A stretch of 64,000 nt of DNA. Origin: Fangia hongkongensis FSC776 = DSM 21703 (GTDB lineage: Bacteria > Pseudomonadota > Gammaproteobacteria > Francisellales > Francisellaceae). Of the stretch, positions 1 to 64,000 are shown piece after piece. The translations under genes and the position numbers were made by a program. The stretch is from the NCBI RefSeq assembly GCF_000379445.1, contig NZ_KB902270.1, positions 62,001 through 126,000 of the forward strand. Reading direction: 5' to 3'. Position 1 is the first letter of the stretch. Every line of letters begins with the position of its first letter. Under the pieces are notes generated by a model. That model was not told where the DNA came from. It saw only the letters and a program-made list of their open reading frames with translations, and searched no databases.

Positions 1-615
1 AGACTTGACACTAACAGTTGCAAAGTTTGCAACAATATTGGCATTCCCTTTATTACCATCACCTATTGAGTCAGTAATAGTGTAGATAAAGCTATTTGCA
101 TCTATTACAGTAATGGTAAAAGTTCCACCAAGCGCAGGGTTTGATGCGTTAACAACCTGAACCTGCATACCGCTGGCTAATCCATGAGATGACAATGTAA
201 CTGTCACTGTTAGACCTGTTACATTTAAAACACCTACCTGATTGTAAGCTGTAATATTAACCGATGATGTTGAGGTATATTGATTTCCTTCACTAGATTG
301 AAATTCAGTTGAGGCAGGGATGTTTGTTCCAACATCTCCAGATATTATAATATTACCAGTAGCATTTGTTGCGGAATTTCTTGTTATTCTAAAAACAGAG
401 CCCCAAGCATCCAAAAAATCATCCTCAGAGTTAAGCAAAAGTAATCTTTGCTCTAAAAGATCAAGTTGACCATAAAACTCATTATATCTTCCAGCTAAAC
501 TCTTTATTATCGCGCTCAAAAATGAATTTTTTATGGTTGGATTAGACCCTGATAACTCTTCAGAAACATCTGTTTGCATTCTTGTTATTATTTCAGAAAG
601 ATTTGGCCTAGACAT
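1..615 (-). CDS. Baseplate J / Mu gp47-like protein (3' end outside window)
   Basis: N-terminal 205 residues of a baseplate wedge protein of the Mu gp47/P2 gpJ type; the reading frame runs off the left edge. It opens MSRPNLSEIITRMQTDV and then has the family's 'GRYNEFYGQLDLLEQRLL...FLDAWGSVFRI' pattern, followed by a beta-rich segment. The start overlaps the gp46-like gene by 8 bases, typical of this operon. A module near residues 150-190 (SSHGLASGMQVQV...GGTFTITVIDANSFIYTI) resembles inserts in the tail protein at 8692-9795. Confidence 0.85.
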   Translation of the reverse strand, partial: MSRPNLSEIITRMQTDVSEELSGSNPTIKNSFLSAIIKSLAGRYNEFYGQLDLLEQRLLLLNSEDDFLDAWGSVFRITRNSATNATGNIIISGDVGTNIPASTEFQSSEGNQYTSTSSVNITAYNQVGVLNVTGLTVTVTLSSHGLASGMQVQVVNASNPALGGTFTITVIDANSFIYTITDSIGDGNKGNANIVANFATVSVKS

Positions 616-1060
616 CAGGAGTGTTATTTAATATTTCATATACTCTTTCAGTTATTATATTGCTTTTAGAGAATTTTATAACAACCCCAACAATTGAGGA
701 ATCTCTTGAGCTAACACTAACTGAAATACTATCAGCATAACCATCATCAATAAGCCATTGATAACAATCATCTACATATTTTCTGATTTGACTAATAGTT
801 GATTGCTCTATCGATGAATTTAATGCTATCCACACTTTTGAGCCAATTTCAAAATCATCATCACTAAATAAATTTCCCCACCATCCCTCTTGATATTGTT
901 TTGTTGGGACTTCACTATCGCTTGCTCTTTTATTAGCAAACAATGAAACAATAAGAGAAGTATCAAGTCCACTTACCTTACTTAAGTCGCCATCGCTTCC
1001 AATTGATATATCATAATAACCATTTTCATAATTTAATTTAACGTCAATTGCTTCTGACAT
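608..1060 (-). CDS. Mu gp46-like baseplate protein
   Basis: A 150-residue protein matching the Mu gp46 family in pattern and position, directly between gp45-like and gp47-like genes. Family hallmarks visible are the 'DGDLSKVSGLDTSLIVSLF' start and a 'WWGNLF' motif near residue 60. It is expected to be a baseplate component joining spike and wedge. The short overlap with the next gene supports translational coupling. Confidence 0.85.
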   Translation of the reverse strand: MSEAIDVKLNYENGYYDISIGSDGDLSKVSGLDTSLIVSLFANKRASDSEVPTKQYQEGWWGNLFSDDDFEIGSKVWIALNSSIEQSTISQIRKYVDDCYQWLIDDGYADSISVSVSSRDSSIVGVVIKFSKSNIITERVYEILNNTPDV

Positions 1061-1067
1061 ACTTCAC

Positions 1068-1790
1068 CTATACATTTTGTGGACCAGACGTATCACCGCC
1101 TTCAGAATCAGTGTGTTTATGTGTTGTTAAATTAACCCCTCCAGCAGTAATATCACCAGCATTAGTAATATTTTGACTAGACATATTTATCCCTGCCGTC
1201 ATCACTGCAGCCCCACCTCCTGAACCTGTAAATGATGGAGCTGAAATTGGAACACTACTTACTAAAGAAGAACTGCTAAGAATTAGCGTTGCCCCATTAG
1301 AATTAAGTTCTATATCTCCATCCGACTGAATTGTTATTTTCCCAGTAGAATTAACATTAACTGTTGATTGTGTGGTAACAGATATTGATGAGTTTACATT
1401 GATTGTTGCTGTTCCAGAGTCTACATTTAACAACATATTCCCTGTTGGCGTTTTTAGTTCTATATTTGCGTCATTTGTGAATTTAAGATAACTTCTTTTT
1501 ATTTGATGCCCGAGCATAATTTCTCCAGCTTGCAATCCAGAAAATCTTGTGAATGCGTCATATGGAAAAGTTACTTGATTATCCTCTTGGCTTAAAATGC
1601 TAAATGTAACTCCTTGTGAATTTTTAGGAGCAACAGCGTAATAACCGTATGGGTAGTAAATTTGTGATACTGTTAAATTATTAAACGACTGTATCGATGC
1701 TGAATAAAATACGTCATTGTCTTTTTGATCTCCAATCAAAATGCTATTTTTTACAATTTGCCTTAACTTATTGATCAGAACCGAAAGCAT
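1068..1790 (-). CDS. Mu gp45-like baseplate assembly / tail spike protein (gpV-like)
   Basis: About 240 residues: an OB-fold-like N-terminal half (YYPYGYYAVAPKN...) and a C-terminal region of repeating Val/Ser/Thr/Asn strands (STVNVNSTGKITIQSDGDIEL), typical of the trimeric beta-helix spike that punctures the host envelope. I chose the ATG at 1790 because it has a good GAGG ribosome site six bases upstream; an ATG 33 bases earlier would add MHKKKNHKRLE. It overlaps the gp44-like gene by 23 bases. The C-terminus reads THKHTDSEGGDTSGPQ, a usual spike-tip His-rich ending. Confidence 0.82.
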   Translation of the reverse strand: MLSVLINKLRQIVKNSILIGDQKDNDVFYSASIQSFNNLTVSQIYYPYGYYAVAPKNSQGVTFSILSQEDNQVTFPYDAFTRFSGLQAGEIMLGHQIKRSYLKFTNDANIELKTPTGNMLLNVDSGTATINVNSSISVTTQSTVNVNSTGKITIQSDGDIELNSNGATLILSSSSLVSSVPISAPSFTGSGGGAAVMTAGINMSSQNITNAGDITAGGVNLTTHKHTDSEGGDTSGPQNV

Positions 1791-2901
1791 TTCCAACCTC
1801 TTGTGATTTTTTTTCTTGTGCATTACGCTGTGCTAACAACTGGAAAGCATCAGGATATACTAGTTTAAGATTAGTTATTACGCCGTCATTTAAAGATAGA
1901 ATAAACTCAACTTCGCTTATGAGCAAAACAGCATCAATACCTGCGTAACTATCTTGAACATGAACTTTTATATTTGGTGACCAAATATCACTTCCATTAT
2001 ATGTGTAACCCTGAACTGTGCACGTATAACAAAAATACTCTGTCCTATTGTAATTTTGTTGCCATATTGCTCTTTTTTCAGCGCCAACTCTATTAATAGA
2101 CGAATCAGAAACAAAATTTAAAACTCTAGATTCTCTAACGCTACTATCTATAGATGATCCAATAACGCCAACAATTTGCTCTTTAAAACCAAGTTCATTT
2201 TTTATCTGACTAAATACGCTTTGTTTTTGTTGCTGAGCATGGCATATGTATTGATAAAATATTTTTGAATAATCGTATGTGGCATTGCTTTTTAAGATGT
2301 TGTTGTTATCTCCGTTTAAAACGAGAAGAAGTTTGTTGTCAATAGTTTGAAAATTAGCGGCACTAGCAATGTTTAATTTTCCTTCTCCCGTTGTATTTAA
2401 AAAGATATATTTGCTTTTTGCATACCTTTCAAGAAAATTGTAAACACTTTCTCCAATTTGTGGTGTTATATATTCATTTTGTTCGAAAAATGGCGCAAGA
2501 TCTCCTTCTAAAACCACATCAATAGGAGCTTTGATTTTATTGATAATTTTTTTGCACAAATCATCAAAATAAATGACCCCGTTAAATTGGGATATGATTG
2601 ATTGGTCTATTGTAGTATCAACAAGGTCACATGTTTTATCTCTGCCTGATATGTTTATCATCGCAGTTGAAGAATCTTGATTTATTGATATTTTTTCAAC
2701 ATATCCAGTTAAAAATGCAGAATCATTAACTTCAACTCGACATTTATCGCCAAGTTTTATAGGATAATTTTCATGTACTTTTGTTATGGGCACACTTGCA
2801 CTATAGGTTCCACATAAATCCAAAAAAGTTTTTTTCACATTTATATTGGTAAATCCAACATAACCTTGTCCATTTATGTAAAGTTTAATATTATCACTCA
2901 T
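1768..2901 (-). CDS. Mu gp44-like baseplate hub protein (gpD-like)
   Basis: A 377-residue homologue of Mu gp44 (gpP), the baseplate hub. The start 'DNIKLYINGQGYVGFTNI' and the central 'YARSKYIFLNTTGEGKL' are family-like, and the gene stands at the expected place between gp43- and gp45-like genes. Its start overlaps the upstream gene by 4 bases (ATGA). Confidence 0.85.
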   Translation of the reverse strand: MSDNIKLYINGQGYVGFTNINVKKTFLDLCGTYSASVPITKVHENYPIKLGDKCRVEVNDSAFLTGYVEKISINQDSSTAMINISGRDKTCDLVDTTIDQSIISQFNGVIYFDDLCKKIINKIKAPIDVVLEGDLAPFFEQNEYITPQIGESVYNFLERYAKSKYIFLNTTGEGKLNIASAANFQTIDNKLLLVLNGDNNNILKSNATYDYSKIFYQYICHAQQQKQSVFSQIKNELGFKEQIVGVIGSSIDSSVRESRVLNFVSDSSINRVGAEKRAIWQQNYNRTEYFCYTCTVQGYTYNGSDIWSPNIKVHVQDSYAGIDAVLLISEVEFILSLNDGVITNLKLVYPDAFQLLAQRNAQEKKSQEVGNAFGSDQ

Positions 2902-4121
2902 GATACTAAAATCTTAATATTGCCAGTTATATCACTAGGATTTCCTACCTTGTTAAGCTCTGAAATTGTGTCATATAAATCTAAACTTCCGTAATATTGA
3001 TAAACAAGAGGAAGCAATGAGTTTCTGCTGACTCTAATTGTTTCTATTCTCTTTGCATTAGTCAGCTGTGCTTCAAGATATGCGCTAACTTGATCTCTCA
3101 TGAATGTTATACTGTCAACCGTATCTTGATCGAAAAGTTGATTTCTATTACCGCTTTGGTCAAGTGAAAAATTATTGATGACTAGGTTATTATACTGCTC
3201 GTTGAGAGAGTCAGATTGCTTCCTAATATCATCTTCATTCGTATAATTAGTATTGGTTGTATTTAGAAATTCATTAACTAGTGATAGTGAGTTAATGTAT
3301 GTATCAATTGATTTTCTGTTGCTTTCTGCTGCGACTCTTGAAGGGGTGTTAACTGCAGTTTCTCCAGAAGTGGAATAATTAAAAAAGTTTTTATTAAGGG
3401 TGCTTTTACCTACAGTAACAGCAGATAAATTAAGCACGTTGCTATAATTACTTAAAATAGAATTTGCTAGTTTCGATGGATTAAGTATATTTTCAACAAT
3501 TTCATTTTCTAAGTTTTCTAGAGCATTAAAAAATGGCGCTAGTGCACTTGCAGTAACAGAAATGAGTGATAGAGCTTCTCTTAAACTATTTGTATATTGA
3601 TTAATGTAGTTTGTGTATTTATTAATTGAATTCTGAAATTTTATAGTACTATTCCATTTTCTGGAAAATGATTTATTTATCTTTTCTGTTGTATCATTAA
3701 ACACTTGCTGAGTATTTGATTTTCCAGATGATACTGATTTAGGATAATCAGGCTCAGTGTTTGGAATGATGGTAACAGAAAATTTAGCTACTCCAGAAGA
3801 AGACATTTCTTCGTTAACAGTAAAATCTTTAGCTGTCGCCTTCATTGTTCCATCAATCGGATGAACAAATGTTGCTAAACCTTCCTTTTTAAATGCTTTG
3901 ATTAAATTTAGTCTTCTTTCAAAATAGGTTTGCTCATCACCTGTTGTCCAAACTTCAAGGCTGTATATTGGCATCAAATTGCCAAGCTCTGTTACTGTCC
4001 TCGTATTCCTCTGAGGATATTCATGAACGGCAAGCTTTTTACCATCTTGCCTACTTGACTCAACAAATAAAAAATCTACACCATTATACTTCCCCTGAAG
4101 CAACCCGTCTAAAATACTCAA
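2898..4121 (-). CDS. DNA circularization / Mu gp43-like tail protein
   Basis: A 407-residue protein with the N-terminal DNA-circularisation (DNA_circ_N) pattern: GKYNGVDFLFVESS...HEYPQRNTRTVTELG...YFERRLNLIKAFKKEGLATFVHP. The C-terminal half is helical, and the tail end 'YQYYGSLDLYDTISELNKVGNPSDI' is LysM-like, as in Mu gp43 (gpN). It overlaps the tape measure gene by 4 bases. The likely role is baseplate/tail hub; the 'DNA circularization' label of the family is historical. Confidence 0.83.
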   Translation of the reverse strand: MSILDGLLQGKYNGVDFLFVESSRQDGKKLAVHEYPQRNTRTVTELGNLMPIYSLEVWTTGDEQTYFERRLNLIKAFKKEGLATFVHPIDGTMKATAKDFTVNEEMSSSGVAKFSVTIIPNTEPDYPKSVSSGKSNTQQVFNDTTEKINKSFSRKWNSTIKFQNSINKYTNYINQYTNSLREALSLISVTASALAPFFNALENLENEIVENILNPSKLANSILSNYSNVLNLSAVTVGKSTLNKNFFNYSTSGETAVNTPSRVAAESNRKSIDTYINSLSLVNEFLNTTNTNYTNEDDIRKQSDSLNEQYNNLVINNFSLDQSGNRNQLFDQDTVDSITFMRDQVSAYLEAQLTNAKRIETIRVSRNSLLPLVYQYYGSLDLYDTISELNKVGNPSDITGNIKILVS

Positions 4122-6064
4122 TACGCATACCCCATAGTTGAAAGACCTTTTGAGAGATCAACAGTACCACCATTATCGGAATTAATGGTTTTTGTTTTTC
4201 CATCAGGAGTATGGACATTAACAACATTGTGATTATGGTTAATGTTCATATTTGAGTTAGAAATTTGACCGCTTTTCAATTGCTTTGGAATAATATTTGC
4301 TGTCAAAGATGAACTAAAATCTTTAAGATTTAATGACGATCCGCTCTTAAACAATTCTTTTCGTTTTTTTGCAGTTTTATCCATAGCAGAAACATATTTA
4401 TTTAGCTCCTTAGAGTATTTGTCAACAAAACCCATGCCTGGCACATAAGACAAGTAATGCAAGAGTTTGGCAACTGTTCCAAGCACTTTACCTACTATAA
4501 ATGTAATGACATCTTTTAATGGTTTTACTATGTATGTATGAATAAAGTTATGGATTGAATTGCAAACCTCAAAAAATACTTTCTTAACTGTTTTCCAATG
4601 CGAAATAACAGCAATCACTACTGCAATTAACGCTACAATAAGTAAAATCACTACCCCAATTGGGTTTGCATACAGTGCAGTATTAAATGCCCAGATAACA
4701 GCTGTCCATGCCAAAGTTGCAATTCTTGCAGCCATTACAATTGCTTTCCATGCTATCATTGCTGTTCTTGCTGCAATAAATGCAGTTTTCATGGCAATTA
4801 CTTTTACAATATCTGCTACCAAACTATACCTTAATGAATTAAAAACAAAAGATAATCCTCTTGTAACACTTTTAGCTACTAACACTGATGCTGTCCATGC
4901 TTTGGTAACCGCAGTTGAAATTGCTGCTCTTTTTGCCCATAAAGCCTGTATATCAGCAGTATTAATGGTTACTATCTTAAAAGCTATCATTGCTGCCTTT
5001 GCAATAGACATAGCGACAGTCCATGCTATTGTTGCTGCCCTAGAAGCACTAGTTATTACTTTATTCGCAATTAACTTAATGTTTAAAGCATTCATAGCAA
5101 CTGATGCTCCAACAGCTATAGCACCGAATACCACTTGCGCTGCAACCAATGCAACAACTGCAGCAGTAACTCCAATCAAGATTTTCACGAATGTCTTATG
5201 CTTTGTCACTAAGTTATCTATGACTAATGATAACTTTTTCATCCCGCTTGCTAAAATACTAAAAACAGGTGTTGCTGCTTGTAATACTTTAGTGAGAGAT
5301 TCACTAAGAGAGTTTAATGCAACTTTTATTTTACCAGTTGGTGTAGATGCTTGATCTTTTGCTGCACTACCAATTGTATCACGTACTTTTTTTGTTATTT
5401 GATTAATTCTTTCTGCTTGCGTTGATCCAGTTATTGTTAGTTTTCCAACTGAACTTGTCTTTCCAGTATTAAAAATAGCCTTCATAACATCACTAGTTGC
5501 TTGCTTTAAGCTTTCATGATTAGCTGCTGCAATATTTTGAATTGCTGGAATAAGTTTCTGTATTGTAGCAGTTGTCGCACCTTTAGATGCAAGCATCGCT
5601 TGAGATGACATAGTAGTTGTGGCTGAAAATGCTGTTGATTTTGATAGTTTTTCTGCTTGAGATTTCATTGCTGATGCATTAACACCATTGATTTTCATAG
5701 AAGACATAGCTTGTTGCTGTGACATCATATCTTTAAATGGTTTTGCAAATATCATCATTAAAGGCATTATTACATTCATTGAGTTAATGAACCCTTTGAA
5801 AGCATAATTCGATGCCCATCTGCTAAAATTATTAATGCTATTTCTTGCTGGGTTGAAATTTATTCTAGGTGCATTAATAGGCTTTCCAATTTTTGACTTT
5901 GTATTTTCAAAACTTTTAATTAATGAAGCGTTTGATTTAGATATATTTGCAGATACACCACTGACTGATCTTTTGATAGACTCTGCTTGTTTTTTTATTC
6001 TATTTGCAACGTTGCTAAATCTGTCTATTGCAATAATGTTGTATGAAATGTTGAATTTAGACAC
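4118..6064 (-). CDS. Phage tail tape measure protein
   Basis: A 648-residue tape measure. A TP901-like core (QQQAMSSMKINGVNASAMKSQ...SMLASKGATTATIQKLIPAI) is followed by a long Ala/Ile-rich hydrophobic segment (about residues 290-480) that would be helical and membrane-seeking during DNA injection. It sets tail length. The start is a GTG at 6062-6064; an ATG two bases away is out of frame. The chaperone frameshift product stops 3 bases upstream. At 648 residues the protein is short for a tape measure, implying a short tail. Confidence 0.85.
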   Translation of the reverse strand: MSKFNISYNIIAIDRFSNVANRIKKQAESIKRSVSGVSANISKSNASLIKSFENTKSKIGKPINAPRINFNPARNSINNFSRWASNYAFKGFINSMNVIMPLMMIFAKPFKDMMSQQQAMSSMKINGVNASAMKSQAEKLSKSTAFSATTTMSSQAMLASKGATTATIQKLIPAIQNIAAANHESLKQATSDVMKAIFNTGKTSSVGKLTITGSTQAERINQITKKVRDTIGSAAKDQASTPTGKIKVALNSLSESLTKVLQAATPVFSILASGMKKLSLVIDNLVTKHKTFVKILIGVTAAVVALVAAQVVFGAIAVGASVAMNALNIKLIANKVITSASRAATIAWTVAMSIAKAAMIAFKIVTINTADIQALWAKRAAISTAVTKAWTASVLVAKSVTRGLSFVFNSLRYSLVADIVKVIAMKTAFIAARTAMIAWKAIVMAARIATLAWTAVIWAFNTALYANPIGVVILLIVALIAVVIAVISHWKTVKKVFFEVCNSIHNFIHTYIVKPLKDVITFIVGKVLGTVAKLLHYLSYVPGMGFVDKYSKELNKYVSAMDKTAKKRKELFKSGSSLNLKDFSSSLTANIIPKQLKSGQISNSNMNINHNHNVVNVHTPDGKTKTINSDNGGTVDLSKGLSTMGYAY

Positions 6065-6066
6065 AT

Positions 6067-6713
6067 TTAACCTCTACTTGCTTTTTTTATTTCTTGCTCT
6101 TCTTGTTTTGATTTTTTAATAGCAAAACGATAATACTTAAGCATTGATGATAAAGTCATACTCTTAATGTCTGTATGAGTTATACCTCCCTCATAGTATT
6201 TAATTATTTCACAAACCATGTCATCAAAATGTTCTAGCCCAATAGTCGCTTTGGGAAAATATATTTTGCACTATATTCAATTGCCATATTTTCCAAATCA
6301 TCAAATAATATTGACTTAACCCAACCATCCTTAATGTTAATATTGTGTTCTTTGTTAAGATAGCAGATACCAGATTTGCACATTAATGATTTAAACTCAT
6401 TGATGTATTTTTCATAATCATCGCCAAGATTATCTATAATCATAGATACAATATTTTTCTCTTGCTCATACTTACTATCATCATCTAAAATAACTTCACT
6501 TGTTTTCTTATCTGATAACTTATTTATCATTGGCATCACTTCAGAATAGAATGCTTTCGTTAAATGTGATCTTAGCTTCATCATATTTGTATAATTAATA
6601 GTCTTTGGCTCATGCAAGTATAAAGTATCCGCGAACGCTTGAGTTCCATTTAATGAATATTCAATTTTGTTTTTAAGTTTAAACTCAAAACTATTTGTTT
6701 CTATTATGCTCAT
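6067..6713 (-). CDS. Tail assembly chaperone, -1 frameshift product (gpGT-like)
   Basis: The chaperone frame that stops at 6234 can be extended by a -1 ribosomal slip at the double slippery site TTTTCCCAAAG (about 6249-6259). In the zero frame both T TTC CCA and C CCA AAG fit the X XXY YYZ rule. After slipping, the frame reads FPKATIGLEHFDDMVCEII... to a TAA at 6067-6069, adding about 62 residues and ending in a Lys/Glu-rich helix. Such a G/GT pair immediately before the tape measure gene is a conserved feature of long-tailed phages. Slip frequency cannot be judged here. Confidence 0.8.
6234..6713 (-). CDS. Tail assembly chaperone, unshifted product (gpG-like)
   Basis: A 159-residue protein between tail tube and tape measure genes, the fixed place of the gpG/Mu gp41 chaperone. 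It is mostly helical and acidic (KYEQEKNIVSMIIDNLGDDYEKY). It is the zero-frame product of the frameshift pair; its last residues FPKRLLG lie just after the slippery heptamers. It should coat the tape measure during tail assembly and be absent from the virion. Confidence 0.75.
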   Translation of the reverse strand: MSIIETNSFEFKLKNKIEYSLNGTQAFADTLYLHEPKTINYTNMMKLRSHLTKAFYSEVMPMINKLSDKKTSEVILDDDSKYEQEKNIVSMIIDNLGDDYEKYINEFKSLMCKSGICYLNKEHNINIKDGWVKSILFDDLENMAIEYSAKYIFPKRLLG

Positions 6714-6718
6714 AAGTG

Positions 6719-7108
6719 TTAACCTGCTATTTGATTTCCAGACATTTCTATTTCAGTTTCTTGGTCTGACCCAAAACCAAATTCTGGATCATTTGTAACT
6801 ATTGATCTTTGCATTGTTCCAGAAATTCCTTCAGAGCTGACAAACTGAACAAGGTTATTATTTAAATTATCAATAATAGTTCTTACCTGACTGACATTTG
6901 CTTCTGTGTTGTATATTTTAAATTTAATAGTGCCGAAAGCTGATTCAACATCCTGCATTATCACTGTTTCTACTTGCTTTCCGCCTTGTGATTGAGTTTT
7001 TACTTTTCTCTCCCCTGTTCCATATTTAACACTAAGAGAATTAGGCACAATTGATACAACTTCACCATTAATGATGAGACTTGGCGCTACTACTGCTACT
7101 TGACTCAT
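6719..7108 (-). CDS. Mu-like tail tube protein
   Basis: A 129-residue protein with the Mu gp40/gpM pattern: LIINGEVVSIVPNSLSVKYG near the start and a GTIKFKIYNT segment in the middle. Its place directly after the sheath gene and before the chaperone is the standard contractile-tail order. It should form the inner tube of the tail. Confidence 0.82.
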   Translation of the reverse strand: MSQVAVVAPSLIINGEVVSIVPNSLSVKYGTGERKVKTQSQGGKQVETVIMQDVESAFGTIKFKIYNTEANVSQVRTIIDNLNNNLVQFVSSEGISGTMQRSIVTNDPEFGFGSDQETEIEMSGNQIAG

Positions 7109-7118
7109 TTATACACCT

Positions 7119-8678
7119 CTATGTATTTGTATTAATATCAAACCCAATTTGCATGGTTCCATTCATAGCTCTTAGTTGGCTAACGATTGGCGTTATCATG
7201 CTTAAAGTTGCCGTTCCTGTTGATTCATTTACTTGAACATCTAAATTCTGCTTAAAAAACTTAAATGCTTGTGAACCAGCCTGAATCAATCCATATCCTC
7301 TTCCAGATAACGTGTCAAACAGCCCGTATTGAAATGATTTTATTGACTCTGCGTTTGCCATTCTTATTCCTGGCACAATATCTCCAGTTGTTAGGACAGT
7401 TTGAGCGTATTGCTCTTTATTATTGTTAAAGAAATACTCTCTTATAGCTGATGCAGTATCTACGTAGTTTAAATATTTAAAAGTTGTATCAGGTGATCCT
7501 GCTCCATTTGTAAGGTAAGTTGTTACAATATCCCCACAGACTATTCTATTAAGTGCTGAATTATTACCCATTAAAGAAACACCACCTTCATTCAAAGCAT
7601 CTTGCTCTGATGATGACCAACCATAATTTTTAACGATTACTGGAAGATTCGACAATGGTGTTTCGTGATACGGCGTTGCTGCTCTAAATGTTCCGCCAAA
7701 TGTATTTGTTACATTACCACCGACAAGATATGAAGCAATATCTGCGCCATCTGTCAATCTAAGGCTCCTGACTGCTGAAAAAATAGAACTAATGACAGGG
7801 TTATATTCTAATAAAGCGCCACCTTTTAGGTCGCTCTCATTTTTTTTCTTATCAGATATATAAACCATTGACTGAGAATTTATTGTGCTTATTGCCGAAA
7901 TAGCATTGGCTGTTGTATCATTTGACGCGCTTACAATTGCAACTCCGTCCCTTATAGCATTTGACAAATTAAAATTATTATTTAAGTAAGTGGCTATTGT
8001 GCTTAGTGTATAAACAGATGGGTACACGACAGTTTGGTATCTTGTTGAACCTAATGTGGTTGGTAAATCTGGAATTGTGACATCACCGACTCCACCTGTA
8101 AAACCAACTAATGCAGTGGTAATTCCAGCCACACCATTAATTAACCTTATTTTTATATCATTACCATCTGTGCCAGTATGTGTAGCAGTTAATGTTAAAA
8201 CATTGCTTGCAACGCTTGCAGTACAAAGAATAGAATCATCTGCATTGATTGCTGTTTGCAAATTTGTTAAAACTGCGGTATTTGATTGCCCATTGCTTAC
8301 TCCAACGGTAAATGTATGCAGCGTTTCTGACTGAATAGCAATTTTATAATTTGCTGCTTCTGTAGATGATCCGGTTAAAGTTATAGTAGCTGTTGCTGCT
8401 GCAGCGCCTCCTCCAGTTGGATCTGCTAAAGGTATAGCATCAACTCTTGATTTTGAATTTATTTTTCTAAACTCTCTAATCATAGTTGCCAACATCGATC
8501 TTTGACCGAACAATGTGTTCTCTTCTGAGTTTGTGCCAATATCTTCAACAAGATTTCCAGCCGTAGCACTACCACCGTTTAATTGTCCAATAAATAATAC
8601 TTTTTGAGGTGCATTCTCTACCGCCTGAGCAGCTGAAACTATGTTGAATGTGACATCTGGCTTTGATACTATCGACAT
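7119..8678 (-). CDS. Mu-like contractile tail sheath protein
   Basis: A 519-residue homologue of the Mu gp39 (L) sheath. It starts VSKPDVTFNIVSAAQAVENAPQ and has the family-like C-terminus 'GIRMANAESIKSF...IVSQLRAMNG'. A Thr/Ala-rich beta insert (about residues 95-195) resembles the Ig-like surface domain of other Mu-type sheaths. It polymerises around the tube and contracts on infection, so the phage is a myovirus. Confidence 0.88.
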   Translation of the reverse strand: MSIVSKPDVTFNIVSAAQAVENAPQKVLFIGQLNGGSATAGNLVEDIGTNSEENTLFGQRSMLATMIREFRKINSKSRVDAIPLADPTGGGAAAATATITLTGSSTEAANYKIAIQSETLHTFTVGVSNGQSNTAVLTNLQTAINADDSILCTASVASNVLTLTATHTGTDGNDIKIRLINGVAGITTALVGFTGGVGDVTIPDLPTTLGSTRYQTVVYPSVYTLSTIATYLNNNFNLSNAIRDGVAIVSASNDTTANAISAISTINSQSMVYISDKKKNESDLKGGALLEYNPVISSIFSAVRSLRLTDGADIASYLVGGNVTNTFGGTFRAATPYHETPLSNLPVIVKNYGWSSSEQDALNEGGVSLMGNNSALNRIVCGDIVTTYLTNGAGSPDTTFKYLNYVDTASAIREYFFNNNKEQYAQTVLTTGDIVPGIRMANAESIKSFQYGLFDTLSGRGYGLIQAGSQAFKFFKQNLDVQVNESTGTATLSMITPIVSQLRAMNGTMQIGFDINTNT

Positions 8679-8691
8679 TTAATTTTTCTCC

Positions 8692-9795
8692 TTAGAAATC
8701 TGGATTAACGTCTAAATTGATATCATTGTTCATTTCTATATCGCCTATTTTAATTGACATATCAATGTTACGAAATGGCCCCAACTGTGTAACTATATGC
8801 GTGTCACTGAATGTTACGTCAAATTGAGCAAAAAACTTATAGCCATGCACAATATGGGATCTATCATATTTAATATTTAGGTCACTTATAAAATCTAATA
8901 AAAATGTATTTGACGAATCATATTGTTTTATTGGCTTTAAGCGAAGTAATGACTTAAATAAAGCCAACTTAACATCTTCCAACTGATCTCTTATTACCGC
9001 TCCAGATATGTCATTTGACGATGGAGCAAAAATAACAATATCAAAATCTTCAATCGTTCTTAATCTATACTCTGTTGATTGAGTATGCGTTGTTACAGCA
9101 TCACTTAGGACATTTCTATTTTTACTTGAAGTTGTATTGCCATGTATAACAAAGAGCCAAAACTTACTATATTCATATAAACCATTTGTAAGTTTTGTAT
9201 ATGATTCTTCTGCTCTATCAATATCGTATGCTCTTGATACTCGCAACCCTGCATGCATAAATGCATCTTCCGTTGTTGTCGTTAAAGATGATTCTATTGC
9301 GTATGTAAACGTAGTAGAGCTTGTAACCGTTACTACCTTAGTTCCATTAAGTTCATTTGATGAATAATTTAAAACATATCCATCTGGAGTATAAACCCCG
9401 TCTGATAGACTTGTCTTGAATGTAAATACGAATCTGTTTGGAACTTGTATTAGCTCAAACTCTCCATTTAATCCGGCTTCACTAAACCCTGTTAAATAAC
9501 ATATATTTTCTTTTTTTTGTGTTTTAAAATTAAAATTTTCAATCATTCCGTGATCAATGCTGGTTCTACATGTTGCAACCCCATTAACGACTGAAATAGA
9601 CGCTACATCAACTCTAATAATTGCATCTGTTATTACAACATACTCTCCGTTTTGTAAGCCATGGTCTTCCGATGTTGTAGAGGTAGCTATTCCTCCAGTT
9701 GCCACAATGCTTGTAATATTTTTTTTGTCTGAAAATTTGTCACTATAAAATGGTAGCTGTTGTGACAATACATTGACGATTGGAGCCGTTTTCAC
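8692..9795 (-). CDS. Probable tail terminator / Mu gp37-position protein with beta inserts
   Basis: A 367-residue protein at the place of the tail terminator (Mu gp37), between the gp10-like neck protein and the sheath. The C-terminal part (YRLRTIEDFDIVIFAPSS...QLEDVKLALFKSLLRLKP) fits a small terminator fold. The N-terminal half holds degenerate repeats of a beta module (DHGLQNGEYVVITDA; IDHGMIENF...NGEFELIQVPNRFVFTF) also seen in the gp47-like protein. The function is inferred from position, and the inserts make it longer than usual terminators. Confidence 0.55.
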   Translation of the reverse strand: MKTAPIVNVLSQQLPFYSDKFSDKKNITSIVATGGIATSTTSEDHGLQNGEYVVITDAIIRVDVASISVVNGVATCRTSIDHGMIENFNFKTQKKENICYLTGFSEAGLNGEFELIQVPNRFVFTFKTSLSDGVYTPDGYVLNYSSNELNGTKVVTVTSSTTFTYAIESSLTTTTEDAFMHAGLRVSRAYDIDRAEESYTKLTNGLYEYSKFWLFVIHGNTTSSKNRNVLSDAVTTHTQSTEYRLRTIEDFDIVIFAPSSNDISGAVIRDQLEDVKLALFKSLLRLKPIKQYDSSNTFLLDFISDLNIKYDRSHIVHGYKFFAQFDVTFSDTHIVTQLGPFRNIDMSIKIGDIEMNNDINLDVNPDF

Positions 9796-10259
9796 TTATT
9801 TAGCTCCTTTAATATCTGTGTCTTGAGATGAGTATAAGCATTTCCCTCATTATTTTTTATTGAAGGTTTTAGATATGGTCGTGGTGCTAAATTATTTTTT
9901 GGATTTCCTAATTCAAGAGGTCTTGCATAGTTAATTTTTTTCTTATCTCCTGCACCAAAAGTTAATGTGTCTGAACCATTGACGTTATAATTTACAGTCT
10001 TTTTAAGTTTTCCAGTCATTATTGCTGCTGGATGATTTGCTCTTGATGGGTGATGTTTTACCCATATGCCATTAATTTTAACAAGATATGCCTTTGATAC
10101 ATCTCTTTCTGTTGTCTCCATCAACTTTATGCTTTCTTCTTTTAAATCTTTTCCTAGAGCATGAAAAGCTGAAGCAATGCCCTTTTTAGTCATATTGTTG
10201 ATTTTTTCAAGACGATTAAACTCTTTTAAATCTCCTAAATTCATTTTTATGTTTATCAT
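9792..10259 (-). CDS. HK97 gp10-like neck / tail completion protein
   Basis: A 155-residue basic protein. The ending 'YARPLELGNPKNNLAPRPYLKPSI' is the classic HK97 gp10-family motif (E-G--- -ARPFLRPA). It overlaps both neighbours by 4 bases. It should act at the head-tail junction. Confidence 0.8.
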   Translation of the reverse strand: MINIKMNLGDLKEFNRLEKINNMTKKGIASAFHALGKDLKEESIKLMETTERDVSKAYLVKINGIWVKHHPSRANHPAAIMTGKLKKTVNYNVNGSDTLTFGAGDKKKINYARPLELGNPKNNLAPRPYLKPSIKNNEGNAYTHLKTQILKELNK

Positions 10260-10654
10260 GATTTGCTTGCTCCTTTGCTAGTTGACCCAGTTTCAATACA
10301 AACAAGACATAAAAAAATGTTATTTTCTTCAAGATTCTCAACTCTAATTATCTTGTAATTCTTATTGTTAAAAATTATCCAGTTTTCACTCGTAATGTCA
10401 TTCCTATACCTGATATAAATGTTATGCGTAGGTATTTCTTCATCCGTCACACCATCTAAAGACATTATCCCTTTAACATTTTCAATTGCTGCCCACACAT
10501 TTCTTATTAAGGTAAAATTCAAATCATAATCTACTGATGAGTATGATGGGTTAAGGGGGCTTGTTAGAGACCTCGTGTAAAGGCCAATATATTTATTTAA
10601 ATCGCCAATGCATACTTTCCTTTTTTGAATAATTATTTTTTTGCATGAACTCAT
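10256..10654 (-). CDS. Head closure (head-tail joining) protein
   Basis: A 132-residue small beta-barrel-type protein. The motif order (GDLNKYIGLYTR..., VWAAIENVKG, HNIYIRYRNDITSENWIIFNNKNYKIIRVENLEE) is that of the phage head-tail joining family (HK97 gp9/SPP1 gp16). It lies between the gp6-like connector and the gp10-like protein, overlapping each by 4 bases, as in HK97-type heads. Confidence 0.82.
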   Translation of the reverse strand: MSSCKKIIIQKRKVCIGDLNKYIGLYTRSLTSPLNPSYSSVDYDLNFTLIRNVWAAIENVKGIMSLDGVTDEEIPTHNIYIRYRNDITSENWIIFNNKNYKIIRVENLEENNIFLCLVCIETGSTSKGASKS

Positions 10655-11265
10655 ATATTCAATACCCTATAGTGATCTAGTATTGATTTTGATGTAGCAT
10701 TTAAATACTGACCACATGCGCAATTTATTTGTGATGAATTAAAGCAATCCCCTCTATTCTCATATAGCATTGCAATTAATTGATAAAATACATTTTTTAT
10801 ATCATCTGGTATTGATGCGCTATCTTCTCCAAAACCAACTGTGAAAGTAATAGTAATAGCTTGTAATCTTCTTGATAAATCACTTGGGAAAGTTTTATTG
10901 TTTACGAGTAAAATTTTACTATAGTCTCTCTCTAAAGTATTATAATAAATGCTTGGATCAACATTTGTTTCTACATTGTTTGTGTTAATATATTTAATGC
11001 TATCTACAGTATTAAGAATTGATCTTTTCAACTCCCAATATTCGTTATAACACGATAAAAAATTATCTCTGTAAGTTTCATACTGTGTGCTAATTAAAAT
11101 TCTATTGATATAGTTTTCAATATATTTTGTGACAGATTTAATCATCAACGTTAGCAGTGCATCCTCAACGTTATCATCAATTCTTAGATAAAGTTTTAAA
11201 TCTGCTAAAGATATAGGTAATTCTGTTGGTGTTGTGATCGCCTTATAAGTATATGCCCTAGACAT
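10651..11265 (-). CDS. Head-tail connector protein (HK97 gp6-like)
   Basis: A 204-residue helical adaptor. The N-terminus 'TPTELPISLADLKLYLRIDDNVEDALLTLMIKSVTKYIENYINR' is the diagnostic gp6-like DNA-packaging/connector pattern. It should dock under the portal to form the 12- or 13-fold connector ring. Confidence 0.85.
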   Translation of the reverse strand: MSRAYTYKAITTPTELPISLADLKLYLRIDDNVEDALLTLMIKSVTKYIENYINRILISTQYETYRDNFLSCYNEYWELKRSILNTVDSIKYINTNNVETNVDPSIYYNTLERDYSKILLVNNKTFPSDLSRRLQAITITFTVGFGEDSASIPDDIKNVFYQLIAMLYENRGDCFNSSQINCACGQYLNATSKSILDHYRVLNI

Positions 11266-11273
11266 TTCTACCT

Positions 11274-11759
11274 CTAACCGTCACTTTTATTTGATTTGTG
11301 TTTTTTTATTTTAGTATCTTCTTTTTTTCTGTTTTTAAGAAATTCTTCAAGTTCAAATATTGTTTTATTTGTCCAGCAATCACAAAATATTTTCGCATTG
11401 CTGTTAATGGCTTCATGTAAATATTCATGTTTTTTTATCAACTCATTATCTTTCATCCATGGAGATAATATCTTCATTTCTATAAGCTGATCTATTGTTA
11501 AAAAATATGAAATTTTCCACCCGAGGTTAACTCTTTTTTTAGCTTCTTCATAATCAGATTGATCACAGATATTATAAATTATTTTTTTACTCATGACTCC
11601 TTTGAATATAAGGCTGGTGTCGATATCATCACAGTTCATACCATACGTTATTTTAATATTACCAAACGAACTAGATAAATAGTCATCAGCATTGGCGCAA
11701 AATAAAAACGGTGATGGTGAGTTATATGTTATATCTACCCCAGCATTATTATTGGTCAT
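11274..11759 (-). CDS. Hypothetical phage protein in head operon
   Basis: A 161-residue protein of unknown family. It contains CANADDYLSSSFGN and a Cys pair (IFCDCW) near residue 127, and ends in a Lys-rich tail. It overlaps the next upstream gene by 4 bases, so it is part of the morphogenesis operon. No signal or membrane segment is visible. Confidence 0.6.
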   Translation of the reverse strand: MTNNNAGVDITYNSPSPFLFCANADDYLSSSFGNIKITYGMNCDDIDTSLIFKGVMSKKIIYNICDQSDYEEAKKRVNLGWKISYFLTIDQLIEMKILSPWMKDNELIKKHEYLHEAINSNAKIFCDCWTNKTIFELEEFLKNRKKEDTKIKKHKSNKSDG

Positions 11760-12007
11760 TTTTCACTGCCTTTTTTAGATTTTATGGAAGAATTTAATTT
11801 AGAACTACTGCCTGATTTTTTATTATCAGATTCATCATCATGTTTTACTTTTTTATCAATTTTAAATATGAATCCAGTATCAATCAGTTTTTTGATCAAC
11901 AAATTGTCCAAGTCTTTTAAATCATGCTCTTTAGAACCATGAAAATATTGAACTATCTTGCCATCATCCCTATTAAGAAAGCTGAAATCTTTTTTAATAC
12001 TATACAT
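11756..12007 (-). CDS. Hypothetical small charged phage protein
   Basis: An 83-residue protein. A short N-terminal part (LNRDDGKIVQYFHGSKEH, then a helix 'DLDNLLIKKLIDTGFIFKI') resembles the small proteins that follow capsid genes in HK97-type phages. The last 30 residues are a low-complexity Lys/Ser tail. Overlap with the next gene suggests coupled translation. Function unknown. Confidence 0.6.
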   Translation of the reverse strand: MYSIKKDFSFLNRDDGKIVQYFHGSKEHDLKDLDNLLIKKLIDTGFIFKIDKKVKHDDESDNKKSGSSSKLNSSIKSKKGSEK

Positions 12008-12016
12008 AGTATCAAC

Positions 12017-12355
12017 CTAAGATGCCGGCTGCTCATAAAGAGATGATTTAATTCCATACGTTGATGTATTAGCAACTGGATTTGTCATATTGATTTTGAT
12101 ATACCTTTTTTTACCGACATATCCAATAACGCCTACTCCAGCTGCTGTAAATGTTGTATCGCCTATTAGCCATTTTGCATCAACAGTTGCACCGTCTGAC
12201 AGGTTTGATTCATCACCATCAGTTACGGTTACAACACTATTATTTGCATGGTTAAAGACAAATGTTAATGCATTAGCTCCCTGCATATCGACAATAGTTG
12301 TATCTAGCGTCAATTCCTCTGCTTTAATTAAACTTGCAAAATCTTGATTAGCCAT
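12017..12355 (-). CDS. Capsid-associated structural protein (unknown role)
   Basis: A 112-residue beta-rich protein just downstream of the capsid gene. The pattern 'GANALTFVFNHANN...VTDGDESNLSDG...VGYVGKKRYIKINMT' belongs to a widespread family of small proteins beside HK97-type capsid genes. Decoration or head-stabilising function is plausible but not demonstrated. Confidence 0.6.
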   Translation of the reverse strand: MANQDFASLIKAEELTLDTTIVDMQGANALTFVFNHANNSVVTVTDGDESNLSDGATVDAKWLIGDTTFTAAGVGVIGYVGKKRYIKINMTNPVANTSTYGIKSSLYEQPAS

Positions 12356-12382
12356 AATTATTTTTCCTCAATATTTTATATT

Positions 12383-13594
12383 TTATACTGCGCACTTAAG
12401 CACTACACCAGCTTCTTTCAACAGAACACCGCCACCAACGAATCTCTGGACATATGTGACCGTTTTACCCTCATCTTGCAAAATATATGGATTACGAGTA
12501 ACAATTGCTTGAAATGCATCAACTACTTCATACATTTTGGAGAAATCTGCAAAAATGACATTTTCAGAATTTGCCCCAATAGTTGCTGACATATCAGGTA
12601 GTTCAACATATGCATATCCATTAATTGAATTTGGAACACCAGCAGCCATGTTACCCATTTGCCACACATACTGACCGTTACCATCTTTTAAGGTTCTTAC
12701 AAATGCGGCAACTTGTCTGTTCATACCATAAATCGGGTTGTAACCAGTTTTAAGTTGCCCAGCAAGTTTAATAAGTGCATCAAAATCAAAAGTAGCAGCA
12801 CTTCCAGAGTTAAATCTTGTAAGACCAGCTGATGTTGACATAAAACCAAGTGGCTTTTTAACTCCATCTCCATTGACAAAGGCTGATCCTTCTGCTTGAG
12901 CAAAATATTCGTTCATGTCGCTCATGATTTCATTTTCAATATCAAACATTGAATCAAGCAAAGCTTCATTAGTGACTTCAACCTTTCCTGTCATTGAATT
13001 AACAGAGATTTCTTTTTTCCCATACTGGCTATTGCTTGATGTTCTATTTTCACCTTCACCTGTCCAATATGCAGTCAACAATATATCTCGGGTAACTGTA
13101 GCAGCTTTGAGGGTGTTTACTTTCCTCATTCTTGCAAGCTGCCTAATTGGGCTTGTTTCCGTAATTGGCTTGATAATCATATTATCAACATCTTCTGGTT
13201 TCATTAAAAACCCACCTTGGACATTGTTATCTGTTCTAAGATATGATTTTACAACGTCATTCATTTCACCGTATGCAACGTAACTTTCTAGAGCTTTAAT
13301 GCTATCTGATTTTTGCCTGTACTCTGAATTTCCAGATCCAATTCTACAAATCTGCTTTTCTAAAAGATTTACTTGCCCCGTTAACTCATCTTTTAATTGC
13401 TCACTTTTCTTTACCTCCAAGGTAAGCTTTTGATTTGCCTCTTCTTGTTCCTCAAGTTTTTTAGATAAAGCATCATATTTTTTTTCTAGATTTACTTTAT
13501 CGTCTACAGTGGCAAAGTTTCTGTCTTTCAACTTATCATTAATATCTCTGATATCATGAAGTGCTTTTTCTAAATCAAATTGCTCTGAACTCAT
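12383..13594 (-). CDS. HK97-family major capsid protein
   Basis: A 403-residue HK97 gp5-type capsid protein. Residues 1-75 are a charged coiled coil (delta/scaffold domain, removed by the protease). The mature domain starts near the 'GNSEYRQKSDSIKAL' region and includes KPEDVDNMIIKPITETSPIRQLAR and the usual C-terminal 'VTRNPYILQDEGKTVTYVQRFVGGG'. It is adjacent to the prohead protease. Confidence 0.93.
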   Translation of the reverse strand: MSSEQFDLEKALHDIRDINDKLKDRNFATVDDKVNLEKKYDALSKKLEEQEEANQKLTLEVKKSEQLKDELTGQVNLLEKQICRIGSGNSEYRQKSDSIKALESYVAYGEMNDVVKSYLRTDNNVQGGFLMKPEDVDNMIIKPITETSPIRQLARMRKVNTLKAATVTRDILLTAYWTGEGENRTSSNSQYGKKEISVNSMTGKVEVTNEALLDSMFDIENEIMSDMNEYFAQAEGSAFVNGDGVKKPLGFMSTSAGLTRFNSGSAATFDFDALIKLAGQLKTGYNPIYGMNRQVAAFVRTLKDGNGQYVWQMGNMAAGVPNSINGYAYVELPDMSATIGANSENVIFADFSKMYEVVDAFQAIVTRNPYILQDEGKTVTYVQRFVGGGVLLKEAGVVLKCAV

Positions 13595-13595
13595 T

Positions 13596-14621
13596 TTATG
13601 CCCTTAATTGTTTACTTAATTTATTTAATTCATTGAATAGCTTCACCTGATAATTGTCTTCAGATTCACTCTGAGATAAATTAGTTAGTGATGCTAAATA
13701 TAAACTCGCAGATTTAGAAAACATTCCTGACTCCCTCAAGATATATTCAAGATCGCGTTTACTTTTTACTTTCTTAACTTCTTCAATTGTAAATTGCTTA
13801 TCCAATTTAAAAGGATCATCTTTGCCCATTTTTTCGTAATAACTAGATACTACAGATTTAATCTTTGAAATATCACTTTCGCTGATATCTGAAACTCCCC
13901 CTCTAGCACCGTTCAGGACACCGACTATTGCGCTTAAAGCCCTTGGAACGGCTTTTAATTCACCATCAACTACTGTTGCAAACGGCATTTTATAAGATGT
14001 GAAATTATCATCATTCTCTGGGTCAAGCCACATAAATGCTCTTTTATAATCAGCGCTGGGTGATTCTTTTGAATTTGTATAGTGCCTTATTGATTTAACT
14101 GCTTGTGAAGAATCCCACGAAGTATCGTCATCTGCTAATGGAAGACTTTTATATGGATCCACTGACTTTATACTTTCAATAATAGCTTTTGGATTTGCAG
14201 GGATGCTGACTAAAGAAACTTCTCTTAAAAATGCTTTTTCAATGTATCTCAATCTATTTTTATAAGATATTCCTGATTTTGGAATAGACATCCCAATAGA
14301 AAAGCTTTTGACCGCACCTATTTCAAGTTGTGGAATAACTCTTGAATTTACAAACTGATCATTTTTTGGCAATAGCAGTTCAGTGTTAAGTCCTTTATTG
14401 TCACTTACAACATTAGCTATACCAATTGGCTGAGACTGATCATGTTGCCATAAAGCTATTGGTTTTTCAGAGCATAAAGATTCATCGAATGCCCCTTTAT
14501 TAATAACGTCACCATCTCTATCAGCATTACCATATGTAGATGAATAACCTTTGATATGATAGTATTGATCATCGCTTTTAGTTTCAAGTTTGAAAGAGCA
14601 GTTTTTTGTAATATATAGCAT
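13596..14621 (-). CDS. HK97-family prohead protease with C-terminal extension
   Basis: A 341-residue protein. The first ~160 residues are an S78-type protease with the catalytic His in ALWQHDQSQPIG and Ser in VKSFSIGM. The remainder (RAFMWLDPENDDNFTSYKMPFA...AVPRALSAIVGVLNGARGG) is an extension seen in some phage proteases that also appears as a separate domain. It cleaves the capsid delta domain during maturation and is followed at once by its capsid substrate. Confidence 0.88.
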   Translation of the reverse strand: MLYITKNCSFKLETKSDDQYYHIKGYSSTYGNADRDGDVINKGAFDESLCSEKPIALWQHDQSQPIGIANVVSDNKGLNTELLLPKNDQFVNSRVIPQLEIGAVKSFSIGMSIPKSGISYKNRLRYIEKAFLREVSLVSIPANPKAIIESIKSVDPYKSLPLADDDTSWDSSQAVKSIRHYTNSKESPSADYKRAFMWLDPENDDNFTSYKMPFATVVDGELKAVPRALSAIVGVLNGARGGVSDISESDISKIKSVVSSYYEKMGKDDPFKLDKQFTIEEVKKVKSKRDLEYILRESGMFSKSASLYLASLTNLSQSESEDNYQVKLFNELNKLSKQLRA

Positions 14622-14684
14622 ACTGGCATAAATGTAGCATTATTAATATAAAATCTATCACGATATACAACTACATCAAGAACC

Positions 14685-14708
14685 CCAACATACTAATTAG
14701 TATGTTGG
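14685..14708. repeat. Perfect 24-bp palindrome between moron and protease genes
   Basis: CCAACATACTAA followed by its exact reverse complement TTAGTATGTTGG. It lies downstream of the secreted-protein gene and 64 bases before the protease start. No run of T follows on the minus strand, so a plain rho-independent terminator is not evident; an operator or RNA-processing hairpin is possible. Confidence 0.6.
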
Positions 14709-14782
14709 ATATATAGAATGATTTTTTATTGAAATAAGTGAGAATGATACAATTTTTAATTGAAAGAAATTAGAGTTTTCAA

Positions 14783-15148
14783 CTATTCAAGGTCAGTTTT
14801 TCTTGTAACAGAAGGGACTCCATTATTATCATAAACAACAAACTGACTGTAGCTTGTTCCTGAACTTTCATATGCTGTTCCAGACTTATCTGTATTAGTG
14901 TTTTCAGCATTTATTTTTGTTACAAGACAAACACCACGAGAACTGGCAGTCCAAGATGAGTGTGCTTTTATATGAAAACTATCATTTGAACACATAAAGC
15001 TAGCATAATGCACAGTTCCATCAACTCCATAATCAGTCGTATTTTGAATATGGACATAAGGATAAGACATCACATTTTGATTATCTGCCGCTAACGATAA
15101 AACTGGAGTTAAAAATGCTAATCCTAACAGTATTTTTTTAATCATCAT
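14783..15148 (-). CDS. Secreted hypothetical protein (phage moron)
   Basis: About 121 residues with a clear signal peptide (MMIKKILLGLAFLTPVLSLAADN, cut after LAA or near it) and a small mature domain with Cys residues (FMCSN, GVCLV) that may form a disulfide. I took the ATG at 15148, which has a TGGGGAT site upstream; an in-frame ATG 54 bases earlier gives no signal peptide at the terminus. It interrupts the head operon and has its own flanking non-coding DNA, so it is likely a lysogenic-conversion gene acting in the periplasm or outside the cell. Family not recognised. Confidence 0.7.
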   Translation of the reverse strand: MMIKKILLGLAFLTPVLSLAADNQNVMSYPYVHIQNTTDYGVDGTVHYASFMCSNDSFHIKAHSSWTASSRGVCLVTKINAENTNTDKSGTAYESSGTSYSQFVVYDNNGVPSVTRKTDLE

Positions 15149-15269
15149 AAAATCCCCATTTTGTTGATATTGATTGTATTTTTCGATGCAACTGAACCAC
15201 ACACTTTAGACATTATCATTTAATATGATCATTATTTACGGTAATCATTACTACTATTTAAATCCCCTA

Positions 15270-16016
15270 TCAATAATAAATAGCTGAACACCTGCAATTA
15301 CAGACATTATCTGCGGTGGCTCCATGTGAAATATCACCTGGTCTTGACAACAATTGATCTTTAACGATAAAAAGCTCTCCAGATTGGACAGTTTGCCCAA
15401 AAACATCGCCATGCCAAGCCCTTTCTCTTCCATCTAAGATAGTAACCCAAGTTTTTCTTGCTACATAATATTCTAGATTTTGAAGTGATAATGCTTCGAC
15501 CTCTTTTTTTAGCTCTGCTGATTTTTGTGTTTCTGTTGTTGATATGTTCTGTATTCTTGATCTTGATATAGAATTAAAATATTTTGATATTTCCTTAATT
15601 TGAGATTTTTTATTTACTGCATGATGTATTGCATTATTTATATCTTTTTGCAATGTCTCAAGTATGAGTGGAATAACGATAGCTATTTCTTTTGTTGATT
15701 GTAATTTAAAATCATCATCTGTTTTCTTGTTTACTGCTTTTTTTTGTGGCCCGTCTAGGCTGAGAGGTTTAATAATTCCAGTAGAAAATAATTTACCAGT
15801 CTCATTATAGCTCTTCAGCAAAGTATTAGTGAAATTGCTCGCATAATTAAAAGCATTTACCCCAGTTTTAGCCTTCCTATATTGATCAACTAAATCAGAA
15901 AGTATTTTTTTATACAAAGTTAAAAGCAAATAGGACAGCTTTTTTTCCTGCTTGTGTTTTTTACCAAGCTCTTTATTGTGCCTTATTATCAGCTGATTCT
16001 TCGTTGGTTTCTTCAT
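15270..16016 (-). CDS. Phage head morphogenesis protein (SPP1 gp7 / Mu gpF-like)
   Basis: A 248-residue, mostly helical basic protein. Its C-terminus has the minor-head motif: KTWVTILDGRERAWH...F-V...LSRPGD...NCRC. It overlaps the portal gene by 44 bases, the usual partner. It is shorter than typical family members but keeps the signature domain. It should be a minor capsid protein bound to the portal and possibly ejected with DNA. Confidence 0.8.
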   Translation of the reverse strand: MKKPTKNQLIIRHNKELGKKHKQEKKLSYLLLTLYKKILSDLVDQYRKAKTGVNAFNYASNFTNTLLKSYNETGKLFSTGIIKPLSLDGPQKKAVNKKTDDDFKLQSTKEIAIVIPLILETLQKDINNAIHHAVNKKSQIKEISKYFNSISRSRIQNISTTETQKSAELKKEVEALSLQNLEYYVARKTWVTILDGRERAWHGDVFGQTVQSGELFIVKDQLLSRPGDISHGATADNVCNCRCSAIYY

Positions 16017-17292
16017 TATTATTCAAACTATCGTAAGTATTATCAGCAACGGGGATATTGTTTGATGGCATATAAATTTCATCTCCCCCACTATCTAGTC
16101 TTGGATCGCCTCTCATAGCCCTTATTTCATTAAAGGTATAAGCATTTGAGTCTGATTTCTGTTGTATAATTTGAGACTTTCTAAATGCAAGAGCTGGAAT
16201 TGAATTTTCATCATATGTTATTTGATATCTATCACTATCAGTATTTGTATGATAAAAAATAAGGTCCTCAAGATGGCTGTATATCATTTTAGCCAAAGGC
16301 AAAACAGCGTTGTCATAAAGCATTAAATTGGCAACTGCTAAGTTGTTATATGTCATTGATGTTTCCGAAATTAATGCCAAAGGAATTTCAAGCTTTCTGT
16401 AAATCATCGTAACAACTGAATCTCTCATGGATTTATAGTCCATATCAACGTTTGTCATCGTTGTGCCAGTAAATTTCAAGCCACTTTCAAGAACCATGAC
16501 ATTACCAGCATTAGCAGTTCCAGAATAATACCTTGAAATTTGTTCCTTTAATCTTTCTACTTGATCATCATTCAGGGCGTTTTCCGTTGTCAAAGTACCA
16601 CTTAATCTTGCCCCCTTTTTTAGTATCGATTTGTTGTGATCAGCCGATAGTAAATATTGTTCAATATCTTCACTTATTGGTAATAATCTAGATAATCCAA
16701 ATTGATTTGAATAGTTATAAGAGGTGTTATATTCTCTTAAAAACACCCCTATTTTATTCTGATTTTGAGAAATAAGAAAATTAGAATCACTTGTTTCTTT
16801 TACCGTAAATTTATCTGAATAATAATCCTTATTCACTAATATATAATCTATATCGTTTAGCTTATTAGACTGTATAGTGACATATTGTGGCTCAATATAG
16901 CTTAACTCTTGTATTTTAGTAACTCCTGATGCTGTTAATAGAATATTGCCAGTAACAAGGTATGTGATTGCTATGTTTTTTAAAAATTGGCATTTATTCA
17001 TTGAAACATTTGGATTGTCTAGAATACTCAAAATATTTGTGTCAATGAATTCTTTTTTTTCTTTGTCATACAGCTTTGGCTCAATACTTGAAAATTCCTT
17101 TGCAATTCTATCTATCGCATCATTAACTGGACCACATTTTTTGTAGTAAGAGTTCAGTAAGATAAAACCAAGATCATAATTACTGCCTGAAAATAAATAA
17201 TTAGAGAAAGATTCTTCACAAAAATTTGAAAGGGCATCATAACTTTTCTGCTCTAACTTTTGTTTTTTATTTTTTCTGCTAAAAAAAATCAT
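15973..17292 (-). CDS. HK97-family portal protein
   Basis: About 439 residues, HK97 gp3 type. Motifs visible include PVNDAIDRIAKEFSSIEPKL, the 'NILLTASGVTKIQELSYIEP' strand and RKLEIPLALISETSMTYNN. I chose the ATG at 17292, which overlaps the terminase stop as ATGA; an upstream in-frame start would extend 54 bases into the terminase gene. It forms the dodecameric DNA entry ring of the head. Confidence 0.9.
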   Translation of the reverse strand: MIFFSRKNKKQKLEQKSYDALSNFCEESFSNYLFSGSNYDLGFILLNSYYKKCGPVNDAIDRIAKEFSSIEPKLYDKEKKEFIDTNILSILDNPNVSMNKCQFLKNIAITYLVTGNILLTASGVTKIQELSYIEPQYVTIQSNKLNDIDYILVNKDYYSDKFTVKETSDSNFLISQNQNKIGVFLREYNTSYNYSNQFGLSRLLPISEDIEQYLLSADHNKSILKKGARLSGTLTTENALNDDQVERLKEQISRYYSGTANAGNVMVLESGLKFTGTTMTNVDMDYKSMRDSVVTMIYRKLEIPLALISETSMTYNNLAVANLMLYDNAVLPLAKMIYSHLEDLIFYHTNTDSDRYQITYDENSIPALAFRKSQIIQQKSDSNAYTFNEIRAMRGDPRLDSGGDEIYMPSNNIPVADNTYDSLNNNEETNEESADNKAQ

Positions 17293-18539
17293 AGAACTAA
17301 TACTCTTTGTTCTTTGTAGTTTAAAACAAGCTCCGTCATACCCCATACCATGGCATCTAATCTATCTGGAGATTTATCACTTTTCATTGGAACGTATTCA
17401 GTCAATTCTTGCTCCAATTCTCCAAGACCATCAAAATGACTCACTTTACCTTGTTCATATAAAGCTAATACGGGCTCTGCACGTGAAAACTTTCCTTTTG
17501 AAGCATGCACTTTTCTAACCATGATATTACTTCTTTTATTTTTAATAATTGCCTCAACTAAATCACCACCTTGGTTTGTTTCAGCAACAACATAATTAGC
17601 ACAATGCTTATCATATGCATTAACGACTATTTGCGCCCAGGTATCAGGAGATGCCTTTGTTGAATAATCAGCGATAATATTTCCTTCTCTGCCATTACCA
17701 GAGCAAACTATAATTCCAGTTAAGTCAGAATTTTCTTTATTTGTAACTGCAGGATCAATTGCAACCACTGTCACTTTTTCTTCACATTTCTCTTTCGCTT
17801 GAGCTTGTATAATTAAATCTTGATTCCATAATGCGCCATCGACATCACTTAAAAATTGTCCTTTTTCAAATCTAAGTCTATCTCTTTCACTTAAGCTACC
17901 TAATACCTTTTCAATATATGATTTCCCAATATTTTGTTGGTTGTCTCGTGGATTCATAATTAAAGAAGAATAATCATTGGGATTAGATAGTTTTTTTCTT
18001 GTTATAGGATCAACTTTTTCAATAAACAATCTATAGGTCCAGTGCGATTTGCTTGGTGGATTACAGTCATAATACATTTTGTTTTCAAGAGCTGTTTTTT
18101 CAGCAAGCCTTGTTAGTACAATATTTACGCTTTCCCAGCTTAGCTGTGAGCATTCATTTAAATACACTGTTGAATACTCATTACCTAATATTTTTTCAAC
18201 TCTGGCTTTATCATCAAGACCACCCAACCAAAGTTGAGAACCATTTGAGAACTCATAATAAAAATCAGTTTTATTTGGCTTATATTGAACATCTTTAAAA
18301 CACTTATCCATAACCTTTGGAAGTGTATCATGCCAAATAGAAGTTTTAACATGATTAAATCTAAGCCTTAGTATGACGTGTCTGCTTTTGCATTTTAAAG
18401 ATCTCAAAACTATATTTCTCACTGAAATAAAAGTTTTTCCACTTCGAGAACCACCGTAAAGCATGACATGTAAAGCATCTGACGCATGAAGTTTTGTAGC
18501 CTCAACTTGTTTAGCTGTCTTCTCAAAGCTTTCCGTCAT
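17289..18539 (-). CDS. Terminase large subunit
   Basis: A 416-residue packaging motor. Walker A is LYGGSRSGKTF (about residues 28-38), the Walker-B-like strand ends YSTVYLNECSQ, and the C-terminal RNase-H-fold nuclease begins VVAIDPAVTNKENSDLTGI with its first catalytic Asp. It overlaps the small subunit gene by 17 bases and the portal by 4. It pumps DNA through the portal and cuts it. Confidence 0.93.
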   Translation of the reverse strand: MTESFEKTAKQVEATKLHASDALHVMLYGGSRSGKTFISVRNIVLRSLKCKSRHVILRLRFNHVKTSIWHDTLPKVMDKCFKDVQYKPNKTDFYYEFSNGSQLWLGGLDDKARVEKILGNEYSTVYLNECSQLSWESVNIVLTRLAEKTALENKMYYDCNPPSKSHWTYRLFIEKVDPITRKKLSNPNDYSSLIMNPRDNQQNIGKSYIEKVLGSLSERDRLRFEKGQFLSDVDGALWNQDLIIQAQAKEKCEEKVTVVAIDPAVTNKENSDLTGIIVCSGNGREGNIIADYSTKASPDTWAQIVVNAYDKHCANYVVAETNQGGDLVEAIIKNKRSNIMVRKVHASKGKFSRAEPVLALYEQGKVSHFDGLGELEQELTEYVPMKSDKSPDRLDAMVWGMTELVLNYKEQRVLVL

Positions 18540-19041
18540 CTTTATCTATCTTTAAAATTATTTGCTGATTTCCAGCATTAGGATTATCGATATCTGACTT
18601 AGTTTTTAATGCTGATAGCAACATCTTTGCTGTATCGTTGTTTATAAGCCCCTGGTGATAGCAGTCGTATATTTTTGAAATTTTTTCTTGATCTGTTCCT
18701 TCTGATAAGTTTATTCCCATACTTTTTAAATTTGCTATGTACATTCTATCTTGACGCTCAAGCAAATATTTTATGGCTTCTAGACGAGCAGATGTTGACT
18801 TTTCACTCATTTCTCTGGTAACTTCATTTAACTGATCTACCAGCTGTTGTCGACGCTCTGTAATGCCCTCGCGGTAAGCGTTTAAATACTTAGATTCTGA
18901 ATCTTTCTTAATCCAATCATAATGAGTAACTGTGGTTATTCCTAATAAATCACAATACTGTTGCATAGAATCCGCCTTCCTAGCAGCATCTCTTACAATT
19001 TTTATATGTTTTCTTGAACCATCAAATCTGAATCTGAGCAT
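18523..19041 (-). CDS. Terminase small subunit
   Basis: A 172-residue protein with an N-terminal helix-turn-helix (YCDLLGITTVTHYDWIKKD) and a helical oligomerisation region. It is positioned directly before the large subunit. It should recognise the packaging site. Confidence 0.8.
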   Translation of the reverse strand: MLRFRFDGSRKHIKIVRDAARKADSMQQYCDLLGITTVTHYDWIKKDSESKYLNAYREGITERRQQLVDQLNEVTREMSEKSTSARLEAIKYLLERQDRMYIANLKSMGINLSEGTDQEKISKIYDCYHQGLINNDTAKMLLSALKTKSDIDNPNAGNQQIILKIDKDDGKL

Positions 19042-19125
19042 ATAATTTTAAAGAAGTTAGTTATTTTTTGATATTAATATATATCTACACGCTTATCAAA
19101 ACCCCCAACTATTTAAGACGTTTAG

Positions 19126-19407
19126 CTATCTCCAAACACGATATAAAGCAGTAAGTGAGTTAATTTTCTTACAGCGCATAATCTGACTTTTAATGGATTC
19201 AATCTTATTTTTTTTAAGAAAGTCCTTAGATCTAATGGTAATTTGATATTTCTTGCATAGATAAGAAATATTTCTGTCATTACACCCTATTAAAACTGCA
19301 ATTTGTTTTTTTGTCATCCCTTGTCGAATGCACTTTACTAAGAAAGTTGGTAATTCCATATTGTATTTATTTTTTACAATTTTATAGCTATTAATCATTC
19401 TAGCCAT
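19126..19407 (-). CDS. Small helix-turn-helix protein
   Basis: A 93-residue basic protein. Residues 28-55 (GMTKKQIAVLIGCNDRNISYLCKKY) form a convincing helix-turn-helix. The position between the spanin-like gene and terminase suggests a late-gene regulator, but the family is not recognised. Confidence 0.6.
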   Translation of the reverse strand: MARMINSYKIVKNKYNMELPTFLVKCIRQGMTKKQIAVLIGCNDRNISYLCKKYQITIRSKDFLKKNKIESIKSQIMRCKKINSLTALYRVWR

Positions 19408-19411
19408 TTGT

Positions 19412-19846
19412 TTACCCCCTAGCTTTTTTTGCTTTTACATTATCAATTTTGCTTTTAACCCATTTCGACAATTTCTGTGGATGCTGAGGCATCATCCAAA
19501 AGATAAATACTGTTATAACCACGCCAATAATTAACGATATTAGGATTTCCCAAAAGCTATCTTTTTTTATTGTTATTGTGTTAGCTTGAAAATTATTTTG
19601 ATCATTACCAGCTACTTTGCTTCTTTGAATTTTTTTTGTTGTAACCTTTCCGCCTTGTCCGGTATAATTGTTATCCCCCTGCTGATTATTTAGGTCGGTG
19701 TCGACTGTAAGCGTTTTTTGAGATCCACTGTTATTTGATGAGGACCCCATAGAAGAAATTAAATCAAGCGCAGATCCAAGGAAGGAGCATCCAGATATAA
19801 ATAATATCATTGCAGTAATTAAACTTATTTTTAATTTTGTGTTCAT
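19412..19846 (-). CDS. Probable unimolecular spanin-like lipoprotein
   Basis: A 144-residue protein with a lipobox (ILFISGC, Cys at about residue 20), a Ser/Asn/Gln-rich periplasmic stretch, one C-terminal transmembrane helix (SFWEILISLIIGVVITVFIFW, about 97-117) and a basic cytoplasmic tail. An outer-membrane lipid anchor plus an inner-membrane helix on one chain is the u-spanin design of T1 gp11 and the 'spanin2' families. No endolysin or holin is in the window. Role inferred from topology only. Confidence 0.55.
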   Translation of the reverse strand: MNTKLKISLITAMILFISGCSFLGSALDLISSMGSSSNNSGSQKTLTVDTDLNNQQGDNNYTGQGGKVTTKKIQRSKVAGNDQNNFQANTITIKKDSFWEILISLIIGVVITVFIFWMMPQHPQKLSKWVKSKIDNVKAKKARG

Positions 19847-19875
19847 AATTGCAGTTGCTCCTAATTTTCAACAGA

Positions 19876-20373
19876 TCAAAACGGTATTTCATCATCTTTG
19901 AATTCATTTACTTGTTGTTGAGATGGGCTACCTCCTTTTGCTTTTTCGTATTCGTTTGTAACTGGCTTATCTGATGGTCTTGGTATTTGATTTTGTTCAT
20001 AACTATCGATAGGAGGATGGCCATTGCTTTGCGAATTACCGCCAATCATTTGTATACTGTTTGCGAGAATTTCTGTTGTGTATTTATCCTGACCATTTTT
20101 ATCTTGCCATTTGTTGGTGCGAATACGACCTTCAACATATATTTGGCTTCCTTTTTTGCAGTATTGCTGGACAACTTCTGCTTGCTTGCCAAATACAACA
20201 ACCTTGTGCCATTCTGTAACATCAATATATTGCCCTGATGTGTTGTCTTTGTATCCGTCATTTGTTGCAATGCTAACATTAGCAATTGGTGAGCCATTTT
20301 GTGTATATCTTATTTCTGGGTCTTGACCTAATCTACCCAAGATTATGACTTTGTTTACTGTACCTTTTCCCAC
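19876..20373 (-). CDS. ssb: Single-stranded DNA-binding protein
   Basis: A 165-residue SSB. The OB-fold runs VNKVIILGRLGQDPEIRYTQNGSPIAN... to YTTEILANSIQMIGG, then a Gln/Pro/Ser linker and the acidic tip DDEIPF that binds partner proteins. The start is a GTG. It belongs to the phage replication block and likely works with the DnaC-type loader and recombination module. Confidence 0.93.
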   Translation of the reverse strand: MGKGTVNKVIILGRLGQDPEIRYTQNGSPIANVSIATNDGYKDNTSGQYIDVTEWHKVVVFGKQAEVVQQYCKKGSQIYVEGRIRTNKWQDKNGQDKYTTEILANSIQMIGGNSQSNGHPPIDSYEQNQIPRPSDKPVTNEYEKAKGGSPSQQQVNEFKDDEIPF

Positions 20374-20377
20374 TTCT

Positions 20378-20530
20378 TCACCCTCGTTTGTTTATTGTCA
20401 TAAAATATTTTTTGATAATTGAATTAGGTATCTTTAGCCAATCAAGTGGTTTTATATCTCCATTTTTATCCATTTTTGCTATGGCTCTTGCTGCTTTCCA
20501 TTGGTCTTTTGGTGATTTAATTTCAAGCAT
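20378..20530 (-). CDS. Small hypothetical protein (50 aa)
   Basis: Reads MLEIKSPKDQWKAARAIAKM and ends MTINKRG with a TGA at 20378-20380. It overlaps the VRR-NUC gene end by 8 bases and ends 4 bases before the SSB start, so it fits the coupled operon. Function unknown. Confidence 0.6.
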   Translation of the reverse strand: MLEIKSPKDQWKAARAIAKMDKNGDIKPLDWLKIPNSIIKKYFMTINKRG

Positions 20531-20885
20531 TTTTCACATACTCATCAATTGTTTTAATTGCTTCATCTGCCCCATAACAAACAGCTGCCTTGTATCCAGA
20601 GTTGTTAAGTTGATATATCCACTCTTTCTGTTCTGGTGATACTCTGCCATTGCTTGATTTCATTTCGATAAATAAGCCGCTTTTATTGTTTGATACTAGG
20701 GGTATTAGGATATCTGGGAACCCTTTTGCCATTCCCTCAGCTTTAAGTTTGGCAACTACTCTCATTGCTGCATCACGATTTAAGAAGCTAAGCGCCTGAG
20801 CGTTAGGAATTGCCACCACTGGTATTTTTTTAGCTTTGCAGTACGATACTACTGTTTTTTGATGATCGTGCTCCGATATTCTCAT
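20523..20885 (-). CDS. VRR-NUC domain nuclease
   Basis: A 120-residue PD-(D/E)XK-type nuclease. It has the VRR-NUC order: HQKTVVSYCKAKK at the start, FPDILIPL with the catalytic Asp, GLFIEMKS with Glu and Lys, and Gln in SPEQKEW, then the C-terminal YKAAVCYGADEAI. In phages such stand-alone nucleases are linked to recombination or Holliday-junction cutting. Confidence 0.87.
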   Translation of the reverse strand: MRISEHDHQKTVVSYCKAKKIPVVAIPNAQALSFLNRDAAMRVVAKLKAEGMAKGFPDILIPLVSNNKSGLFIEMKSSNGRVSPEQKEWIYQLNNSGYKAAVCYGADEAIKTIDEYVKNA

Positions 20886-21040
20886 CTAATCTCAATCCCC
20901 TTTTTACGATCAGAAAAATTAACGACCATGACATCATTCACTGGTTCACACTGGTTAAATCCTTCGTTCACAAAAATATCTAAGTCCCCATGTTTTGTTT
21001 TTTGTTCGGCAAGATATTTCACAAGTTCGCTTATTTTCAT
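20882..21040 (-). CDS. Small hypothetical phage protein (52 aa)
   Basis: Reads MKISELVKYLAEQKTKHGDL then DIFVNEG...VMVVNF. This is the pattern of a common small phage protein family of unknown role (MKISEL...L..G.LD). The stop overlaps the VRR-NUC start as ATGA, and its own start overlaps the upstream gene by 4 bases. Confidence 0.7.
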   Translation of the reverse strand: MKISELVKYLAEQKTKHGDLDIFVNEGFNQCEPVNDVMVVNFSDRKKGIEIR

Positions 21041-21522
21041 AGCTCAACATCACCACTATTAAGCTTTCTACATAGTTCTCTTGCTACTTCTTTTGACATG
21101 AAAACAGCGCCTAAAAATTTTTCAGGATAGTAATAACAATCATATTTATTTTCATTTTGATCGAAGAACACTAACCAGTTATGTTCAACGTCATTTTCTA
21201 CATGCTTGAACTCAAAATCAGGATCAAATTCATCAACATAAGCCAACAATCTATTAAATGTACGCATCTTTTTAGCTGCTTTCGTAGCATTCTCTTTAGT
21301 TCTTCTAGACATTCCAAAATCACAAACTTCTGGGTTATCTTTATACCCGTAAAAAGTTAAACCATCCGACCCGATCTGATAAGCTCCCCCTCTAGGCTCC
21401 CAATTCTTTTTTACTATCTCTAAATTACACATTAAGTTATCGCTATAGTCTAAACCTACCTCTATACGCCCTGTACGTGATAGTTCTTCTATTTGCTCTT
21501 TCGTTAGTTCTAAAGTTTTCAT
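21037..21522 (-). CDS. Hypothetical phage protein
   Basis: A 161-residue acidic protein, start LELTKEQIEELSRTGRIEV, end GAVFMSKEVARELCRKLNSGDVEL. The 'FYGYKDNPEVCDFGMSRRTKENA' centre resembles conserved phage early proteins of unknown function. It is in the coupled early operon. Confidence 0.65.
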   Translation of the reverse strand: MKTLELTKEQIEELSRTGRIEVGLDYSDNLMCNLEIVKKNWEPRGGAYQIGSDGLTFYGYKDNPEVCDFGMSRRTKENATKAAKKMRTFNRLLAYVDEFDPDFEFKHVENDVEHNWLVFFDQNENKYDCYYYPEKFLGAVFMSKEVARELCRKLNSGDVEL

Positions 21523-21606
21523 TTTTCACCTATCTCATTTATTGCGTTTTAAAGCCATCTGTTGATTTTTTATTATTTGGATGTACGTTTGCCTATATTT
21601 TGTTTT

Positions 21607-21807
21607 TTACTCTGAAAATTGGGTGTTTTTGGCATCATCCAGCATGCTGCTGTTTATTTTTGATGAAGACTTTGGTCTCAATTCCCATAGCGGACAATCA
21701 ACGCACTTGCAATTTTCCACTTGTTGCCTCCAAGTTCCTGAGCCACTGTCTAGCGGGTCATAGATACAATCTTTACACTTTTCGTTAACTGCTTTCCTAA
21801 ATGACAT
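21607..21807 (-). CDS. Small cysteine-rich zinc-ribbon-like protein
   Basis: A 66-residue protein with KCKDCIYD and, 25 residues later, CKCVDCPLWELRP. The CxxC...CxxCPLW arrangement is shared with many small phage proteins of the Nin region and suggests one bound zinc. Function unknown. Confidence 0.7.
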   Translation of the reverse strand: MSFRKAVNEKCKDCIYDPLDSGSGTWRQQVENCKCVDCPLWELRPKSSSKINSSMLDDAKNTQFSE

Positions 21808-21809
21808 TT

Positions 21810-22109
21810 CTATAAATTCCCTTTCTTGTTTTTAAACTCACCACGCTTGTACTTAGCAAAAAACTCTAAAAACACAGACCTTTTCATTTTTTTAACGCCT
21901 TCTGTTGGTTCAAGTTCTAGATTCCCAGCATCTATATGGTCATGAACCCATTTCGGCACTCTTCCAGCTATTTGCGCTGCTTGTGATATTGTGATTAAAA
22001 CATCATCATTTTCAGCGATCACTTTGACATAGGTTAGAAGGCTATCGAGCTTGTCATTCAATCTCTCATAATCTTCATAAGTTGGGATATCTAATATCTG
22101 CTGTCTCAT
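21810..22109 (-). CDS. Helix-turn-helix protein
   Basis: A 99-residue protein. Residues 38-70 (LITISQAAQIAGRVPKWVHDHI) look like the helix-turn-helix of excisionase/MerR-type small DNA-binding proteins, and the end is basic. It begins 2 bases after the loader gene. An early regulator or recombination accessory protein is possible. Confidence 0.6.
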   Translation of the reverse strand: MRQQILDIPTYEDYERLNDKLDSLLTYVKVIAENDDVLITISQAAQIAGRVPKWVHDHIDAGNLELEPTEGVKKMKRSVFLEFFAKYKRGEFKNKKGNL

Positions 22110-22111
22110 TG

Positions 22112-22837
22112 CTAAGCACCTTTGGCAATTATTTTTCTGTAGTCTTCGTTATTAAATCTTAAGCCACCACCCGACTCAAAGATGCGTGAAACAACTCTGT
22201 CACCAAGTGTTGACACAATTTCTTGCCAGTTCATATTGCTTGCGAGAATTGTTGGCATTTTTTCCCTGTAACGAAAATCTATAATTTCATTTAAGAGTGA
22301 AAACTCATATTCTGTGAAGCCCTTTAGCCCAATTTCATCGATAATCAACAAGTCGGGTTTTGTAAGCTGGCTAATTGCCCCAGTTAAGCTTTGACGTAGG
22401 TTTTGAGCATCACGCATCGCAAAAGTCAACATCATGAAAGTTGTATATTTAACATGGGCATAGTGTTTCATCATGATTTGATTGGCGATAGCACAGGCAA
22501 GATGCGTTTTGCCCGTTCCTACACTGCCGAACATCAAAAGGTCTTTACCATCTTCCATTGTCTGCTGCCAATTATCAGCAAATTTTTTACAAATATTGTA
22601 CTGCTGCTTTGCCTGTTGCTGTTTGAAGTTGTTAAAACTTGCTTCCAGATGGCGTTTATGCATTCCGCTCTCTTTGATTCGCTTATCAAGTTTTGCTTGA
22701 TGTTCTGCCAATGCATCGCTTTCTCCTGTACATTCAGGACAATCGAATCTAAACTCTTTTTTGTGTTTGTCACAAATGTTCATCGCCTTTTCTTTTGCTG
22801 CTGCAAGTTTGTTTTGAATATCATTTAGTGCTTTCAT
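22112..22837 (-). CDS. DnaC-like replicative helicase loader
   Basis: A 241-residue AAA+ ATPase of the DnaC/IstB type: an N-terminal zinc-like motif (CDKHKKEFRFDCPEC), Walker A GSVGTGKTH (about residue 104), Walker B LLIIDEIG, sensor LASNMNW and a C-terminal 'RVVSRIFESGGGLRF' arginine-finger region. It immediately follows the replication initiator, as in lambda O-P-like modules where the second protein recruits host DnaB. Confidence 0.9.
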   Translation of the reverse strand: MKALNDIQNKLAAAKEKAMNICDKHKKEFRFDCPECTGESDALAEHQAKLDKRIKESGMHKRHLEASFNNFKQQQAKQQYNICKKFADNWQQTMEDGKDLLMFGSVGTGKTHLACAIANQIMMKHYAHVKYTTFMMLTFAMRDAQNLRQSLTGAISQLTKPDLLIIDEIGLKGFTEYEFSLLNEIIDFRYREKMPTILASNMNWQEIVSTLGDRVVSRIFESGGGLRFNNEDYRKIIAKGA

Positions 22838-23763
22838 TATTCACCTCCCATTCTTTCCGCAGCATCAATGTAATAAACTCCTTCCGGTATGTCATATCGA
22901 CCATTGTCGTTATTCAGCCCAGTTCTTGGGCAACCATTTGACTTACTACCCTGAGCTGCTGCTATCTGCTCTATCGTCACGTTGGCGTTGGCGTAGCCGT
23001 CCATTTTCGGGCTAAATAAAGTCTCTGGACGCAAATAAGGACGCATTTTGAAATCATGCCACCAAAGCGCTACTTGATTATCAACTGCGCGCTTAAACGA
23101 ATCTAGATCATGTCCATCTGCAAAACGTGCGCGTATTAGCTCACGTGTTTTTTTACTGGTTGATTTATAATTACTACCAGTTTTCTGATTGAGATAGTTA
23201 ACAATCTCAGCATAGGGGTAGCTTTTTGATTTCACATCGTCGGGGCTGCCCGACAAAGAACCTTTAGGTTCTAATATATCTTTATCTAATTCTATATCTC
23301 TTTCTAGGGAGCTAACATTAGTTTTACTGTTAGTTTTACTGTTAGTTTTACTGTTAGTTTTACTGTTAGTTTTTGCGATTTCTTTTTGTTTGCTGCGGTA
23401 CTTTCTCATGTAGTTTTTTTGATATTCATTATTTTTTTCTATCTGATCTAGATTCTGATGCTTTGACCAATTAGGTATAGTCACAACATTGTTTACAATC
23501 TCAATCATTCCAAAATTTTCAAATGTTGTTAAAGCCAGTCTAATTGTGTTTATATTGCGCCTGAATATCGTTGCAAACATCTCTTCCGTGTAATGTATTC
23601 TCTCATTGAGAGTAAAAACACCTTTGTTATTGTTTTTGCCAGCTAAACATAGTAACTTGAACCATATGACAATTATTGAATCTGATTCTGGCAATGACTC
23701 AATTAAGTTTATTTTTTCATCATCAAAAATGTCAGTGCATATTTTAATCCACCTAACATTCAT
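22837..23763 (-). CDS. Phage replication initiator (replisome organiser)
   Basis: About 308 residues: an N-terminal replisome-organiser winged helix (NVRWIKICTDIFDDEKINLIES...), a linker with tandem TNSK repeats, and a C-terminal domain with the conserved phage pattern VNYLNQKTGSNYKSTSKKTRELI...MRPYLRPETLF. The start at 23763 overlaps the cro-like stop by 11 bases; an in-frame ATG 42 bases earlier is less likely. The repeated DNA inside the linker is a candidate origin. Confidence 0.82.
   Translation of the reverse strand: MNVRWIKICTDIFDDEKINLIESLPESDSIIVIWFKLLCLAGKNNNKGVFTLNERIHYTEEMFATIFRRNINTIRLALTTFENFGMIEIVNNVVTIPNWSKHQNLDQIEKNNEYQKNYMRKYRSKQKEIAKTNSKTNSKTNSKTNSKTNVSSLERDIELDKDILEPKGSLSGSPDDVKSKSYPYAEIVNYLNQKTGSNYKSTSKKTRELIRARFADGHDLDSFKRAVDNQVALWWHDFKMRPYLRPETLFSPKMDGYANANVTIEQIAAAQGSKSNGCPRTGLNNDNGRYDIPEGVYYIDAAERMGGE
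23318..23377. repeat. Four 12-bp direct repeats inside initiator gene (candidate ori iterons)
   Basis: TTAGTTTTACTG occurs four times back-to-back (23318-23365), with a fifth, degenerate copy after. They encode the TNSK repeats of the initiator. Lambda-type phages place initiator-binding iterons within the initiator gene, so this is a good origin candidate; a plain low-complexity linker is the alternative. Confidence 0.6.
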
Positions 23764-23959
23764 GGTGATATACTCTACTATTTCTTTGGTACATTTCTGG
23801 ATCAAATTTAAAATATCCGGGGAAATTCATCGATAATTGTCTGGCTCTTTTCTCTGGAATAATATCGCCCCAGTTTGTTATAGCTACAGGACTTATCCCA
23901 AAGTATTCAGCTGCTTTTATCCCCTTGCCAAAAAAGTCTAAAACATCCTTCTTCTTCAT
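23753..23959 (-). CDS. Cro-like repressor
   Basis: A 68-residue helix-turn-helix protein (KKDVLDFFGKGIKAAEYFGISPVAITNWGDIIPEKRARQL), the pattern of Cro/YdaS-type proteins. It is the first gene leftward from the divergent promoter region shared with the CI-type gene, so it should act as Cro in the lysis-lysogeny switch. Confidence 0.85.
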   Translation of the reverse strand: MKKKDVLDFFGKGIKAAEYFGISPVAITNWGDIIPEKRARQLSMNFPGYFKFDPEMYQRNSRVYHHEC

Positions 23960-23981
23960 TTAATTTTAGTTATCTATTTTC

Positions 23982-24019
23982 GTTAATTTTATTTAACATT
24001 GGTTAATTTGCAAAGTCAA
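23982..24019 (-). promoter_or_regulatory. Leftward early promoter (PR-like) with GTTAA/TTAAC operators
   Basis: On the minus strand TTGACT (24014-24019), a 17-base spacer and TTAAAT (23991-23996) form a good promoter for the cro-like operon. Within and around it are the inverted half-sites GTTAA-N6-TTAAC (23982-23997) and TTAAC-N4-GTTAA (23993-24006), likely CI/Cro operators. Related sequence recurs at the 24779 promoter. Confidence 0.6.
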
Positions 24020-24099
24020 CAGAAAAATATAAATAGTTCCATAATCTATTAACTTAACTTAAACTACAGTAGTAAACAAATAACCTAATAAGGCATGAT

Positions 24100-24714
24100 A
24101 TGTTTGATTCAAATAAATTTAAATTGCTAAGAAAGCAAAAAAAATTGACTTTAAAAGAAATCGCTGAATACGCTGGGGTATCAACTGTAGCCGTTCATAA
24201 ATGGGAAAAAAAAGAGACAACACCCAACAGTGAAAATATTATGAGGATATGTGAGATGCTTGATGTTGACCCTTATGAATTCATAGAAAAAAAGAAGACA
24301 ACAAAAAAAATAAGCAACATGCTTGAAATTGGAATTAAAAAAGTGCCTATAATATATTTAACCAATGTTAAGGAATTTTTACGGATGGATAAGATAAATT
24401 CTTACGATAAGTATATAATATGCCCAGCTGATCACAGTGATAAAACATTTGCATTTTCGGTTGATTCTGACTCTATGGAGTCCTCTATGGGTAAGACATA
24501 CCCAAAAGGAGTTCAAGTATATTGCGATACACAAAAAAAAGCTAATCTTGGAGATAATGTTGTAGCTGAGATGGAAGATGGCGAGATCATATTTGCAAAC
24601 TTTGCTAACCATAGAGGTAAAAACATACTTAAGCCATTAAATACAAGATATCCAATTATAGAAGGTAATTTTAAAATACTAGGCAAAGTTATTGGGTCTT
24701 ATCATCCAGAATAG
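24100..24714 (+). CDS. CI-like phage repressor, S24 (LexA-type) family, lysine apparently lost
   Basis: 204 residues: an N-terminal HTH (LTLKEIAEYAGVSTVAVHKWEK) and a C-terminal S24 fold. The serine motif is VDSDSMESS, but the strand that normally carries the catalytic Lys (VKRL-like) reads GEIIFANFANHRGKN, with Ala/Phe at the expected position. Self-cleavage may therefore not occur. The antirepressor-type genes further right (Rha, AntA/AntB) would fit induction by protein binding. It is divergent from the cro-like gene. Confidence 0.85.
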   Translation: MFDSNKFKLLRKQKKLTLKEIAEYAGVSTVAVHKWEKKETTPNSENIMRICEMLDVDPYEFIEKKKTTKKISNMLEIGIKKVPIIYLTNVKEFLRMDKINSYDKYIICPADHSDKTFAFSVDSDSMESSMGKTYPKGVQVYCDTQKKANLGDNVVAEMEDGEIIFANFANHRGKNILKPLNTRYPIIEGNFKILGKVIGSYHPE

Positions 24715-24778
24715 TGCCAATATTAATCATGACTTAGCTTAATTTATATTTTTTTTTAAAACTACGATTAAATTTTTA

Positions 24779-24807
24779 TTGACATTAATGTTAACATGAA
24801 TTAATTT
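24779..24807 (+). promoter_or_regulatory. Promoter with palindromic operator-like core
   Basis: TTGACA (24779-24784), 17 bases, TAATTT (24802-24807). The spacer includes the perfect palindrome ATGTTAACAT and resembles the GTTAA/TTAAC sites at the cro promoter, so the phage repressor may control this unit too. Confidence 0.5.
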
Positions 24808-24818
24808 TTAAGGAACAA

Positions 24819-24890
24819 ATGATAACCAAAAATGAAATGACATCGGTCATCATAAACATGCAAAAATCTAAACTCCCATCGATACATTGA
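24819..24890 (+). CDS. Possible 23-aa leader peptide
   Basis: ATG ATA ACC AAA ... ends TGA, reading MITKNEMTSVIINMQ..., with an AAGGA ribosome site six bases upstream and the promoter at 24779. It starts with the same four residues (MITK) as the 24961 gene. It may be a leader or an old duplication; too short to be sure. Confidence 0.3.
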   Translation: MITKNEMTSVIINMQKSKLPSIH

Positions 24891-24960
24891 AATGCTAAAA
24901 CCAACCTTTAAGTCAAGTATTAGTTTAGTAATTTGTTAATTTAATAATGCGGTAGATGAG

Positions 24961-25275
24961 ATGATAACAAAAGAATCACTGGAACACATTGATAACTTTA
25001 ATGCTGGTATTGTTGATCAGAAAGTTAGAATAGATACACAACCTAAAAAACGACCTGAAATACCAAGGTCGGATGTATTTTACCAGTCAATATGCAGAGA
25101 GACATATGGATATTACATAAAAACATTTCCGCCCATCCCTTACCAAGAAGCTTCAAATTATGGAGTCATGAAAAAAAGGTTTCTACTGCCTGATAAATTA
25201 TTATATTCGAACAGTAAATTTTTAGAATGCGAAAAGATGCTTAAAGAAATAATTAACAAAGTATATTTTGAATAA
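24961..25275 (+). CDS. Hypothetical protein
   Basis: A 104-residue protein with no recognised domain: charged N-terminus, then ETYGYYIKTFPPIPYQEAS and a basic helical end. The ribosome site is weak (GATGAG). First gene of appreciable length after the repressor; may be an accessory lysogeny gene. Confidence 0.5.
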   Translation: MITKESLEHIDNFNAGIVDQKVRIDTQPKKRPEIPRSDVFYQSICRETYGYYIKTFPPIPYQEASNYGVMKKRFLLPDKLLYSNSKFLECEKMLKEIINKVYFE

Positions 25276-25304
25276 TCTGAAATTTTGAATAAGGTAAATT
25301 TAAA

Positions 25305-25580
25305 ATGACAACAAATGAAATTGATATGCATTACCTTCTAAGTAATGTCAATGAATCTGATTTGCGAAACATGACTATAAACCTAGCTGTATATTTTTCA
25401 ATTAAGGATAATAAATATGAAGACGTCAAAAACACAAATCAATATTATTTTAAGATATCTTTTCAAGAAGAATTATTGAAGAAGCTATGCAAACTTCCAT
25501 GCAATTGTCTTCAATGTTATCACCAGACCAATAATCAAAAGCATTATCAAGATAGTCTTGATGCGTATAACAACCTATAG
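25305..25580 (+). CDS. Doubtful hypothetical protein
   Basis: A 91-residue frame starting MTTNEIDMHYLLSNVNESDL. The first 45 codons look plausible and a weak AAGG site precedes the ATG, but the last 130 bases overlap the opposite-strand DUF2441-like gene, which has the stronger protein signal. It may be a truncated gene. Confidence 0.3.
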   Translation: MTTNEIDMHYLLSNVNESDLRNMTINLAVYFSIKDNKYEDVKNTNQYYFKISFQEELLKKLCKLPCNCLQCYHQTNNQKHYQDSLDAYNNL

Positions 25581-25950
25581 CGTTTTTATTGCAAAATTTT
25601 GATGATCTATGAGGGCTAACAGATTTGAAATTTCCATGATGTATTTTGAATTCTTGCGATTTTGGTTTGATATTATATATGAAATGACCAATCCTATTAT
25701 ACTGCTTCATAAAATGATGAATATCATCAAGGCTTTTACAGACAAAAAGACTGTCATACCTTGAAGGTTTATCTGGGAAATTTCTTTGTCTAACTAGTTC
25801 TAAAATTGTTTCATAGTACATGAAGTAAACATTGTCATTCATGACGAATGAGTTGATATATTTTGCTTTATGTCCGCCTGGCTCTATTATTGCGCCAGTT
25901 TCTATATTTATATTGGTTGTCCAGTAAAGCTGATGGCCGCCAGTTGACAC
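25450..25950 (-). CDS. DUF2441-like protein
   Basis: A 166-residue protein. The pattern 'HQLYWTTNINIETGAIIEPGGH ... YETILELVRQRNFPDKPSRYDSLFVCKSLDDIHHFMKQY' is that of the DUF2441 family, whose members are found on mobile elements and have no established role. It is on the minus strand, against its neighbours. Confidence 0.65.
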   Translation of the reverse strand: MSTGGHQLYWTTNINIETGAIIEPGGHKAKYINSFVMNDNVYFMYYETILELVRQRNFPDKPSRYDSLFVCKSLDDIHHFMKQYNRIGHFIYNIKPKSQEFKIHHGNFKSVSPHRSSKFCNKNAIGCYTHQDYLDNAFDYWSGDNIEDNCMEVCIASSIILLEKIS

Positions 25951-25969
25951 AAATCACTCCTTAGTTACA

Positions 25970-25986
25970 TTTTGTTGGCAACAAAA
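25970..25986. repeat. Hairpin TTTTGTT-GGC-AACAAAA
   Basis: A perfect 7-bp stem with a 3-base loop just upstream of the DUF2441-like gene. Two similar but weaker TTTGTTGGC units follow at about 26025 and 26091. Could be regulatory sites in the 25951-26183 spacer; no other feature is seen there except an AACCTA-AGT-TAGGTT hairpin near 26140. Confidence 0.4.
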
Positions 25987-26183
25987 ATACTATCAGGCTT
26001 CCCATCGTCATACAATCCTTAGCAGTTTGTTGGCACAAATGCACCGTGTGACGTTGGGATTCAATCATTAAACATCGTAACCTTTACGCTTTTGTTGGAT
26101 GCAAGATATCGATACCATGCTGAATGTGCATACTGAACAACCTAAGTTAGGTTACATTCGGGTGATGAGATGGGAAAGTAAGA

Positions 26184-26318
26184 ATGATAGAACAAAAAGT
26201 CTATGAGATGTATACAAATGGCCTATCGCTATCTGATATAGCAATAACCATGGACATACCAATTAGTGAAATATTTGAAAAAGTACGAAACAGGGATGAA
26301 GAAGAAAATGTATTCTAA
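26184..26318 (+). CDS. Mini helix-turn-helix protein A (44 aa)
   Basis: Reads MIEQKVYEMYTNGLSLSDIA then ITMDIPISEIFEKVRNR. It is a bare HTH of the type found in resolvase-like regulators. It is a paralogue of the protein at 33148-33288, sharing the order Y-MY--G--LS-IA---IPIS-IFE. It overlaps the start of the following lipoprotein gene. Confidence 0.6.
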   Translation: MIEQKVYEMYTNGLSLSDIAITMDIPISEIFEKVRNRDEEENVF

Positions 26319-26892
26319 CCATCAATATCACACTGTATTCATCAAAACAACCATACTGATGTTAATTTTATTTTTTCTAACGGCTTGCAACTTATACGCT
26401 TATGAAAACGAATCATCAGAAGTAATTACCAACAAATCAAGGTGGGCAATACGCCACTTTGATATTAGCTATCAAAGATACCATGAGGCAGAAACGGCAA
26501 GCAAGATAACGGACAATATGGAAGATAAAACCATGACGAAAGATGTTTATAAAAGTATTGCCGAAAATAACATACCATCAACTGCTGCTCCAATATATGC
26601 CTCTTCAATGGTGTGTTCATTAGATGGAATAACTCAAATTGGCAAAGGGATTATTAATTATGCAGCACCGTTAAAAAGGGATATCTATATGTCTGATCAA
26701 ACATACACAACTATAAGCAAGTATTGTCAAATGTGGGGAGAAGTTCTATATGACACATATTCCCACCCTACTAACTATCAACATAACTATCAGTACCTCC
26801 ATGACGTTGCTCAGCTTGGATCATTAAAACAGAAGTTATTTGATCTAATATACCTTGGAAATATTATTGACGAGCAGTACTCAAAAAGCTAA
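26296..26892 (+). CDS. Putative lipoprotein, unknown function
   Basis: About 198 residues. After a basic N-terminus comes a hydrophobic segment ending in a lipobox (FFLTAC) near residue 31, so it should be a lipid-anchored envelope protein. The mature part is mainly helical with two or three Cys. The start is uncertain: several ATGs lie close together (26266, 26296, 26308). It begins a plus-strand series of envelope-type genes that may alter the lysogen surface. Confidence 0.6.
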   Translation: MKKKMYSNHQYHTVFIKTTILMLILFFLTACNLYAYENESSEVITNKSRWAIRHFDISYQRYHEAETASKITDNMEDKTMTKDVYKSIAENNIPSTAAPIYASSMVCSLDGITQIGKGIINYAAPLKRDIYMSDQTYTTISKYCQMWGEVLYDTYSHPTNYQHNYQYLHDVAQLGSLKQKLFDLIYLGNIIDEQYSKS

Positions 26893-26908
26893 TCACATTA
26901 GTTGGTGA

Positions 26909-27217
26909 ATGATGAAATATTTATATGGAAGTATTGGTAAACATATTATACCTGATCTGTTTAAAAGAAAGTTGATATTTAAGGCTGTCATTGCAAATTG
27001 TGTCGCTAATAAAATAGTTTATTCTATTGATGACATTTCTAATATCAAGCTACTCTTTGATGGGTTTAAGAAGAAACGGTCAAACACTTGCTCCATATTA
27101 ATTTGCATATTCAAAATTCAGTTCAATGACGGTAATTATGCTTTTTTGCAGTCTAAGAAAAGCAGACTTCAGGACATTTTAAGAAGAGCTCAAAATTTAA
27201 ATTTACAAACAGCATGA
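26909..27217 (+). CDS. Hypothetical protein
   Basis: A 102-residue basic protein with no recognised domain; it contains a hydrophobic core (NTCSILICIFKIQF) that is too short and mixed to be a clear membrane helix. It lies between a lipoprotein gene and the TM2 gene in the same direction. Confidence 0.5.
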   Translation: MMKYLYGSIGKHIIPDLFKRKLIFKAVIANCVANKIVYSIDDISNIKLLFDGFKKKRSNTCSILICIFKIQFNDGNYAFLQSKKSRLQDILRRAQNLNLQTA

Positions 27218-27230
27218 TAGGATGAAACAG

Positions 27231-27665
27231 ATGGACTACATAGAACAGAAAAAACTTGAATCAAAGCAAATGAATATGTCTGTTGGATATATATTGTGGT
27301 TCTTTTTAGGGCAATTTGGCGCACATCGATTCTACTGCAAAAAGAATCATGGCGTGACCATGCTTGTGCTGGAAATTGTCGCATGGATACTAATTTGCAC
27401 TGTTATTGGCATGATTATAGGTATTCCAATTATCTTTGCTGTAATGATATGGTGGCTCATAGATGCCTTTAAAGTTCAAAAATGGATTAATGAATTTAAT
27501 TTAAGCGTTGTTGAAGAATATAGCCGTAACAATGAATCTAACAGCAAACTACAATCTAATAATCACCTAGATATTCTTGAAAAGTTATCAAAATTGAAAA
27601 ATTCTGGGGCCATCTCTGAAGAAGAATTTATCAAAGAAAAAAGCAAGGTATTGGAAAATGCTTAA
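27231..27665 (+). CDS. TM2 domain protein with C-terminal SHOCT motif
   Basis: About 144 residues. Residues 15-80 form a TM2 domain: YILWFFLGQFGAHRFY, then two hydrophobic helices and WLIDAFKV. The end (ILEKLSKLKNSGAISEEEFIKEKSKVL) is a SHOCT oligomerisation motif. The start at 27231 has an AGGATG ribosome site; an ATG 9 bases earlier lies too close to it. It overlaps the next lipoprotein gene by 8 bases, so the two are probably partners in the inner membrane/envelope. Confidence 0.75.
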   Translation: MDYIEQKKLESKQMNMSVGYILWFFLGQFGAHRFYCKKNHGVTMLVLEIVAWILICTVIGMIIGIPIIFAVMIWWLIDAFKVQKWINEFNLSVVEEYSRNNESNSKLQSNNHLDILEKLSKLKNSGAISEEEFIKEKSKVLENA

Positions 27666-28710
27666 AAAAATATTGCCGATTATATCCATAGTTTTTATAA
27701 GTGGTTGTGCTAACTTTCAAAATGAAGCATCTGCATTTTTTTGCGCTCCATCAACAAGTCCCGAGATGAACAATGTATATGATTTTTACTTTTTAAGAAA
27801 TGTTTTCCCGCAAGGTGAGTCAACTAACAGTATAAAAGCAATGGCTAATAGCGAAATTGCTAGATCAAATAAGGTCCTTAATGCTCAGGATTCATGCGTT
27901 CAATATGCTCTATCTCAAAAAACTGATTATACCAGTCCTTTTACAGGTAAAGAAATTCAGGATATTACATACCGCTCAGCGATTATTGATTATAAACAGT
28001 CGATCATCAAAGAGTCCAATAATCTTATAGAAGAAAATAAAAAAGAGCAGCAGGACATCGCAAAGCAAAGGAAAATACAAAAACAAAAAGCTTTAGCGCA
28101 AGAATTGGAAAATAAAAAAGAGCAGCAGGACATCGCAAAGCAAAGGGAAATACAGAAACAAAAGGCTTTAGCGCAAGAATTGGAAAATAAAAAAGAACAG
28201 CAGGATTTTGCAAAACAACAAGCATATTACGCTAAAATGAAACGTGACGCCTATAATGAATTAATTGCAAAACTTGGGTATATCTCTAAAGAAAATGGCT
28301 ACAGCTGTTTTTTAAATGAAGAAATAAGGACTCTGATTGCAAGCATAAGAGAAGGAAAAGTAAATCAAAACAAGTATGATAACTGTGTTCTTTATACTGG
28401 AAACGCTGATTTTTATTATATAAATAGCATTGTTGGAAACACAGCATTTTTAGTCAATGACTATACCCAAGATCAAATATTCCTGAAAAGAAAAGATAGC
28501 GATCAAAGCTTTATAAATGGTATGAAATTAAGTGCCTTTAATAATAAATTCGTTGTTTATAAAGGCATTGGGTATTATGGCGACACCAATGGGTATAAAG
28601 AACAAGGATATATTATTGAGTTTGCTAAAATGTCAAAATCTGCTTTTGATTTGATTGATGACTATAAGAGGACTAATTATAGCAAAATACTAGATAGCAA
28701 AAATGTTTAA
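27658..28710 (+). CDS. Repeat-containing lipoprotein
   Basis: A 350-residue protein with a lipobox (IVFISGC, Cys about 16), an alpha-helical middle with a 25-residue tandem repeat (ENKKEQQDIAKQRKIQKQKA, two full copies and part of a third), and a C-terminal beta-type domain (NADFYYINSIVGNTAFLVND...). The repeats should form an extended coiled coil that may span periplasm. Translationally coupled to the TM2-SHOCT gene. Family not recognised. Confidence 0.65.
   Translation: MLKKILPIISIVFISGCANFQNEASAFFCAPSTSPEMNNVYDFYFLRNVFPQGESTNSIKAMANSEIARSNKVLNAQDSCVQYALSQKTDYTSPFTGKEIQDITYRSAIIDYKQSIIKESNNLIEENKKEQQDIAKQRKIQKQKALAQELENKKEQQDIAKQREIQKQKALAQELENKKEQQDFAKQQAYYAKMKRDAYNELIAKLGYISKENGYSCFLNEEIRTLIASIREGKVNQNKYDNCVLYTGNADFYYINSIVGNTAFLVNDYTQDQIFLKRKDSDQSFINGMKLSAFNNKFVVYKGIGYYGDTNGYKEQGYIIEFAKMSKSAFDLIDDYKRTNYSKILDSKNV
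28033..28215 (+). repeat. 75-bp in-frame tandem repeat
   Basis: Units 28033-28107 and 28108-28182 are nearly identical, and a third partial copy follows. They code for the coiled-coil repeats of the lipoprotein. Copy number could vary between strains. Confidence 0.8.
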
Positions 28711-28722
28711 TAACTTCAAAAA

Positions 28723-28803
28723 TTCCGAGCATTGATAGAAATACAATACCTAGCGATAGGGAATACTATCAAACCTTTTAGAAATAGTGGCATCTGCTCG
28801 GAA
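28723..28803. ncRNA. Candidate structured RNA (three nested stems, GCGA loop)
   Basis: Outer stem TTCCGAGCA (28723-28731) with TGCTCGGAA (28795-28803), middle stem TTGATAG (28732-28738) with CTATCAA (28766-28772), and an inner CCTA-GCGA-TAGG hairpin (28749-28760) closed by a GNRA-type loop. The stems are perfect and nested. It sits between the lipoprotein gene and the RloA gene. No T-run follows, so a simple terminator is unlikely. Strand and function unknown. Confidence 0.5.
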
Positions 28804-28962
28804 GCTTAAAATCCACTGTATTTTATTACTATGTATATTTTAATTTTATTTGTACGAATATTGTGCTTAAAAACCTTTACACTGCTAAAAAATATAGTAT
28901 ATTTTATTGGTAAAAGAGAAAAACTCTCTCAAATAACGATAAAAATACTATAGGAATATAAA

Positions 28963-30333
28963 GTGCTTGTAAATTTCACTTTTAAAAACTGGATGTCATA
29001 TAAGAATGAAACCGTTTTCACAATGGTTGGCACCAATGAGAGGCAGCATAGTCATAGAATACCTAAAGTGCCAAAATTTGGTCAATCGTTTAAAATTCTC
29101 CCATTTTGTTCAATTTACGGTGGCAATGCATCAGGAAAATCAAACTTAATTGAAGCGCTTGCCTTTGTTAAACAGTTTGTAGTTAACCAATTGACATTAA
29201 ACAGCGTAACACATACTAAGCCATATAAGCTAGATAAGAGCTCAAGATCTAGTCCAACTAGTTTCAAAATAGAAATGCTTATTAATGAAGTAATATATGA
29301 ATATTCATTTTCGCTTAACTATCGCAAAGTAATGAGTGAAAAGCTTGTTGAAATAAATAGCACAAGTGAAAAAACCTTATTTAAAAGAATCTTTGATGAT
29401 GAACATAATAAATACATATATACATATCACGATAAAATAAATAAGGATGATCAAGTAGGAAATAGGATTGCAGTGATTGCTGATGGTACGGCAGAAAATA
29501 GATTGTTTTTAACAAATACAATAAATCAACAAATAGACATATTTGCTAACGTATATGACTGGTTTAATAATAAACTTGAAATTGTCACACCGACAGCAAA
29601 GTTTGAGTTATTTGAACATTTTTTTGATGAAGGAAGTAAGCTACATATTGAAATGAATAAAATATTAGCAATGCTTGATACCGGAATAACCAAACTTGGC
29701 TTCGACCGTATAAATATTAATAGTACTGAAAATGATAAATTTAAACAGACATTAAGCACACTACTTTCACGTCATAAATCAGTTAAATTTACTGATGAAA
29801 CACAAAGATATGTTGCCAAACTAGATGCTAATGGAGAAATTGTTCTAGATAAATTAGTTACATATCATGAAGACGACTCAGGAAAATCATTAAAATTTGA
29901 TGTAAATGATGAGTCAGATGGCACAAGGAGATTAATTGATTTACTTCCGATTATGCTTGATGCAATACAAGAAACCTCTAACAAAGTTTATATCGTTGAT
30001 GAAATAGAAAGAAGTTTAAATACTATTTTAACAAAAGCTTTAATTGATCTTTATTTTGAAAAATGCAATAACAAAAGTAGATCGCAACTGATTGTTTCAA
30101 CTCATGATTTGCTACTTATGGATCAAAAATTTATGAGGAGGGATGAAATGTGGGTAACAGAGAGAGGAATAGATGGAAGCTCTTGCCTATACTCTTTTAG
30201 TGATTTTAAAGATGTTAGAAATGATAAAGATATCAGAAAAAGCTACTTGCAAGGGAAAATGGGCGGTATCCCTAAAATTTTAATTGACCATAGCTTACAA
30301 ATTTTAAACAGGGAAGAACCTAGTGCCAAATAG
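28963..30333 (+). CDS. RloA/AbiLi-like AAA15 ATPase (phage defence)
   Basis: A 456-residue ABC-type/AAA15 ATPase. It starts with FTFKNWMSYKNETVFTM, Walker A is YGGNASGKSNL (about residue 55), and the C-terminal half has 'SDGTRRLIDLLPIM' (signature), IVDEIERSL (Walker B) and STHDLLLMD (H-loop). The start is GTG with AGGA upstream. It overlaps the RloB-like gene by 11 bases. The pair matches the RloAB/AbiL arrangement, a putative abortive-infection system, here carried by the prophage. Confidence 0.85.
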   Translation: MLVNFTFKNWMSYKNETVFTMVGTNERQHSHRIPKVPKFGQSFKILPFCSIYGGNASGKSNLIEALAFVKQFVVNQLTLNSVTHTKPYKLDKSSRSSPTSFKIEMLINEVIYEYSFSLNYRKVMSEKLVEINSTSEKTLFKRIFDDEHNKYIYTYHDKINKDDQVGNRIAVIADGTAENRLFLTNTINQQIDIFANVYDWFNNKLEIVTPTAKFELFEHFFDEGSKLHIEMNKILAMLDTGITKLGFDRININSTENDKFKQTLSTLLSRHKSVKFTDETQRYVAKLDANGEIVLDKLVTYHEDDSGKSLKFDVNDESDGTRRLIDLLPIMLDAIQETSNKVYIVDEIERSLNTILTKALIDLYFEKCNNKSRSQLIVSTHDLLLMDQKFMRRDEMWVTERGIDGSSCLYSFSDFKDVRNDKDIRKSYLQGKMGGIPKILIDHSLQILNREEPSAK

Positions 30334-30916
30334 ACGATTTTCAAGATCAAGCGGTCATAGAAGATATAAAAAGCTGTTTGTTATAATTCCTGAGGGGTTG
30401 AAGACTGAAATAGCTTATTTCAAGTTAATTAACCAACTCCTTGACGACATTGTTATCAAGATACAAAAGCCAAAACACCCGCAACCTGAGCATCTTCTGT
30501 TAAAAGCAAAAGAATATATTAGATTAGAAAAGCCTAATAAATCTGACAATATATGGATAATTTTAGATAAAGATAGCAATACAAAAGAAAGTATAATATC
30601 TCTCAATAAATGGGTTAGAGAATCCCCTGATAACAGAGGAGTTGGCTTTAGCAATCCATGCTTTGAATACTGGATAATACTTCACTTTAAAAAAACTGAT
30701 ATGTCAATATCTGATAGCCAAGATTGTAAGAACAAATTAAAAAATTTAATTGAAAATTATAATAGTAACTTAGATAGCTCTATCATTGGCATTGAAAAAA
30801 TTAACCATGCTATATCAGTAGCAGAAAATAATGACTACGGTTCAGTGCTTGATTTATATGATACTTGTGGTACAAATCTTTATGTGCTTCTTAAAATGAT
30901 GATTAATAGTAAATGA
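30323..30916 (+). CDS. RloB/AbiLii-like protein
   Basis: A 197-residue RloB-family protein: RRYKKLFVIIPEGLKTEIAYF at the start (EG-KTE motif), NIWIILDKD with Asp residues, and SNPCFEYWIILHF. These acidic motifs suggest a TOPRIM-like/nuclease-type fold. The start is GTG with a GGAAG site inside the end of the ATPase gene. It is the likely effector controlled by the ATPase. Confidence 0.85.
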   Translation: MPNRRFSRSSGHRRYKKLFVIIPEGLKTEIAYFKLINQLLDDIVIKIQKPKHPQPEHLLLKAKEYIRLEKPNKSDNIWIILDKDSNTKESIISLNKWVRESPDNRGVGFSNPCFEYWIILHFKKTDMSISDSQDCKNKLKNLIENYNSNLDSSIIGIEKINHAISVAENNDYGSVLDLYDTCGTNLYVLLKMMINSK

Positions 30917-30958
30917 TCTAATTCTTGTCATTTTCCTAATTTATAAAGCAATGAGATG

Positions 30959-31993
30959 TTATTTAAGAACTTCCTTAACTAATTTAATAAACTCATGACT
31001 ATCTGCAAAATAATTTGGATATGCTTTTTTTAACTGTTTTAATGGCTGTGCATTAATTAATACTACATCTGTATTTTCATCATCATTAAATTGTTTTTCA
31101 AAGGCCAAGTAAGTATCAATCGCTCTTTGATAACTATTTTTAGTAAATGGTGTTATTTTTATTTCTTTATCTTGCAATATTAGCAGATAATACTCACCAA
31201 TGTTTGATGCTTTTTTATCTATAAATTGTGTTGTTACCTGATACTTCGATAAAGTAGACAAGGCATTAAGTTGATCATTAAGCTCAATGATTTTTTTGAT
31301 ATTATCATCACTATCAAATTGTCCTGTAGTTGGAAGACCTTCAATCTTGGCAAATTCATCAGAAACCCTTGCGAAGAATTCTAGCCATTTTTGATCGCCA
31401 TCACCCGACTTTAATCCCTGTTGATTGAATATTCCAACAATCTCCACAGCAGTCGCCCAAGCATGCTGCACCTTTGTTCTTAACTGCACTTCTATAGTTA
31501 ACCCTTTGTACTTAAGGTTTTCTTCCTTTATAGGCTTATATTTATAGCTTAAATGCAAACTTCTGTAACCAGACTCTTTTGGATATCTAAAATAGTCTTT
31601 TTCTAATTTCATTGCTTTTTTAGTAAGCTGATTAAGAAGCTTAATAGCTTTCCCTGTATCAGCAACCACTGCACGGCATCCACCTATGTCTTGCATTCTG
31701 CTAAGTTTCATCCCTGATAATCGTTTTAGCTTGTGTATAATCGATGGCGCTCTTTTTAACCTTTGACTGAGAATAACATTTTTATCTAAAAATTGCGCCT
31801 TTTGCTTTAGTAGTTTATAAGCAGCACTCAAAGGTTGTGCATGCATCGCCCTCCAATTAGATAGGGATTGCATAGCACTGCTTGTTACCTCTAATCTGAG
31901 TTCTTTTCCAGCCCTGTCAGCCTCACTTTTCGATATTGTTTGCTCATCTGTAACCATAGCATTGTGATTTTCTAATACAATATAAAACTTCAT
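30959..31993 (-). CDS. RelA/SpoT-domain (alarmone-synthetase type) protein
   Basis: A 344-residue protein. Synthetase-fold motifs: LSRMQDIGGCRAVV, YPKESGYRSLHLSY, IEVQLRTKVQHAWATAVE. There is no hydrolase domain. An N-terminal helical part (ADRAGKELRLE...NWRAMHAQPL) and a C-terminal domain are family-typical. It could make (pp)pGpp or modify tRNA like toxic SAS enzymes; the sequence alone does not decide. No obvious antitoxin is adjacent. Convergent with the RloB gene. Confidence 0.82.
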   Translation of the reverse strand: MKFYIVLENHNAMVTDEQTISKSEADRAGKELRLEVTSSAMQSLSNWRAMHAQPLSAAYKLLKQKAQFLDKNVILSQRLKRAPSIIHKLKRLSGMKLSRMQDIGGCRAVVADTGKAIKLLNQLTKKAMKLEKDYFRYPKESGYRSLHLSYKYKPIKEENLKYKGLTIEVQLRTKVQHAWATAVEIVGIFNQQGLKSGDGDQKWLEFFARVSDEFAKIEGLPTTGQFDSDDNIKKIIELNDQLNALSTLSKYQVTTQFIDKKASNIGEYYLLILQDKEIKITPFTKNSYQRAIDTYLAFEKQFNDDENTDVVLINAQPLKQLKKAYPNYFADSHEFIKLVKEVLK

Positions 31994-32104
31994 GTTATAT
32001 ATATGATACTAAAAAGCAAATAATATTGTTAATGCAAAATGATTAGTTTAATATTATATAATCACTGATAATATTCACAATAATAATTCATTATGGAGAA
32101 TTTA

Positions 32105-33151
32105 GTGTCTAAGATAATATCGTTATTCAATCACAAAGGTGGAGTAAGCAAAACAACGACAACTTTTAACTTAGGTTGGAGTTTGGCTAACTGTGGGTTT
32201 AAAACACTTATAGTAGACGCTGATCCACAGTGCAATCTTACGGCATATGTTCTAGGGCTGCAGGACAATAATGAATTTGATACATTTTACAATAGTAAAC
32301 ACAATGATGATATATATGCTGCTATTGAGCCAATAATTTCTGGTTCAACTGTTGATACTAGATCAATAAAACCAGCAAAAACTTTACACGATAATTTGTT
32401 TTTAGCTGCTGGGAATATTGCTATGGCAGAACTTGATGTGTCTTTGTCAATAGGTTTAGCAGGCGGTAGATTTGTCCAATTTGCCCAACAGTTTGTTGGC
32501 GCATTTTATGCTACTATTAATGAAACCTGTAGAGTGCATGAGTTTGATGTTGTACTTATTGATATGAGTCCAAGCGCGTCAGCATTAAATAGGTGTATTT
32601 TAATGAGTAGTGATTACTTTATTGTCCCAACATCACCAGACTTTTTTTGCTATCAAGCAGTTCAGTCTCTATCTAAAATGCTCCCTCAATGGAATGATGA
32701 TTTTAAACCATTTAGATTAACAACAGTAAAGAATTCTTTATCGAAAACACCACCAAAAATGCTTGGTATAATTTCTCAAAGATATAGACCGCATAAAACA
32801 ACAAATAAAGATAAGGCAAAATCATTCCAAGTATGGGTTGATAGAATACAGCATGCATCAAAAAATATATTGGCAAATGAGCTTGCTAAATGCGACATGG
32901 TTATAAATGAGGAAGATTTTAGAAAATATCAAAAAGATGAATCACCATTTAATTTGATTAGTATCCCTGACTTCAATTCACTAATTGCAAAAGCTCAGGA
33001 AAACAGAAAGCCTGTTTTTACTTTAACTCAAGAAGAACTTAACCAAAGCGGTGTAGTTTATGAAAAATCAAAAGAAAATCAAGAGAAATTTGAAAAACTA
33101 TTCTCAAACCTTGCTGAAATAGTGTCAAAATTATGCAAACTATCGAAATGA
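32105..33151 (+). CDS. ParA-family ATPase
   Basis: About 348 residues. The deviant Walker A is FNHKGGVSKTTT, followed by LIVDADPQCNLT; Walker B-like VVLIDMSPSAS. I chose the GTG at 32105 (GGAG seven bases upstream) because the protein then starts SKIISLFNHKGG; an ATG at 32093 adds four residues. The stop overlaps the start of the mini-HTH gene as ATGA. ParA proteins normally work with a DNA-binding partner, here perhaps that HTH protein. Confidence 0.82.
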   Translation: MSKIISLFNHKGGVSKTTTTFNLGWSLANCGFKTLIVDADPQCNLTAYVLGLQDNNEFDTFYNSKHNDDIYAAIEPIISGSTVDTRSIKPAKTLHDNLFLAAGNIAMAELDVSLSIGLAGGRFVQFAQQFVGAFYATINETCRVHEFDVVLIDMSPSASALNRCILMSSDYFIVPTSPDFFCYQAVQSLSKMLPQWNDDFKPFRLTTVKNSLSKTPPKMLGIISQRYRPHKTTNKDKAKSFQVWVDRIQHASKNILANELAKCDMVINEEDFRKYQKDESPFNLISIPDFNSLIAKAQENRKPVFTLTQEELNQSGVVYEKSKENQEKFEKLFSNLAEIVSKLCKLSK

Positions 33152-33288
33152 GATGCCCTACCCTAAAACAATGCTACGATATGTACATGCAAGGTGTGCC
33201 GTTGTCTGTGATTGCTAAGACTTTAGGTATACCAATTAGCTCAATCTTTGAAAACAAATGCAACTGTCAAACTGCATATACAAATTGA
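33148..33288 (+). CDS. Mini helix-turn-helix protein B (46 aa), coupled to ParA
   Basis: Reads MRCPTLKQCYDMYMQGVPLS then VIAKTLGIPISSIFENK and ends with three Cys nearby. The ATG overlaps the ParA stop (ATGA). It is a paralogue of the 26184-26318 protein, with an identical stretch ATACCAATTAG at DNA level. A minimal ParB-like or regulatory DNA-binding partner is plausible. Confidence 0.6.
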   Translation: MRCPTLKQCYDMYMQGVPLSVIAKTLGIPISSIFENKCNCQTAYTN

Positions 33289-33354
33289 CGATTTGGTTTT
33301 TAATAACTAAAATTATTAACATAAGTTTATCGGATTGGTTAAAGGGATTAGATT

Positions 33355-33864
33355 ATGTATAAGGCTATTGATATTGCCAAATGGTTTATCATGAAAGCTA
33401 ATGATAATGGCGTAAAGATAACTAAAATGAAAGTTTTAAAACTTTGCTATATTGCCCAAGGATTTCATCTTTCCGTTTTTCAAGAAGCACTATTCAGTGA
33501 CAGCATACAAGCATGGAAGTACGGACCTGTAATTAATATGCTTTATGAGCAACTTTCACATTATAAAAAAAATCCAATAAAACAAAATGATCCTGTCATT
33601 ATTAATGCAAAAGGCATACTAGAGAGTGATAATGATACAATTGAGGTATTAGAAAGTGTTTGGAATACATTTAAAGATCACTCTGCTTTCACTCTATCAG
33701 ACTGGTCTCATAGACAAGGTGCAGCATGGGATAAGGCATATAACGTTGAAAACGGTAAAAATATACTTGCTTATGAAATATCGCATGATCTTATAATGGA
33801 AGAATTTGATGATATAATTATCAGCCCTAAAAGGTCTCGTGAAAAACGCCCAGGCATACAGTGA
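33355..33864 (+). CDS. Panacea (DUF4065/SocA-type) antitoxin
   Basis: A 169-residue protein with the full Panacea pattern: AIDIAKWFIMKANDNG...TKMKVLKLCYIAQGFHL, AWKYGPVI, and FTLSDWSHRQGAAWDKAY. This domain is known as a widely shared antitoxin that pairs with many different toxins. The gene downstream overlaps it by 26 bases and codes for a small membrane protein, the likely toxin. Confidence 0.85.
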   Translation: MYKAIDIAKWFIMKANDNGVKITKMKVLKLCYIAQGFHLSVFQEALFSDSIQAWKYGPVINMLYEQLSHYKKNPIKQNDPVIINAKGILESDNDTIEVLESVWNTFKDHSAFTLSDWSHRQGAAWDKAYNVENGKNILAYEISHDLIMEEFDDIIISPKRSREKRPGIQ

Positions 33865-34285
33865 ATTTACCAACCTGAAAATGGATTTTTACATGATAGA
33901 AAATAATACTACGAAAATACCAACTGCCGCAGTGAATGAGATAGATACTGAGCCTCAAGAGTATAGCTTGTTAGATCAAGCACTATATGATTACATTAAA
34001 GATATCGCTGATAAGCAGAAAGAGTTAACTGACAAGCATCTTAAGTTTAGGACATGGATTGGGTCTATATGCTTATTCATATTTACTGCGCACATTGCTT
34101 TAACCTATTACTATGAGTTTAGTGGATTTATGAGTAAGTATAGTCAAAACATTGTTGGTACCGTGTTAATGGTCAATGCAATTATAACTTTAGCAATATC
34201 ATCGCTGCTTATTGCTACATACATTAGATTCCCCGACATATCCTCTAAATCGATTAAGTTATTTATACAAAAAAGAAATCAATAG
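33839..34285 (+). CDS. Two-helix membrane protein, putative Panacea-neutralised toxin
   Basis: Up to 148 residues. A helical charged N-terminal part (YSLLDQALYDYIKDIADKQ...) is followed by two membrane helices (about WIGSICLFIFTAHIALTYYY and IVGTVLMVNAIITLAISSLL). The start is either GTG 33839 (AAGG upstream, overlapping the antitoxin) or ATG 33881/33893. The toxin role is inferred from the neighbour and topology; no toxin family is recognised. Confidence 0.55.
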   Translation: MKNAQAYSEFTNLKMDFYMIENNTTKIPTAAVNEIDTEPQEYSLLDQALYDYIKDIADKQKELTDKHLKFRTWIGSICLFIFTAHIALTYYYEFSGFMSKYSQNIVGTVLMVNAIITLAISSLLIATYIRFPDISSKSIKLFIQKRNQ

Positions 34286-34355
34286 CTTTATCAAACACCA
34301 AAATAAATATAAAAACCGTTTGACATAACCTAAATTATATAATAAATTTTCAAGT

Positions 34356-34505
34356 GGGTGTCGTAACCCGAATTGGACGTTTAACCACGTCATAGGTTGT
34401 CAAATTTTCCGACTGCTTTATTTTAAAGTTTCGGGTAGTAACGTGAATACAATAGCCTATGGTGAATAGCGTTGAATCCATCCTTTTCGGATTACGAACT
34501 GCCCG
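34356..34505 (+). ncRNA. Candidate structured leader RNA with pseudoknot upstream of rha-like gene
   Basis: Pairings seen: GGGT/ACCC (34356-34369), GACGT/ACGTC (34376-34391), CATAGG (34391-34396) with CCTATG (34456-34461), CGGGTAGT (34432-34439) with ACTGCCCG (34498-34505, one G-U), AATCC/GGATT (34475-34493). The third and fourth cross, so they form a pseudoknot or two alternative folds. The spacer (34286-34541) has no gene, and the Rha gene starts 37 bases after the last stem with its ribosome site free. Confidence 0.5.
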
Positions 34506-34541
34506 AACATTAAATATCGTAATAAGAAAAGGAATAGAATC

Positions 34542-35450
34542 ATGGACATAAATACACTCGTATCAATCAATCATAGTCAACCTGTAACTACTAGCTTAAT
34601 TGTTGCTGAAACTTTTAATAAACGCCACACTCACGTGTTAGACAAAATAAATTCACTTGATTGTTCTAGTGATTTTGCATCAGCCAACTTTTCGGCTCAC
34701 GCAGAAAAAATAAAGGCTGGAGCTGTTTTTAGAAATTCAAAAGTCTACACAATAACTAAAGATGGGTTTATGTTTTTGGTTATGGGGTTTACTGGCAAAA
34801 AAGCAGCAGCTATTAAAGAAAAATACATCGAAGCATTTAATGCCATGGCGAAGCGATTGCAGGAGATTGAACAGGAAGAGTTGCAAACCAAACTAAAAGC
34901 CCAGCAAGATAAGATAAAGAAATTAGAATCGTCTAGCTACACACGCAACACAGTCTCCCCTCCCCAAATGCAGCACATTCAACAAATCTGTAAAGTTAAT
35001 GTTGGATACGGCAAAGCACATGATACGCATAAGTCATTTTATGATTGGCTGCATGATAGATATCAAATAAACAAATACGATCAAATGACGCAATGCCAAT
35101 GTTTAGACTTGTGTAAATTGGTTGATGACTCACCTTATGATTATGACTATTCGCCTAATGAGTTAGAAAAATTAATTAAGGTTAATGACAAACCACTATT
35201 TAAACCCAAACGCATCATTAGCTATGAATATCTATTATCTGGTGAGACAAACCTTGATAAGTTGTGCCTTACATTAAAGGAAAGAAAAATAGACAGCATG
35301 CCATTTTACAATGAACTAAAGTCATTTAGATATTTTTTAAAATCATATGAAGATTTTCTTATTCATTTTAAATCAAATATTGAGAAAGGATTCGATAATA
35401 TCATTGGAAATGCGGTTGATGCACCATTTTTACCTTCAATAACAAAATAA
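34542..35450 (+). CDS. Rha family phage regulatory protein
   Basis: A 302-residue protein. Residues 1-100 are the Rha domain (QPVTTSLIVAETFNKRHTHVLDKI...YTITKDGFMFLVMGFTGKKAAAIKEKYIEAFNAM), then a coiled coil and an unrecognised C-terminal domain. Rha proteins act in phage regulation and can block growth in IHF-lacking hosts. It has a good AAAGGAATAGAATC leader. Confidence 0.83.
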   Translation: MDINTLVSINHSQPVTTSLIVAETFNKRHTHVLDKINSLDCSSDFASANFSAHAEKIKAGAVFRNSKVYTITKDGFMFLVMGFTGKKAAAIKEKYIEAFNAMAKRLQEIEQEELQTKLKAQQDKIKKLESSSYTRNTVSPPQMQHIQQICKVNVGYGKAHDTHKSFYDWLHDRYQINKYDQMTQCQCLDLCKLVDDSPYDYDYSPNELEKLIKVNDKPLFKPKRIISYEYLLSGETNLDKLCLTLKERKIDSMPFYNELKSFRYFLKSYEDFLIHFKSNIEKGFDNIIGNAVDAPFLPSITK

Positions 35451-35467
35451 GATCATATTGATAATAA

Positions 35468-35749
35468 CTAATTAAAGTAGTGACTAATAAAACCAACAGC
35501 AATAGGTGAAATTATGGATACAGTAATGAAGCTGATTAAGAACATAAACTGCTTATCCATTTTAGATAATAGCTTATCTTCAACAGTGTCTATCTTGCTA
35601 TCTAATCTATCAATTCTAGATTCTACTCTATCTATTCTAGACTCTAGCTTTGTTGTTGATGTCTGCACCTCATCACGTGTAGCTGCATGCATAAGCAAGT
35701 CAACTATCTTATCTTGTGTTATTAAAACACCGTTTTCTTTTTTATCCAT
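35468..35749 (-). CDS. Coiled-coil membrane-anchored protein
   Basis: A 93-residue protein: a heptad helix with repeats (RIDRVESRIDRLDSKIDTVED) and a C-terminal transmembrane helix (FMFLISFITVSIISPIAVGF). It resembles DUF1640/Bdr-type small proteins found on phages and plasmids. Opposite in direction to the flanking genes. Role unknown. Confidence 0.65.
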   Translation of the reverse strand: MDKKENGVLITQDKIVDLLMHAATRDEVQTSTTKLESRIDRVESRIDRLDSKIDTVEDKLLSKMDKQFMFLISFITVSIISPIAVGFISHYFN

Positions 35750-35815
35750 TTATCGACTCCTATAAATTTCTGTACTAATTATAATCTAAAAAATGGCTAA
35801 CAACAATTTAAATTT

Positions 35816-35830
35816 GTAACCATAGGTTAC
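35816..35830. promoter_or_regulatory. Palindrome upstream of csrA
   Basis: GTAACC-ATA-GGTTAC, a perfect 6-bp inverted repeat 32-46 bases before the CsrA start. It may be an operator or a hairpin of the csrA leader. Confidence 0.4.
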
Positions 35831-35861
35831 GTAAAAAATAATTTACTTGAGGAAATATACA

Positions 35862-36020
35862 ATGCTAGTTTTAACAAGAAAAAAAGGTCAATCAATTATC
35901 ATAGGTGGCGTCATAAAGATAGTCCATTTAGGTCATGATAGATATGGTGCTGTAAAAATAGGAATTGAAGCACCCAAAAATATAAATATTGTAAGAAGTG
36001 AATTAATAGATGAAAAATAG
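35862..36020 (+). CDS. csrA: Phage-encoded CsrA (carbon storage regulator)
   Basis: A 52-residue CsrA: MLVLTRKKGQSIIIGG at the start (the LTRK-G--I-IG signature), then VIKIVHLGHDRYGAVKIGIEAPKNINIVRSEL, which keeps the key RNA-binding Leu-4/Arg-6 strand and the IGIEAP--I-I-R core. A strong GAGGA site precedes it, itself a GGA motif that CsrA could bind. It should bind GGA-bearing RNA hairpins and may reset host or phage mRNA use in lysogens. Confidence 0.9.
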   Translation: MLVLTRKKGQSIIIGGVIKIVHLGHDRYGAVKIGIEAPKNINIVRSELIDEK

Positions 36021-36153
36021 CTTGACTATAGATTTTTTTGCCCTTAATATTAACTATAGTTAATTTATATTACTTAAAAGTTTTAATTTAGATTAATGTG
36101 CAGAAAGCTTGCCAAAGATGAAATATGGCTACATAGCAAAAAAGGAGATTGAC

Positions 36154-36381
36154 ATGACATACTCAGAAACTCTATATCAAATGGCTGATGATATTTTTTC
36201 AATGTCATCTAGAGAGCTGATTGATTATGACCTTAACTGCTGTGATTACGGCAATCTAAAGGATGAGCTTATATCTCAGAATGGAGCTGAAGTTGGTTTG
36301 GTTCTTTATGAAAACATCATTAATCATGTAGATGTTGATCTAATGGCGCAAGAATATTTATATAGCAGAAATGCTGCTTGA
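36154..36381 (+). CDS. Hypothetical acidic protein (75 aa)
   Basis: Starts at the ATG at 36154 with a perfect AAGGAG site; an upstream in-frame ATG (36109) has none. Reads MTYSETLYQMADDIFSMSSR and on; strongly acidic, helical. Unknown function, possibly a DNA-mimic-type small phage protein, but that is speculation. Confidence 0.6.
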   Translation: MTYSETLYQMADDIFSMSSRELIDYDLNCCDYGNLKDELISQNGAEVGLVLYENIINHVDVDLMAQEYLYSRNAA

Positions 36382-36386
36382 ATGAA

Positions 36387-36510
36387 TTTGGCATGATCAA
36401 ATCTCCTCTTGGTTTTGCCAAATAGTTCCATGTAAACATCGGGGGTACGATGGCTGCGGGGCTGACACCGCTGGAAATTTTATATTTCTGGCGGATGTTG
36501 GTTGGAAACA
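36387..36510 (+). ncRNA. Candidate structured RNA (branched)
   Basis: Stems: TTTGGCA (36387-36393)/TGCCAAA (36416-36422); TTCCA (36426-36430)/TGGAA (36503-36507); AACATC (36435-36440)/GATGTT (36494-36499) enclosing GCGG/CCGC (36456-36471) and GAAAT/ATTTC (36474-36488). CATCG/CGATG (36437-36452) competes with the third stem. A small gene starts 13 bases after it. The shape and context recall c4-type antisense RNAs that control phage antirepressor operons; this likeness is from memory. Confidence 0.5.
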
Positions 36511-36523
36511 AAAGGAAATCAAT

Positions 36524-36691
36524 ATGTATCAATTAACTCACCAATTACTGAAACATCGAACCCAATCAATTGTTAAACATGATAGGAATGACGGGCAAAT
36601 AAAATTTTCTAGCATCACTAAAAAATGCCCTTCTCATGATTGCCATATCAGCATGACGGTTTATTTGAAAAGAGATACGACTAACTTATAG
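36524..36691 (+). CDS. Small hypothetical protein (55 aa)
   Basis: Reads MYQLTHQLLKHRTQSIVKHD and ends KRDTTNL. A good AAAGGAAATCAAT site stands upstream. Its start follows the structured region, so its translation may be controlled by it. It lies in a run of tightly spaced early genes. No recognised family. Confidence 0.55.
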   Translation: MYQLTHQLLKHRTQSIVKHDRNDGQIKFSSITKKCPSHDCHISMTVYLKRDTTNL

Positions 36692-36700
36692 AGGATGAAG

Positions 36701-36937
36701 ATGGAAAAAGTGTTAATTAAGTGGGTTGACAGCCGTCAACCAATACCAAGCTGGCAATATATTGATGAAATTGAAAATCAAAGTTCTGTTGCGTGCGAAA
36801 CAATCGGGTTTCTTTTAAGAAAAGATGAAACGAATTTAGTTATTGCACAAAACATTGGTGACAGTGGAAACCAAGCATCTGGCGTAATGGTTATTCCAAT
36901 AAAAAGCGTTGAAGAGATTATAGCTATTTCTTCTTAA
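36701..36937 (+). CDS. Conserved small phage protein
   Basis: About 78 residues: MEKVLIKWVDSRQPIPSWQY, SVACETIGFLLRKDE, VMVIPIKSVEEI. This is a widespread small early phage protein of unknown role (pattern KVLI-WVDS ... TIGFL ... IPI-SV--I). The ATG at 36701 has GAGGATG upstream; an ATG 6 bases earlier touches that site. Confidence 0.7.
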   Translation: MEKVLIKWVDSRQPIPSWQYIDEIENQSSVACETIGFLLRKDETNLVIAQNIGDSGNQASGVMVIPIKSVEEIIAISS

Positions 36938-37076
36938 CTTTTTTTGGTTTTTTATCTGGTGATTGCGTTAGAACGCTAGCTGCTAAAGTCTTGGCTGTTT
37001 TAGTTGAAGTTTTTTGCCTTAAAACCTTTCCAGCAAGGCTAGCTACTCTAGGAGATGATTTTTCATTTTTAGCCAT
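36924..37076 (-). CDS. Conserved small basic phage protein (50 aa)
   Basis: Reads MAKNEKSSPRVASLAGKVLR and ends in KKPKKVKKK. The pattern SPRVAS-AG--L...KT-AASVLTQ-PDKK is common to many phages and role is unknown. It lies opposite its neighbour and overlaps it by 14 bases at the 3' ends. Confidence 0.7.
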   Translation of the reverse strand: MAKNEKSSPRVASLAGKVLRQKTSTKTAKTLAASVLTQSPDKKPKKVKKK

Positions 37077-37147
37077 AAATAACCAACATTAAAATTAACA
37101 TCAAACACATTATGCCATCAACAATTAATGTCATCAAGGAGAAATAA

Positions 37148-37684
37148 ATGGGCGAGCTTATTAATTTTGTAAAGCAATATTTTAGCAACATACAGGTTGA
37201 TACTGTTAATGCCAGAGAGTTGCATAAACTACTTGAATGCAAACGTGACTTTTCAAGCTGGATTAAAGGGAGAATTGAAAAGTATAAATTTGAAGAAGGT
37301 GCTGACTATATTTTAGTTTTCACCAATTCGGGGGAAAACCCCCAAGGTGGCCGACCATCAAAGGACTACTTCCTAACTATCGATATGGCCAAAGAACTAT
37401 CAATGGTTGAAAACAACGATAAAGGTAGACAAGCCAGACGCTACTTTATCGAGTGTGAAAAGAAAGTCAAATCTATCGATAAAGACCTTTCACTAACAGA
37501 GCAGATTAATGAGATAAGCAGAAAACTTGATCAAATTAAGATAGCTGGCAGCAAATGGGGATATATCGGCGCATCGGTTAAGAAAGCTAAGAAAAAAGCC
37601 AAGAGTGATTTTAATAGGCTTGTGGATGAAGCACAGATAAAACTTGATTTTGAATTTGATGAGGAGAGCAAGACATGTCACTAG
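37148..37684 (+). CDS. AntA/AntB-type antirepressor
   Basis: A 178-residue protein. Residues 15-100 match the AntA/AntB domain: [71 protein letters not shown]. The C-terminus is a charged helix. It likely inactivates a repressor by binding, which would fit the apparently non-cleavable CI-like protein. Confidence 0.85.
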   Translation: [178 protein letters not shown]

Positions 37685-37878
37685 CAAATGAGTCATTAAA
37701 AGAGATTTTCAAACACATTAACCATCATGCTGAATTCTCAAAAATGCTTATTGAGTCAGTTGGAGATCTTATCGATAAAAAGTTTAATGGCAATGAAATA
37801 AGCGTTTCTGATCTTATGAATCTATACCCATCAAGTATAGAAAGAAATATTGAAAAATATAAGAGCATACTGGAGTAA
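37675..37878 (+). CDS. Small hypothetical protein (67 aa)
   Basis: Reads MSLANESLKEIFKHINHHAE and has an all-helical composition. It overlaps the antirepressor gene by 10 bases and ends 4 bases before the DUF1351 gene, so it is part of the early operon. No recognised family. Confidence 0.6.
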   Translation: MSLANESLKEIFKHINHHAEFSKMLIESVGDLIDKKFNGNEISVSDLMNLYPSSIERNIEKYKSILE

Positions 37879-37882
37879 TAAA

Positions 37883-38767
37883 ATGCAAGAATTAATCGTT
37901 AAACATATTTTTGACCTTGATGACAATATGTATGAAGTTAAAGCATCAATTCAAGAAGCTATCAAAAAATATGATGTTGTTGTCACTGATGATAGTGTCA
38001 AAGATGCAAAACAGATGATGGCTAGTATCAATAAGGATAAAAAGGTTTTTAGTGATAAGTGTAAAGAGTTTTTAGAAATAGTTGAACAGCCTATCAAGGA
38101 CTTTAAAGCTAGGCGAAAGGACATTGAGTCTCTATACGATGACTCTCGCAATCGCTTAAAAGTTCAAGTTGATAAATATGATGCTGAAAAGCTAGAGCGT
38201 ATTAAATTTATTGTATCTGAATATCGAAACATCTTATGTGATGAAAAAAGCATAGATCACAATGCTATAACTATCGATGACTTGGTAATGCTTACGGCAG
38301 TAACATCTAGCAACACCGTTTCATCTAAAACAAAGCAAGCTATAGAGCAACGTATTGCTATCGTAGAAGCTGAGATTTTGCGTGCAAGATTAGAAGCCGA
38401 AGAAAAAGCCAAACGAGATAGAGAAATAGCCGAGCAAGCACGCATTGAAGCTGAAGAAAGAGCAAAGCAGCGTGAAATTGAGCAAGCCAAACAATATGAG
38501 ATAGAAAAACAAAAGGCTGTTGAAGAAGCGCGCAAATCTGCTTTAAAAGAAACTATCACAGAATCAACACCTGCTTATCAGGCTTATGATGAAAAACCAA
38601 TAAGTGAGCCTGTTATTACTGACGATGGCAAACGTATTTTCACAATAACAGCTAGATTTGAGGTTAAAGCGCCAAGTGATACTCCAAAAGAAACCATTAA
38701 AAGTAAAATAACACAGTTAATGAATAAAGCTGGGGTTCCTGATATTAAGTCTATTGAGGTATGCTAA
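37883..38767 (+). CDS. DUF1351-like phage protein
   Basis: About 294 residues: N-terminal DUF1351 pattern (VVVTDDSVKDAKQMMASINK...FLEIVEQPIKDFKARRKDIES), a long Glu/Ala/Lys-rich coiled coil (about 165-225), and a C-terminal domain (FTITARFEVKAP-DT...KITQLMNKAG). It is regularly found next to phage exonuclease/RecT genes and probably assists recombination. The ATG at 37883 is chosen because earlier codons run back into the previous gene. Confidence 0.78.
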   Translation: MQELIVKHIFDLDDNMYEVKASIQEAIKKYDVVVTDDSVKDAKQMMASINKDKKVFSDKCKEFLEIVEQPIKDFKARRKDIESLYDDSRNRLKVQVDKYDAEKLERIKFIVSEYRNILCDEKSIDHNAITIDDLVMLTAVTSSNTVSSKTKQAIEQRIAIVEAEILRARLEAEEKAKRDREIAEQARIEAEERAKQREIEQAKQYEIEKQKAVEEARKSALKETITESTPAYQAYDEKPISEPVITDDGKRIFTITARFEVKAPSDTPKETIKSKITQLMNKAGVPDIKSIEVC

Positions 38768-38768
38768 G

Positions 38769-39449
38769 ATGCTGGAGCTAAATTACTCAGACCTAGAAGA
38801 ATATTTACCACCTTATCTTGTTAAAAAGCCAAAGTATAAGATACATAATTGTGAACAAAATAGCGATGAATGGCATCAAATTAGATGTGGACGAATTACG
38901 GCTTCAAACATGCAAATATTAATGGGTGACGGCGATACGCGCGAATCAATCATACAAAGCAAAGCTGCTGAGGTTATCACTGGCGTTCTGGATACTTCTG
39001 ACACATTTACAAGCAAAGACACTGCTAGAGGTCATGAGTTAGAAGATGAGGCACGTATGCGCTACTGTGAGGTGTTTGGCATTGAAGTTGAGACGGTTGG
39101 ATTTATTGAGCTTGATGAATTTGTCGGGGTCAGCCCCGATGGTCTAGCAAATAAAGATGGATTATTCGAAGCCAAATGCCCAAAAAATAAAAACTATCTA
39201 AAGCAGATTGCTAATGGGCCACGTGAATTACTAGAGCTTTACAAAACTCAAATGCAAACACAAATGTGGGTTTGTGAGCGTGATTGGTGTGATTATGTTA
39301 TTTATAACCCAAACTTTCAACATGATATTCATAAATGGCGTTTTTATCGTGATGACTTGCACATTGAACGCATAAAAAAAGCGGTTGAAAGAGCTAAAGC
39401 GGATATTGCCAAATATATCGCAAAATTTAATAAAGTAATAGGAGAATAA
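38769..39449 (+). CDS. YqaJ-type phage exonuclease
   Basis: About 226 residues. The lambda-exonuclease/YqaJ motifs are present: QNSDEWHQIRCGRITAS, GHELEDEARMRY, FVGVSPDGL with Asp, and GLFEAKCPK with Glu and Lys. It degrades one DNA strand from a double-strand end for the annealing partner. The ATG at 38769 lies just after the previous stop; a TTG 15 bases upstream is less likely. Confidence 0.88.
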   Translation: MLELNYSDLEEYLPPYLVKKPKYKIHNCEQNSDEWHQIRCGRITASNMQILMGDGDTRESIIQSKAAEVITGVLDTSDTFTSKDTARGHELEDEARMRYCEVFGIEVETVGFIELDEFVGVSPDGLANKDGLFEAKCPKNKNYLKQIANGPRELLELYKTQMQTQMWVCERDWCDYVIYNPNFQHDIHKWRFYRDDLHIERIKKAVERAKADIAKYIAKFNKVIGE

Positions 39450-39450
39450 A

Positions 39451-40359
39451 ATGGAAAATAAATTGACTAAAACTGATAGCAATAATTTATCTTACATGCA
39501 ACCTCAAAACATGTCAGAAGCCATGCAATACGCTGACATGGTAGCAAATTCTAGCATGGTTCCAAATCAATATAGAAACAAGCCAGGCGATATTTTAATT
39601 GCTATGCAAATGGGCGCAGAACTAGGATTAAAACCCATTCAATCATTACAAAACATTGCTGTTATTAATGGCCGCCCTACCATATGGGGTGACGCGTTAT
39701 TGGCGATTGCTCAAGGGTCAGCATCTTGCGAATACGTACATGAAAGTTTTGACGAAAATACAATGACCGCAACATGTACCGCAAAACGTGTTGGTTATCC
39801 TGAGACTGTTCGCACTTTTTCACAGAGTGATGCCAAAAAAGCTGGATTAATGAGCAAGAAAGGCGTGTGGGAACAGTATCCTAAACGTATGATGCAAATG
39901 AGAGCTAGAGCATTCGCATTGCGTGATGCTTTTGCTGCTGAGCTTAGAGGGATACAAGTTAGCGAAGAAGTCAACGACTACAAAGAACCCAAAGATATCA
40001 CCCCAAAATCACCAAAAAATGAAACGTCACAGGCTTATGCTGCGATGATTGAGAAGTCTAACCAAAAAGAAAGTAATGTCATCGATGCAGATTCAGAGCT
40101 TAAAACACAAACGCGTGACTTTAAAAAGAAACTGCAAAAGCTAGGTATTAATACGGCTGAAGAATACAAAGCGTTCATCACGCATGCAGATATTGAAGTA
40201 AATGACGTTGAGCTATTAAGTAGTCTCAATCAGAATACTGGCCTTCTTGAAGCATTATACAATGAGTTTGTAAGTAATCAAAAGCCAAAAGAGCACCCAA
40301 GCCAAACTATGGATTTGGATGCTGCTTTTGACGAGGCTTATGCGGAAAACAGCAAATGA
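39451..40359 (+). CDS. RecT-family single-strand annealing protein
   Basis: A 302-residue RecT-type recombinase. Motifs: EAMQYADMVANSSMVPNQY, GDILIAMQMGAELGLKPIQSL, NIAVINGRPTIWGDALL, YPKRMMQMRARAFALRDAF. It pairs with the YqaJ exonuclease upstream (1-base gap) to make a Red-like module. The C-terminal 100 residues are acidic and variable. Confidence 0.9.
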   Translation: MENKLTKTDSNNLSYMQPQNMSEAMQYADMVANSSMVPNQYRNKPGDILIAMQMGAELGLKPIQSLQNIAVINGRPTIWGDALLAIAQGSASCEYVHESFDENTMTATCTAKRVGYPETVRTFSQSDAKKAGLMSKKGVWEQYPKRMMQMRARAFALRDAFAAELRGIQVSEEVNDYKEPKDITPKSPKNETSQAYAAMIEKSNQKESNVIDADSELKTQTRDFKKKLQKLGINTAEEYKAFITHADIEVNDVELLSSLNQNTGLLEALYNEFVSNQKPKEHPSQTMDLDAAFDEAYAENSK

Positions 40360-40538
40360 GAAGACAAATGAAGAAAAGGCTTAAATCTAATAAACCACCC
40401 TTTTATCATTGTAAAGAGTGCGCGGAAATACCTAAGCATATATTCGACGCTCTTGGAACAGATCACGTTATGAGAGTATCTAGCTTTGATGTGATAAGAA
40501 CTCAAATCCTTGACGCTAAAAGGACTTACAACTTATGA
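40356..40538 (+). CDS. Small basic hypothetical protein (60 aa)
   Basis: Reads MRRQMKKRLKSNKPPFYHCK and has one CKEC pair. It overlaps recT and the following gene by 4 bases, so it is likely translated with them. No recognised family. Confidence 0.55.
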   Translation: MRRQMKKRLKSNKPPFYHCKECAEIPKHIFDALGTDHVMRVSSFDVIRTQILDAKRTYNL

Positions 40539-40762
40539 AATCATTAATAAAACCATCAATTCAGCAACGAAGAGAAGCTGCTCTAATTAATATGTTAAGC
40601 AGAAATGATGTTAACATATATATATCAAACCGTGAATTATTAGAGCTTCTCAAACAAGAATACCCTGATATTTTTAATATTAATCTTCAAACATTTGAGG
40701 AGGGTTTTTGGAGAAAGCAAAAGATGTTCTGTAGAAAAATGGCTATAGCTCCATATAAGTAA
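40535..40762 (+). CDS. Small hypothetical protein (75 aa)
   Basis: Basic, helical: IQQRREAALINMLSRNDVNIYISNRELLELLKQEYPDIF, which looks like a winged-helix or HTH-type segment. Last gene of the recombination operon. Confidence 0.55.
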   Translation: MKSLIKPSIQQRREAALINMLSRNDVNIYISNRELLELLKQEYPDIFNINLQTFEEGFWRKQKMFCRKMAIAPYK

Positions 40763-40950
40763 GAATTTACAACATATTTGTTTCAATGCTTGCACTTGTT
40801 ATTACATTGGTGAAATTGATGTTATTTTATAGAGTAAAGAAAAAATATTAATATTTACTTTATAACATATAAGTGCATATAATATTTGACTTTAATCAGC
40901 AAAAAAACTAAATTAGTTTCAAGTAAAAGTAAATTTTTGGTTTTTTTCTT

Positions 40951-42288
40951 ATGTCTAAATTTCCAATTGAAAAGCCTCCTGTTTTAACAGAAAAAATCAC
41001 AGTTAGCCTAAACGGGGCCACTGATCTAATTCTGCATAAAGGATCTTACCTTCATTGGGATGAACTTAGATGGAGACTTTCTGGCGATAATAAAGAAGCA
41101 AAGATACATAGGTGGAACACTATTAAAATACTAAGGAATACATACTCTAAGACCATTGATTTAAAGTCAGCAAGTGGAGAAAATTTTAAATTTCTAATAC
41201 ATTCATCATCCGAGGCTAAAATACACCATATAGTTTCAATTGCCAGAGGAACCTTCAATAACTTTGGAACAGAAATAGCTCCAGAGGAAATAACTAAAAA
41301 ATTTCTATTGTCCTCATTGATCATGGAGGAAGCAATAACTAGCGCCCAACTTGAAGGTGCAGCAACTACAAGAGAAGATGCAAAAAAAATGCTCCAAGAT
41401 GAGATTGAGCCAAAAAACGAAGACGAAAGAATGATACTTAATAACTATCATTTATTAATGGCAGCAAAAGATCATATACACGATGACTTATCCATAGACC
41501 TTATATTGAAATTCCATGAAATAGCAACGCAAAAAACTACTGAAAATAATGTTATTCCTGGTGAGTTTCGCAAAACAGATGATATATATGTAAAAGATTC
41601 TGATGACAATATCATTTACACTCCACCTAGCAGCAAGCTTTTAAATAGTAGATTAAAACTTCTTTGCAACTTTGCAAATACAAACCATTCTGGAACTGAT
41701 GGCAGCTTATTTATAAACCCTGTAGTAAAAGCTATTATACTTCATTTCATGATAGGATATGAGCATCCATTTAGGGATGGCAACGGTAGAACTGCAAGGT
41801 GTCTATTTTATTGGTTTATGCTGAAAAATAAATATGATATTTTTGAGTATATATCCATTAGCAAATTACTGAAAGTCTCACCTAAAAAATATGGCTTATC
41901 ATACCTTTATGTAGAAACTGATGATTATGATTTGACATACTTTATTGATCATCAGCTGGAAATAATAGTTAGGGCATTTGATGACTTGAAAAACTATGTT
42001 CAAAACAAGGTGAATGAGTACAAGAATACTTTATCATCTCTTGATAATTCAAAATATGCAGATCTGAATTTTTTTAAAAAAGATATATTAAAAAAATCAC
42101 TCAAGTCACCAGGTAGAATTTTCACAGTTAAAGAAATTTCTAGTGATTATGGTATTTCTAGGCCAACAGCAAGAAACTATCTAGAAGACTTAGCAGCGGA
42201 AAGCTTACTATATAAATCAAAAGACAAAAAAAATATTCTTTACATTTCACCATCTGATTTGCACAAAAAGATCAGAGACAACAAATAA
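40951..42288 (+). CDS. Fic family protein (AMPylator type) with C-terminal winged helix
   Basis: A 445-residue protein. The active-site motif is HPFRDGNGRTAR (about residues 272-283), complete with catalytic His and the anion-binding loop. An inhibitory helix (TSAQLEG, about 131-137) lies N-terminal to it, the class II arrangement. The C-terminus (RIFTVKEISSDYGISRPTARNYLEDL) is a winged helix. It probably modifies a host protein with AMP and may regulate its own transcription. Confidence 0.88.
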   Translation: MSKFPIEKPPVLTEKITVSLNGATDLILHKGSYLHWDELRWRLSGDNKEAKIHRWNTIKILRNTYSKTIDLKSASGENFKFLIHSSSEAKIHHIVSIARGTFNNFGTEIAPEEITKKFLLSSLIMEEAITSAQLEGAATTREDAKKMLQDEIEPKNEDERMILNNYHLLMAAKDHIHDDLSIDLILKFHEIATQKTTENNVIPGEFRKTDDIYVKDSDDNIIYTPPSSKLLNSRLKLLCNFANTNHSGTDGSLFINPVVKAIILHFMIGYEHPFRDGNGRTARCLFYWFMLKNKYDIFEYISISKLLKVSPKKYGLSYLYVETDDYDLTYFIDHQLEIIVRAFDDLKNYVQNKVNEYKNTLSSLDNSKYADLNFFKKDILKKSLKSPGRIFTVKEISSDYGISRPTARNYLEDLAAESLLYKSKDKKNILYISPSDLHKKIRDNK

Positions 42289-42315
42289 GTAGATTGGGCG
42301 ATCCCGACCGGCGTT

Positions 42316-42503
42316 TTAGCCTTGATGGATACATTGGGGCTTTTCGCTTTTAAACTTTTCAAAATAAGATTTAGCAGAACGTTCAATTTTTTGAACATCT
42401 TTTTCATCAAGGTGATCTCTATGAATAACACACGCCCTATAACCACCATTTAACCTTACTGATCTTTGGTTTTTCTAAGTTCCAAAAAAAGGTTTTTTAA
42501 GCC
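42316..42503 (-). pseudogene. C-terminal remnant of RelE/HigB-type toxin
   Basis: The minus strand reads ...KKPFFGT, a stop, then KNQRSVRLNGGYRACVIHRD...FEKFKSEKPQCIHQG and a TAA at 42316-42318. 'QRS-RLN-GYRA' followed by a basic helical end is the RelE-superfamily C-terminus. An in-frame TAG and missing N-terminus mark it as broken. A second, related fragment lies on the other side of higBA. Confidence 0.55.
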
Positions 42504-42793
42504 GGAAATGATGGTTTGTAAGGCGTTAAATTCAGGCTATCAATTTTTTTATTTGCCATCTTACTATTATATGATGCTTGTATTTTCAGCATTAAAGATG
42601 AGCTGACATTAAATACCTTTTCAATGCGAGCTGCTAAATCAGGAGTTAGGCTAGATTTGCCATTCACTACCCTAGATAATGCCACTCTAGTAATTCCAAG
42701 CATTTCAGCCACTTTTGATATATTTAAATTTACATCTTCATCTATAATGAGATTTTTAAAAACAATTCCTGGGTGTTGCGTTTGATTATTCAT
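42497..42793 (-). CDS. HigA-like antitoxin
   Basis: A 98-residue XRE-type protein. N-terminus HPGIVFKNLIIDEDVNLNISKVAEMLGITRVALSRVVNGK is the typical HigA pattern (P-G--L---L), with a good helix-turn-helix. It follows its toxin by 18 bases; toxin-first order is typical of higBA. It should also repress the operon. Confidence 0.88.
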   Translation of the reverse strand: MNNQTQHPGIVFKNLIIDEDVNLNISKVAEMLGITRVALSRVVNGKSSLTPDLAARIEKVFNVSSSLMLKIQASYNSKMANKKIDSLNLTPYKPSFPA

Positions 42794-42811
42794 TTTAATA
42801 ATTCCTGTTAG

Positions 42812-43099
42812 TTAATGATAGTCTCTATAATCTACTATATATACATCACCATCTATGAGTTCAAATGTTAAACGCCAGTTACCATTAACATCTAAAGCCC
42901 AAGAATTTCTCTTTCCATGTAATTGATGAGGTCTTAATCTATAAAACAATGTTAAAATTTCTTGTTCATTGCTTATGTTGTCTAGTGCTGTCAATATACT
43001 TAATAGCTTTTCAACATGTTTTTGTTGAACACCTCTTGATACTCCATGCTCCCAAAGCTGTTTTAAGCCTTTGTGCTTAAATGTCTTAATCATTGTCAA
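42812..43099 (-). CDS. HigB-like toxin
   Basis: A 95-residue RelE-superfamily mRNA interferase: KTFKHKGLKQLWEHG at the start, FYRLRPHQLHGKRNSWALDVNGNWRLTFEL in the middle and VYIVDYRDYH at the end, as in HigB/RelE-type killers. It probably cleaves mRNA at the ribosome. Confidence 0.88.
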   Translation of the reverse strand: MTMIKTFKHKGLKQLWEHGVSRGVQQKHVEKLLSILTALDNISNEQEILTLFYRLRPHQLHGKRNSWALDVNGNWRLTFELIDGDVYIVDYRDYH

Positions 43100-43167
43100 A
43101 TGCTCTACAAATGCATACCCATAGTATACAGCATAACAGCGTTATGTAAAGCAACGATATACAGATA

Positions 43168-43329
43168 TTATAGTAAATCAACCGCTTTTAATCTCACTGA
43201 TCTTTGATTTTTACTAGTGCAAAAAAAAGGTTCATCATGATAACCTTTAATTTTTCTAACATTAGCAATACCTAACATTTCTACTTGCTTAATCCATAGT
43301 CGTAATTTCCTTTGGACTTAATTAGGAAG
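43168..43329 (-). pseudogene. N-terminal/middle remnant of RelE/HigB-type toxin
   Basis: The minus strand reads KLPN, stop, VQRKLRLWIKQVEMLGIANV, RKIKGYHDEPFF, CTSKNQRSVRLKAVDLL, stop. 'W---VE--GI---RKI-GYHDE...QRS-RL' is a hallmark of RelE/HigB-family toxins. It is cut on the right by the 52-bp repeat and on the left by a stop. It shares its last 15 residues with the remnant at 42316-42503. Confidence 0.6.
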
Positions 43330-43381
43330 TTTATCAAAATGCGCCGTAAAACACCTTCCTTTAGGGAGGGGAGGATGTCAA
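43330..43381 (+). repeat. 52-bp inverted repeat, left copy (IS200/IS605-like end)
   Basis: Exactly repeated, inverted, at 45316-45367. It contains CCTTCC-TTTA-GGGAGG, a hairpin, followed by GGAGGATGTCAA, which resembles the right end of IS200/IS605-type elements. No transposase lies between the copies. Confidence 0.75.
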
Positions 43382-43506
43382 GAAATCATAGAAAATTTAA
43401 AACTAGAGCCCTTGAGAAAGTGTTTTTAAAGTATTCCCTCTCCAACGCACATACCTTAAAACGTGCCCTATATGTGATAAATGTTGCAGCTTAGGAGGGG
43501 AGCCAC

Positions 43507-45177
43507 TTAACTGCAAGCACCAGGTTGAAATTCTATTCGTCTGTTTACATCATCAATATGAGTAGTATTAACAACCACAACATTATTTGTTTCGATTGTT
43601 AATCGTTTTAATGCAAGCACTCCATCATTGGTTAGAAATAATGCATATGTGTATTGTGGATCTTCAATCTGACCGCTGTCTGCACAATATAGAACAAGGT
43701 CATCATCTCTATTGCTATCTTTAACAACTAAATCACCATTATTTAAAAGAGTCAAAGTAGGCAACCAAGGTTCCTGATTAACAAAAGTACCACTCCCCCA
43801 GCGAGCATGGCCAGTCTGCATTATGTAAATTACCGCATTACCATCCCATTGTAATTTAAATTCAAATAATGGACTACCATCAGAGAGTCTTACATAAGTT
43901 TTATCTTCTGGCTCAAGCCTGTTTTTCACAGCGTCTGACATACTGCCACTCATATTACCTGACCAATGAGGTGATGTATTTAAAATCATAACTTCATCGT
44001 CAGGCTTTCCTAAATCTAATGAGCTGAGACTTGCAAGACAAGTATTCAACAAGGCTATTTTGACTGATGCCGTAACACATGGTGTATAATTTCCCATCGT
44101 ATCTGTAGTATCATTAACACACATAGTTCCATTTGTAGATACCGTAGGCATTACAGCCTTCATACAAGAAGATCGTGTATTGCGAGCAAGTGGCGTTTCT
44201 GGTATTTCATTTTCATCATCTTGAGTAAATGATAATATCTTTTGTGTGTCTAAGCGTGTTATATTAAATGACACTTGACGTAAACTTGCACAATTAGCAT
44301 CAACGGGACCCTGATCAACAAATGTGACAGTTTCATTACACCCTGCCTGCACAAACTTTGCATGCGCTTTTTGGTATTCATCTGACAACTTAATATATTC
44401 AATCGTTGCAGCTAGCTTATCAGGATATGTATCTGTATCAGCAACATTATAGTCATGTACATTCAATAGATTTACAATTAACTGATGAGCATACCCATCA
44501 GTAATCAATTCATTTACATCATTCATGTGACTAACAAATCCTGAACCATCTGCCAGCAAAGGAAATGAGCGATTACTACGCAAGTATGTTTTCTTAGGCT
44601 CTAATCGCACATGATAATCAAAATAAGGAGTAAATCCAATAATATCGTCATCTTCATTAGTTAACCCACGGGTTATTATGATAGTTCCAGCCTTTAAAGG
44701 GAAAGGATAAGATATTTTTGATGATGGCGGCATAGTAGGCTCATTAACATTATTATCCGGATCTTCTAATAATGTATTTGGGTTTAAAAGATAATAAGTT
44801 TCTCCATTATATGGATGGATCTCCGCATATGTGATTAACTCATTTTTTGGTCCATAAGTTAAAACCCTAACTGGCAGATAATCATCGCGTTTCAATGTAT
44901 TCCCCGAAGAGTAAATCGTGTTCGCTATCATTTTAAATGTTCTTTCACAATCAAATATATCATGATGATCATCATAACCGTATGACTTACAGTCTTTCAT
45001 GTAGACTTCTCCTTCATTATAGGTTTCAGATGATAATTTTATATGAGCCGAATCAATAGGAAATTTCTGAAGAAAATTACTTGATGAGTATGCTGTCGAA
45101 CATAATGCCAATGGAATCATACTAAAAATGGTTTTTTTCATCAAACGTATAAACTTATTTTTGCAAATATTATTCAT
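43507..45177 (-). CDS. Secreted protein with lectin-like C-terminus, cargo between repeats
   Basis: A 556-residue protein with a signal peptide (KKTIFSMIPLALCSTAYS, about residues 14-31). The large middle part, rich in Asp/Asn/Thr, has several Cys but no recognised domain. The last ~120 residues (WLPTLTLLNNGDLVVKDSN..., YALFLTNDGVLALKRL) have the beta-strand repeats of bulb-type mannose lectins. It is enclosed by the 52-bp inverted repeats and is probably an acquired surface or secreted factor. Confidence 0.65.
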   Translation of the reverse strand: MNNICKNKFIRLMKKTIFSMIPLALCSTAYSSSNFLQKFPIDSAHIKLSSETYNEGEVYMKDCKSYGYDDHHDIFDCERTFKMIANTIYSSGNTLKRDDYLPVRVLTYGPKNELITYAEIHPYNGETYYLLNPNTLLEDPDNNVNEPTMPPSSKISYPFPLKAGTIIITRGLTNEDDDIIGFTPYFDYHVRLEPKKTYLRSNRSFPLLADGSGFVSHMNDVNELITDGYAHQLIVNLLNVHDYNVADTDTYPDKLAATIEYIKLSDEYQKAHAKFVQAGCNETVTFVDQGPVDANCASLRQVSFNITRLDTQKILSFTQDDENEIPETPLARNTRSSCMKAVMPTVSTNGTMCVNDTTDTMGNYTPCVTASVKIALLNTCLASLSSLDLGKPDDEVMILNTSPHWSGNMSGSMSDAVKNRLEPEDKTYVRLSDGSPLFEFKLQWDGNAVIYIMQTGHARWGSGTFVNQEPWLPTLTLLNNGDLVVKDSNRDDDLVLYCADSGQIEDPQYTYALFLTNDGVLALKRLTIETNNVVVVNTTHIDDVNRRIEFQPGACS

Positions 45178-45315
45178 AGGCTATATCCCCATATTTAGAT
45201 TTACCTTAATTGGTATATTTGGATGATAGTCAAGAATCTGATTAAATTCCAGTCTGAGTGAAATTTTTAGGTCTATCGCTATTTAAAAAGTCAACTCGAT
45301 CATCTTGCAATCGCA

Positions 45316-45367
45316 TTGACATCCTCCCCTCCCTAAAGGAAGGTGTTTTACGGCGCATTTTGATAAA
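45316..45367 (-). repeat. 52-bp inverted repeat, right copy
   Basis: The exact reverse complement of 43330-43381. With it, this copy bounds a 2-kb unit holding one secreted-protein gene. After it, on the plus strand, a short frame (45382 on: NGAVISDLEDFLRISPMAWIYI) resembles a Tn3-family transposase end, but weakly. Confidence 0.75.
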
Positions 45368-45381
45368 GCTCTTACGAGAAA

Positions 45382-45480
45382 ATGAAAGCAAATGGTGCCG
45401 TCATTTCTGACCTAGAAGACTTTCTCAGAATATCACCTATGGCATGGATTTATATTACTTTCACTAGTCGCTCTCATTTT
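45382..45480 (+). pseudogene. Possible transposase C-terminal scrap (Tn3-like)
   Basis: Reads KANGAVISDLEDFLRISPMA then WIYITFTSRSHF. The 'L--ISP--W-YI-F' order is like the C-terminus of Tn3-family transposases. It is only about 33 codons and continues antisense into the integrase end. Weak evidence. Confidence 0.3.
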
Positions 45481-45495
45481 AACGATCAATTCTGG

Positions 45496-46638
45496 TTACA
45501 ACAGATCAACTGCTTTCTTTTTATGCTCAGGCGCTAAATGAGCATATATAAGCGTCATTTTAATATCACTGTGCCCCATTAGTTCTCGCACTGTATTTAA
45601 ATCAACGCCGCGCATTATAAGCTTACTAGCAAACGTATGGCGCAAGTCATGAAATCTAAAGTTATCGATGTCGGCTTGTTCTAAGAGTTTTTTGAACCAA
45701 TCACGATTTTTTGTATATGGCTCTTTCGTTCTTGGGTTGGTAAATACATACTTAGATAACTTGTTATCAATTTGGCTTTGTAACGCATCAATGCTTTTTT
45801 GATTCAATGGTACATAACGCATTTTTTGTGCTTTGGTGTTTTCACTTCTGAGTGCTACATATTCTTTGTTTAAATTAATATCCTTAAACTCTAGGCTTAG
45901 AATTTCACCTGATCTCATACCAGTATTAAGTGCTAATGTGATAATGTTTTTATATTGAAAGTAAATATCGTTTACAGCATCTAGTAATCGTTGCTCTTCT
46001 TCTGCAGATAGATATCGCACTATATTGTGCCTATCCTCATGCAATAGTCTAACGCCTTTAATACCATTATACTCAGTAAATCCATTTTCAACGGCAATGT
46101 TTAAAGATGCTTTAAAAGCGGTAATAATGCGATTAATGCGCTTATTAGTAACTCCCCTTTCACTTTGGTAATTGCCAACAAACATATTTAGCTTTTTGTT
46201 ATTAATATGGTCTAGACGCATTTTATGAAAATTTTTAAGCGTATTCTTAAGCATGTTTATGGTTGACTGATCACCTTTCCTATTTTGTTTAAACCAGTTG
46301 AAATAAAACTCATTAAGATACTCTCCAAAAGTACAAATATCTGAATTACCATGTTTGGCATTGTTTTTCTCTCGCTGTATATCTACACCTTGAGATAGCA
46401 AGCCAAATAACCTTATTGCTTCATTCCTAGCCTGAACGAGTGTAATAGATCCATGACGTCCAATAGTATAGCGAACATATTTACCTTGATTATTCCTATA
46501 TCTAATAGCGTAATACTTATCGCCACTTGTGTTTACACGAAGCATTAAGCCCTTGCAATCGCTATCCGTATAATCTATTCTTTTTTCAGGTGGTTCTAGT
46601 CCGTCTATGAATGTTTTAGTAAATTTTAATTTTGGCAT
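45496..46638 (-). CDS. Tyrosine integrase (DUF4102 N-terminus)
   Basis: About 380 residues. N-terminus FIDGLEPPEKRIDYTDSDCKGLMLRV is the P4/prophage-type arm-binding domain. Catalytic residues are visible: Arg in NTGMRSGEIL, His-x-x-Arg in FHDLRHTFAS, His in LMGHSDIKMT and the Tyr in LIYAHL. It lies just inside the tRNA-Gln attachment site, so it integrated this phage there. I took the ATG at 46638; an in-frame start 24 bases earlier adds MLHPIRTP. Confidence 0.92.
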   Translation of the reverse strand: MPKLKFTKTFIDGLEPPEKRIDYTDSDCKGLMLRVNTSGDKYYAIRYRNNQGKYVRYTIGRHGSITLVQARNEAIRLFGLLSQGVDIQREKNNAKHGNSDICTFGEYLNEFYFNWFKQNRKGDQSTINMLKNTLKNFHKMRLDHINNKKLNMFVGNYQSERGVTNKRINRIITAFKASLNIAVENGFTEYNGIKGVRLLHEDRHNIVRYLSAEEEQRLLDAVNDIYFQYKNIITLALNTGMRSGEILSLEFKDINLNKEYVALRSENTKAQKMRYVPLNQKSIDALQSQIDNKLSKYVFTNPRTKEPYTKNRDWFKKLLEQADIDNFRFHDLRHTFASKLIMRGVDLNTVRELMGHSDIKMTLIYAHLAPEHKKKAVDLL

Positions 46639-46764
46639 TGGGGTTCGTATGGGGTGCAGCAAAAAGTTAAAGTATTATCACATAATACAAACTTTTTTAA
46701 AGCAAAGCACTATAAGTAAAGGATTTTATAAAATAGTTAATTGCGATATTTATTATCAAAAGTT

Positions 46765-46809
46765 TTTTGATCCCGTCATGCGCAGGTTCGAATCCTGCCA
46801 GCCCAGCCA
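46765..46809 (+). other. attR: 3' half of tRNA-Gln(TTG), right end of prophage
   Basis: Anticodon loop TTTTGAT (46765-46771), stem CCCGT, variable CATGC, T-arm GCAGG-TTCGAAT-CCTGC, acceptor CAGCCCA, discriminator G, CCA (46807-46809). Spacing matches tRNA-Gln exactly, but the 5' half is missing, so this is the duplicated half-gene left by integration. Host DNA begins after it. Confidence 0.9.
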
Positions 46810-46849
46810 TGTATTTATTTTCACCTTACAGTTAGATCAGTATTGCATC

Positions 46850-47272
46850 CTATTTATTACAACACGCACTACCAACATTTGACTTTCCATACTCTTTGTC
46901 ACGTTCATGTGTATGAAACACTTCCCATTTAATATCTGACGGATCATTAAACCAAGACTTTTTGCTTCTGGCATAACAACAGTGCTCTTCAGCGGGTGAT
47001 GAACCATGAATGCCGGCTTCAGCGCCTTTGCTTGTGATTTTCTCAAAGACCTCTGAATCTGTCACCTCAATACCTAAGTGACTTAAGCCTTTTTGCTTAG
47101 CATTTCCAGATGTCACCGTTTCAATAACAAAGTTAATGGCAGGATCCTCCAGTTTCCATTGCACATAACCCTCTTCTTCTTTTGTTGGTGTTTGCAAAAA
47201 CATGGAGGAATAGAACTGTTTAGATTTTTCAATATCTTCTACACCTAAGCTAATGTGTACACGTTTTGTCAT
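46850..47272 (-). CDS. ArsI/CadI-type VOC metalloenzyme
   Basis: A 140-residue vicinal-oxygen-chelate protein: RVHISLGVEDIEKSKQFYSSMF, LSHLGIEV, EEHCCYARSKKSWFNDPSDIKWEVFHT. The HCCYA...W--DP----WE-F-T order is that of ArsI/CadI-type proteins (C-As lyase or cadmium-induced). The metal ligands (His, His, Glu) and the vicinal Cys pair are present. First host gene after attR. Confidence 0.78.
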   Translation of the reverse strand: MTKRVHISLGVEDIEKSKQFYSSMFLQTPTKEEEGYVQWKLEDPAINFVIETVTSGNAKQKGLSHLGIEVTDSEVFEKITSKGAEAGIHGSSPAEEHCCYARSKKSWFNDPSDIKWEVFHTHERDKEYGKSNVGSACCNK

Positions 47273-47553
47273 GAGATTTCTCCATTTTAGTTATTTCAAT
47301 TGATTCATTTTGCATCATCAATATGGATGCTAAATACAATATACTATGTTTCTAGAATTATAGAAATAATATTTCTGAACTTTTATTGTCTTCATAAAAT
47401 TACACTCACCATTAGCTTGATCAATATGCTTAAATAAACTTCTATCAGGTTTATATTTGAGCTTTACTGATGAAGAAAGGTGAATGGTGTATTGAAAAAC
47501 GCTATAACCGCCTAATGCGGACTTGAGACGGTATCAAACCTCCTCTGAAATGC

Positions 47554-48009
47554 TCAAGCATTTACATTTGCTATATCACTTCGATAAAGTTTTAAATAGA
47601 TGGTATCAAACGCCCAGTTATATACAAATGCATAAATCAAGAAAAACACCACAAAGGCAATATCAACAATAAATGCTTGCAATAAAGTCATATCTAACCA
47701 ATAGGCAATCAATGGAATCGTTGCGATTAATAACCCCAGCTCAAAAAAAAGCGCATGAACAATACGTGTTAAAATCGAACGGTTAAAACGATCCATCTTA
47801 AGAGAGGTCTCAACCGTATCAAATAAATAATTATAAACAAAATTCCATAGCATTGCTGTCAAAGATATAATCAAGCCAAGCGCACCAACTTCCATAATGC
47901 CTTTGTTCAGCACAAACGCAGCAATCGGCGCAAATATAATAACTGCAATCACTTCAAAACCAATCATATGGATGATTCGTACCGGCAAACTAAAGCCATT
48001 TGTTTTCAT
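47554..48009 (-). CDS. PACE-family efflux transporter
   Basis: A 151-residue inner-membrane protein with four helices in two related halves: RIIHMIGFEVIAVIIFAP ... WNFVYNYLFD and RIVHALFFELGLLIATIP ... YAFVYNWAFD. The repeated 'R--H---FE' and 'W-FVYN--FD' motifs define the PACE (chlorhexidine-type) family. Likely exports biocides or polyamines. Confidence 0.9.
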   Translation of the reverse strand: MKTNGFSLPVRIIHMIGFEVIAVIIFAPIAAFVLNKGIMEVGALGLIISLTAMLWNFVYNYLFDTVETSLKMDRFNRSILTRIVHALFFELGLLIATIPLIAYWLDMTLLQAFIVDIAFVVFFLIYAFVYNWAFDTIYLKLYRSDIANVNA

Positions 48010-48245
48010 TTTCTACCTCTTTTTATCCCTGCACACTGCACTTCTTCAATACCTAACATATTCGCTTAAAAGCGAGTTATAAACTAATGCAAAGTATAAC
48101 AACTCCCACTTTGAAAATCTAAGGTACTAAATACCTAATTTGAAATTTCTTTCGCAAAAGTAATCGCAAATAATCCTTTAATTTTTTGAAAATTTAGTTA
48201 TATTTTGTAGCAACTTAGCAAACTAAGCTTTTAGGATAACCTAAC

Positions 48246-49199
48246 ATGTCAGATCTGATGCTTTTTTGTGGTAATGCTTCCAAGGAGCTTACAGAGGAAG
48301 TCTCTCATTTTCTTGGAGTACAACTTGGCCGGGCAACTGTTTCAAGTTTTAGCGATGGTGAAAACCAAATTGAAATTATTGATAATGTCCGCGGACGTGA
48401 TGTATTTATCATTCAATCAACCTGCCCACCCACCAATGACCACATTATGGAGCTGATGTTCTTAACTGATGCACTTCGTAGATCCTCAGCAGGAAGAATT
48501 ACTGCGGTCATCCCTTATTTTGGTTATGCAAGACAAGACAGACGTGTTCGCTCATCGCGTGTACCGATCTCAGCGCGTGTGGTTGCTGATATGTTAACAG
48601 GTGTGGGAATTGATCGCCTTCTCACTGTTGATATTCATGCCGAGCAGATTCAAGGTTTTTTTAACATCCCACTTGATAATGTATATGGAACGCCTATCTT
48701 GTTGGATTATATCCGCTCAAGACGTCTAGACAATCCCATTGTTGTCTCTCCTGATGTTGGCGGTGTTGTACGTGCCAGAGCCATGGCCAAAGCGCTTAAT
48801 ACAGAACTCGCGATTATTGACAAACGACGCCAAAAAGCCAATGAGGCTGAAGTTATGAACATTATTGGAGATATCAAAAATCGTCATTGTTTAATTGTTG
48901 ATGATATTGTTGATACAGCAGGCACCTTATGTAAAGCAGCAAGTGCTCTCGTTGATCACGGTGCAAGTAAAGTTTCTGCTTATTGTGTTCACCCTGTGTT
49001 ATCAGGAAAAGCCATTCAAAATATTGAGGCTTCTATACTTGAAGAGCTTGTTGTTACAAACTCCATTCCACTTCACAATGAGGCAAAAAAGTGTAAAAAA
49101 ATTAAAACACTTTCTCTTGCCCCTATGTTATCAGAAGCCATCAGACGCACAAATAATGAAGAATCTATTAGTTTAATGTTTACTGATTTAAATTTATAA
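48246..49199 (+). CDS. prs: Ribose-phosphate pyrophosphokinase
   Basis: A 317-residue PRPP synthetase. Motifs: [40 protein letters not shown], and the PRPP loop [14 protein letters not shown]. Makes PRPP from ribose-5-phosphate and ATP for nucleotides, His and Trp. Length is normal for bacteria. Confidence 0.96.
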
Positions 49200-49273
49200 T
49201 TTCCATCTGTTTATTTCCTTGTTACTATAACTTTTCTATGTATTAAAGTTGCTTAATCAAGGAATGCATATTC

Positions 49274-50326
49274 ATGATTTGTATTCAAAATCTAAAAAAG
49301 GAATATATTGGCAAAAACGCTCGTCATATCGCCCTTAATGGTATTAACCTTACCATTGAGGAAGGCGAGATTTTTGGCATTATTGGACGAAGTGGCGCAG
49401 GGAAAAGTACGCTTATTCGCTGTATTAATTTGCTGGAGAACCCTACAGAGGGAAAAATCACCATCAATGGTGATGATTTAACAACAAAATCACCTCATGA
49501 GCTTAGAAAGTTCAGACAAAAAATTGGCATGATCTTTCAGCATTTCAACCTTTTGTCCTCAAGAACTGTCTATGAAAATATTGCTTTCCCGCTTGAGCTT
49601 CAGCATATGCCAAAGGCTCAAATTGATAAAAAAGTCAAAGAGCTTATTTCACTGGTTGGGCTGCAAAACAAAACTCACGCCTACCCAGATGAGCTAAGTG
49701 GCGGACAAAAACAACGTGTTGGCATTGCACGTGCTTTAGCCTCAGATCCTGTTGCACTTTTATGTGATGAGGCAACCTCAGCACTTGACCCTGAGACAAC
49801 TGAGCAAATTCTTGCACTTTTAAAAAAGCTCAATAAAGAGCTGAAATTAACCATTGTTCTTATCACACATGAGATGGATGTTATTCGTAAAATCTGCGAT
49901 AAAGTGGCGATTATAGAGCATGGTGTCATTCAAGAAATTGGCACGGTCACTGAGCTTTTTTTAAATCCTAAAACAGCCATTGCAAAGAGCTTCACTGAAA
50001 GCAGTATGCACTTAAAGCTGCCAGCGGATATACAATCAAAGCTTTACCATGATCCTTATCAACAAGATAATTTAACTCCTGTGATTAAACTTACTTTTTT
50101 GGGGGATGCTATTACAACACCGGTTATTTCAGATTTAAATGCTAAATTTGCAGTGGCTTGTAATATCCTTCAAGCCAATATTGAAAGAATACAGTCTCAA
50201 TCTGTTGGCATCACAATTTGCCACATTCAAGGAGAAAAAGACAAATGGGAAAATGCACTTGAATATTTACATCAACAAAACATTAAAATGGAGGTCATAG
50301 GTTATGCTGCAGTCAATGCTTTCTAA
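49274..50326 (+). CDS. metN: Methionine ABC transporter ATPase
   Basis: A 350-residue ATPase: Walker A GRSGAGKST, signature LSGGQKQR, Walker B VALLCDEATSALD, plus the C-terminal ACT-like (NIL) domain (about 270-345) that senses methionine. It overlaps the metIQ gene by 23 bases. Drives uptake of methionine. Confidence 0.94.
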   Translation: MICIQNLKKEYIGKNARHIALNGINLTIEEGEIFGIIGRSGAGKSTLIRCINLLENPTEGKITINGDDLTTKSPHELRKFRQKIGMIFQHFNLLSSRTVYENIAFPLELQHMPKAQIDKKVKELISLVGLQNKTHAYPDELSGGQKQRVGIARALASDPVALLCDEATSALDPETTEQILALLKKLNKELKLTIVLITHEMDVIRKICDKVAIIEHGVIQEIGTVTELFLNPKTAIAKSFTESSMHLKLPADIQSKLYHDPYQQDNLTPVIKLTFLGDAITTPVISDLNAKFAVACNILQANIERIQSQSVGITICHIQGEKDKWENALEYLHQQNIKMEVIGYAAVNAF

Positions 50327-51761
50327 TTTAGCGATTGCCACATGGCAAACCATTTATATGGTCTTTATTGCAACTGTTATTGCCGTTATAGGTGGCCTTA
50401 TTCTAGGGATTTTATTGTATTTATCTCGCAATAAATCAAACCTTGCCATTAAACTATTTAACCAGATAGTCGGCTTTATTGTTAATGTAACACGCTCAAT
50501 CCCTTATATTATACTGTTGATTCTACTGTATCCAGTAACAAAATTAATTGTCGGCAGCACCATTGGCACCACTGCATCTATTGTCCCTTTAGCGATTGCT
50601 GCCCTTCCCTTTTATGCAAGGCTCGCTGAATCAGCTATCTCAGAGGTAGACAAAGGATTGATTGAAGCGGCAAACGCCATGGGCGCTTCAAAGCTGCAAA
50701 TCATCTTTAAAGTTCTTTTACCTGAGTCTCGTGTACTTTTAGTTGATGCTGCGACATTAACCACAATTGGTCTTATTGGATACTCTGCAATGGCTGGCAT
50801 TGTAGGCGGCGGCGGTCTTGGTGATTTAACCTACTTCCAAGGCTATAATAATGGCAACTACTTCTTGCTCTATGGCGGGGTTATTCTCCTAATTATTCTT
50901 GTTCAGCTTTGCCAATCTTATGGGCAGTTTTTAACCTCTGCTAAAAGGCTCACAAGCGTATGGGTGCTTACTATTCTTCTGGCACTCGGTGTGGTTTCAC
51001 AAGTTGGCTATAACCTTTATAGCGCATCAAAAATCACAAACGCTATTACCGTTGGTTACATGCAAGCACCAGCCCAAGACCAAATCATGGCTGAAGCCGC
51101 TAAAGTTGCAAAGGATAAATATGGATTGAATGTCAAACTTGTCAGCTTTGGTGATTATAATCTGCCTAATCGGGCACTGAGCACAGGCGATATTGATGCG
51201 AATGTATTTCAACATATTCCATTTTTAGAAAATCAGATAAAGCAATTTGGTTATAAGATATCAGAAATTGGCAAAACTTTTATCTACCCTATGGGCGTAT
51301 TCTCAAATAAGATCAAATCGCTTAATGAAATTCAAGTGGGGGATAAAGTTGCCATTCCAAATGATCCGACAAACAGAGGACGCGCGCTTATGATTCTTCA
51401 AGATGCGGGGCTTATAAAATTAAAACCGGGTCTAAGCTGGAAAGCCACTTTAAATGACATTGTTTCTAACCCTTATAAATTACAGATTATTCCTCTGCAA
51501 GCCGATCAAATACCAAATAATCTTGGTAGTGTAACATTGGGTGTCATTACCAATGACTTTTTAGCAAAAGCGCATCTTACCTTAAAACAAGCTTTGTTTG
51601 TTGAACCAAAAGACTCACCTTTTGCAAATATCATTGTAGTTAGAACCAAGGATAAAGAAAATCCACTTCTTCTTAAGTTTGTTAAGGCTTATGAGTCACC
51701 AGAAGTGGCTAAAGTTGCAGATAAAGTCTATCCAGATAATGCAGCAATCCCTGCTTGGTAA
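50304..51761 (+). CDS. metIQ: Fused methionine permease and binding protein (MetI-MetQ)
   Basis: A 485-residue fusion. Residues 1-217 are the MetI permease (five helices, with the coupling motif EAANAMGASKLQIIFKVLLPES). Residues 220-240 form an extra hydrophobic helix, and 245-485 are the MetQ/NlpA binding domain (ITVGYMQAPAQDQIMAEA...ALFVEPKDSPFANIIVVRTKD). The tether would hold the binding protein at the transporter. The same fusion is known from Francisella, the basis for the taxonomic hint. No lipobox is needed because of the fusion. Confidence 0.93.
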   Translation: MLQSMLSNLAIATWQTIYMVFIATVIAVIGGLILGILLYLSRNKSNLAIKLFNQIVGFIVNVTRSIPYIILLILLYPVTKLIVGSTIGTTASIVPLAIAALPFYARLAESAISEVDKGLIEAANAMGASKLQIIFKVLLPESRVLLVDAATLTTIGLIGYSAMAGIVGGGGLGDLTYFQGYNNGNYFLLYGGVILLIILVQLCQSYGQFLTSAKRLTSVWVLTILLALGVVSQVGYNLYSASKITNAITVGYMQAPAQDQIMAEAAKVAKDKYGLNVKLVSFGDYNLPNRALSTGDIDANVFQHIPFLENQIKQFGYKISEIGKTFIYPMGVFSNKIKSLNEIQVGDKVAIPNDPTNRGRALMILQDAGLIKLKPGLSWKATLNDIVSNPYKLQIIPLQADQIPNNLGSVTLGVITNDFLAKAHLTLKQALFVEPKDSPFANIIVVRTKDKENPLLLKFVKAYESPEVAKVADKVYPDNAAIPAW

Positions 51762-51872
51762 TCTTACAAGGGGTGAAATATCACAATAACCAAACCAGCT
51801 AGAAATAGTTATTCTCAATATTAACTTCTTCTATTTCTTGTCTACTATTATATTAAATAGTTGGGAGATTTT

Positions 51873-53009
51873 ATGAGAAAATATAGAAGACAGCATGGGG
51901 TTTCTCTTATTGAGATAATGATTACTATAGCAGTTATTGCCATACTTGGAACAATTGCTGTTCCTGTATACTTCAGTTATGCAAAAGAGGCTGAACTTTC
52001 TGGGGCGCTACCTGTAATTGGAGCTGTTGAGCAAAAAATTGCTGATTACCGCCAGCAAAATGGAACGTTTGATGGTGCTAATAATACTTCTTTAGATATT
52101 GACTCACAATCCACGGTAAGCGATGTGATTAGCTCACTTACTATTGAAAATGGCATTATTACTATCGCCCTTCTTAGTAAGTATTCTGATGACTCAAATG
52201 ACGCAAATCCTCGCTGGTTATTTGAGCCAACGGTAATAGAAAATGCTGTAGTTTGGCTATGTGCATCTACTTCAGGTATTACCTGCCCAGAGGGTTATGG
52301 TATTTCTTCTCAGACCATACAATTTCCAGAAGCTCCAGCTGCAGTTCCTCCCCCTGTTGGCCAGCGTCTACCCAATACCTTAGTCTATAGCACCCCTCAA
52401 AACTTAACTTCTTTACCTGGAGGCGGTAGAAATGGTGGCGCTATCGTTTATCTAGGAGATGGAGATGATCAAATTGATACAAGAGGAGCTGATGATATTG
52501 TATATGCTGGAGGTGGTAATGATATTATAGAGCTTGGCACCTATTTTGATAATATTGATGCTGGTAGTGGCGACGATATTGTAAATGGTGGTTGGGGCTT
52601 TGATATTATATACGGTGGATCAGGTGCTGATACAATTGATGGTGGAGAAAGAAATGATAACTGGAAGCAAACTGATACGCTTGTCTATGTAAAACCACGA
52701 GAGGCATATTTAATAACAGCAGTTGGAAACCCTGCTAGCGGCGGTGAAATTCATGTGCAAGACTTAGATACTGGAGAAATTGATATCGTCACCAATATCG
52801 AAGAGTTTAAATTTGGATATAATAAATCTCTTACTGACTTTGATGTCGGTGAATATGAACATAAAACAAATGGACGAAATGATAGCAATAAAAAGAACAT
52901 TGCAAATACTGATGACTTTGATGAAAGCTATGTTATTGAATATCGTGATAACCATGCTCAAGAAGGGCAAATAAATCAATCACAACTAGATGCTTTACTT
53001 GGTATCTAA
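51873..53009 (+). CDS. Type IV prepilin-like protein fused to RTX calcium-binding repeats
   Basis: About 378 residues. The N-terminus MRKYRRQHG/VSLIEIMITIAV has a prepilin peptidase site with Glu at mature +5 and a full hydrophobic helix. A pilin-like region follows to about 155 (Cys pair VWLCAS...GITCPEG), then a Pro-rich linker, then about eight RTX nonapeptides (GDGDDQI, GGGNDII, GSGDDIV, GGSGADTI; about 193-260) and a C-terminal RTX-type cap. The ATG at 51873 has a GGGAG site. No other pilus gene is nearby. I know no established protein with this fusion. Confidence 0.85.
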   Translation: MRKYRRQHGVSLIEIMITIAVIAILGTIAVPVYFSYAKEAELSGALPVIGAVEQKIADYRQQNGTFDGANNTSLDIDSQSTVSDVISSLTIENGIITIALLSKYSDDSNDANPRWLFEPTVIENAVVWLCASTSGITCPEGYGISSQTIQFPEAPAAVPPPVGQRLPNTLVYSTPQNLTSLPGGGRNGGAIVYLGDGDDQIDTRGADDIVYAGGGNDIIELGTYFDNIDAGSGDDIVNGGWGFDIIYGGSGADTIDGGERNDNWKQTDTLVYVKPREAYLITAVGNPASGGEIHVQDLDTGEIDIVTNIEEFKFGYNKSLTDFDVGEYEHKTNGRNDSNKKNIANTDDFDESYVIEYRDNHAQEGQINQSQLDALLGI

Positions 53010-53023
53010 CCATACACTTTAGC

Positions 53024-53137
53024 CTATTTCCTCTCTTTATTGATGCTACTTTTATCACGTTTATCAACGATATGCGCACAATAACAGCCTGCACCTACGG
53101 CCACAAATGCAGTGATAATCCAAACAATATAAAACAT
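53024..53137 (-). CDS. cydX: CydX-like small subunit of cytochrome bd
   Basis: A 37-residue single-helix protein reading MFYIVWIITAFVAVGAGCYC then AHIVDKRDKSS. Its start MFYIVWII and its place just downstream of cydB are typical of CydX, a small subunit needed for oxidase stability. The Cys pair is unusual. Confidence 0.7.
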   Translation of the reverse strand: MFYIVWIITAFVAVGAGCYCAHIVDKRDKSSINKERK

Positions 53138-53195
53138 ATTAATTCCTTAACTCTTATCTCTTTTTTGTACTTCAAAATACGCTTTTAGACTCTGA

Positions 53196-54392
53196 TTAAT
53201 ATAACTCATGTGATCTTTCTTTTACTTCTTCAGGCGTCAGTGTCACTCCTCTGCCCCACATTTTTTTATACACGTACGTTGTATAAACAAAAATAATAGG
53301 CAACATAATCACAGCTACGATTAAAATACCTATCAATGAGATCAGTGAACTACTGGAGTTCCAAATAACAAAACTCTGCTCCGGTAAAATAGAAGATGGC
53401 ATAATAAATGGAAAAAGGCTGAATCCTAAAGAAAATACGACACCAAAACAACTCAACACACTGGAGAAAAAAGCCAAAGTTGCTTTATGCTTTTGTGCAA
53501 ATAGATAAGCACATATCGCACCTAAAAAGCCAAGAACGGGGGCAATTATCATCCAAGTATGATGCGCATAATTACTAAGCCAGCCACCTGTTGTGATCGT
53601 TACCTTTCCGCCGGTAAGCGGGTGTAAAACAGCTTGAGAGTATGAGCTTAGCTTATCACTTAACGCCCAATGATATCCTTGTAGCATACTAAGCCAAATC
53701 CCCACAAGTGCAAATAGGATAATAAATAAGATAATGCTTAGCTTTTGTATCTTAACAAAACGTGCATATAACACCCCTTCTGTACGCATAGCACAATAAG
53801 ATGCCCCATGCATAATCGATAAGATTACTGCCATTACCCCAACTGCAATAGCAAATGGATTTAATAGTCCCAATAAAGAAATAAGTGCAGATTCCTGAGG
53901 AAGATTTACTGAGCCATAATAAAAACGCAAAGTTCCAGGATCAAAACCAAATGGCAGTCCTATAAATAAGTTTCCAATAGCAACACCAATAACTAAAATT
54001 GGCACCAAAGAGCCGATGCAAAGCATCCAATCCCAAAAATTTGTCCATTTTAATGAATGAATCTTATGGCGATATTCAAAAGCAACTGGCCGTAGAAACA
54101 ATGCCCACAATACCACTAATATTCCAAGGTACATCCCTGAAAAAGAGCCAGCATATACACGTGGCCAAATAGCAAATAAGCCCGCACCTGCCGTAATAAG
54201 CCACACCTGATTGCCATCCCACGTCGGCGCAACGATATTAATCACTGCACGCTTTTCATATTCATTTTTCCCAACGAATCTTGCTAACATACCTGCACCG
54301 AAATCAAAGCAAATAGTTGCAGCAGCAAGAAACATAATAAGCCCAACCGCTAGCCATGCTAATAGTTGCACTACGGTATATGTATCTATCAT
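53196..54392 (-). CDS. cydB: Cytochrome bd ubiquinol oxidase subunit II
   Basis: A 398-residue polytopic protein. FDFGAGMLARFVG..., AVINIVAPTWDGNQVWLITAGAGLFAIWP, and PVAFEYRHK are the typical CydB motifs. It overlaps cydA by 4 bases. Subunit of a high-affinity oxygen-reducing terminal oxidase, used at low oxygen. Confidence 0.95.
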   Translation of the reverse strand: MIDTYTVVQLLAWLAVGLIMFLAAATICFDFGAGMLARFVGKNEYEKRAVINIVAPTWDGNQVWLITAGAGLFAIWPRVYAGSFSGMYLGILVVLWALFLRPVAFEYRHKIHSLKWTNFWDWMLCIGSLVPILVIGVAIGNLFIGLPFGFDPGTLRFYYGSVNLPQESALISLLGLLNPFAIAVGVMAVILSIMHGASYCAMRTEGVLYARFVKIQKLSIILFIILFALVGIWLSMLQGYHWALSDKLSSYSQAVLHPLTGGKVTITTGGWLSNYAHHTWMIIAPVLGFLGAICAYLFAQKHKATLAFFSSVLSCFGVVFSLGFSLFPFIMPSSILPEQSFVIWNSSSSLISLIGILIVAVIMLPIIFVYTTYVYKKMWGRGVTLTPEEVKERSHELY

Positions 54393-55996
54393 AAACGGAT
54401 CTCCTTCTCTGAGTGCTTCACTTTGGAATCTATTGATTGAGGGCCAAGACGCGCATATTTAAACATTAAAAACATCTCCACGGCAAAAAGTAGTGCATAA
54501 AACAACATAAACACAACAAGTGAAGCTAAGATATCCCACGCATTAATCGTGGAGGAGCTAATACTTGTTGGCAACATATCATAAACTGTCCAAGGCTGGC
54601 GACCATGCTCAGTAACAATCCAGCCACATAAGCAGGCAATCCATGGCGCAGGAATCATATAAAGCATCCAGCGAAGCGTCCATCTTTTCTGCCACAAACT
54701 ATCTTTTGCTAACAAAATTAATCCAAACACAATCATGATAAACATCAATACACCCAAACCGACCATCACTCTAAAGGTCCAGAAAATCGTGCTCACATTC
54801 GGCACAGAGCTTTTTGCTGCCTCTAGAATCTGACTTTGTGTTGCAGAGGTGAGCTTCTCTCCCTCTGGCACATATCGAAGTAATAACATCCCAAAGCCTA
54901 GATCTTGCTTGTACTTATCATAAATCGTCACATTTTCTTTTGTGTCATGCCCTGCTCTCATTTCAAGCATTGCATCATAAGCCTTTGCACCATTTTGAAT
55001 TCTAGTGATTACAGATGGAATCTCCTTACCATGAATATCCTTATAACCATCATATAAAATCGTTTTCACACCATATATTTTTTGATCTAAGGAATGTGTT
55101 GCCAAAATACCTAATGCACCTGGAATTTGAACAGACAAATAGTTTTTTTCATTATCCTGAGAAGGCAAAGCAACCACATTGAAATTAGCAGGTGGCTTTT
55201 GTGTATCCCATTCAGCCTCAATAGCTGCAAGTTTCATCGGTTGATATTTATAAGCTAATATACCTTGCTGATCGCCCATAAACATCACCATCAAAGACGC
55301 AATCACACCAAAACCAAGACCAATAGCCATAGAGCGTTTTGCAAAAGCAATCTCTCGCTTTTTCAATAAGAAAAATGCACTAATACCAATCACAAATATG
55401 GCTGATGTGGTATAACCTGCAATCACTGTATGCGCAAAACCTATTTGCGCAATTGGATTTAGAAATAGATCCAGTAGGTTGGTTGTTTCCATCCGCATTG
55501 TTTGCCAAACAAACTCACCCCCTACAGGCACCTGCATAAAGCCATTTGCAACTAAAATTAAAAGTGCTGATAAATTTGAGCCAATGGCCAAGCAGAACGT
55601 GGCACAAAGATGCTGCTTCTTTGACAGCTTATTCCAACCCAAAAAGAAAATACCAACAAAGGTTGACTCAAGCATAAAGGCTACAAGCCCCTCAATAGCA
55701 AGAGGCGTACCAAAGATATCACCTACAAATTGGGAGTAATATGCCCAGTTAAGCCCAAATGAAAATTCCATTGTTAGCCCTGAGAGCACACCCACGGCAA
55801 AGTTGATTCCTAAGAGTTTTCCCCAGAATTTGGTCATTCGTTTATAAACTTCCTTACCACTAATCACATACATTAATTCCATTGTAAAGATGATCCAGGT
55901 AAGTCCTAAGGTTAAGGGGACAAAAATAAAGTGAAACCCTGCAACAAAAGCAAATTGCCAACGTGCAAGCTCTACTGATAGCATACTTGGTAGCAT
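54389..55996 (-). CDS. cydA: Cytochrome bd ubiquinol oxidase subunit I
   Basis: A 535-residue polytopic protein with heme ligands in recognised places: His in FHFIFVPLTLG, His in GFAHTVIAGY, and Met in the WTFRVMVGLG region. GRQPWTVYDMLPT is the family signature. An extended periplasmic Q-loop (about 250-380) marks the long-Q-loop type. An AAGG precedes the first ATG; a second ATG 12 bases later aligns with other CydA starts. Confidence 0.95.
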   Translation of the reverse strand: MLPSMLSVELARWQFAFVAGFHFIFVPLTLGLTWIIFTMELMYVISGKEVYKRMTKFWGKLLGINFAVGVLSGLTMEFSFGLNWAYYSQFVGDIFGTPLAIEGLVAFMLESTFVGIFFLGWNKLSKKQHLCATFCLAIGSNLSALLILVANGFMQVPVGGEFVWQTMRMETTNLLDLFLNPIAQIGFAHTVIAGYTTSAIFVIGISAFFLLKKREIAFAKRSMAIGLGFGVIASLMVMFMGDQQGILAYKYQPMKLAAIEAEWDTQKPPANFNVVALPSQDNEKNYLSVQIPGALGILATHSLDQKIYGVKTILYDGYKDIHGKEIPSVITRIQNGAKAYDAMLEMRAGHDTKENVTIYDKYKQDLGFGMLLLRYVPEGEKLTSATQSQILEAAKSSVPNVSTIFWTFRVMVGLGVLMFIMIVFGLILLAKDSLWQKRWTLRWMLYMIPAPWIACLCGWIVTEHGRQPWTVYDMLPTSISSSTINAWDILASLVVFMLFYALLFAVEMFLMFKYARLGPQSIDSKVKHSEKEIRL

Positions 55997-56096
55997 GGTA
56001 AGCCTTAATGTTCATTCTACTAACTTGCATAGTTTATCCTCTAAAAGTTAAACGCATAGTCATAAAACTTAATTCTGTGGAATAACATCCTTTTCA

Positions 56097-56110
56097 TTGA
56101 TTTAGATCAA
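56097..56110. promoter_or_regulatory. FNR/Anr-type box
   Basis: TTGAT-TTAG-ATCAA, a perfect match to the FNR consensus, between the divergent cydA (start 55996) and hydrogenase protease (start 56192). It could activate or repress either under low oxygen. Confidence 0.75.
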
Positions 56111-56191
56111 GTTCACAGCAAATAATTTCCGCCCAAATCAATGCTATGATACGCTTATCATATCCATGAACATAATCAGGTTATTGCAGAA

Positions 56192-56656
56192 ATGAAAACG
56201 CTTATTCTTGGGATAGGCTCTCCTTTTGGGGACGATCAATTCGGTTGGCTCGTTGCTCAAAAAATCAAAGAAATGGATATTGACCCTCAAAGCATTATTA
56301 TCGAAGTGACAGATCGCCCCGGACTTAATCTACTTCAGTATTTAGAAGACAGTCATTATGGTAAAATTATTTTAATCGATACGGTCAATGCCAATGAAAC
56401 ACCGGGAAAGCACTTTTATCTTAATGCAGATCAAATTAGTCAGTTTACTGGTTTTTTATCTTCGCATAATATTGGCGTTGCACCTTCTATCGCATTGGCA
56501 AAGGCACTTGGAATACATATCGCGCATATTCAATTTTACGGTGTGCAAGGCAAGTATTTGTATACAAAGAGTGAAAAAATCTCAACCGAAATCCAAGAAC
56601 AATGCGATATTATGGCTGAGGAGATATATAAGGCGATTGCTAACAGTGATTGCTGA
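56192..56656 (+). CDS. [NiFe]-hydrogenase maturation protease (HyaD/HybD family)
   Basis: A 154-residue protein. LILGIGSPFGDDQFGW carries the nickel-binding Asp, and SSHNIGVAPSIALAKAL has the conserved His. It removes the C-terminal tail of a hydrogenase large subunit after Ni insertion. No hydrogenase subunit is in the window, so the substrate lies elsewhere in the genome or the gene is a remnant. Its 3' end overlaps gadB by 17 bases, convergent. Confidence 0.8.
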   Translation: MKTLILGIGSPFGDDQFGWLVAQKIKEMDIDPQSIIIEVTDRPGLNLLQYLEDSHYGKIILIDTVNANETPGKHFYLNADQISQFTGFLSSHNIGVAPSIALAKALGIHIAHIQFYGVQGKYLYTKSEKISTEIQEQCDIMAEEIYKAIANSDC

Positions 56657-58184
56657 TCCGTTGCTCTTTATGATGTAAAAGCTCTGTTTGAAAATGTTCT
56701 TTTGACTTAAAATCAATTGAATCAAGTAAATGCACTGCCTTTTCAAATGATGCCAGCAAATGCTCCACCATTAAAGAGGATATATTGCTTTTAATCACCA
56801 CTCGAAACATGGACTGTGTTTGCGGTTGATCATGAAAAAGCCCTTCTATCTGTTTTGTCTCAGGATGATGAAATGCCATTTTGTACCCACCAACATACCA
56901 ATGATGTAAAGATAATGCATGTTGTAAGTCAATATCATTATATTTAAAGCCACATGCGGGGTTCAGCATTGCTGTCACCACAGGCAAGCAATGTTCATCG
57001 CCATGGTCAAGGAGTATAAAGCGATCCTGATCTTTGTATCTCATTTTTTTAAGGCCATCACGTATCATTTTTGCATGAAACATCATACTCTCACAACACT
57101 TTTGATAACCTGACAAGCCATATCTTAAAAACTTGTAATACTGAACATAAACACCACTTGCAGGACGCGAGAAATTCAATGTATAAGAATCTGCCTGACC
57201 ACCAAGGTAGGTTACCGAAGTTGCGACATGTTCACTCAAACCCTCTCGTCGCCTCCAAATAATCCAACCTGTCCCACAACAGGATTCACCATATTTATGG
57301 CCACTTGCTGAAATAGAAAGAACATTTTTAAGGCGAAAATCCCAAGCAGGCAGCCCTTTTTGAAAAGGTGCGATAAACCCACCTGAAGCGGCATCGATAT
57401 GAATTCCCACTTGATATTGGAATCTCTCATTAATCTTTTCAATAACCTCATCCATAGCCCACACTGGATCATATTGACCGCCATAGTGATTCCCCATAAT
57501 AGCGACAACAGCAATTGTATGCTCATCGATCATATCATAAAGATCATCAGCATCAATGCTAAAGCTTTTATAAGAGGGTTTGATTAACTTGCAATCAATA
57601 TCAATATATTTTATTAGCTTTTCCCAAGCTGCTTGATAACAACTTGATATCACGATATTAGGGCGCACTTTTAATACTTCCTCTGCGCTTAATCCTTTAT
57701 GCTTTGCGTACCACTTACGCCAACGGTATTTCAAAGCAAGCCCTGCTAATAAACAGGCTTCTGTTGAGCCAACCGTACATGCACCTGCGTACATACCATA
57801 GGTTTTAAATTCGTCCTCGTCTTTAGGGCAGTGCCATAGATCTGCGACCATATTAACCAAAGTATTATGAATTTTATAAGACTCCGGATAGACTGTTTGA
57901 TCTGCAAGGTTCACCTTAAGCCCCATAAGGGCAACCTCTTCCTCTTCTTGCTCCAAAAGCACATTAACATAAGATGAGGTGTTCAGCTTAGGGTTAAAAT
58001 CTAAAATAGATTCATTATCAATAATCGCCTTTACTTCCCTTGCGTCAAAGCCATACGTTGGAATCTTATTAGGTGCTTTTACTAGTGCATCTGACAAACT
58101 ATCTTTATATGTTACCTCTTTTTCAAGCAGTAATGCCTTTAAGTGCCTAATTTCATCTTCTAAGCGTTTAATTTTTTTGTCCAT
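56640..58184 (-). CDS. gadB: Glutamate decarboxylase
   Basis: A 514-residue PLP enzyme. The active-site Lys lies in SISASGHKYGESCCGTGW, with VGSTEACLLAGLALKYRWR and IHIDAASGGFIAPF also diagnostic. It consumes a proton by converting glutamate to GABA. The N-terminus has an extra coiled coil (DKKIKRLEDEIRHLKALL), unusual for GadB. It follows gadC by 11 bases. Confidence 0.93.
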   Translation of the reverse strand: MDKKIKRLEDEIRHLKALLLEKEVTYKDSLSDALVKAPNKIPTYGFDAREVKAIIDNESILDFNPKLNTSSYVNVLLEQEEEEVALMGLKVNLADQTVYPESYKIHNTLVNMVADLWHCPKDEDEFKTYGMYAGACTVGSTEACLLAGLALKYRWRKWYAKHKGLSAEEVLKVRPNIVISSCYQAAWEKLIKYIDIDCKLIKPSYKSFSIDADDLYDMIDEHTIAVVAIMGNHYGGQYDPVWAMDEVIEKINERFQYQVGIHIDAASGGFIAPFQKGLPAWDFRLKNVLSISASGHKYGESCCGTGWIIWRRREGLSEHVATSVTYLGGQADSYTLNFSRPASGVYVQYYKFLRYGLSGYQKCCESMMFHAKMIRDGLKKMRYKDQDRFILLDHGDEHCLPVVTAMLNPACGFKYNDIDLQHALSLHHWYVGGYKMAFHHPETKQIEGLFHDQPQTQSMFRVVIKSNISSLMVEHLLASFEKAVHLLDSIDFKSKEHFQTELLHHKEQRISNHC

Positions 58185-58195
58185 ACTTCTTAACC

Positions 58196-59710
58196 TTATT
58201 TCTTAAACTTGTGTAGATTTATCTGAAATGCCCCTCGGCCACGTAAATGTATCCATCTATGATGTTTATTAAAAGGGAAACAATGCAGCCAAAGTGCCTT
58301 GTCTTTTGTGTGCTTAGGCGCTGTTAAACTATAAATGATGTGTGGCAAAATCATAACGATAATAAAAGAGCTAAAAAGGATAGCTTCATAGGCGATTGAT
58401 GATTCAGCTGCTATTTGCGAAGGAGGATAGATGGATATGTATATGGCTAAAATCACGGTAACAAGACCAATTAATGGAATCAAGTTCCTGCCTATTTTAC
58501 CGCCTGGGACTATAAAGCTTCTTTTCACCTCTGCATAACGCCATTTTAAAATAAAATAGCTAACAAACAATAATGTATACATTGCTAAATAAATAAGTAC
58601 AGCCAATGCCATAGCAATAATAAAAGACAAATTACTGCCGCCACCACCTAAGGTAATTACAAATGCCCAACCTGATACAATCACAGCCTGTATTGTAATT
58701 AGTCTAACAGGCACTTCATTTTTATTTGTCTTAGATAAGGCCTTAGGAAGAATATTTTCTTTAGCCGCAGCATATATGCCCTCGATGGGGCCAATAATCC
58801 ATGAGCTGACCTCAGCAAGTGCTCCTATTGCTAGAAGAAAAGCAAAGATATAAGTTAACCACGTTAGATGGTAAATGGTTAATAAAACCTCAAAACTTTG
58901 TAATACCCCTGAGCTCATATTAATGGACTGCCCCGGAATCACAATCGCAATAGATAAACTCCCTAATATCGCAACTAAAATGGCGAATACACTTAAAAGA
59001 GCAAGTGCTACAGGATAACTCTTTTTGGGATTTTGCATTTCATTCACATGCACAGCAGATGCTTCAATGCCAGCATACGCTAAAATAAAGGTTATAAAGA
59101 TTGTTAATGCATTGGGGTCTGTAAAATCAGGGAAAAAACTCCGCCAACTTAATGTAATGTTGATATTATGCCCTGTTATAACATATAAAAGCACCAATAT
59201 AACAAGGGTTACCATGGGAACAACCACCCCTAAGATGACACCATAACTTGCAAGTTTTGAAGAAAAGGCAGCGCCTTTAAAGTTCACTATGGTTAATAGC
59301 CAAAAAATAATTATAACCATTAATGTTTTGTACGCAGGATTGCTATTTAATGAGGGCAAATCAAAAGCATAAGATAAAGAGCCAACAATAAAATATAACA
59401 TGGCTAAAAATCCTACGGTAATCTGCGCCCATTGCAAAAATATGGCAAAGAACCCCCAACGCTTCCCTAATGCCACAGAGCACCATTTATAAACGCCTCC
59501 AACCTCCCAGCCCTCACCCGTGGCGAGTTCAGCCGACACAAGCGCTGTAGGAATAAAAAACAATAATGCTGCTGCTAAAAGAAAAAATATTAACGAAAAC
59601 CCAGAGGCTGCAAGCACAGGGTAGCTGTATACCGTTAATATCATTGAAGCTGTTAATGAGAAAAAGCCAAAAATCGTAATCTTCTTTTGTTTTATTGGCA
59701 ACTTAGACAT
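58196..59710 (-). CDS. gadC: Glutamate:GABA antiporter
   Basis: A 504-residue APC transporter of about 12 helices. The GadC-type motifs 'FIPTALVSAELATGEGWE-GGVYKW' and ILAYAGIEASAVHVNEMQNPKKSYP are seen. It exchanges external glutamate for GABA, completing the acid resistance system with gadB. It may have a C-terminal plug (tail HHRWIHLRGRGAFQ). No acid sensor gene is visible here. Confidence 0.92.
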   Translation of the reverse strand: MSKLPIKQKKITIFGFFSLTASMILTVYSYPVLAASGFSLIFFLLAAALLFFIPTALVSAELATGEGWEVGGVYKWCSVALGKRWGFFAIFLQWAQITVGFLAMLYFIVGSLSYAFDLPSLNSNPAYKTLMVIIIFWLLTIVNFKGAAFSSKLASYGVILGVVVPMVTLVILVLLYVITGHNINITLSWRSFFPDFTDPNALTIFITFILAYAGIEASAVHVNEMQNPKKSYPVALALLSVFAILVAILGSLSIAIVIPGQSINMSSGVLQSFEVLLTIYHLTWLTYIFAFLLAIGALAEVSSWIIGPIEGIYAAAKENILPKALSKTNKNEVPVRLITIQAVIVSGWAFVITLGGGGSNLSFIIAMALAVLIYLAMYTLLFVSYFILKWRYAEVKRSFIVPGGKIGRNLIPLIGLVTVILAIYISIYPPSQIAAESSIAYEAILFSSFIIVMILPHIIYSLTAPKHTKDKALWLHCFPFNKHHRWIHLRGRGAFQINLHKFKK

Positions 59711-59813
59711 TATGAATCTGCATTTTTATGTTTCAAACATGCTTTATGATGAGTTTGATCATAACATTTTAATCACCTGATTATAACTCAAATACGCCAC
59801 ATGCTATTATTTT

Positions 59814-59827
59814 TTGATCTATATCAA
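59814..59827. promoter_or_regulatory. FNR/Anr-type box upstream of glycyl radical enzyme
   Basis: TTGAT-CTAT-ATCAA, perfect consensus, 177 bases before the enzyme start and about 100 bases upstream of gadC in the opposite direction. Placement fits activation of the anaerobic enzyme operon. The remainder of the 59711-60003 spacer shows no gene. Confidence 0.75.
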
Positions 59828-60003
59828 ATTTTGATCAGCAATATAATCTGTGCGTATTTAGTACGCTTTTTTATCACCAACAAGTCAACTTACAATGTGA
59901 TTCAAAGATTAATTTTTATTAAAAGACTTATTTAAAACGTATTTATCCCACTATGAAAAACTAATATCTAATTCTTTAACCCAATAATCAAGGAGATTAA
60001 GCT

Positions 60004-62982
60004 ATGAATACCAATACAACTTTATCCACTAATGATCGTATTTTTGAAACACTACAAACGATTGCAGATAGCTTTAATAATGATGCTGACTTATGTGACG
60101 CATTAAAAGGAGATCAAGGCTGGATTAATGCAACGATTGTCTTAACAAGTGAAGATCATCATATAGCGCAAACTATTGAGATCAAAAACGGCGTTATTAG
60201 CATCACACCTGCAATCATATCTGAAGCTGATGCAACCTTGGTATTCTTAAGTGAAAAAGACTTCATTCGCTACACTCAAGCCAAAAAAGATGATGTCTAT
60301 CGTATGATATTAAAGGGAAGAATGCGTGTTGAAGGCAATGCTGCACTTTACTACTACTATGACTACTTAACGAGCCTTATCACACTTGATGATCAGAAAA
60401 AAGCCACTGCAATACAAATTGCGGAGCATAAAGCGCAAAACTTACAAATGGCCAGAGAAAGCCAAATGCCAGATAGAAGCATTCATCACTCTCGTGTTCA
60501 GCATAGACTGAAGGCAAAAGAGGTGGATTCAGGTGTTAAATATTTAGGTGAGCCTTATTTATCAAAATACACACTTGATGACTTTCCAAGACTAATGCGT
60601 TTTCGCCAAGAATATCTAAATACAAAAACCCAAGTGACCATAGAACACGGAAAGCTACTGACTGACTTTTTTATTAAACATGGCTATGAATATCAAGTCG
60701 ATGGTAACGTATGGGATCCTGTGTTACGTAAAGCACAAAGCTTTAACTATCTTATGGAAAATAAACGGCCTGTTATTAGAGAGGACAGTTTCCTTGCAGG
60801 CACCTATACCCCTAATGCTATTTCAGGCACTATTACTCAGCCCTATGCTGTTGGTTGGCAGATCTGGGGGGAGCTTAATACACTTCAGTTTCGTGAGCTT
60901 GATGCTTATCATATCAAAGATGAAGATGCTAAAACTTGGCATAAATATGTAATGCCTTTTTGGGCAAGTCGCAATCTTGAGCAATTATGGAAAACAGAAT
61001 TTAATCACTCACTTGCCTCACAAATTCACAGTCGATATTTCGCTTTATATTTTTGGAAAACCTTCTCCCATAGCGCTTTGTCTGTTGGATTCGAAAAAGT
61101 TGTTACAAAAGGGCTAAATGGACTTAAAGATGAAATCTCACAATCACTTGAACAAACCAAGCATGACCAGGAAGGCTTCAACACACTTACAGGAATGAGG
61201 ATTGCCATTGATGGCGTTCTTACTTACTGTGATAATTTAAAATCAGAGGCTAGCAAGCTTGCAAATAAAACAAGTAATCCACTTAGAGCAAAAGAGCTTC
61301 AAACAATTGCAGATCGATTATCACATGTGCCACAGCGCCCTGCTCGCACCCTAGATGAGGCATTGCAAAGTTTATGGATTATGCATATAGCTGTGGGACT
61401 TGAAAGCCATGATGACGGCCCAAGCATGGCTCGGCTAGATCAAATTTTACAGCCTTATTTTATCTCTGATATACAAAAGCTTAAAACAGCACTTGAAAGA
61501 CAAAACTATATCGAATATGTCATTGAAATCTTGGGCGATTTTTTCTTTCGCCTAGCAAGTCATCAAATTGCCACACCTGAAATTGCCTCTTGGCAAAATT
61601 CAGGGGCCCCACCAACAACGAGCATTGTCGTCGGTGGTGTTGATGATAAAGGTAAAGATGCTGTTAATGATATGTCCTATATCATTTTAAAAGTCACCGA
61701 GATGTTACGCCTAAATGACCCCAATATGCATGCGAGATTTATGCCTGAAGTCAATAGTCTTGCCTTTTTAAAACGTGTTTGCGAAGTTAACTATATTACC
61801 TGCGCAACACCTTGTATTCATAATGATAACATGATGCTTAGGGCATTAAGCACTAACCATCCAACTTGGGATATCAAAGACATTCGCAATTGGACGCCAA
61901 CTGGCTGTGTTGAGCCTACCATTCCTGGAATGCATTGTTCAACAACAGGAAGCATCGTTAGTAACTTAATGGCGCCATTTGAAATGACGCTCAACAATGG
62001 AACTCATCCCCTGCAAAACTGGAAACTTGGACCTGAAACAGGAGAGCTAGAAACATTCACAAACTTTGAGGACTTTTATAATGCATTTGTTAAACAGTTT
62101 GAGTTCTTATATACCATTGCAATAGAAGGCAATAATGAGCTTGGGGTTGTCAATCAGCGTCATATGCCCTCTCCACTTTTATCTTCATTATTGGACAGCT
62201 GCATTCAAAAAGGACGTGGGCTGATGAGAGGTGGTGCTAAGTATAATACCTCTGGAGTCAGTTTAATTGGTTTATCTGATCTGGTGGATTCTCTACTTAG
62301 CATTAAGCAACTTGTATTTGATGAGAAAAGGGTTAGCCTTAGCGAGCTTAAACACGCCATCGATCAGAACTATGTTGGCTATGAGAAACTTCGAGCGATT
62401 ATTCAAAACACCGTTCCTAAATTTGGCTCAGGAAATAAGCAAGCAACCGATATGGCAAAGAAAGTAACTTTAATGATTGCGAATTTTCTTCATTCGCATC
62501 AAAATTTCAGAGGTGGAAGATATACACCGGGCTATTGGACGATGAATAATCATACTGTCTATGGGCGTGTCAGTGGCGCATCTCCTTCAGGCAGACTTGC
62601 TGGTGAACCATTTACACCAGGATTAACTCCTAACCCAAAAGCATCAAAAAATATTTTAGATAATCTTCTAGATGTTGCTAAACTTGCGCCTGAAACGCTA
62701 GATAATAACATTGCATTTAATGTGCGTATTGCGCCTTCTAAAAAGGATTCACATGAAGAAATTATTGACCGACTCACAGCCTATGTTAAAACCTACTTTG
62801 AGCAAGGCGGAATGCAGGTTCAGCTCATTATGATTGACACTGACACACTAAAAGATGCAATGGCTCATCCTGAGCTATACCCTGATTTAATGGTGAGAGT
62901 ATCTGGCTACTGTGGCTATTTCACCAAAATGCAGCGAGACCTTCAACTTGAAATTATTAGACGGAGTGAGTACGGTGTATAA
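60004..62982 (+). CDS. Glycyl radical enzyme with N-terminal SCP2-like domain
   Basis: A 992-residue protein. Residues 10-125 look like an SCP2 sterol/lipid-carrier domain (DALKGDQGWINATIVLTSED..., ITPAIISEADATLVFLSEKDF, VYRMILKGRMRVEGNAAL). The rest is a PFL/glycerol-dehydratase-type fold: active Cys635 in TGCVEP and radical Gly968 in RVSGYCGYF. GCVEP (Cys plus Glu) is typical of eliminases such as CutC and diol dehydratases rather than true PFL. Substrate unknown. Oxygen-sensitive; activated by the next gene. Confidence 0.88.
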   Translation: MNTNTTLSTNDRIFETLQTIADSFNNDADLCDALKGDQGWINATIVLTSEDHHIAQTIEIKNGVISITPAIISEADATLVFLSEKDFIRYTQAKKDDVYRMILKGRMRVEGNAALYYYYDYLTSLITLDDQKKATAIQIAEHKAQNLQMARESQMPDRSIHHSRVQHRLKAKEVDSGVKYLGEPYLSKYTLDDFPRLMRFRQEYLNTKTQVTIEHGKLLTDFFIKHGYEYQVDGNVWDPVLRKAQSFNYLMENKRPVIREDSFLAGTYTPNAISGTITQPYAVGWQIWGELNTLQFRELDAYHIKDEDAKTWHKYVMPFWASRNLEQLWKTEFNHSLASQIHSRYFALYFWKTFSHSALSVGFEKVVTKGLNGLKDEISQSLEQTKHDQEGFNTLTGMRIAIDGVLTYCDNLKSEASKLANKTSNPLRAKELQTIADRLSHVPQRPARTLDEALQSLWIMHIAVGLESHDDGPSMARLDQILQPYFISDIQKLKTALERQNYIEYVIEILGDFFFRLASHQIATPEIASWQNSGAPPTTSIVVGGVDDKGKDAVNDMSYIILKVTEMLRLNDPNMHARFMPEVNSLAFLKRVCEVNYITCATPCIHNDNMMLRALSTNHPTWDIKDIRNWTPTGCVEPTIPGMHCSTTGSIVSNLMAPFEMTLNNGTHPLQNWKLGPETGELETFTNFEDFYNAFVKQFEFLYTIAIEGNNELGVVNQRHMPSPLLSSLLDSCIQKGRGLMRGGAKYNTSGVSLIGLSDLVDSLLSIKQLVFDEKRVSLSELKHAIDQNYVGYEKLRAIIQNTVPKFGSGNKQATDMAKKVTLMIANFLHSHQNFRGGRYTPGYWTMNNHTVYGRVSGASPSGRLAGEPFTPGLTPNPKASKNILDNLLDVAKLAPETLDNNIAFNVRIAPSKKDSHEEIIDRLTAYVKTYFEQGGMQVQLIMIDTDTLKDAMAHPELYPDLMVRVSGYCGYFTKMQRDLQLEIIRRSEYGV

Positions 62983-63931
62983 ACTGAACCCCTGTAACAT
63001 TAAAATGCATGAACATCAGCCGTTAATTATTGATATAAAAGGCAACTCTCTTGATGATGGTCCTGGAGTTCGCTCAGTGATTTTCGTTAAAGGTTGCCCA
63101 CTTCGATGTGTTTGGTGTCAAAACCCAGAAAGCAAGCATGTAAAACAAGAGATTTTCTATGATCAAAGCCAATGCATTGGCTGTGGTGATTGTATTACAC
63201 ATTGCAGCGAAAAGGCATTAACACTTGTCAATGGAAAAATCCTGTTTGATCATGCCAAATGCACAGCTTGCATGGCATGTGTTTCAAGTTGTGAACCAAA
63301 AGCCATCAGTGCAGTTGGTGCAAATTTAAGTATTGATGATATTATGGCTAAAATACTGCCTTATCAGCCATTTTTTGACAATACAGGTGGTGGTGTAACT
63401 ATTACAGGTGGTGAGGCAACTTTATTTATGCCCTTTATCTCAAGCCTGTTAAAAACATTGAAGAAACATAATATACACACCTTGTTAGAAACATGTGGCA
63501 TGTTTAATTTCAAGCGTTTTGAAACACTCATTTTACCCTATTTAGATACTGTCTATGTTGATATGAAAATTGTTGATAAAGAGGATCATATCAATTATTG
63601 CGGCCAGTCTAATGAGCGAATATTAGAAAATATTCAGAAACTGCATCAGCGAAGTAAAAAAGGCTCTTTTACGCTTTTAACCAGAACCCCACTTATTCCT
63701 AATATTACTGATACAGATAAAAACATTATGCAAATATGTGAGTTTTATCAGCAAGTTGGTATTAAGAAAGCGGCCATTTTAAAAAACAACCCCCTATGGA
63801 TGGATAAAGCCAAGCACCTTGGTGTCAAACTGGATTTGCCACAGCAAGCAAGGCAATTCTACCGTGAGGAAAAGTTTACTCATATCCAAAAGCTATTTAA
63901 TGATAAGGGGATTCACATTGTCAGCATGTAA
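62975..63931 (+). CDS. Glycyl radical enzyme activase (radical SAM)
   Basis: About 318 residues. The radical SAM cluster motif is CPLRCVWC, followed by two ferredoxin-type clusters (CIGCGDCITHC and CTACMACVSSC) and GGVTITGGEATL. It generates the glycyl radical on the upstream enzyme. Start choice: GTG 62975 with a CGGAG site, overlapping the enzyme stop; the ATG at 63005 is the alternative. The last bases (63932-64000) stay open toward an unknown next gene. Confidence 0.88.
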   Translation: MYKLNPCNIKMHEHQPLIIDIKGNSLDDGPGVRSVIFVKGCPLRCVWCQNPESKHVKQEIFYDQSQCIGCGDCITHCSEKALTLVNGKILFDHAKCTACMACVSSCEPKAISAVGANLSIDDIMAKILPYQPFFDNTGGGVTITGGEATLFMPFISSLLKTLKKHNIHTLLETCGMFNFKRFETLILPYLDTVYVDMKIVDKEDHINYCGQSNERILENIQKLHQRSKKGSFTLLTRTPLIPNITDTDKNIMQICEFYQQVGIKKAAILKNNPLWMDKAKHLGVKLDLPQQARQFYREEKFTHIQKLFNDKGIHIVSM

Positions 63932-64000
63932 AGGAAAAATCACAAATACACAAGCGCACGTTAAATACAAACTAGGCATCTGTATGGTTGTACTTTCCCT
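63918..64000 (+). CDS. Possible start of next gene (partial)
   Basis: A frame open to the window end reads (TTG)SACKGKITNTQAHVKYKLG then ICMVVLS, as the start of a membrane transporter might. It lies directly after the activase and may belong to the operon. Only 27 codons are visible, and the start codon is weak. Confidence 0.3.
   Translation, partial: MSACKGKITNTQAHVKYKLGICMVVLS

Follow-up and report, generated by a model that had tools for sequence, protein, structure and literature searches.

Genes for CsrA homologues have already been published from phages, and in 2020 csrA was listed in 30 of 2,517 phages (PMC7366521). Among the described systems, the phi297-like Pseudomonas phages AUS531phi and phi297 carry the homologue Bci. 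AUS531phi without bci showed poorer infection, and the gene has been linked to changed host quorum sensing, motility, biofilm and pyocyanin (PMC7546807). Knock-down of gp28, the CsrA homologue encoded by coliphage PTXU04, gave smaller plaques (PMC11879866), and in phage JC1 csrA lies beside the capsid gene and was described as a 'moron' (PMC9144972). CsrA homologues are also found on conjugative mobile elements, namely RsmQ on plasmid pQBR103 and CsrT on Legionella ICEs; in Pseudomonas fluorescens, RsmQ assumes regulatory control and reprograms host behaviour through translation (PMC9928087). Here, we describe a compact prophage csrA from Francisellaceae, a family whose members otherwise have one chromosomal csrA or none, and compare it with these systems, as a contribution to the question of what phages use CsrA for.

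The window, meaning the whole 64,000-nucleotide stretch that was analysed, corresponds to positions 62001-126000 of contig C32 of the host genome (G000). A tyrosine integrase gene adjoins a 40-bp direct repeat, the other copy of which (C32:54348) sits in the 3' part of a tRNA-Gln gene, 7.65 kb to the left of the window. The integrase and the paired repeats thus delimit a prophage of 54.4 kb, of which the left 7.65 kb lie outside the window; the IMG/VR entry for the same element is a provirus of 54,113 bp. Terminase, portal and capsid genes of the prophage were confirmed by Pfam, and judged by its sequence the carrier of csrA appears to be an intact-looking temperate phage integrated in the chromosome. 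Its genes and right boundary, as used below, are:

24100-24714, + strand: CI-like repressor (HTH and S24 peptidase)
32093-33151, + strand: ParA-like partition protein
34542-35450, + strand: rha-family antirepressor (PF09669, 90.4 bits)
35468-35749, - strand: divergent gene for a 93-aa coiled-coil/TM protein, with an AGGAG site
35862-36020, + strand: csrA (PF02599; PHROG 9500)
37148-37684, + strand: AntA/AntB-family antirepressor (PF08346, 99.6 bits)
37883-38767, + strand: DUF1351 protein (PF07083), first gene of the recombination operon
38766-39449, + strand: YqaJ-type exonuclease (PF09588, 79.3 bits)
39451-40359, + strand: RecT-like annealing protein (34% identity to the Pfam-confirmed RecT in the equivalent position of locus L123)
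45496-46662, - strand: tyrosine integrase (PF00589, 131 bits)
46765-46804, + strand: attR, the 40-bp direct repeat TTTTGATCCCGTCATGCGCAGGTTCGAATCCTGCCAGCCC of the tRNA-Gln 3' part

The rightward early region runs in the order CI-like S24 repressor, ParA, Rha, the divergent small gene, csrA, small ORFs, AntA, DUF1351, YqaJ and the RecT-like protein, the last of which gave no Pfam hit itself. The csrA gene thereby lies between the two antirepressor genes, with the YqaJ exonuclease gene about 2.9 kb further on. The prophage also carries defence-type genes at 28963-30916 (+), 30959-31993 (-) and 40951-42288 (+), which are an AbiLi/AbiLii (RloB-like) pair, a RelA/SpoT-domain protein matching PADLOC PDC-S33 and a SoFic-type Fic protein.

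The csrA reading frame extends from the ATG at 35862 to the TAG at 36018-36020 and encodes a protein of 52 aa, MLVLTRKKGQSIIIGGVIKIVHLGHDRYGAVKIGIEAPKNINIVRSELIDEK. It matched the Pfam CsrA family (PF02599) with 66.9 bits (E 1.5e-18; curated cut-off 27 bits) over profile positions 1-50 of 53, and PHROG 9500, 'CsrA-like regulator', with E 1.1e-12; the match to the CsrA family is far beyond chance. The closest solved proteins found by phmmer against the PDB were RsmE, RsmA and CsrA. The single-chain AlphaFold model, based on an alignment of 18 relatives, had a mean pLDDT of 84.7, and Foldseek matched it with probability 1.00 (TM about 0.73, rmsd 1.5) to 2jpp, which is RsmE bound to hcnA Shine-Dalgarno RNA, to 1vpz, a Pseudomonas CsrA homologue, and to 2bti. 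The Foldseek E-values were only about 0.003 (3e-3 to 2jpp), as expected because the query has just 52 residues. Three strands were called on the monomer model; the CsrA fold comprises five strands in an interlocked dimer.

Leu4, Arg6 and Arg45, the last being the equivalent of E. coli Arg44, were invariant across 17 aligned divergent CsrAs, 16 of them from phages or prophage-like elements, and L4 and R44 are critical to RNA binding by CsrA according to a review (PMC7652899). The prophage protein thus resembles the CsrA/RsmA/RsmE family in its full-length family match, in the equivalents of Leu4, Arg6 and Arg44 and, for the single chain, in its predicted RsmE/CsrA fold, but differs in being prophage-encoded, only 52 aa long and 36% identical to the host CsrA. 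Compared with the E. coli and host proteins, its C-terminus is very short and the turn before AVKIGI holds one residue more; these differences could weaken the dimer or RNA binding. The prophage copy is probably functional. An earlier note on this DNA, made from the letters alone, had read here a complete 52-aa CsrA within a lambdoid-type early region and had singled out the RNA-binding residues; the first point is borne out by Pfam, PHROG and the reading frame, the second is fair as to gene order, and the residues are retained in the alignment.

The host genome contains one further CsrA, which is chromosomal (contig C24), and at 36% identity to it the prophage gene does not look like a recent duplicate. 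That the phage had captured the host csrA recently was considered and rejected on this identity together with the position of the prophage protein outside the host clade. In the phylogenetic tree, which has few columns and many unresolved forks, the host CsrA copies formed one clade; forcing the prophage CsrA into it cost 20 log-likelihood units, with a p-AU of 0.058, and a placement within that clade is therefore not formally rejected. Monophyly of the three mobile csrA copies in Francisellaceae was neither shown nor rejected (p-AU 0.415).

The family search listed 30 further genomes; CsrA was tallied in 12 of them, and in 0 of 17 genomes of genus g5. Besides the genome of the window itself, two CsrAs were present only in Cysteiniphilum G004 and its congener G005, and phage genes adjoin the second csrA in all three genomes. 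The Cysteiniphilum second copies resemble the prophage CsrA in belonging to the same family and lying beside phage genes (58% identity for L102/L122 and 51% for L123), but their flanking antirepressors and RNAs are unlike those of the prophage. The L102 csrA adjoins a Rha gene and a Toprim protein gene. In L123, from G005, the order is KilA-N protein, csrA, small ORF, DUF1351, YqaJ and RecT, so that csrA closely precedes the same DUF1351-YqaJ-RecT operon. The DUF1351 and YqaJ proteins of L123 are 80% and 77% identical to those of the window, which shows that the neighbourhood of csrA was kept while csrA itself diverged far more. A relative of the prophage csrA is thus present at the matching place in a second prophage.

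When the host CsrA was used as query, 87 of 50,697 phage records, including a few bacterial-chromosome records, matched at E 0.001 or better. Such numbers, with the published list of 30 phages, do not support the view of the earlier note that so complete a CsrA in a prophage is unusual; the prophage copy is one more member of an already described kind. The csrA of Acinetobacter 'phage' MD-2021a was rejected as a phage gene, being flanked by alaS and thrA and plainly chromosomal.

The gene order of phi297 (CI, ParA, csrA, PD-(D/E)XK nuclease, RecT) recurs in the window as repressor (24100), ParA (32093), csrA (35862), exonuclease (38766) and RecT (39451). The prophage csrA is like bci in this order, in its early region and in its temperate carrier, but Bci has 123 aa with a C-terminal extension, belongs to a Pseudomonas host and was tested experimentally, whereas the prophage CsrA ends at 52 aa. 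PTXU04 gp28 is likewise a phage-encoded CsrA homologue, but of another kind of phage, in which csrA adjoins holin/endolysin genes; RsmQ and CsrT share the location on a mobile element but are carried by conjugative elements, not phages. Viral contigs L006, L010 and L011 and phage VvAW1 have csrA near RecT, YqaJ or SSB genes, and in Providencia and Vibrio phages csrA lies in the early region; in Bas95 it is outside the early region, as in PTXU04. In this uncounted comparison, early placement of phage csrA is recurrent, not universal. That csrA turns up repeatedly near YqaJ, RecT or SSB modules in phages that are not related points to a shared early role. Its other locations in PTXU04 and in JC1 (PMC9144972) count against the reading preferred below.

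We consider it rather likely that the prophage csrA is a functional CsrA of mobile-element lineage through which a temperate phage shifts host, and perhaps phage, translation toward phage production. By analogy with the tested relatives, the protein would most likely be expressed early and regulate translation, mainly that of host mRNAs. The gene would be switched on along with the early genes, and the 52-aa protein would form the usual dimer, with two surfaces each made of Leu4 and Arg6 of one chain and Arg45 of the other. These surfaces would bind GGA sites at ribosome-binding sites, and the prophage CsrA would add to or compete with the single host CsrA, so that host messages, and perhaps some phage messages, would be translated in a way that favours phage production. 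Experimental precedent for such rewiring of the host is provided by Bci (PMC7546807) and RsmQ (PMC9928087).

Immediately upstream of csrA lie two short elements:

35816-35830, no strand: perfect palindrome GTAACCATAGGTTAC (GTAACC-ATA-GGTTAC), between csrA and the divergent gene
35849-35855, + strand: Shine-Dalgarno-like GAGGAAA of csrA, about 7 nt before the ATG, found in the sequence

Because its upstream neighbour is divergently oriented, csrA most likely relies on a promoter of its own within 35750-35861, a gap of 112 bp. The GGA of GAGGAAA is unpaired in the predicted leader fold and is a possible, putative site of autoregulation. The palindrome occurs as a single copy, matches with up to two mismatches being no commoner than chance, and by a rough estimate a repeat of its size would not be very surprising in an AT-rich gap of 112 bp. 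It overlaps a weak promoter-like match, TTGTAA-17-AATAAT (35814-35842); because promoter-like matches around csrA are at chance level, its role as an operator is only a guess.

On either side of csrA lies a structured RNA:

34356-34516, + strand: structured RNA directly 5' of rha (RF02221, 33.1 bits)
36387-36510, + strand: structured RNA 3' of csrA and 5' of the 55-aa ORF 36524

Both fold far better than shuffled sequences (z -5.0 for 34356-34505 and z -5.7 for 36387-36510). The segment 34429-34516 matched the Rfam family sRNA-Xcc1 below threshold, with 33.1 bits (E 0.003) against a gathering score of 53. Pairing with UUUCGGG at 34429 could be contested by two other sequences of this RNA, ACCCGAA near 34366 and GCCCGAA near 34499, and the RNA may thus switch between two folds. 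A second weak sRNA-Xcc1 match was seen in the host genome at C7:64455, and a search of 143 gammaproteobacterial genomes yielded RNAs of the family in 14 genomes (L148-L167). In many cases a small accessory ORF begins a few to about 50 nt after the RNA ends, a layout suggestive of 5' leaders of mobile genes and not of free sRNAs. Searches by DNA similarity found no relatives of the two flanking RNAs in 30 genomes of the same family or in the phage collection.

The GGAs at 34375 and 36473 are paired in stems of the predicted folds. Two further GGAs, at 36504 and 36514, lie 10 nt apart at the ribosome site of ORF 36524; they are at best partly unpaired, and no stable hairpin was found there. ANGGA stood in a predicted hairpin loop in 1 of 63 prophage gene leaders and in 0 of 12 host leaders, which is no enrichment, simple motif scans being weak predictors of CsrA targets. 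No CsrB-like sponge was seen in the window (at most 5 ANGGA per 200 nt), and a CsrB (RF00018) search of the host genome gave no match. That the prophage CsrA acts through the two flanking RNAs is unsupported, since their GGAs are mostly paired and the 36504/36514 site lacks a stable hairpin. Of what the earlier note had described around csrA, the GGA-containing ribosome site, the palindrome and the structured RNAs are all borne out; GGA hairpins, for which it had proposed a search in those RNAs, were not found. Its interpretation as a whole stands in part: the complete CsrA, the RNA-binding residues and the early prophage region hold, great rarity and the GGA hairpins are not supported, and the proposed rewiring of host control seems plausible in outline.

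These observations also bear on whether the prophage CsrA acts chiefly on early mRNAs of the phage itself (antirepressors, small ORFs and recombination operon), timing the switch between lysis and lysogeny, and not on the host. The two flanking antirepressor genes, the structured RNA on each side, the double GGA in the leader of ORF 36524 and the position of csrA in relatives, where it closely precedes or adjoins the recombination module, are in keeping with this. It is nevertheless unlikely, as GGA is not enriched in the hairpin loops of the 63 leaders, the GGAs of the flanking RNAs are mostly paired, the double site has no stable hairpin, and the related prophage with csrA and the recombination operon in common yielded no DNA like that of the flanking RNAs. 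To a similar degree we doubt that a mobile-element CsrA lineage has been drawn into the early recombination and antirepressor control of temperate phages, where it would act on phage transcripts, perhaps together with the two structured leader RNAs, and set when lysis genes are translated. Against the preferred reading of a regulator directed mainly at host mRNAs count the lack of a conspicuous target among the phage mRNAs (1 of 63 leaders) and the failure to find a CsrB-family RNA in the host.

The gene could also be a passenger of benefit to the lysogen only, or a recent acquisition without present role, as the varying position of csrA among distant phages and the description of the JC1 gene as a 'moron' (PMC9144972) might suggest; this is quite improbable, because the reading frame and key residues are intact despite strong divergence, a second csrA recurs beside phage genes in three genomes of the family, and infection was reduced by knock-down or deletion of csrA in two other phages. 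About as improbable is an interfering decoy that forms mixed dimers with the host CsrA, or competes with it for RNAs that the decoy does not itself regulate, and so relieves host CsrA control: the intact core with a short C-terminus and 36% identity to the host CsrA would suit it, but a pure decoy would not need the RNA-binding residues and strand core, all of which are kept.

The Cysteiniphilum litorale locus L102/L122 has an unusual gene order, in which a tape-measure-like gene stands between the Rha antirepressor gene and csrA, beside an integrase gene and the Toprim gene; the locus may represent a satellite-like element or a prophage that has been rearranged.
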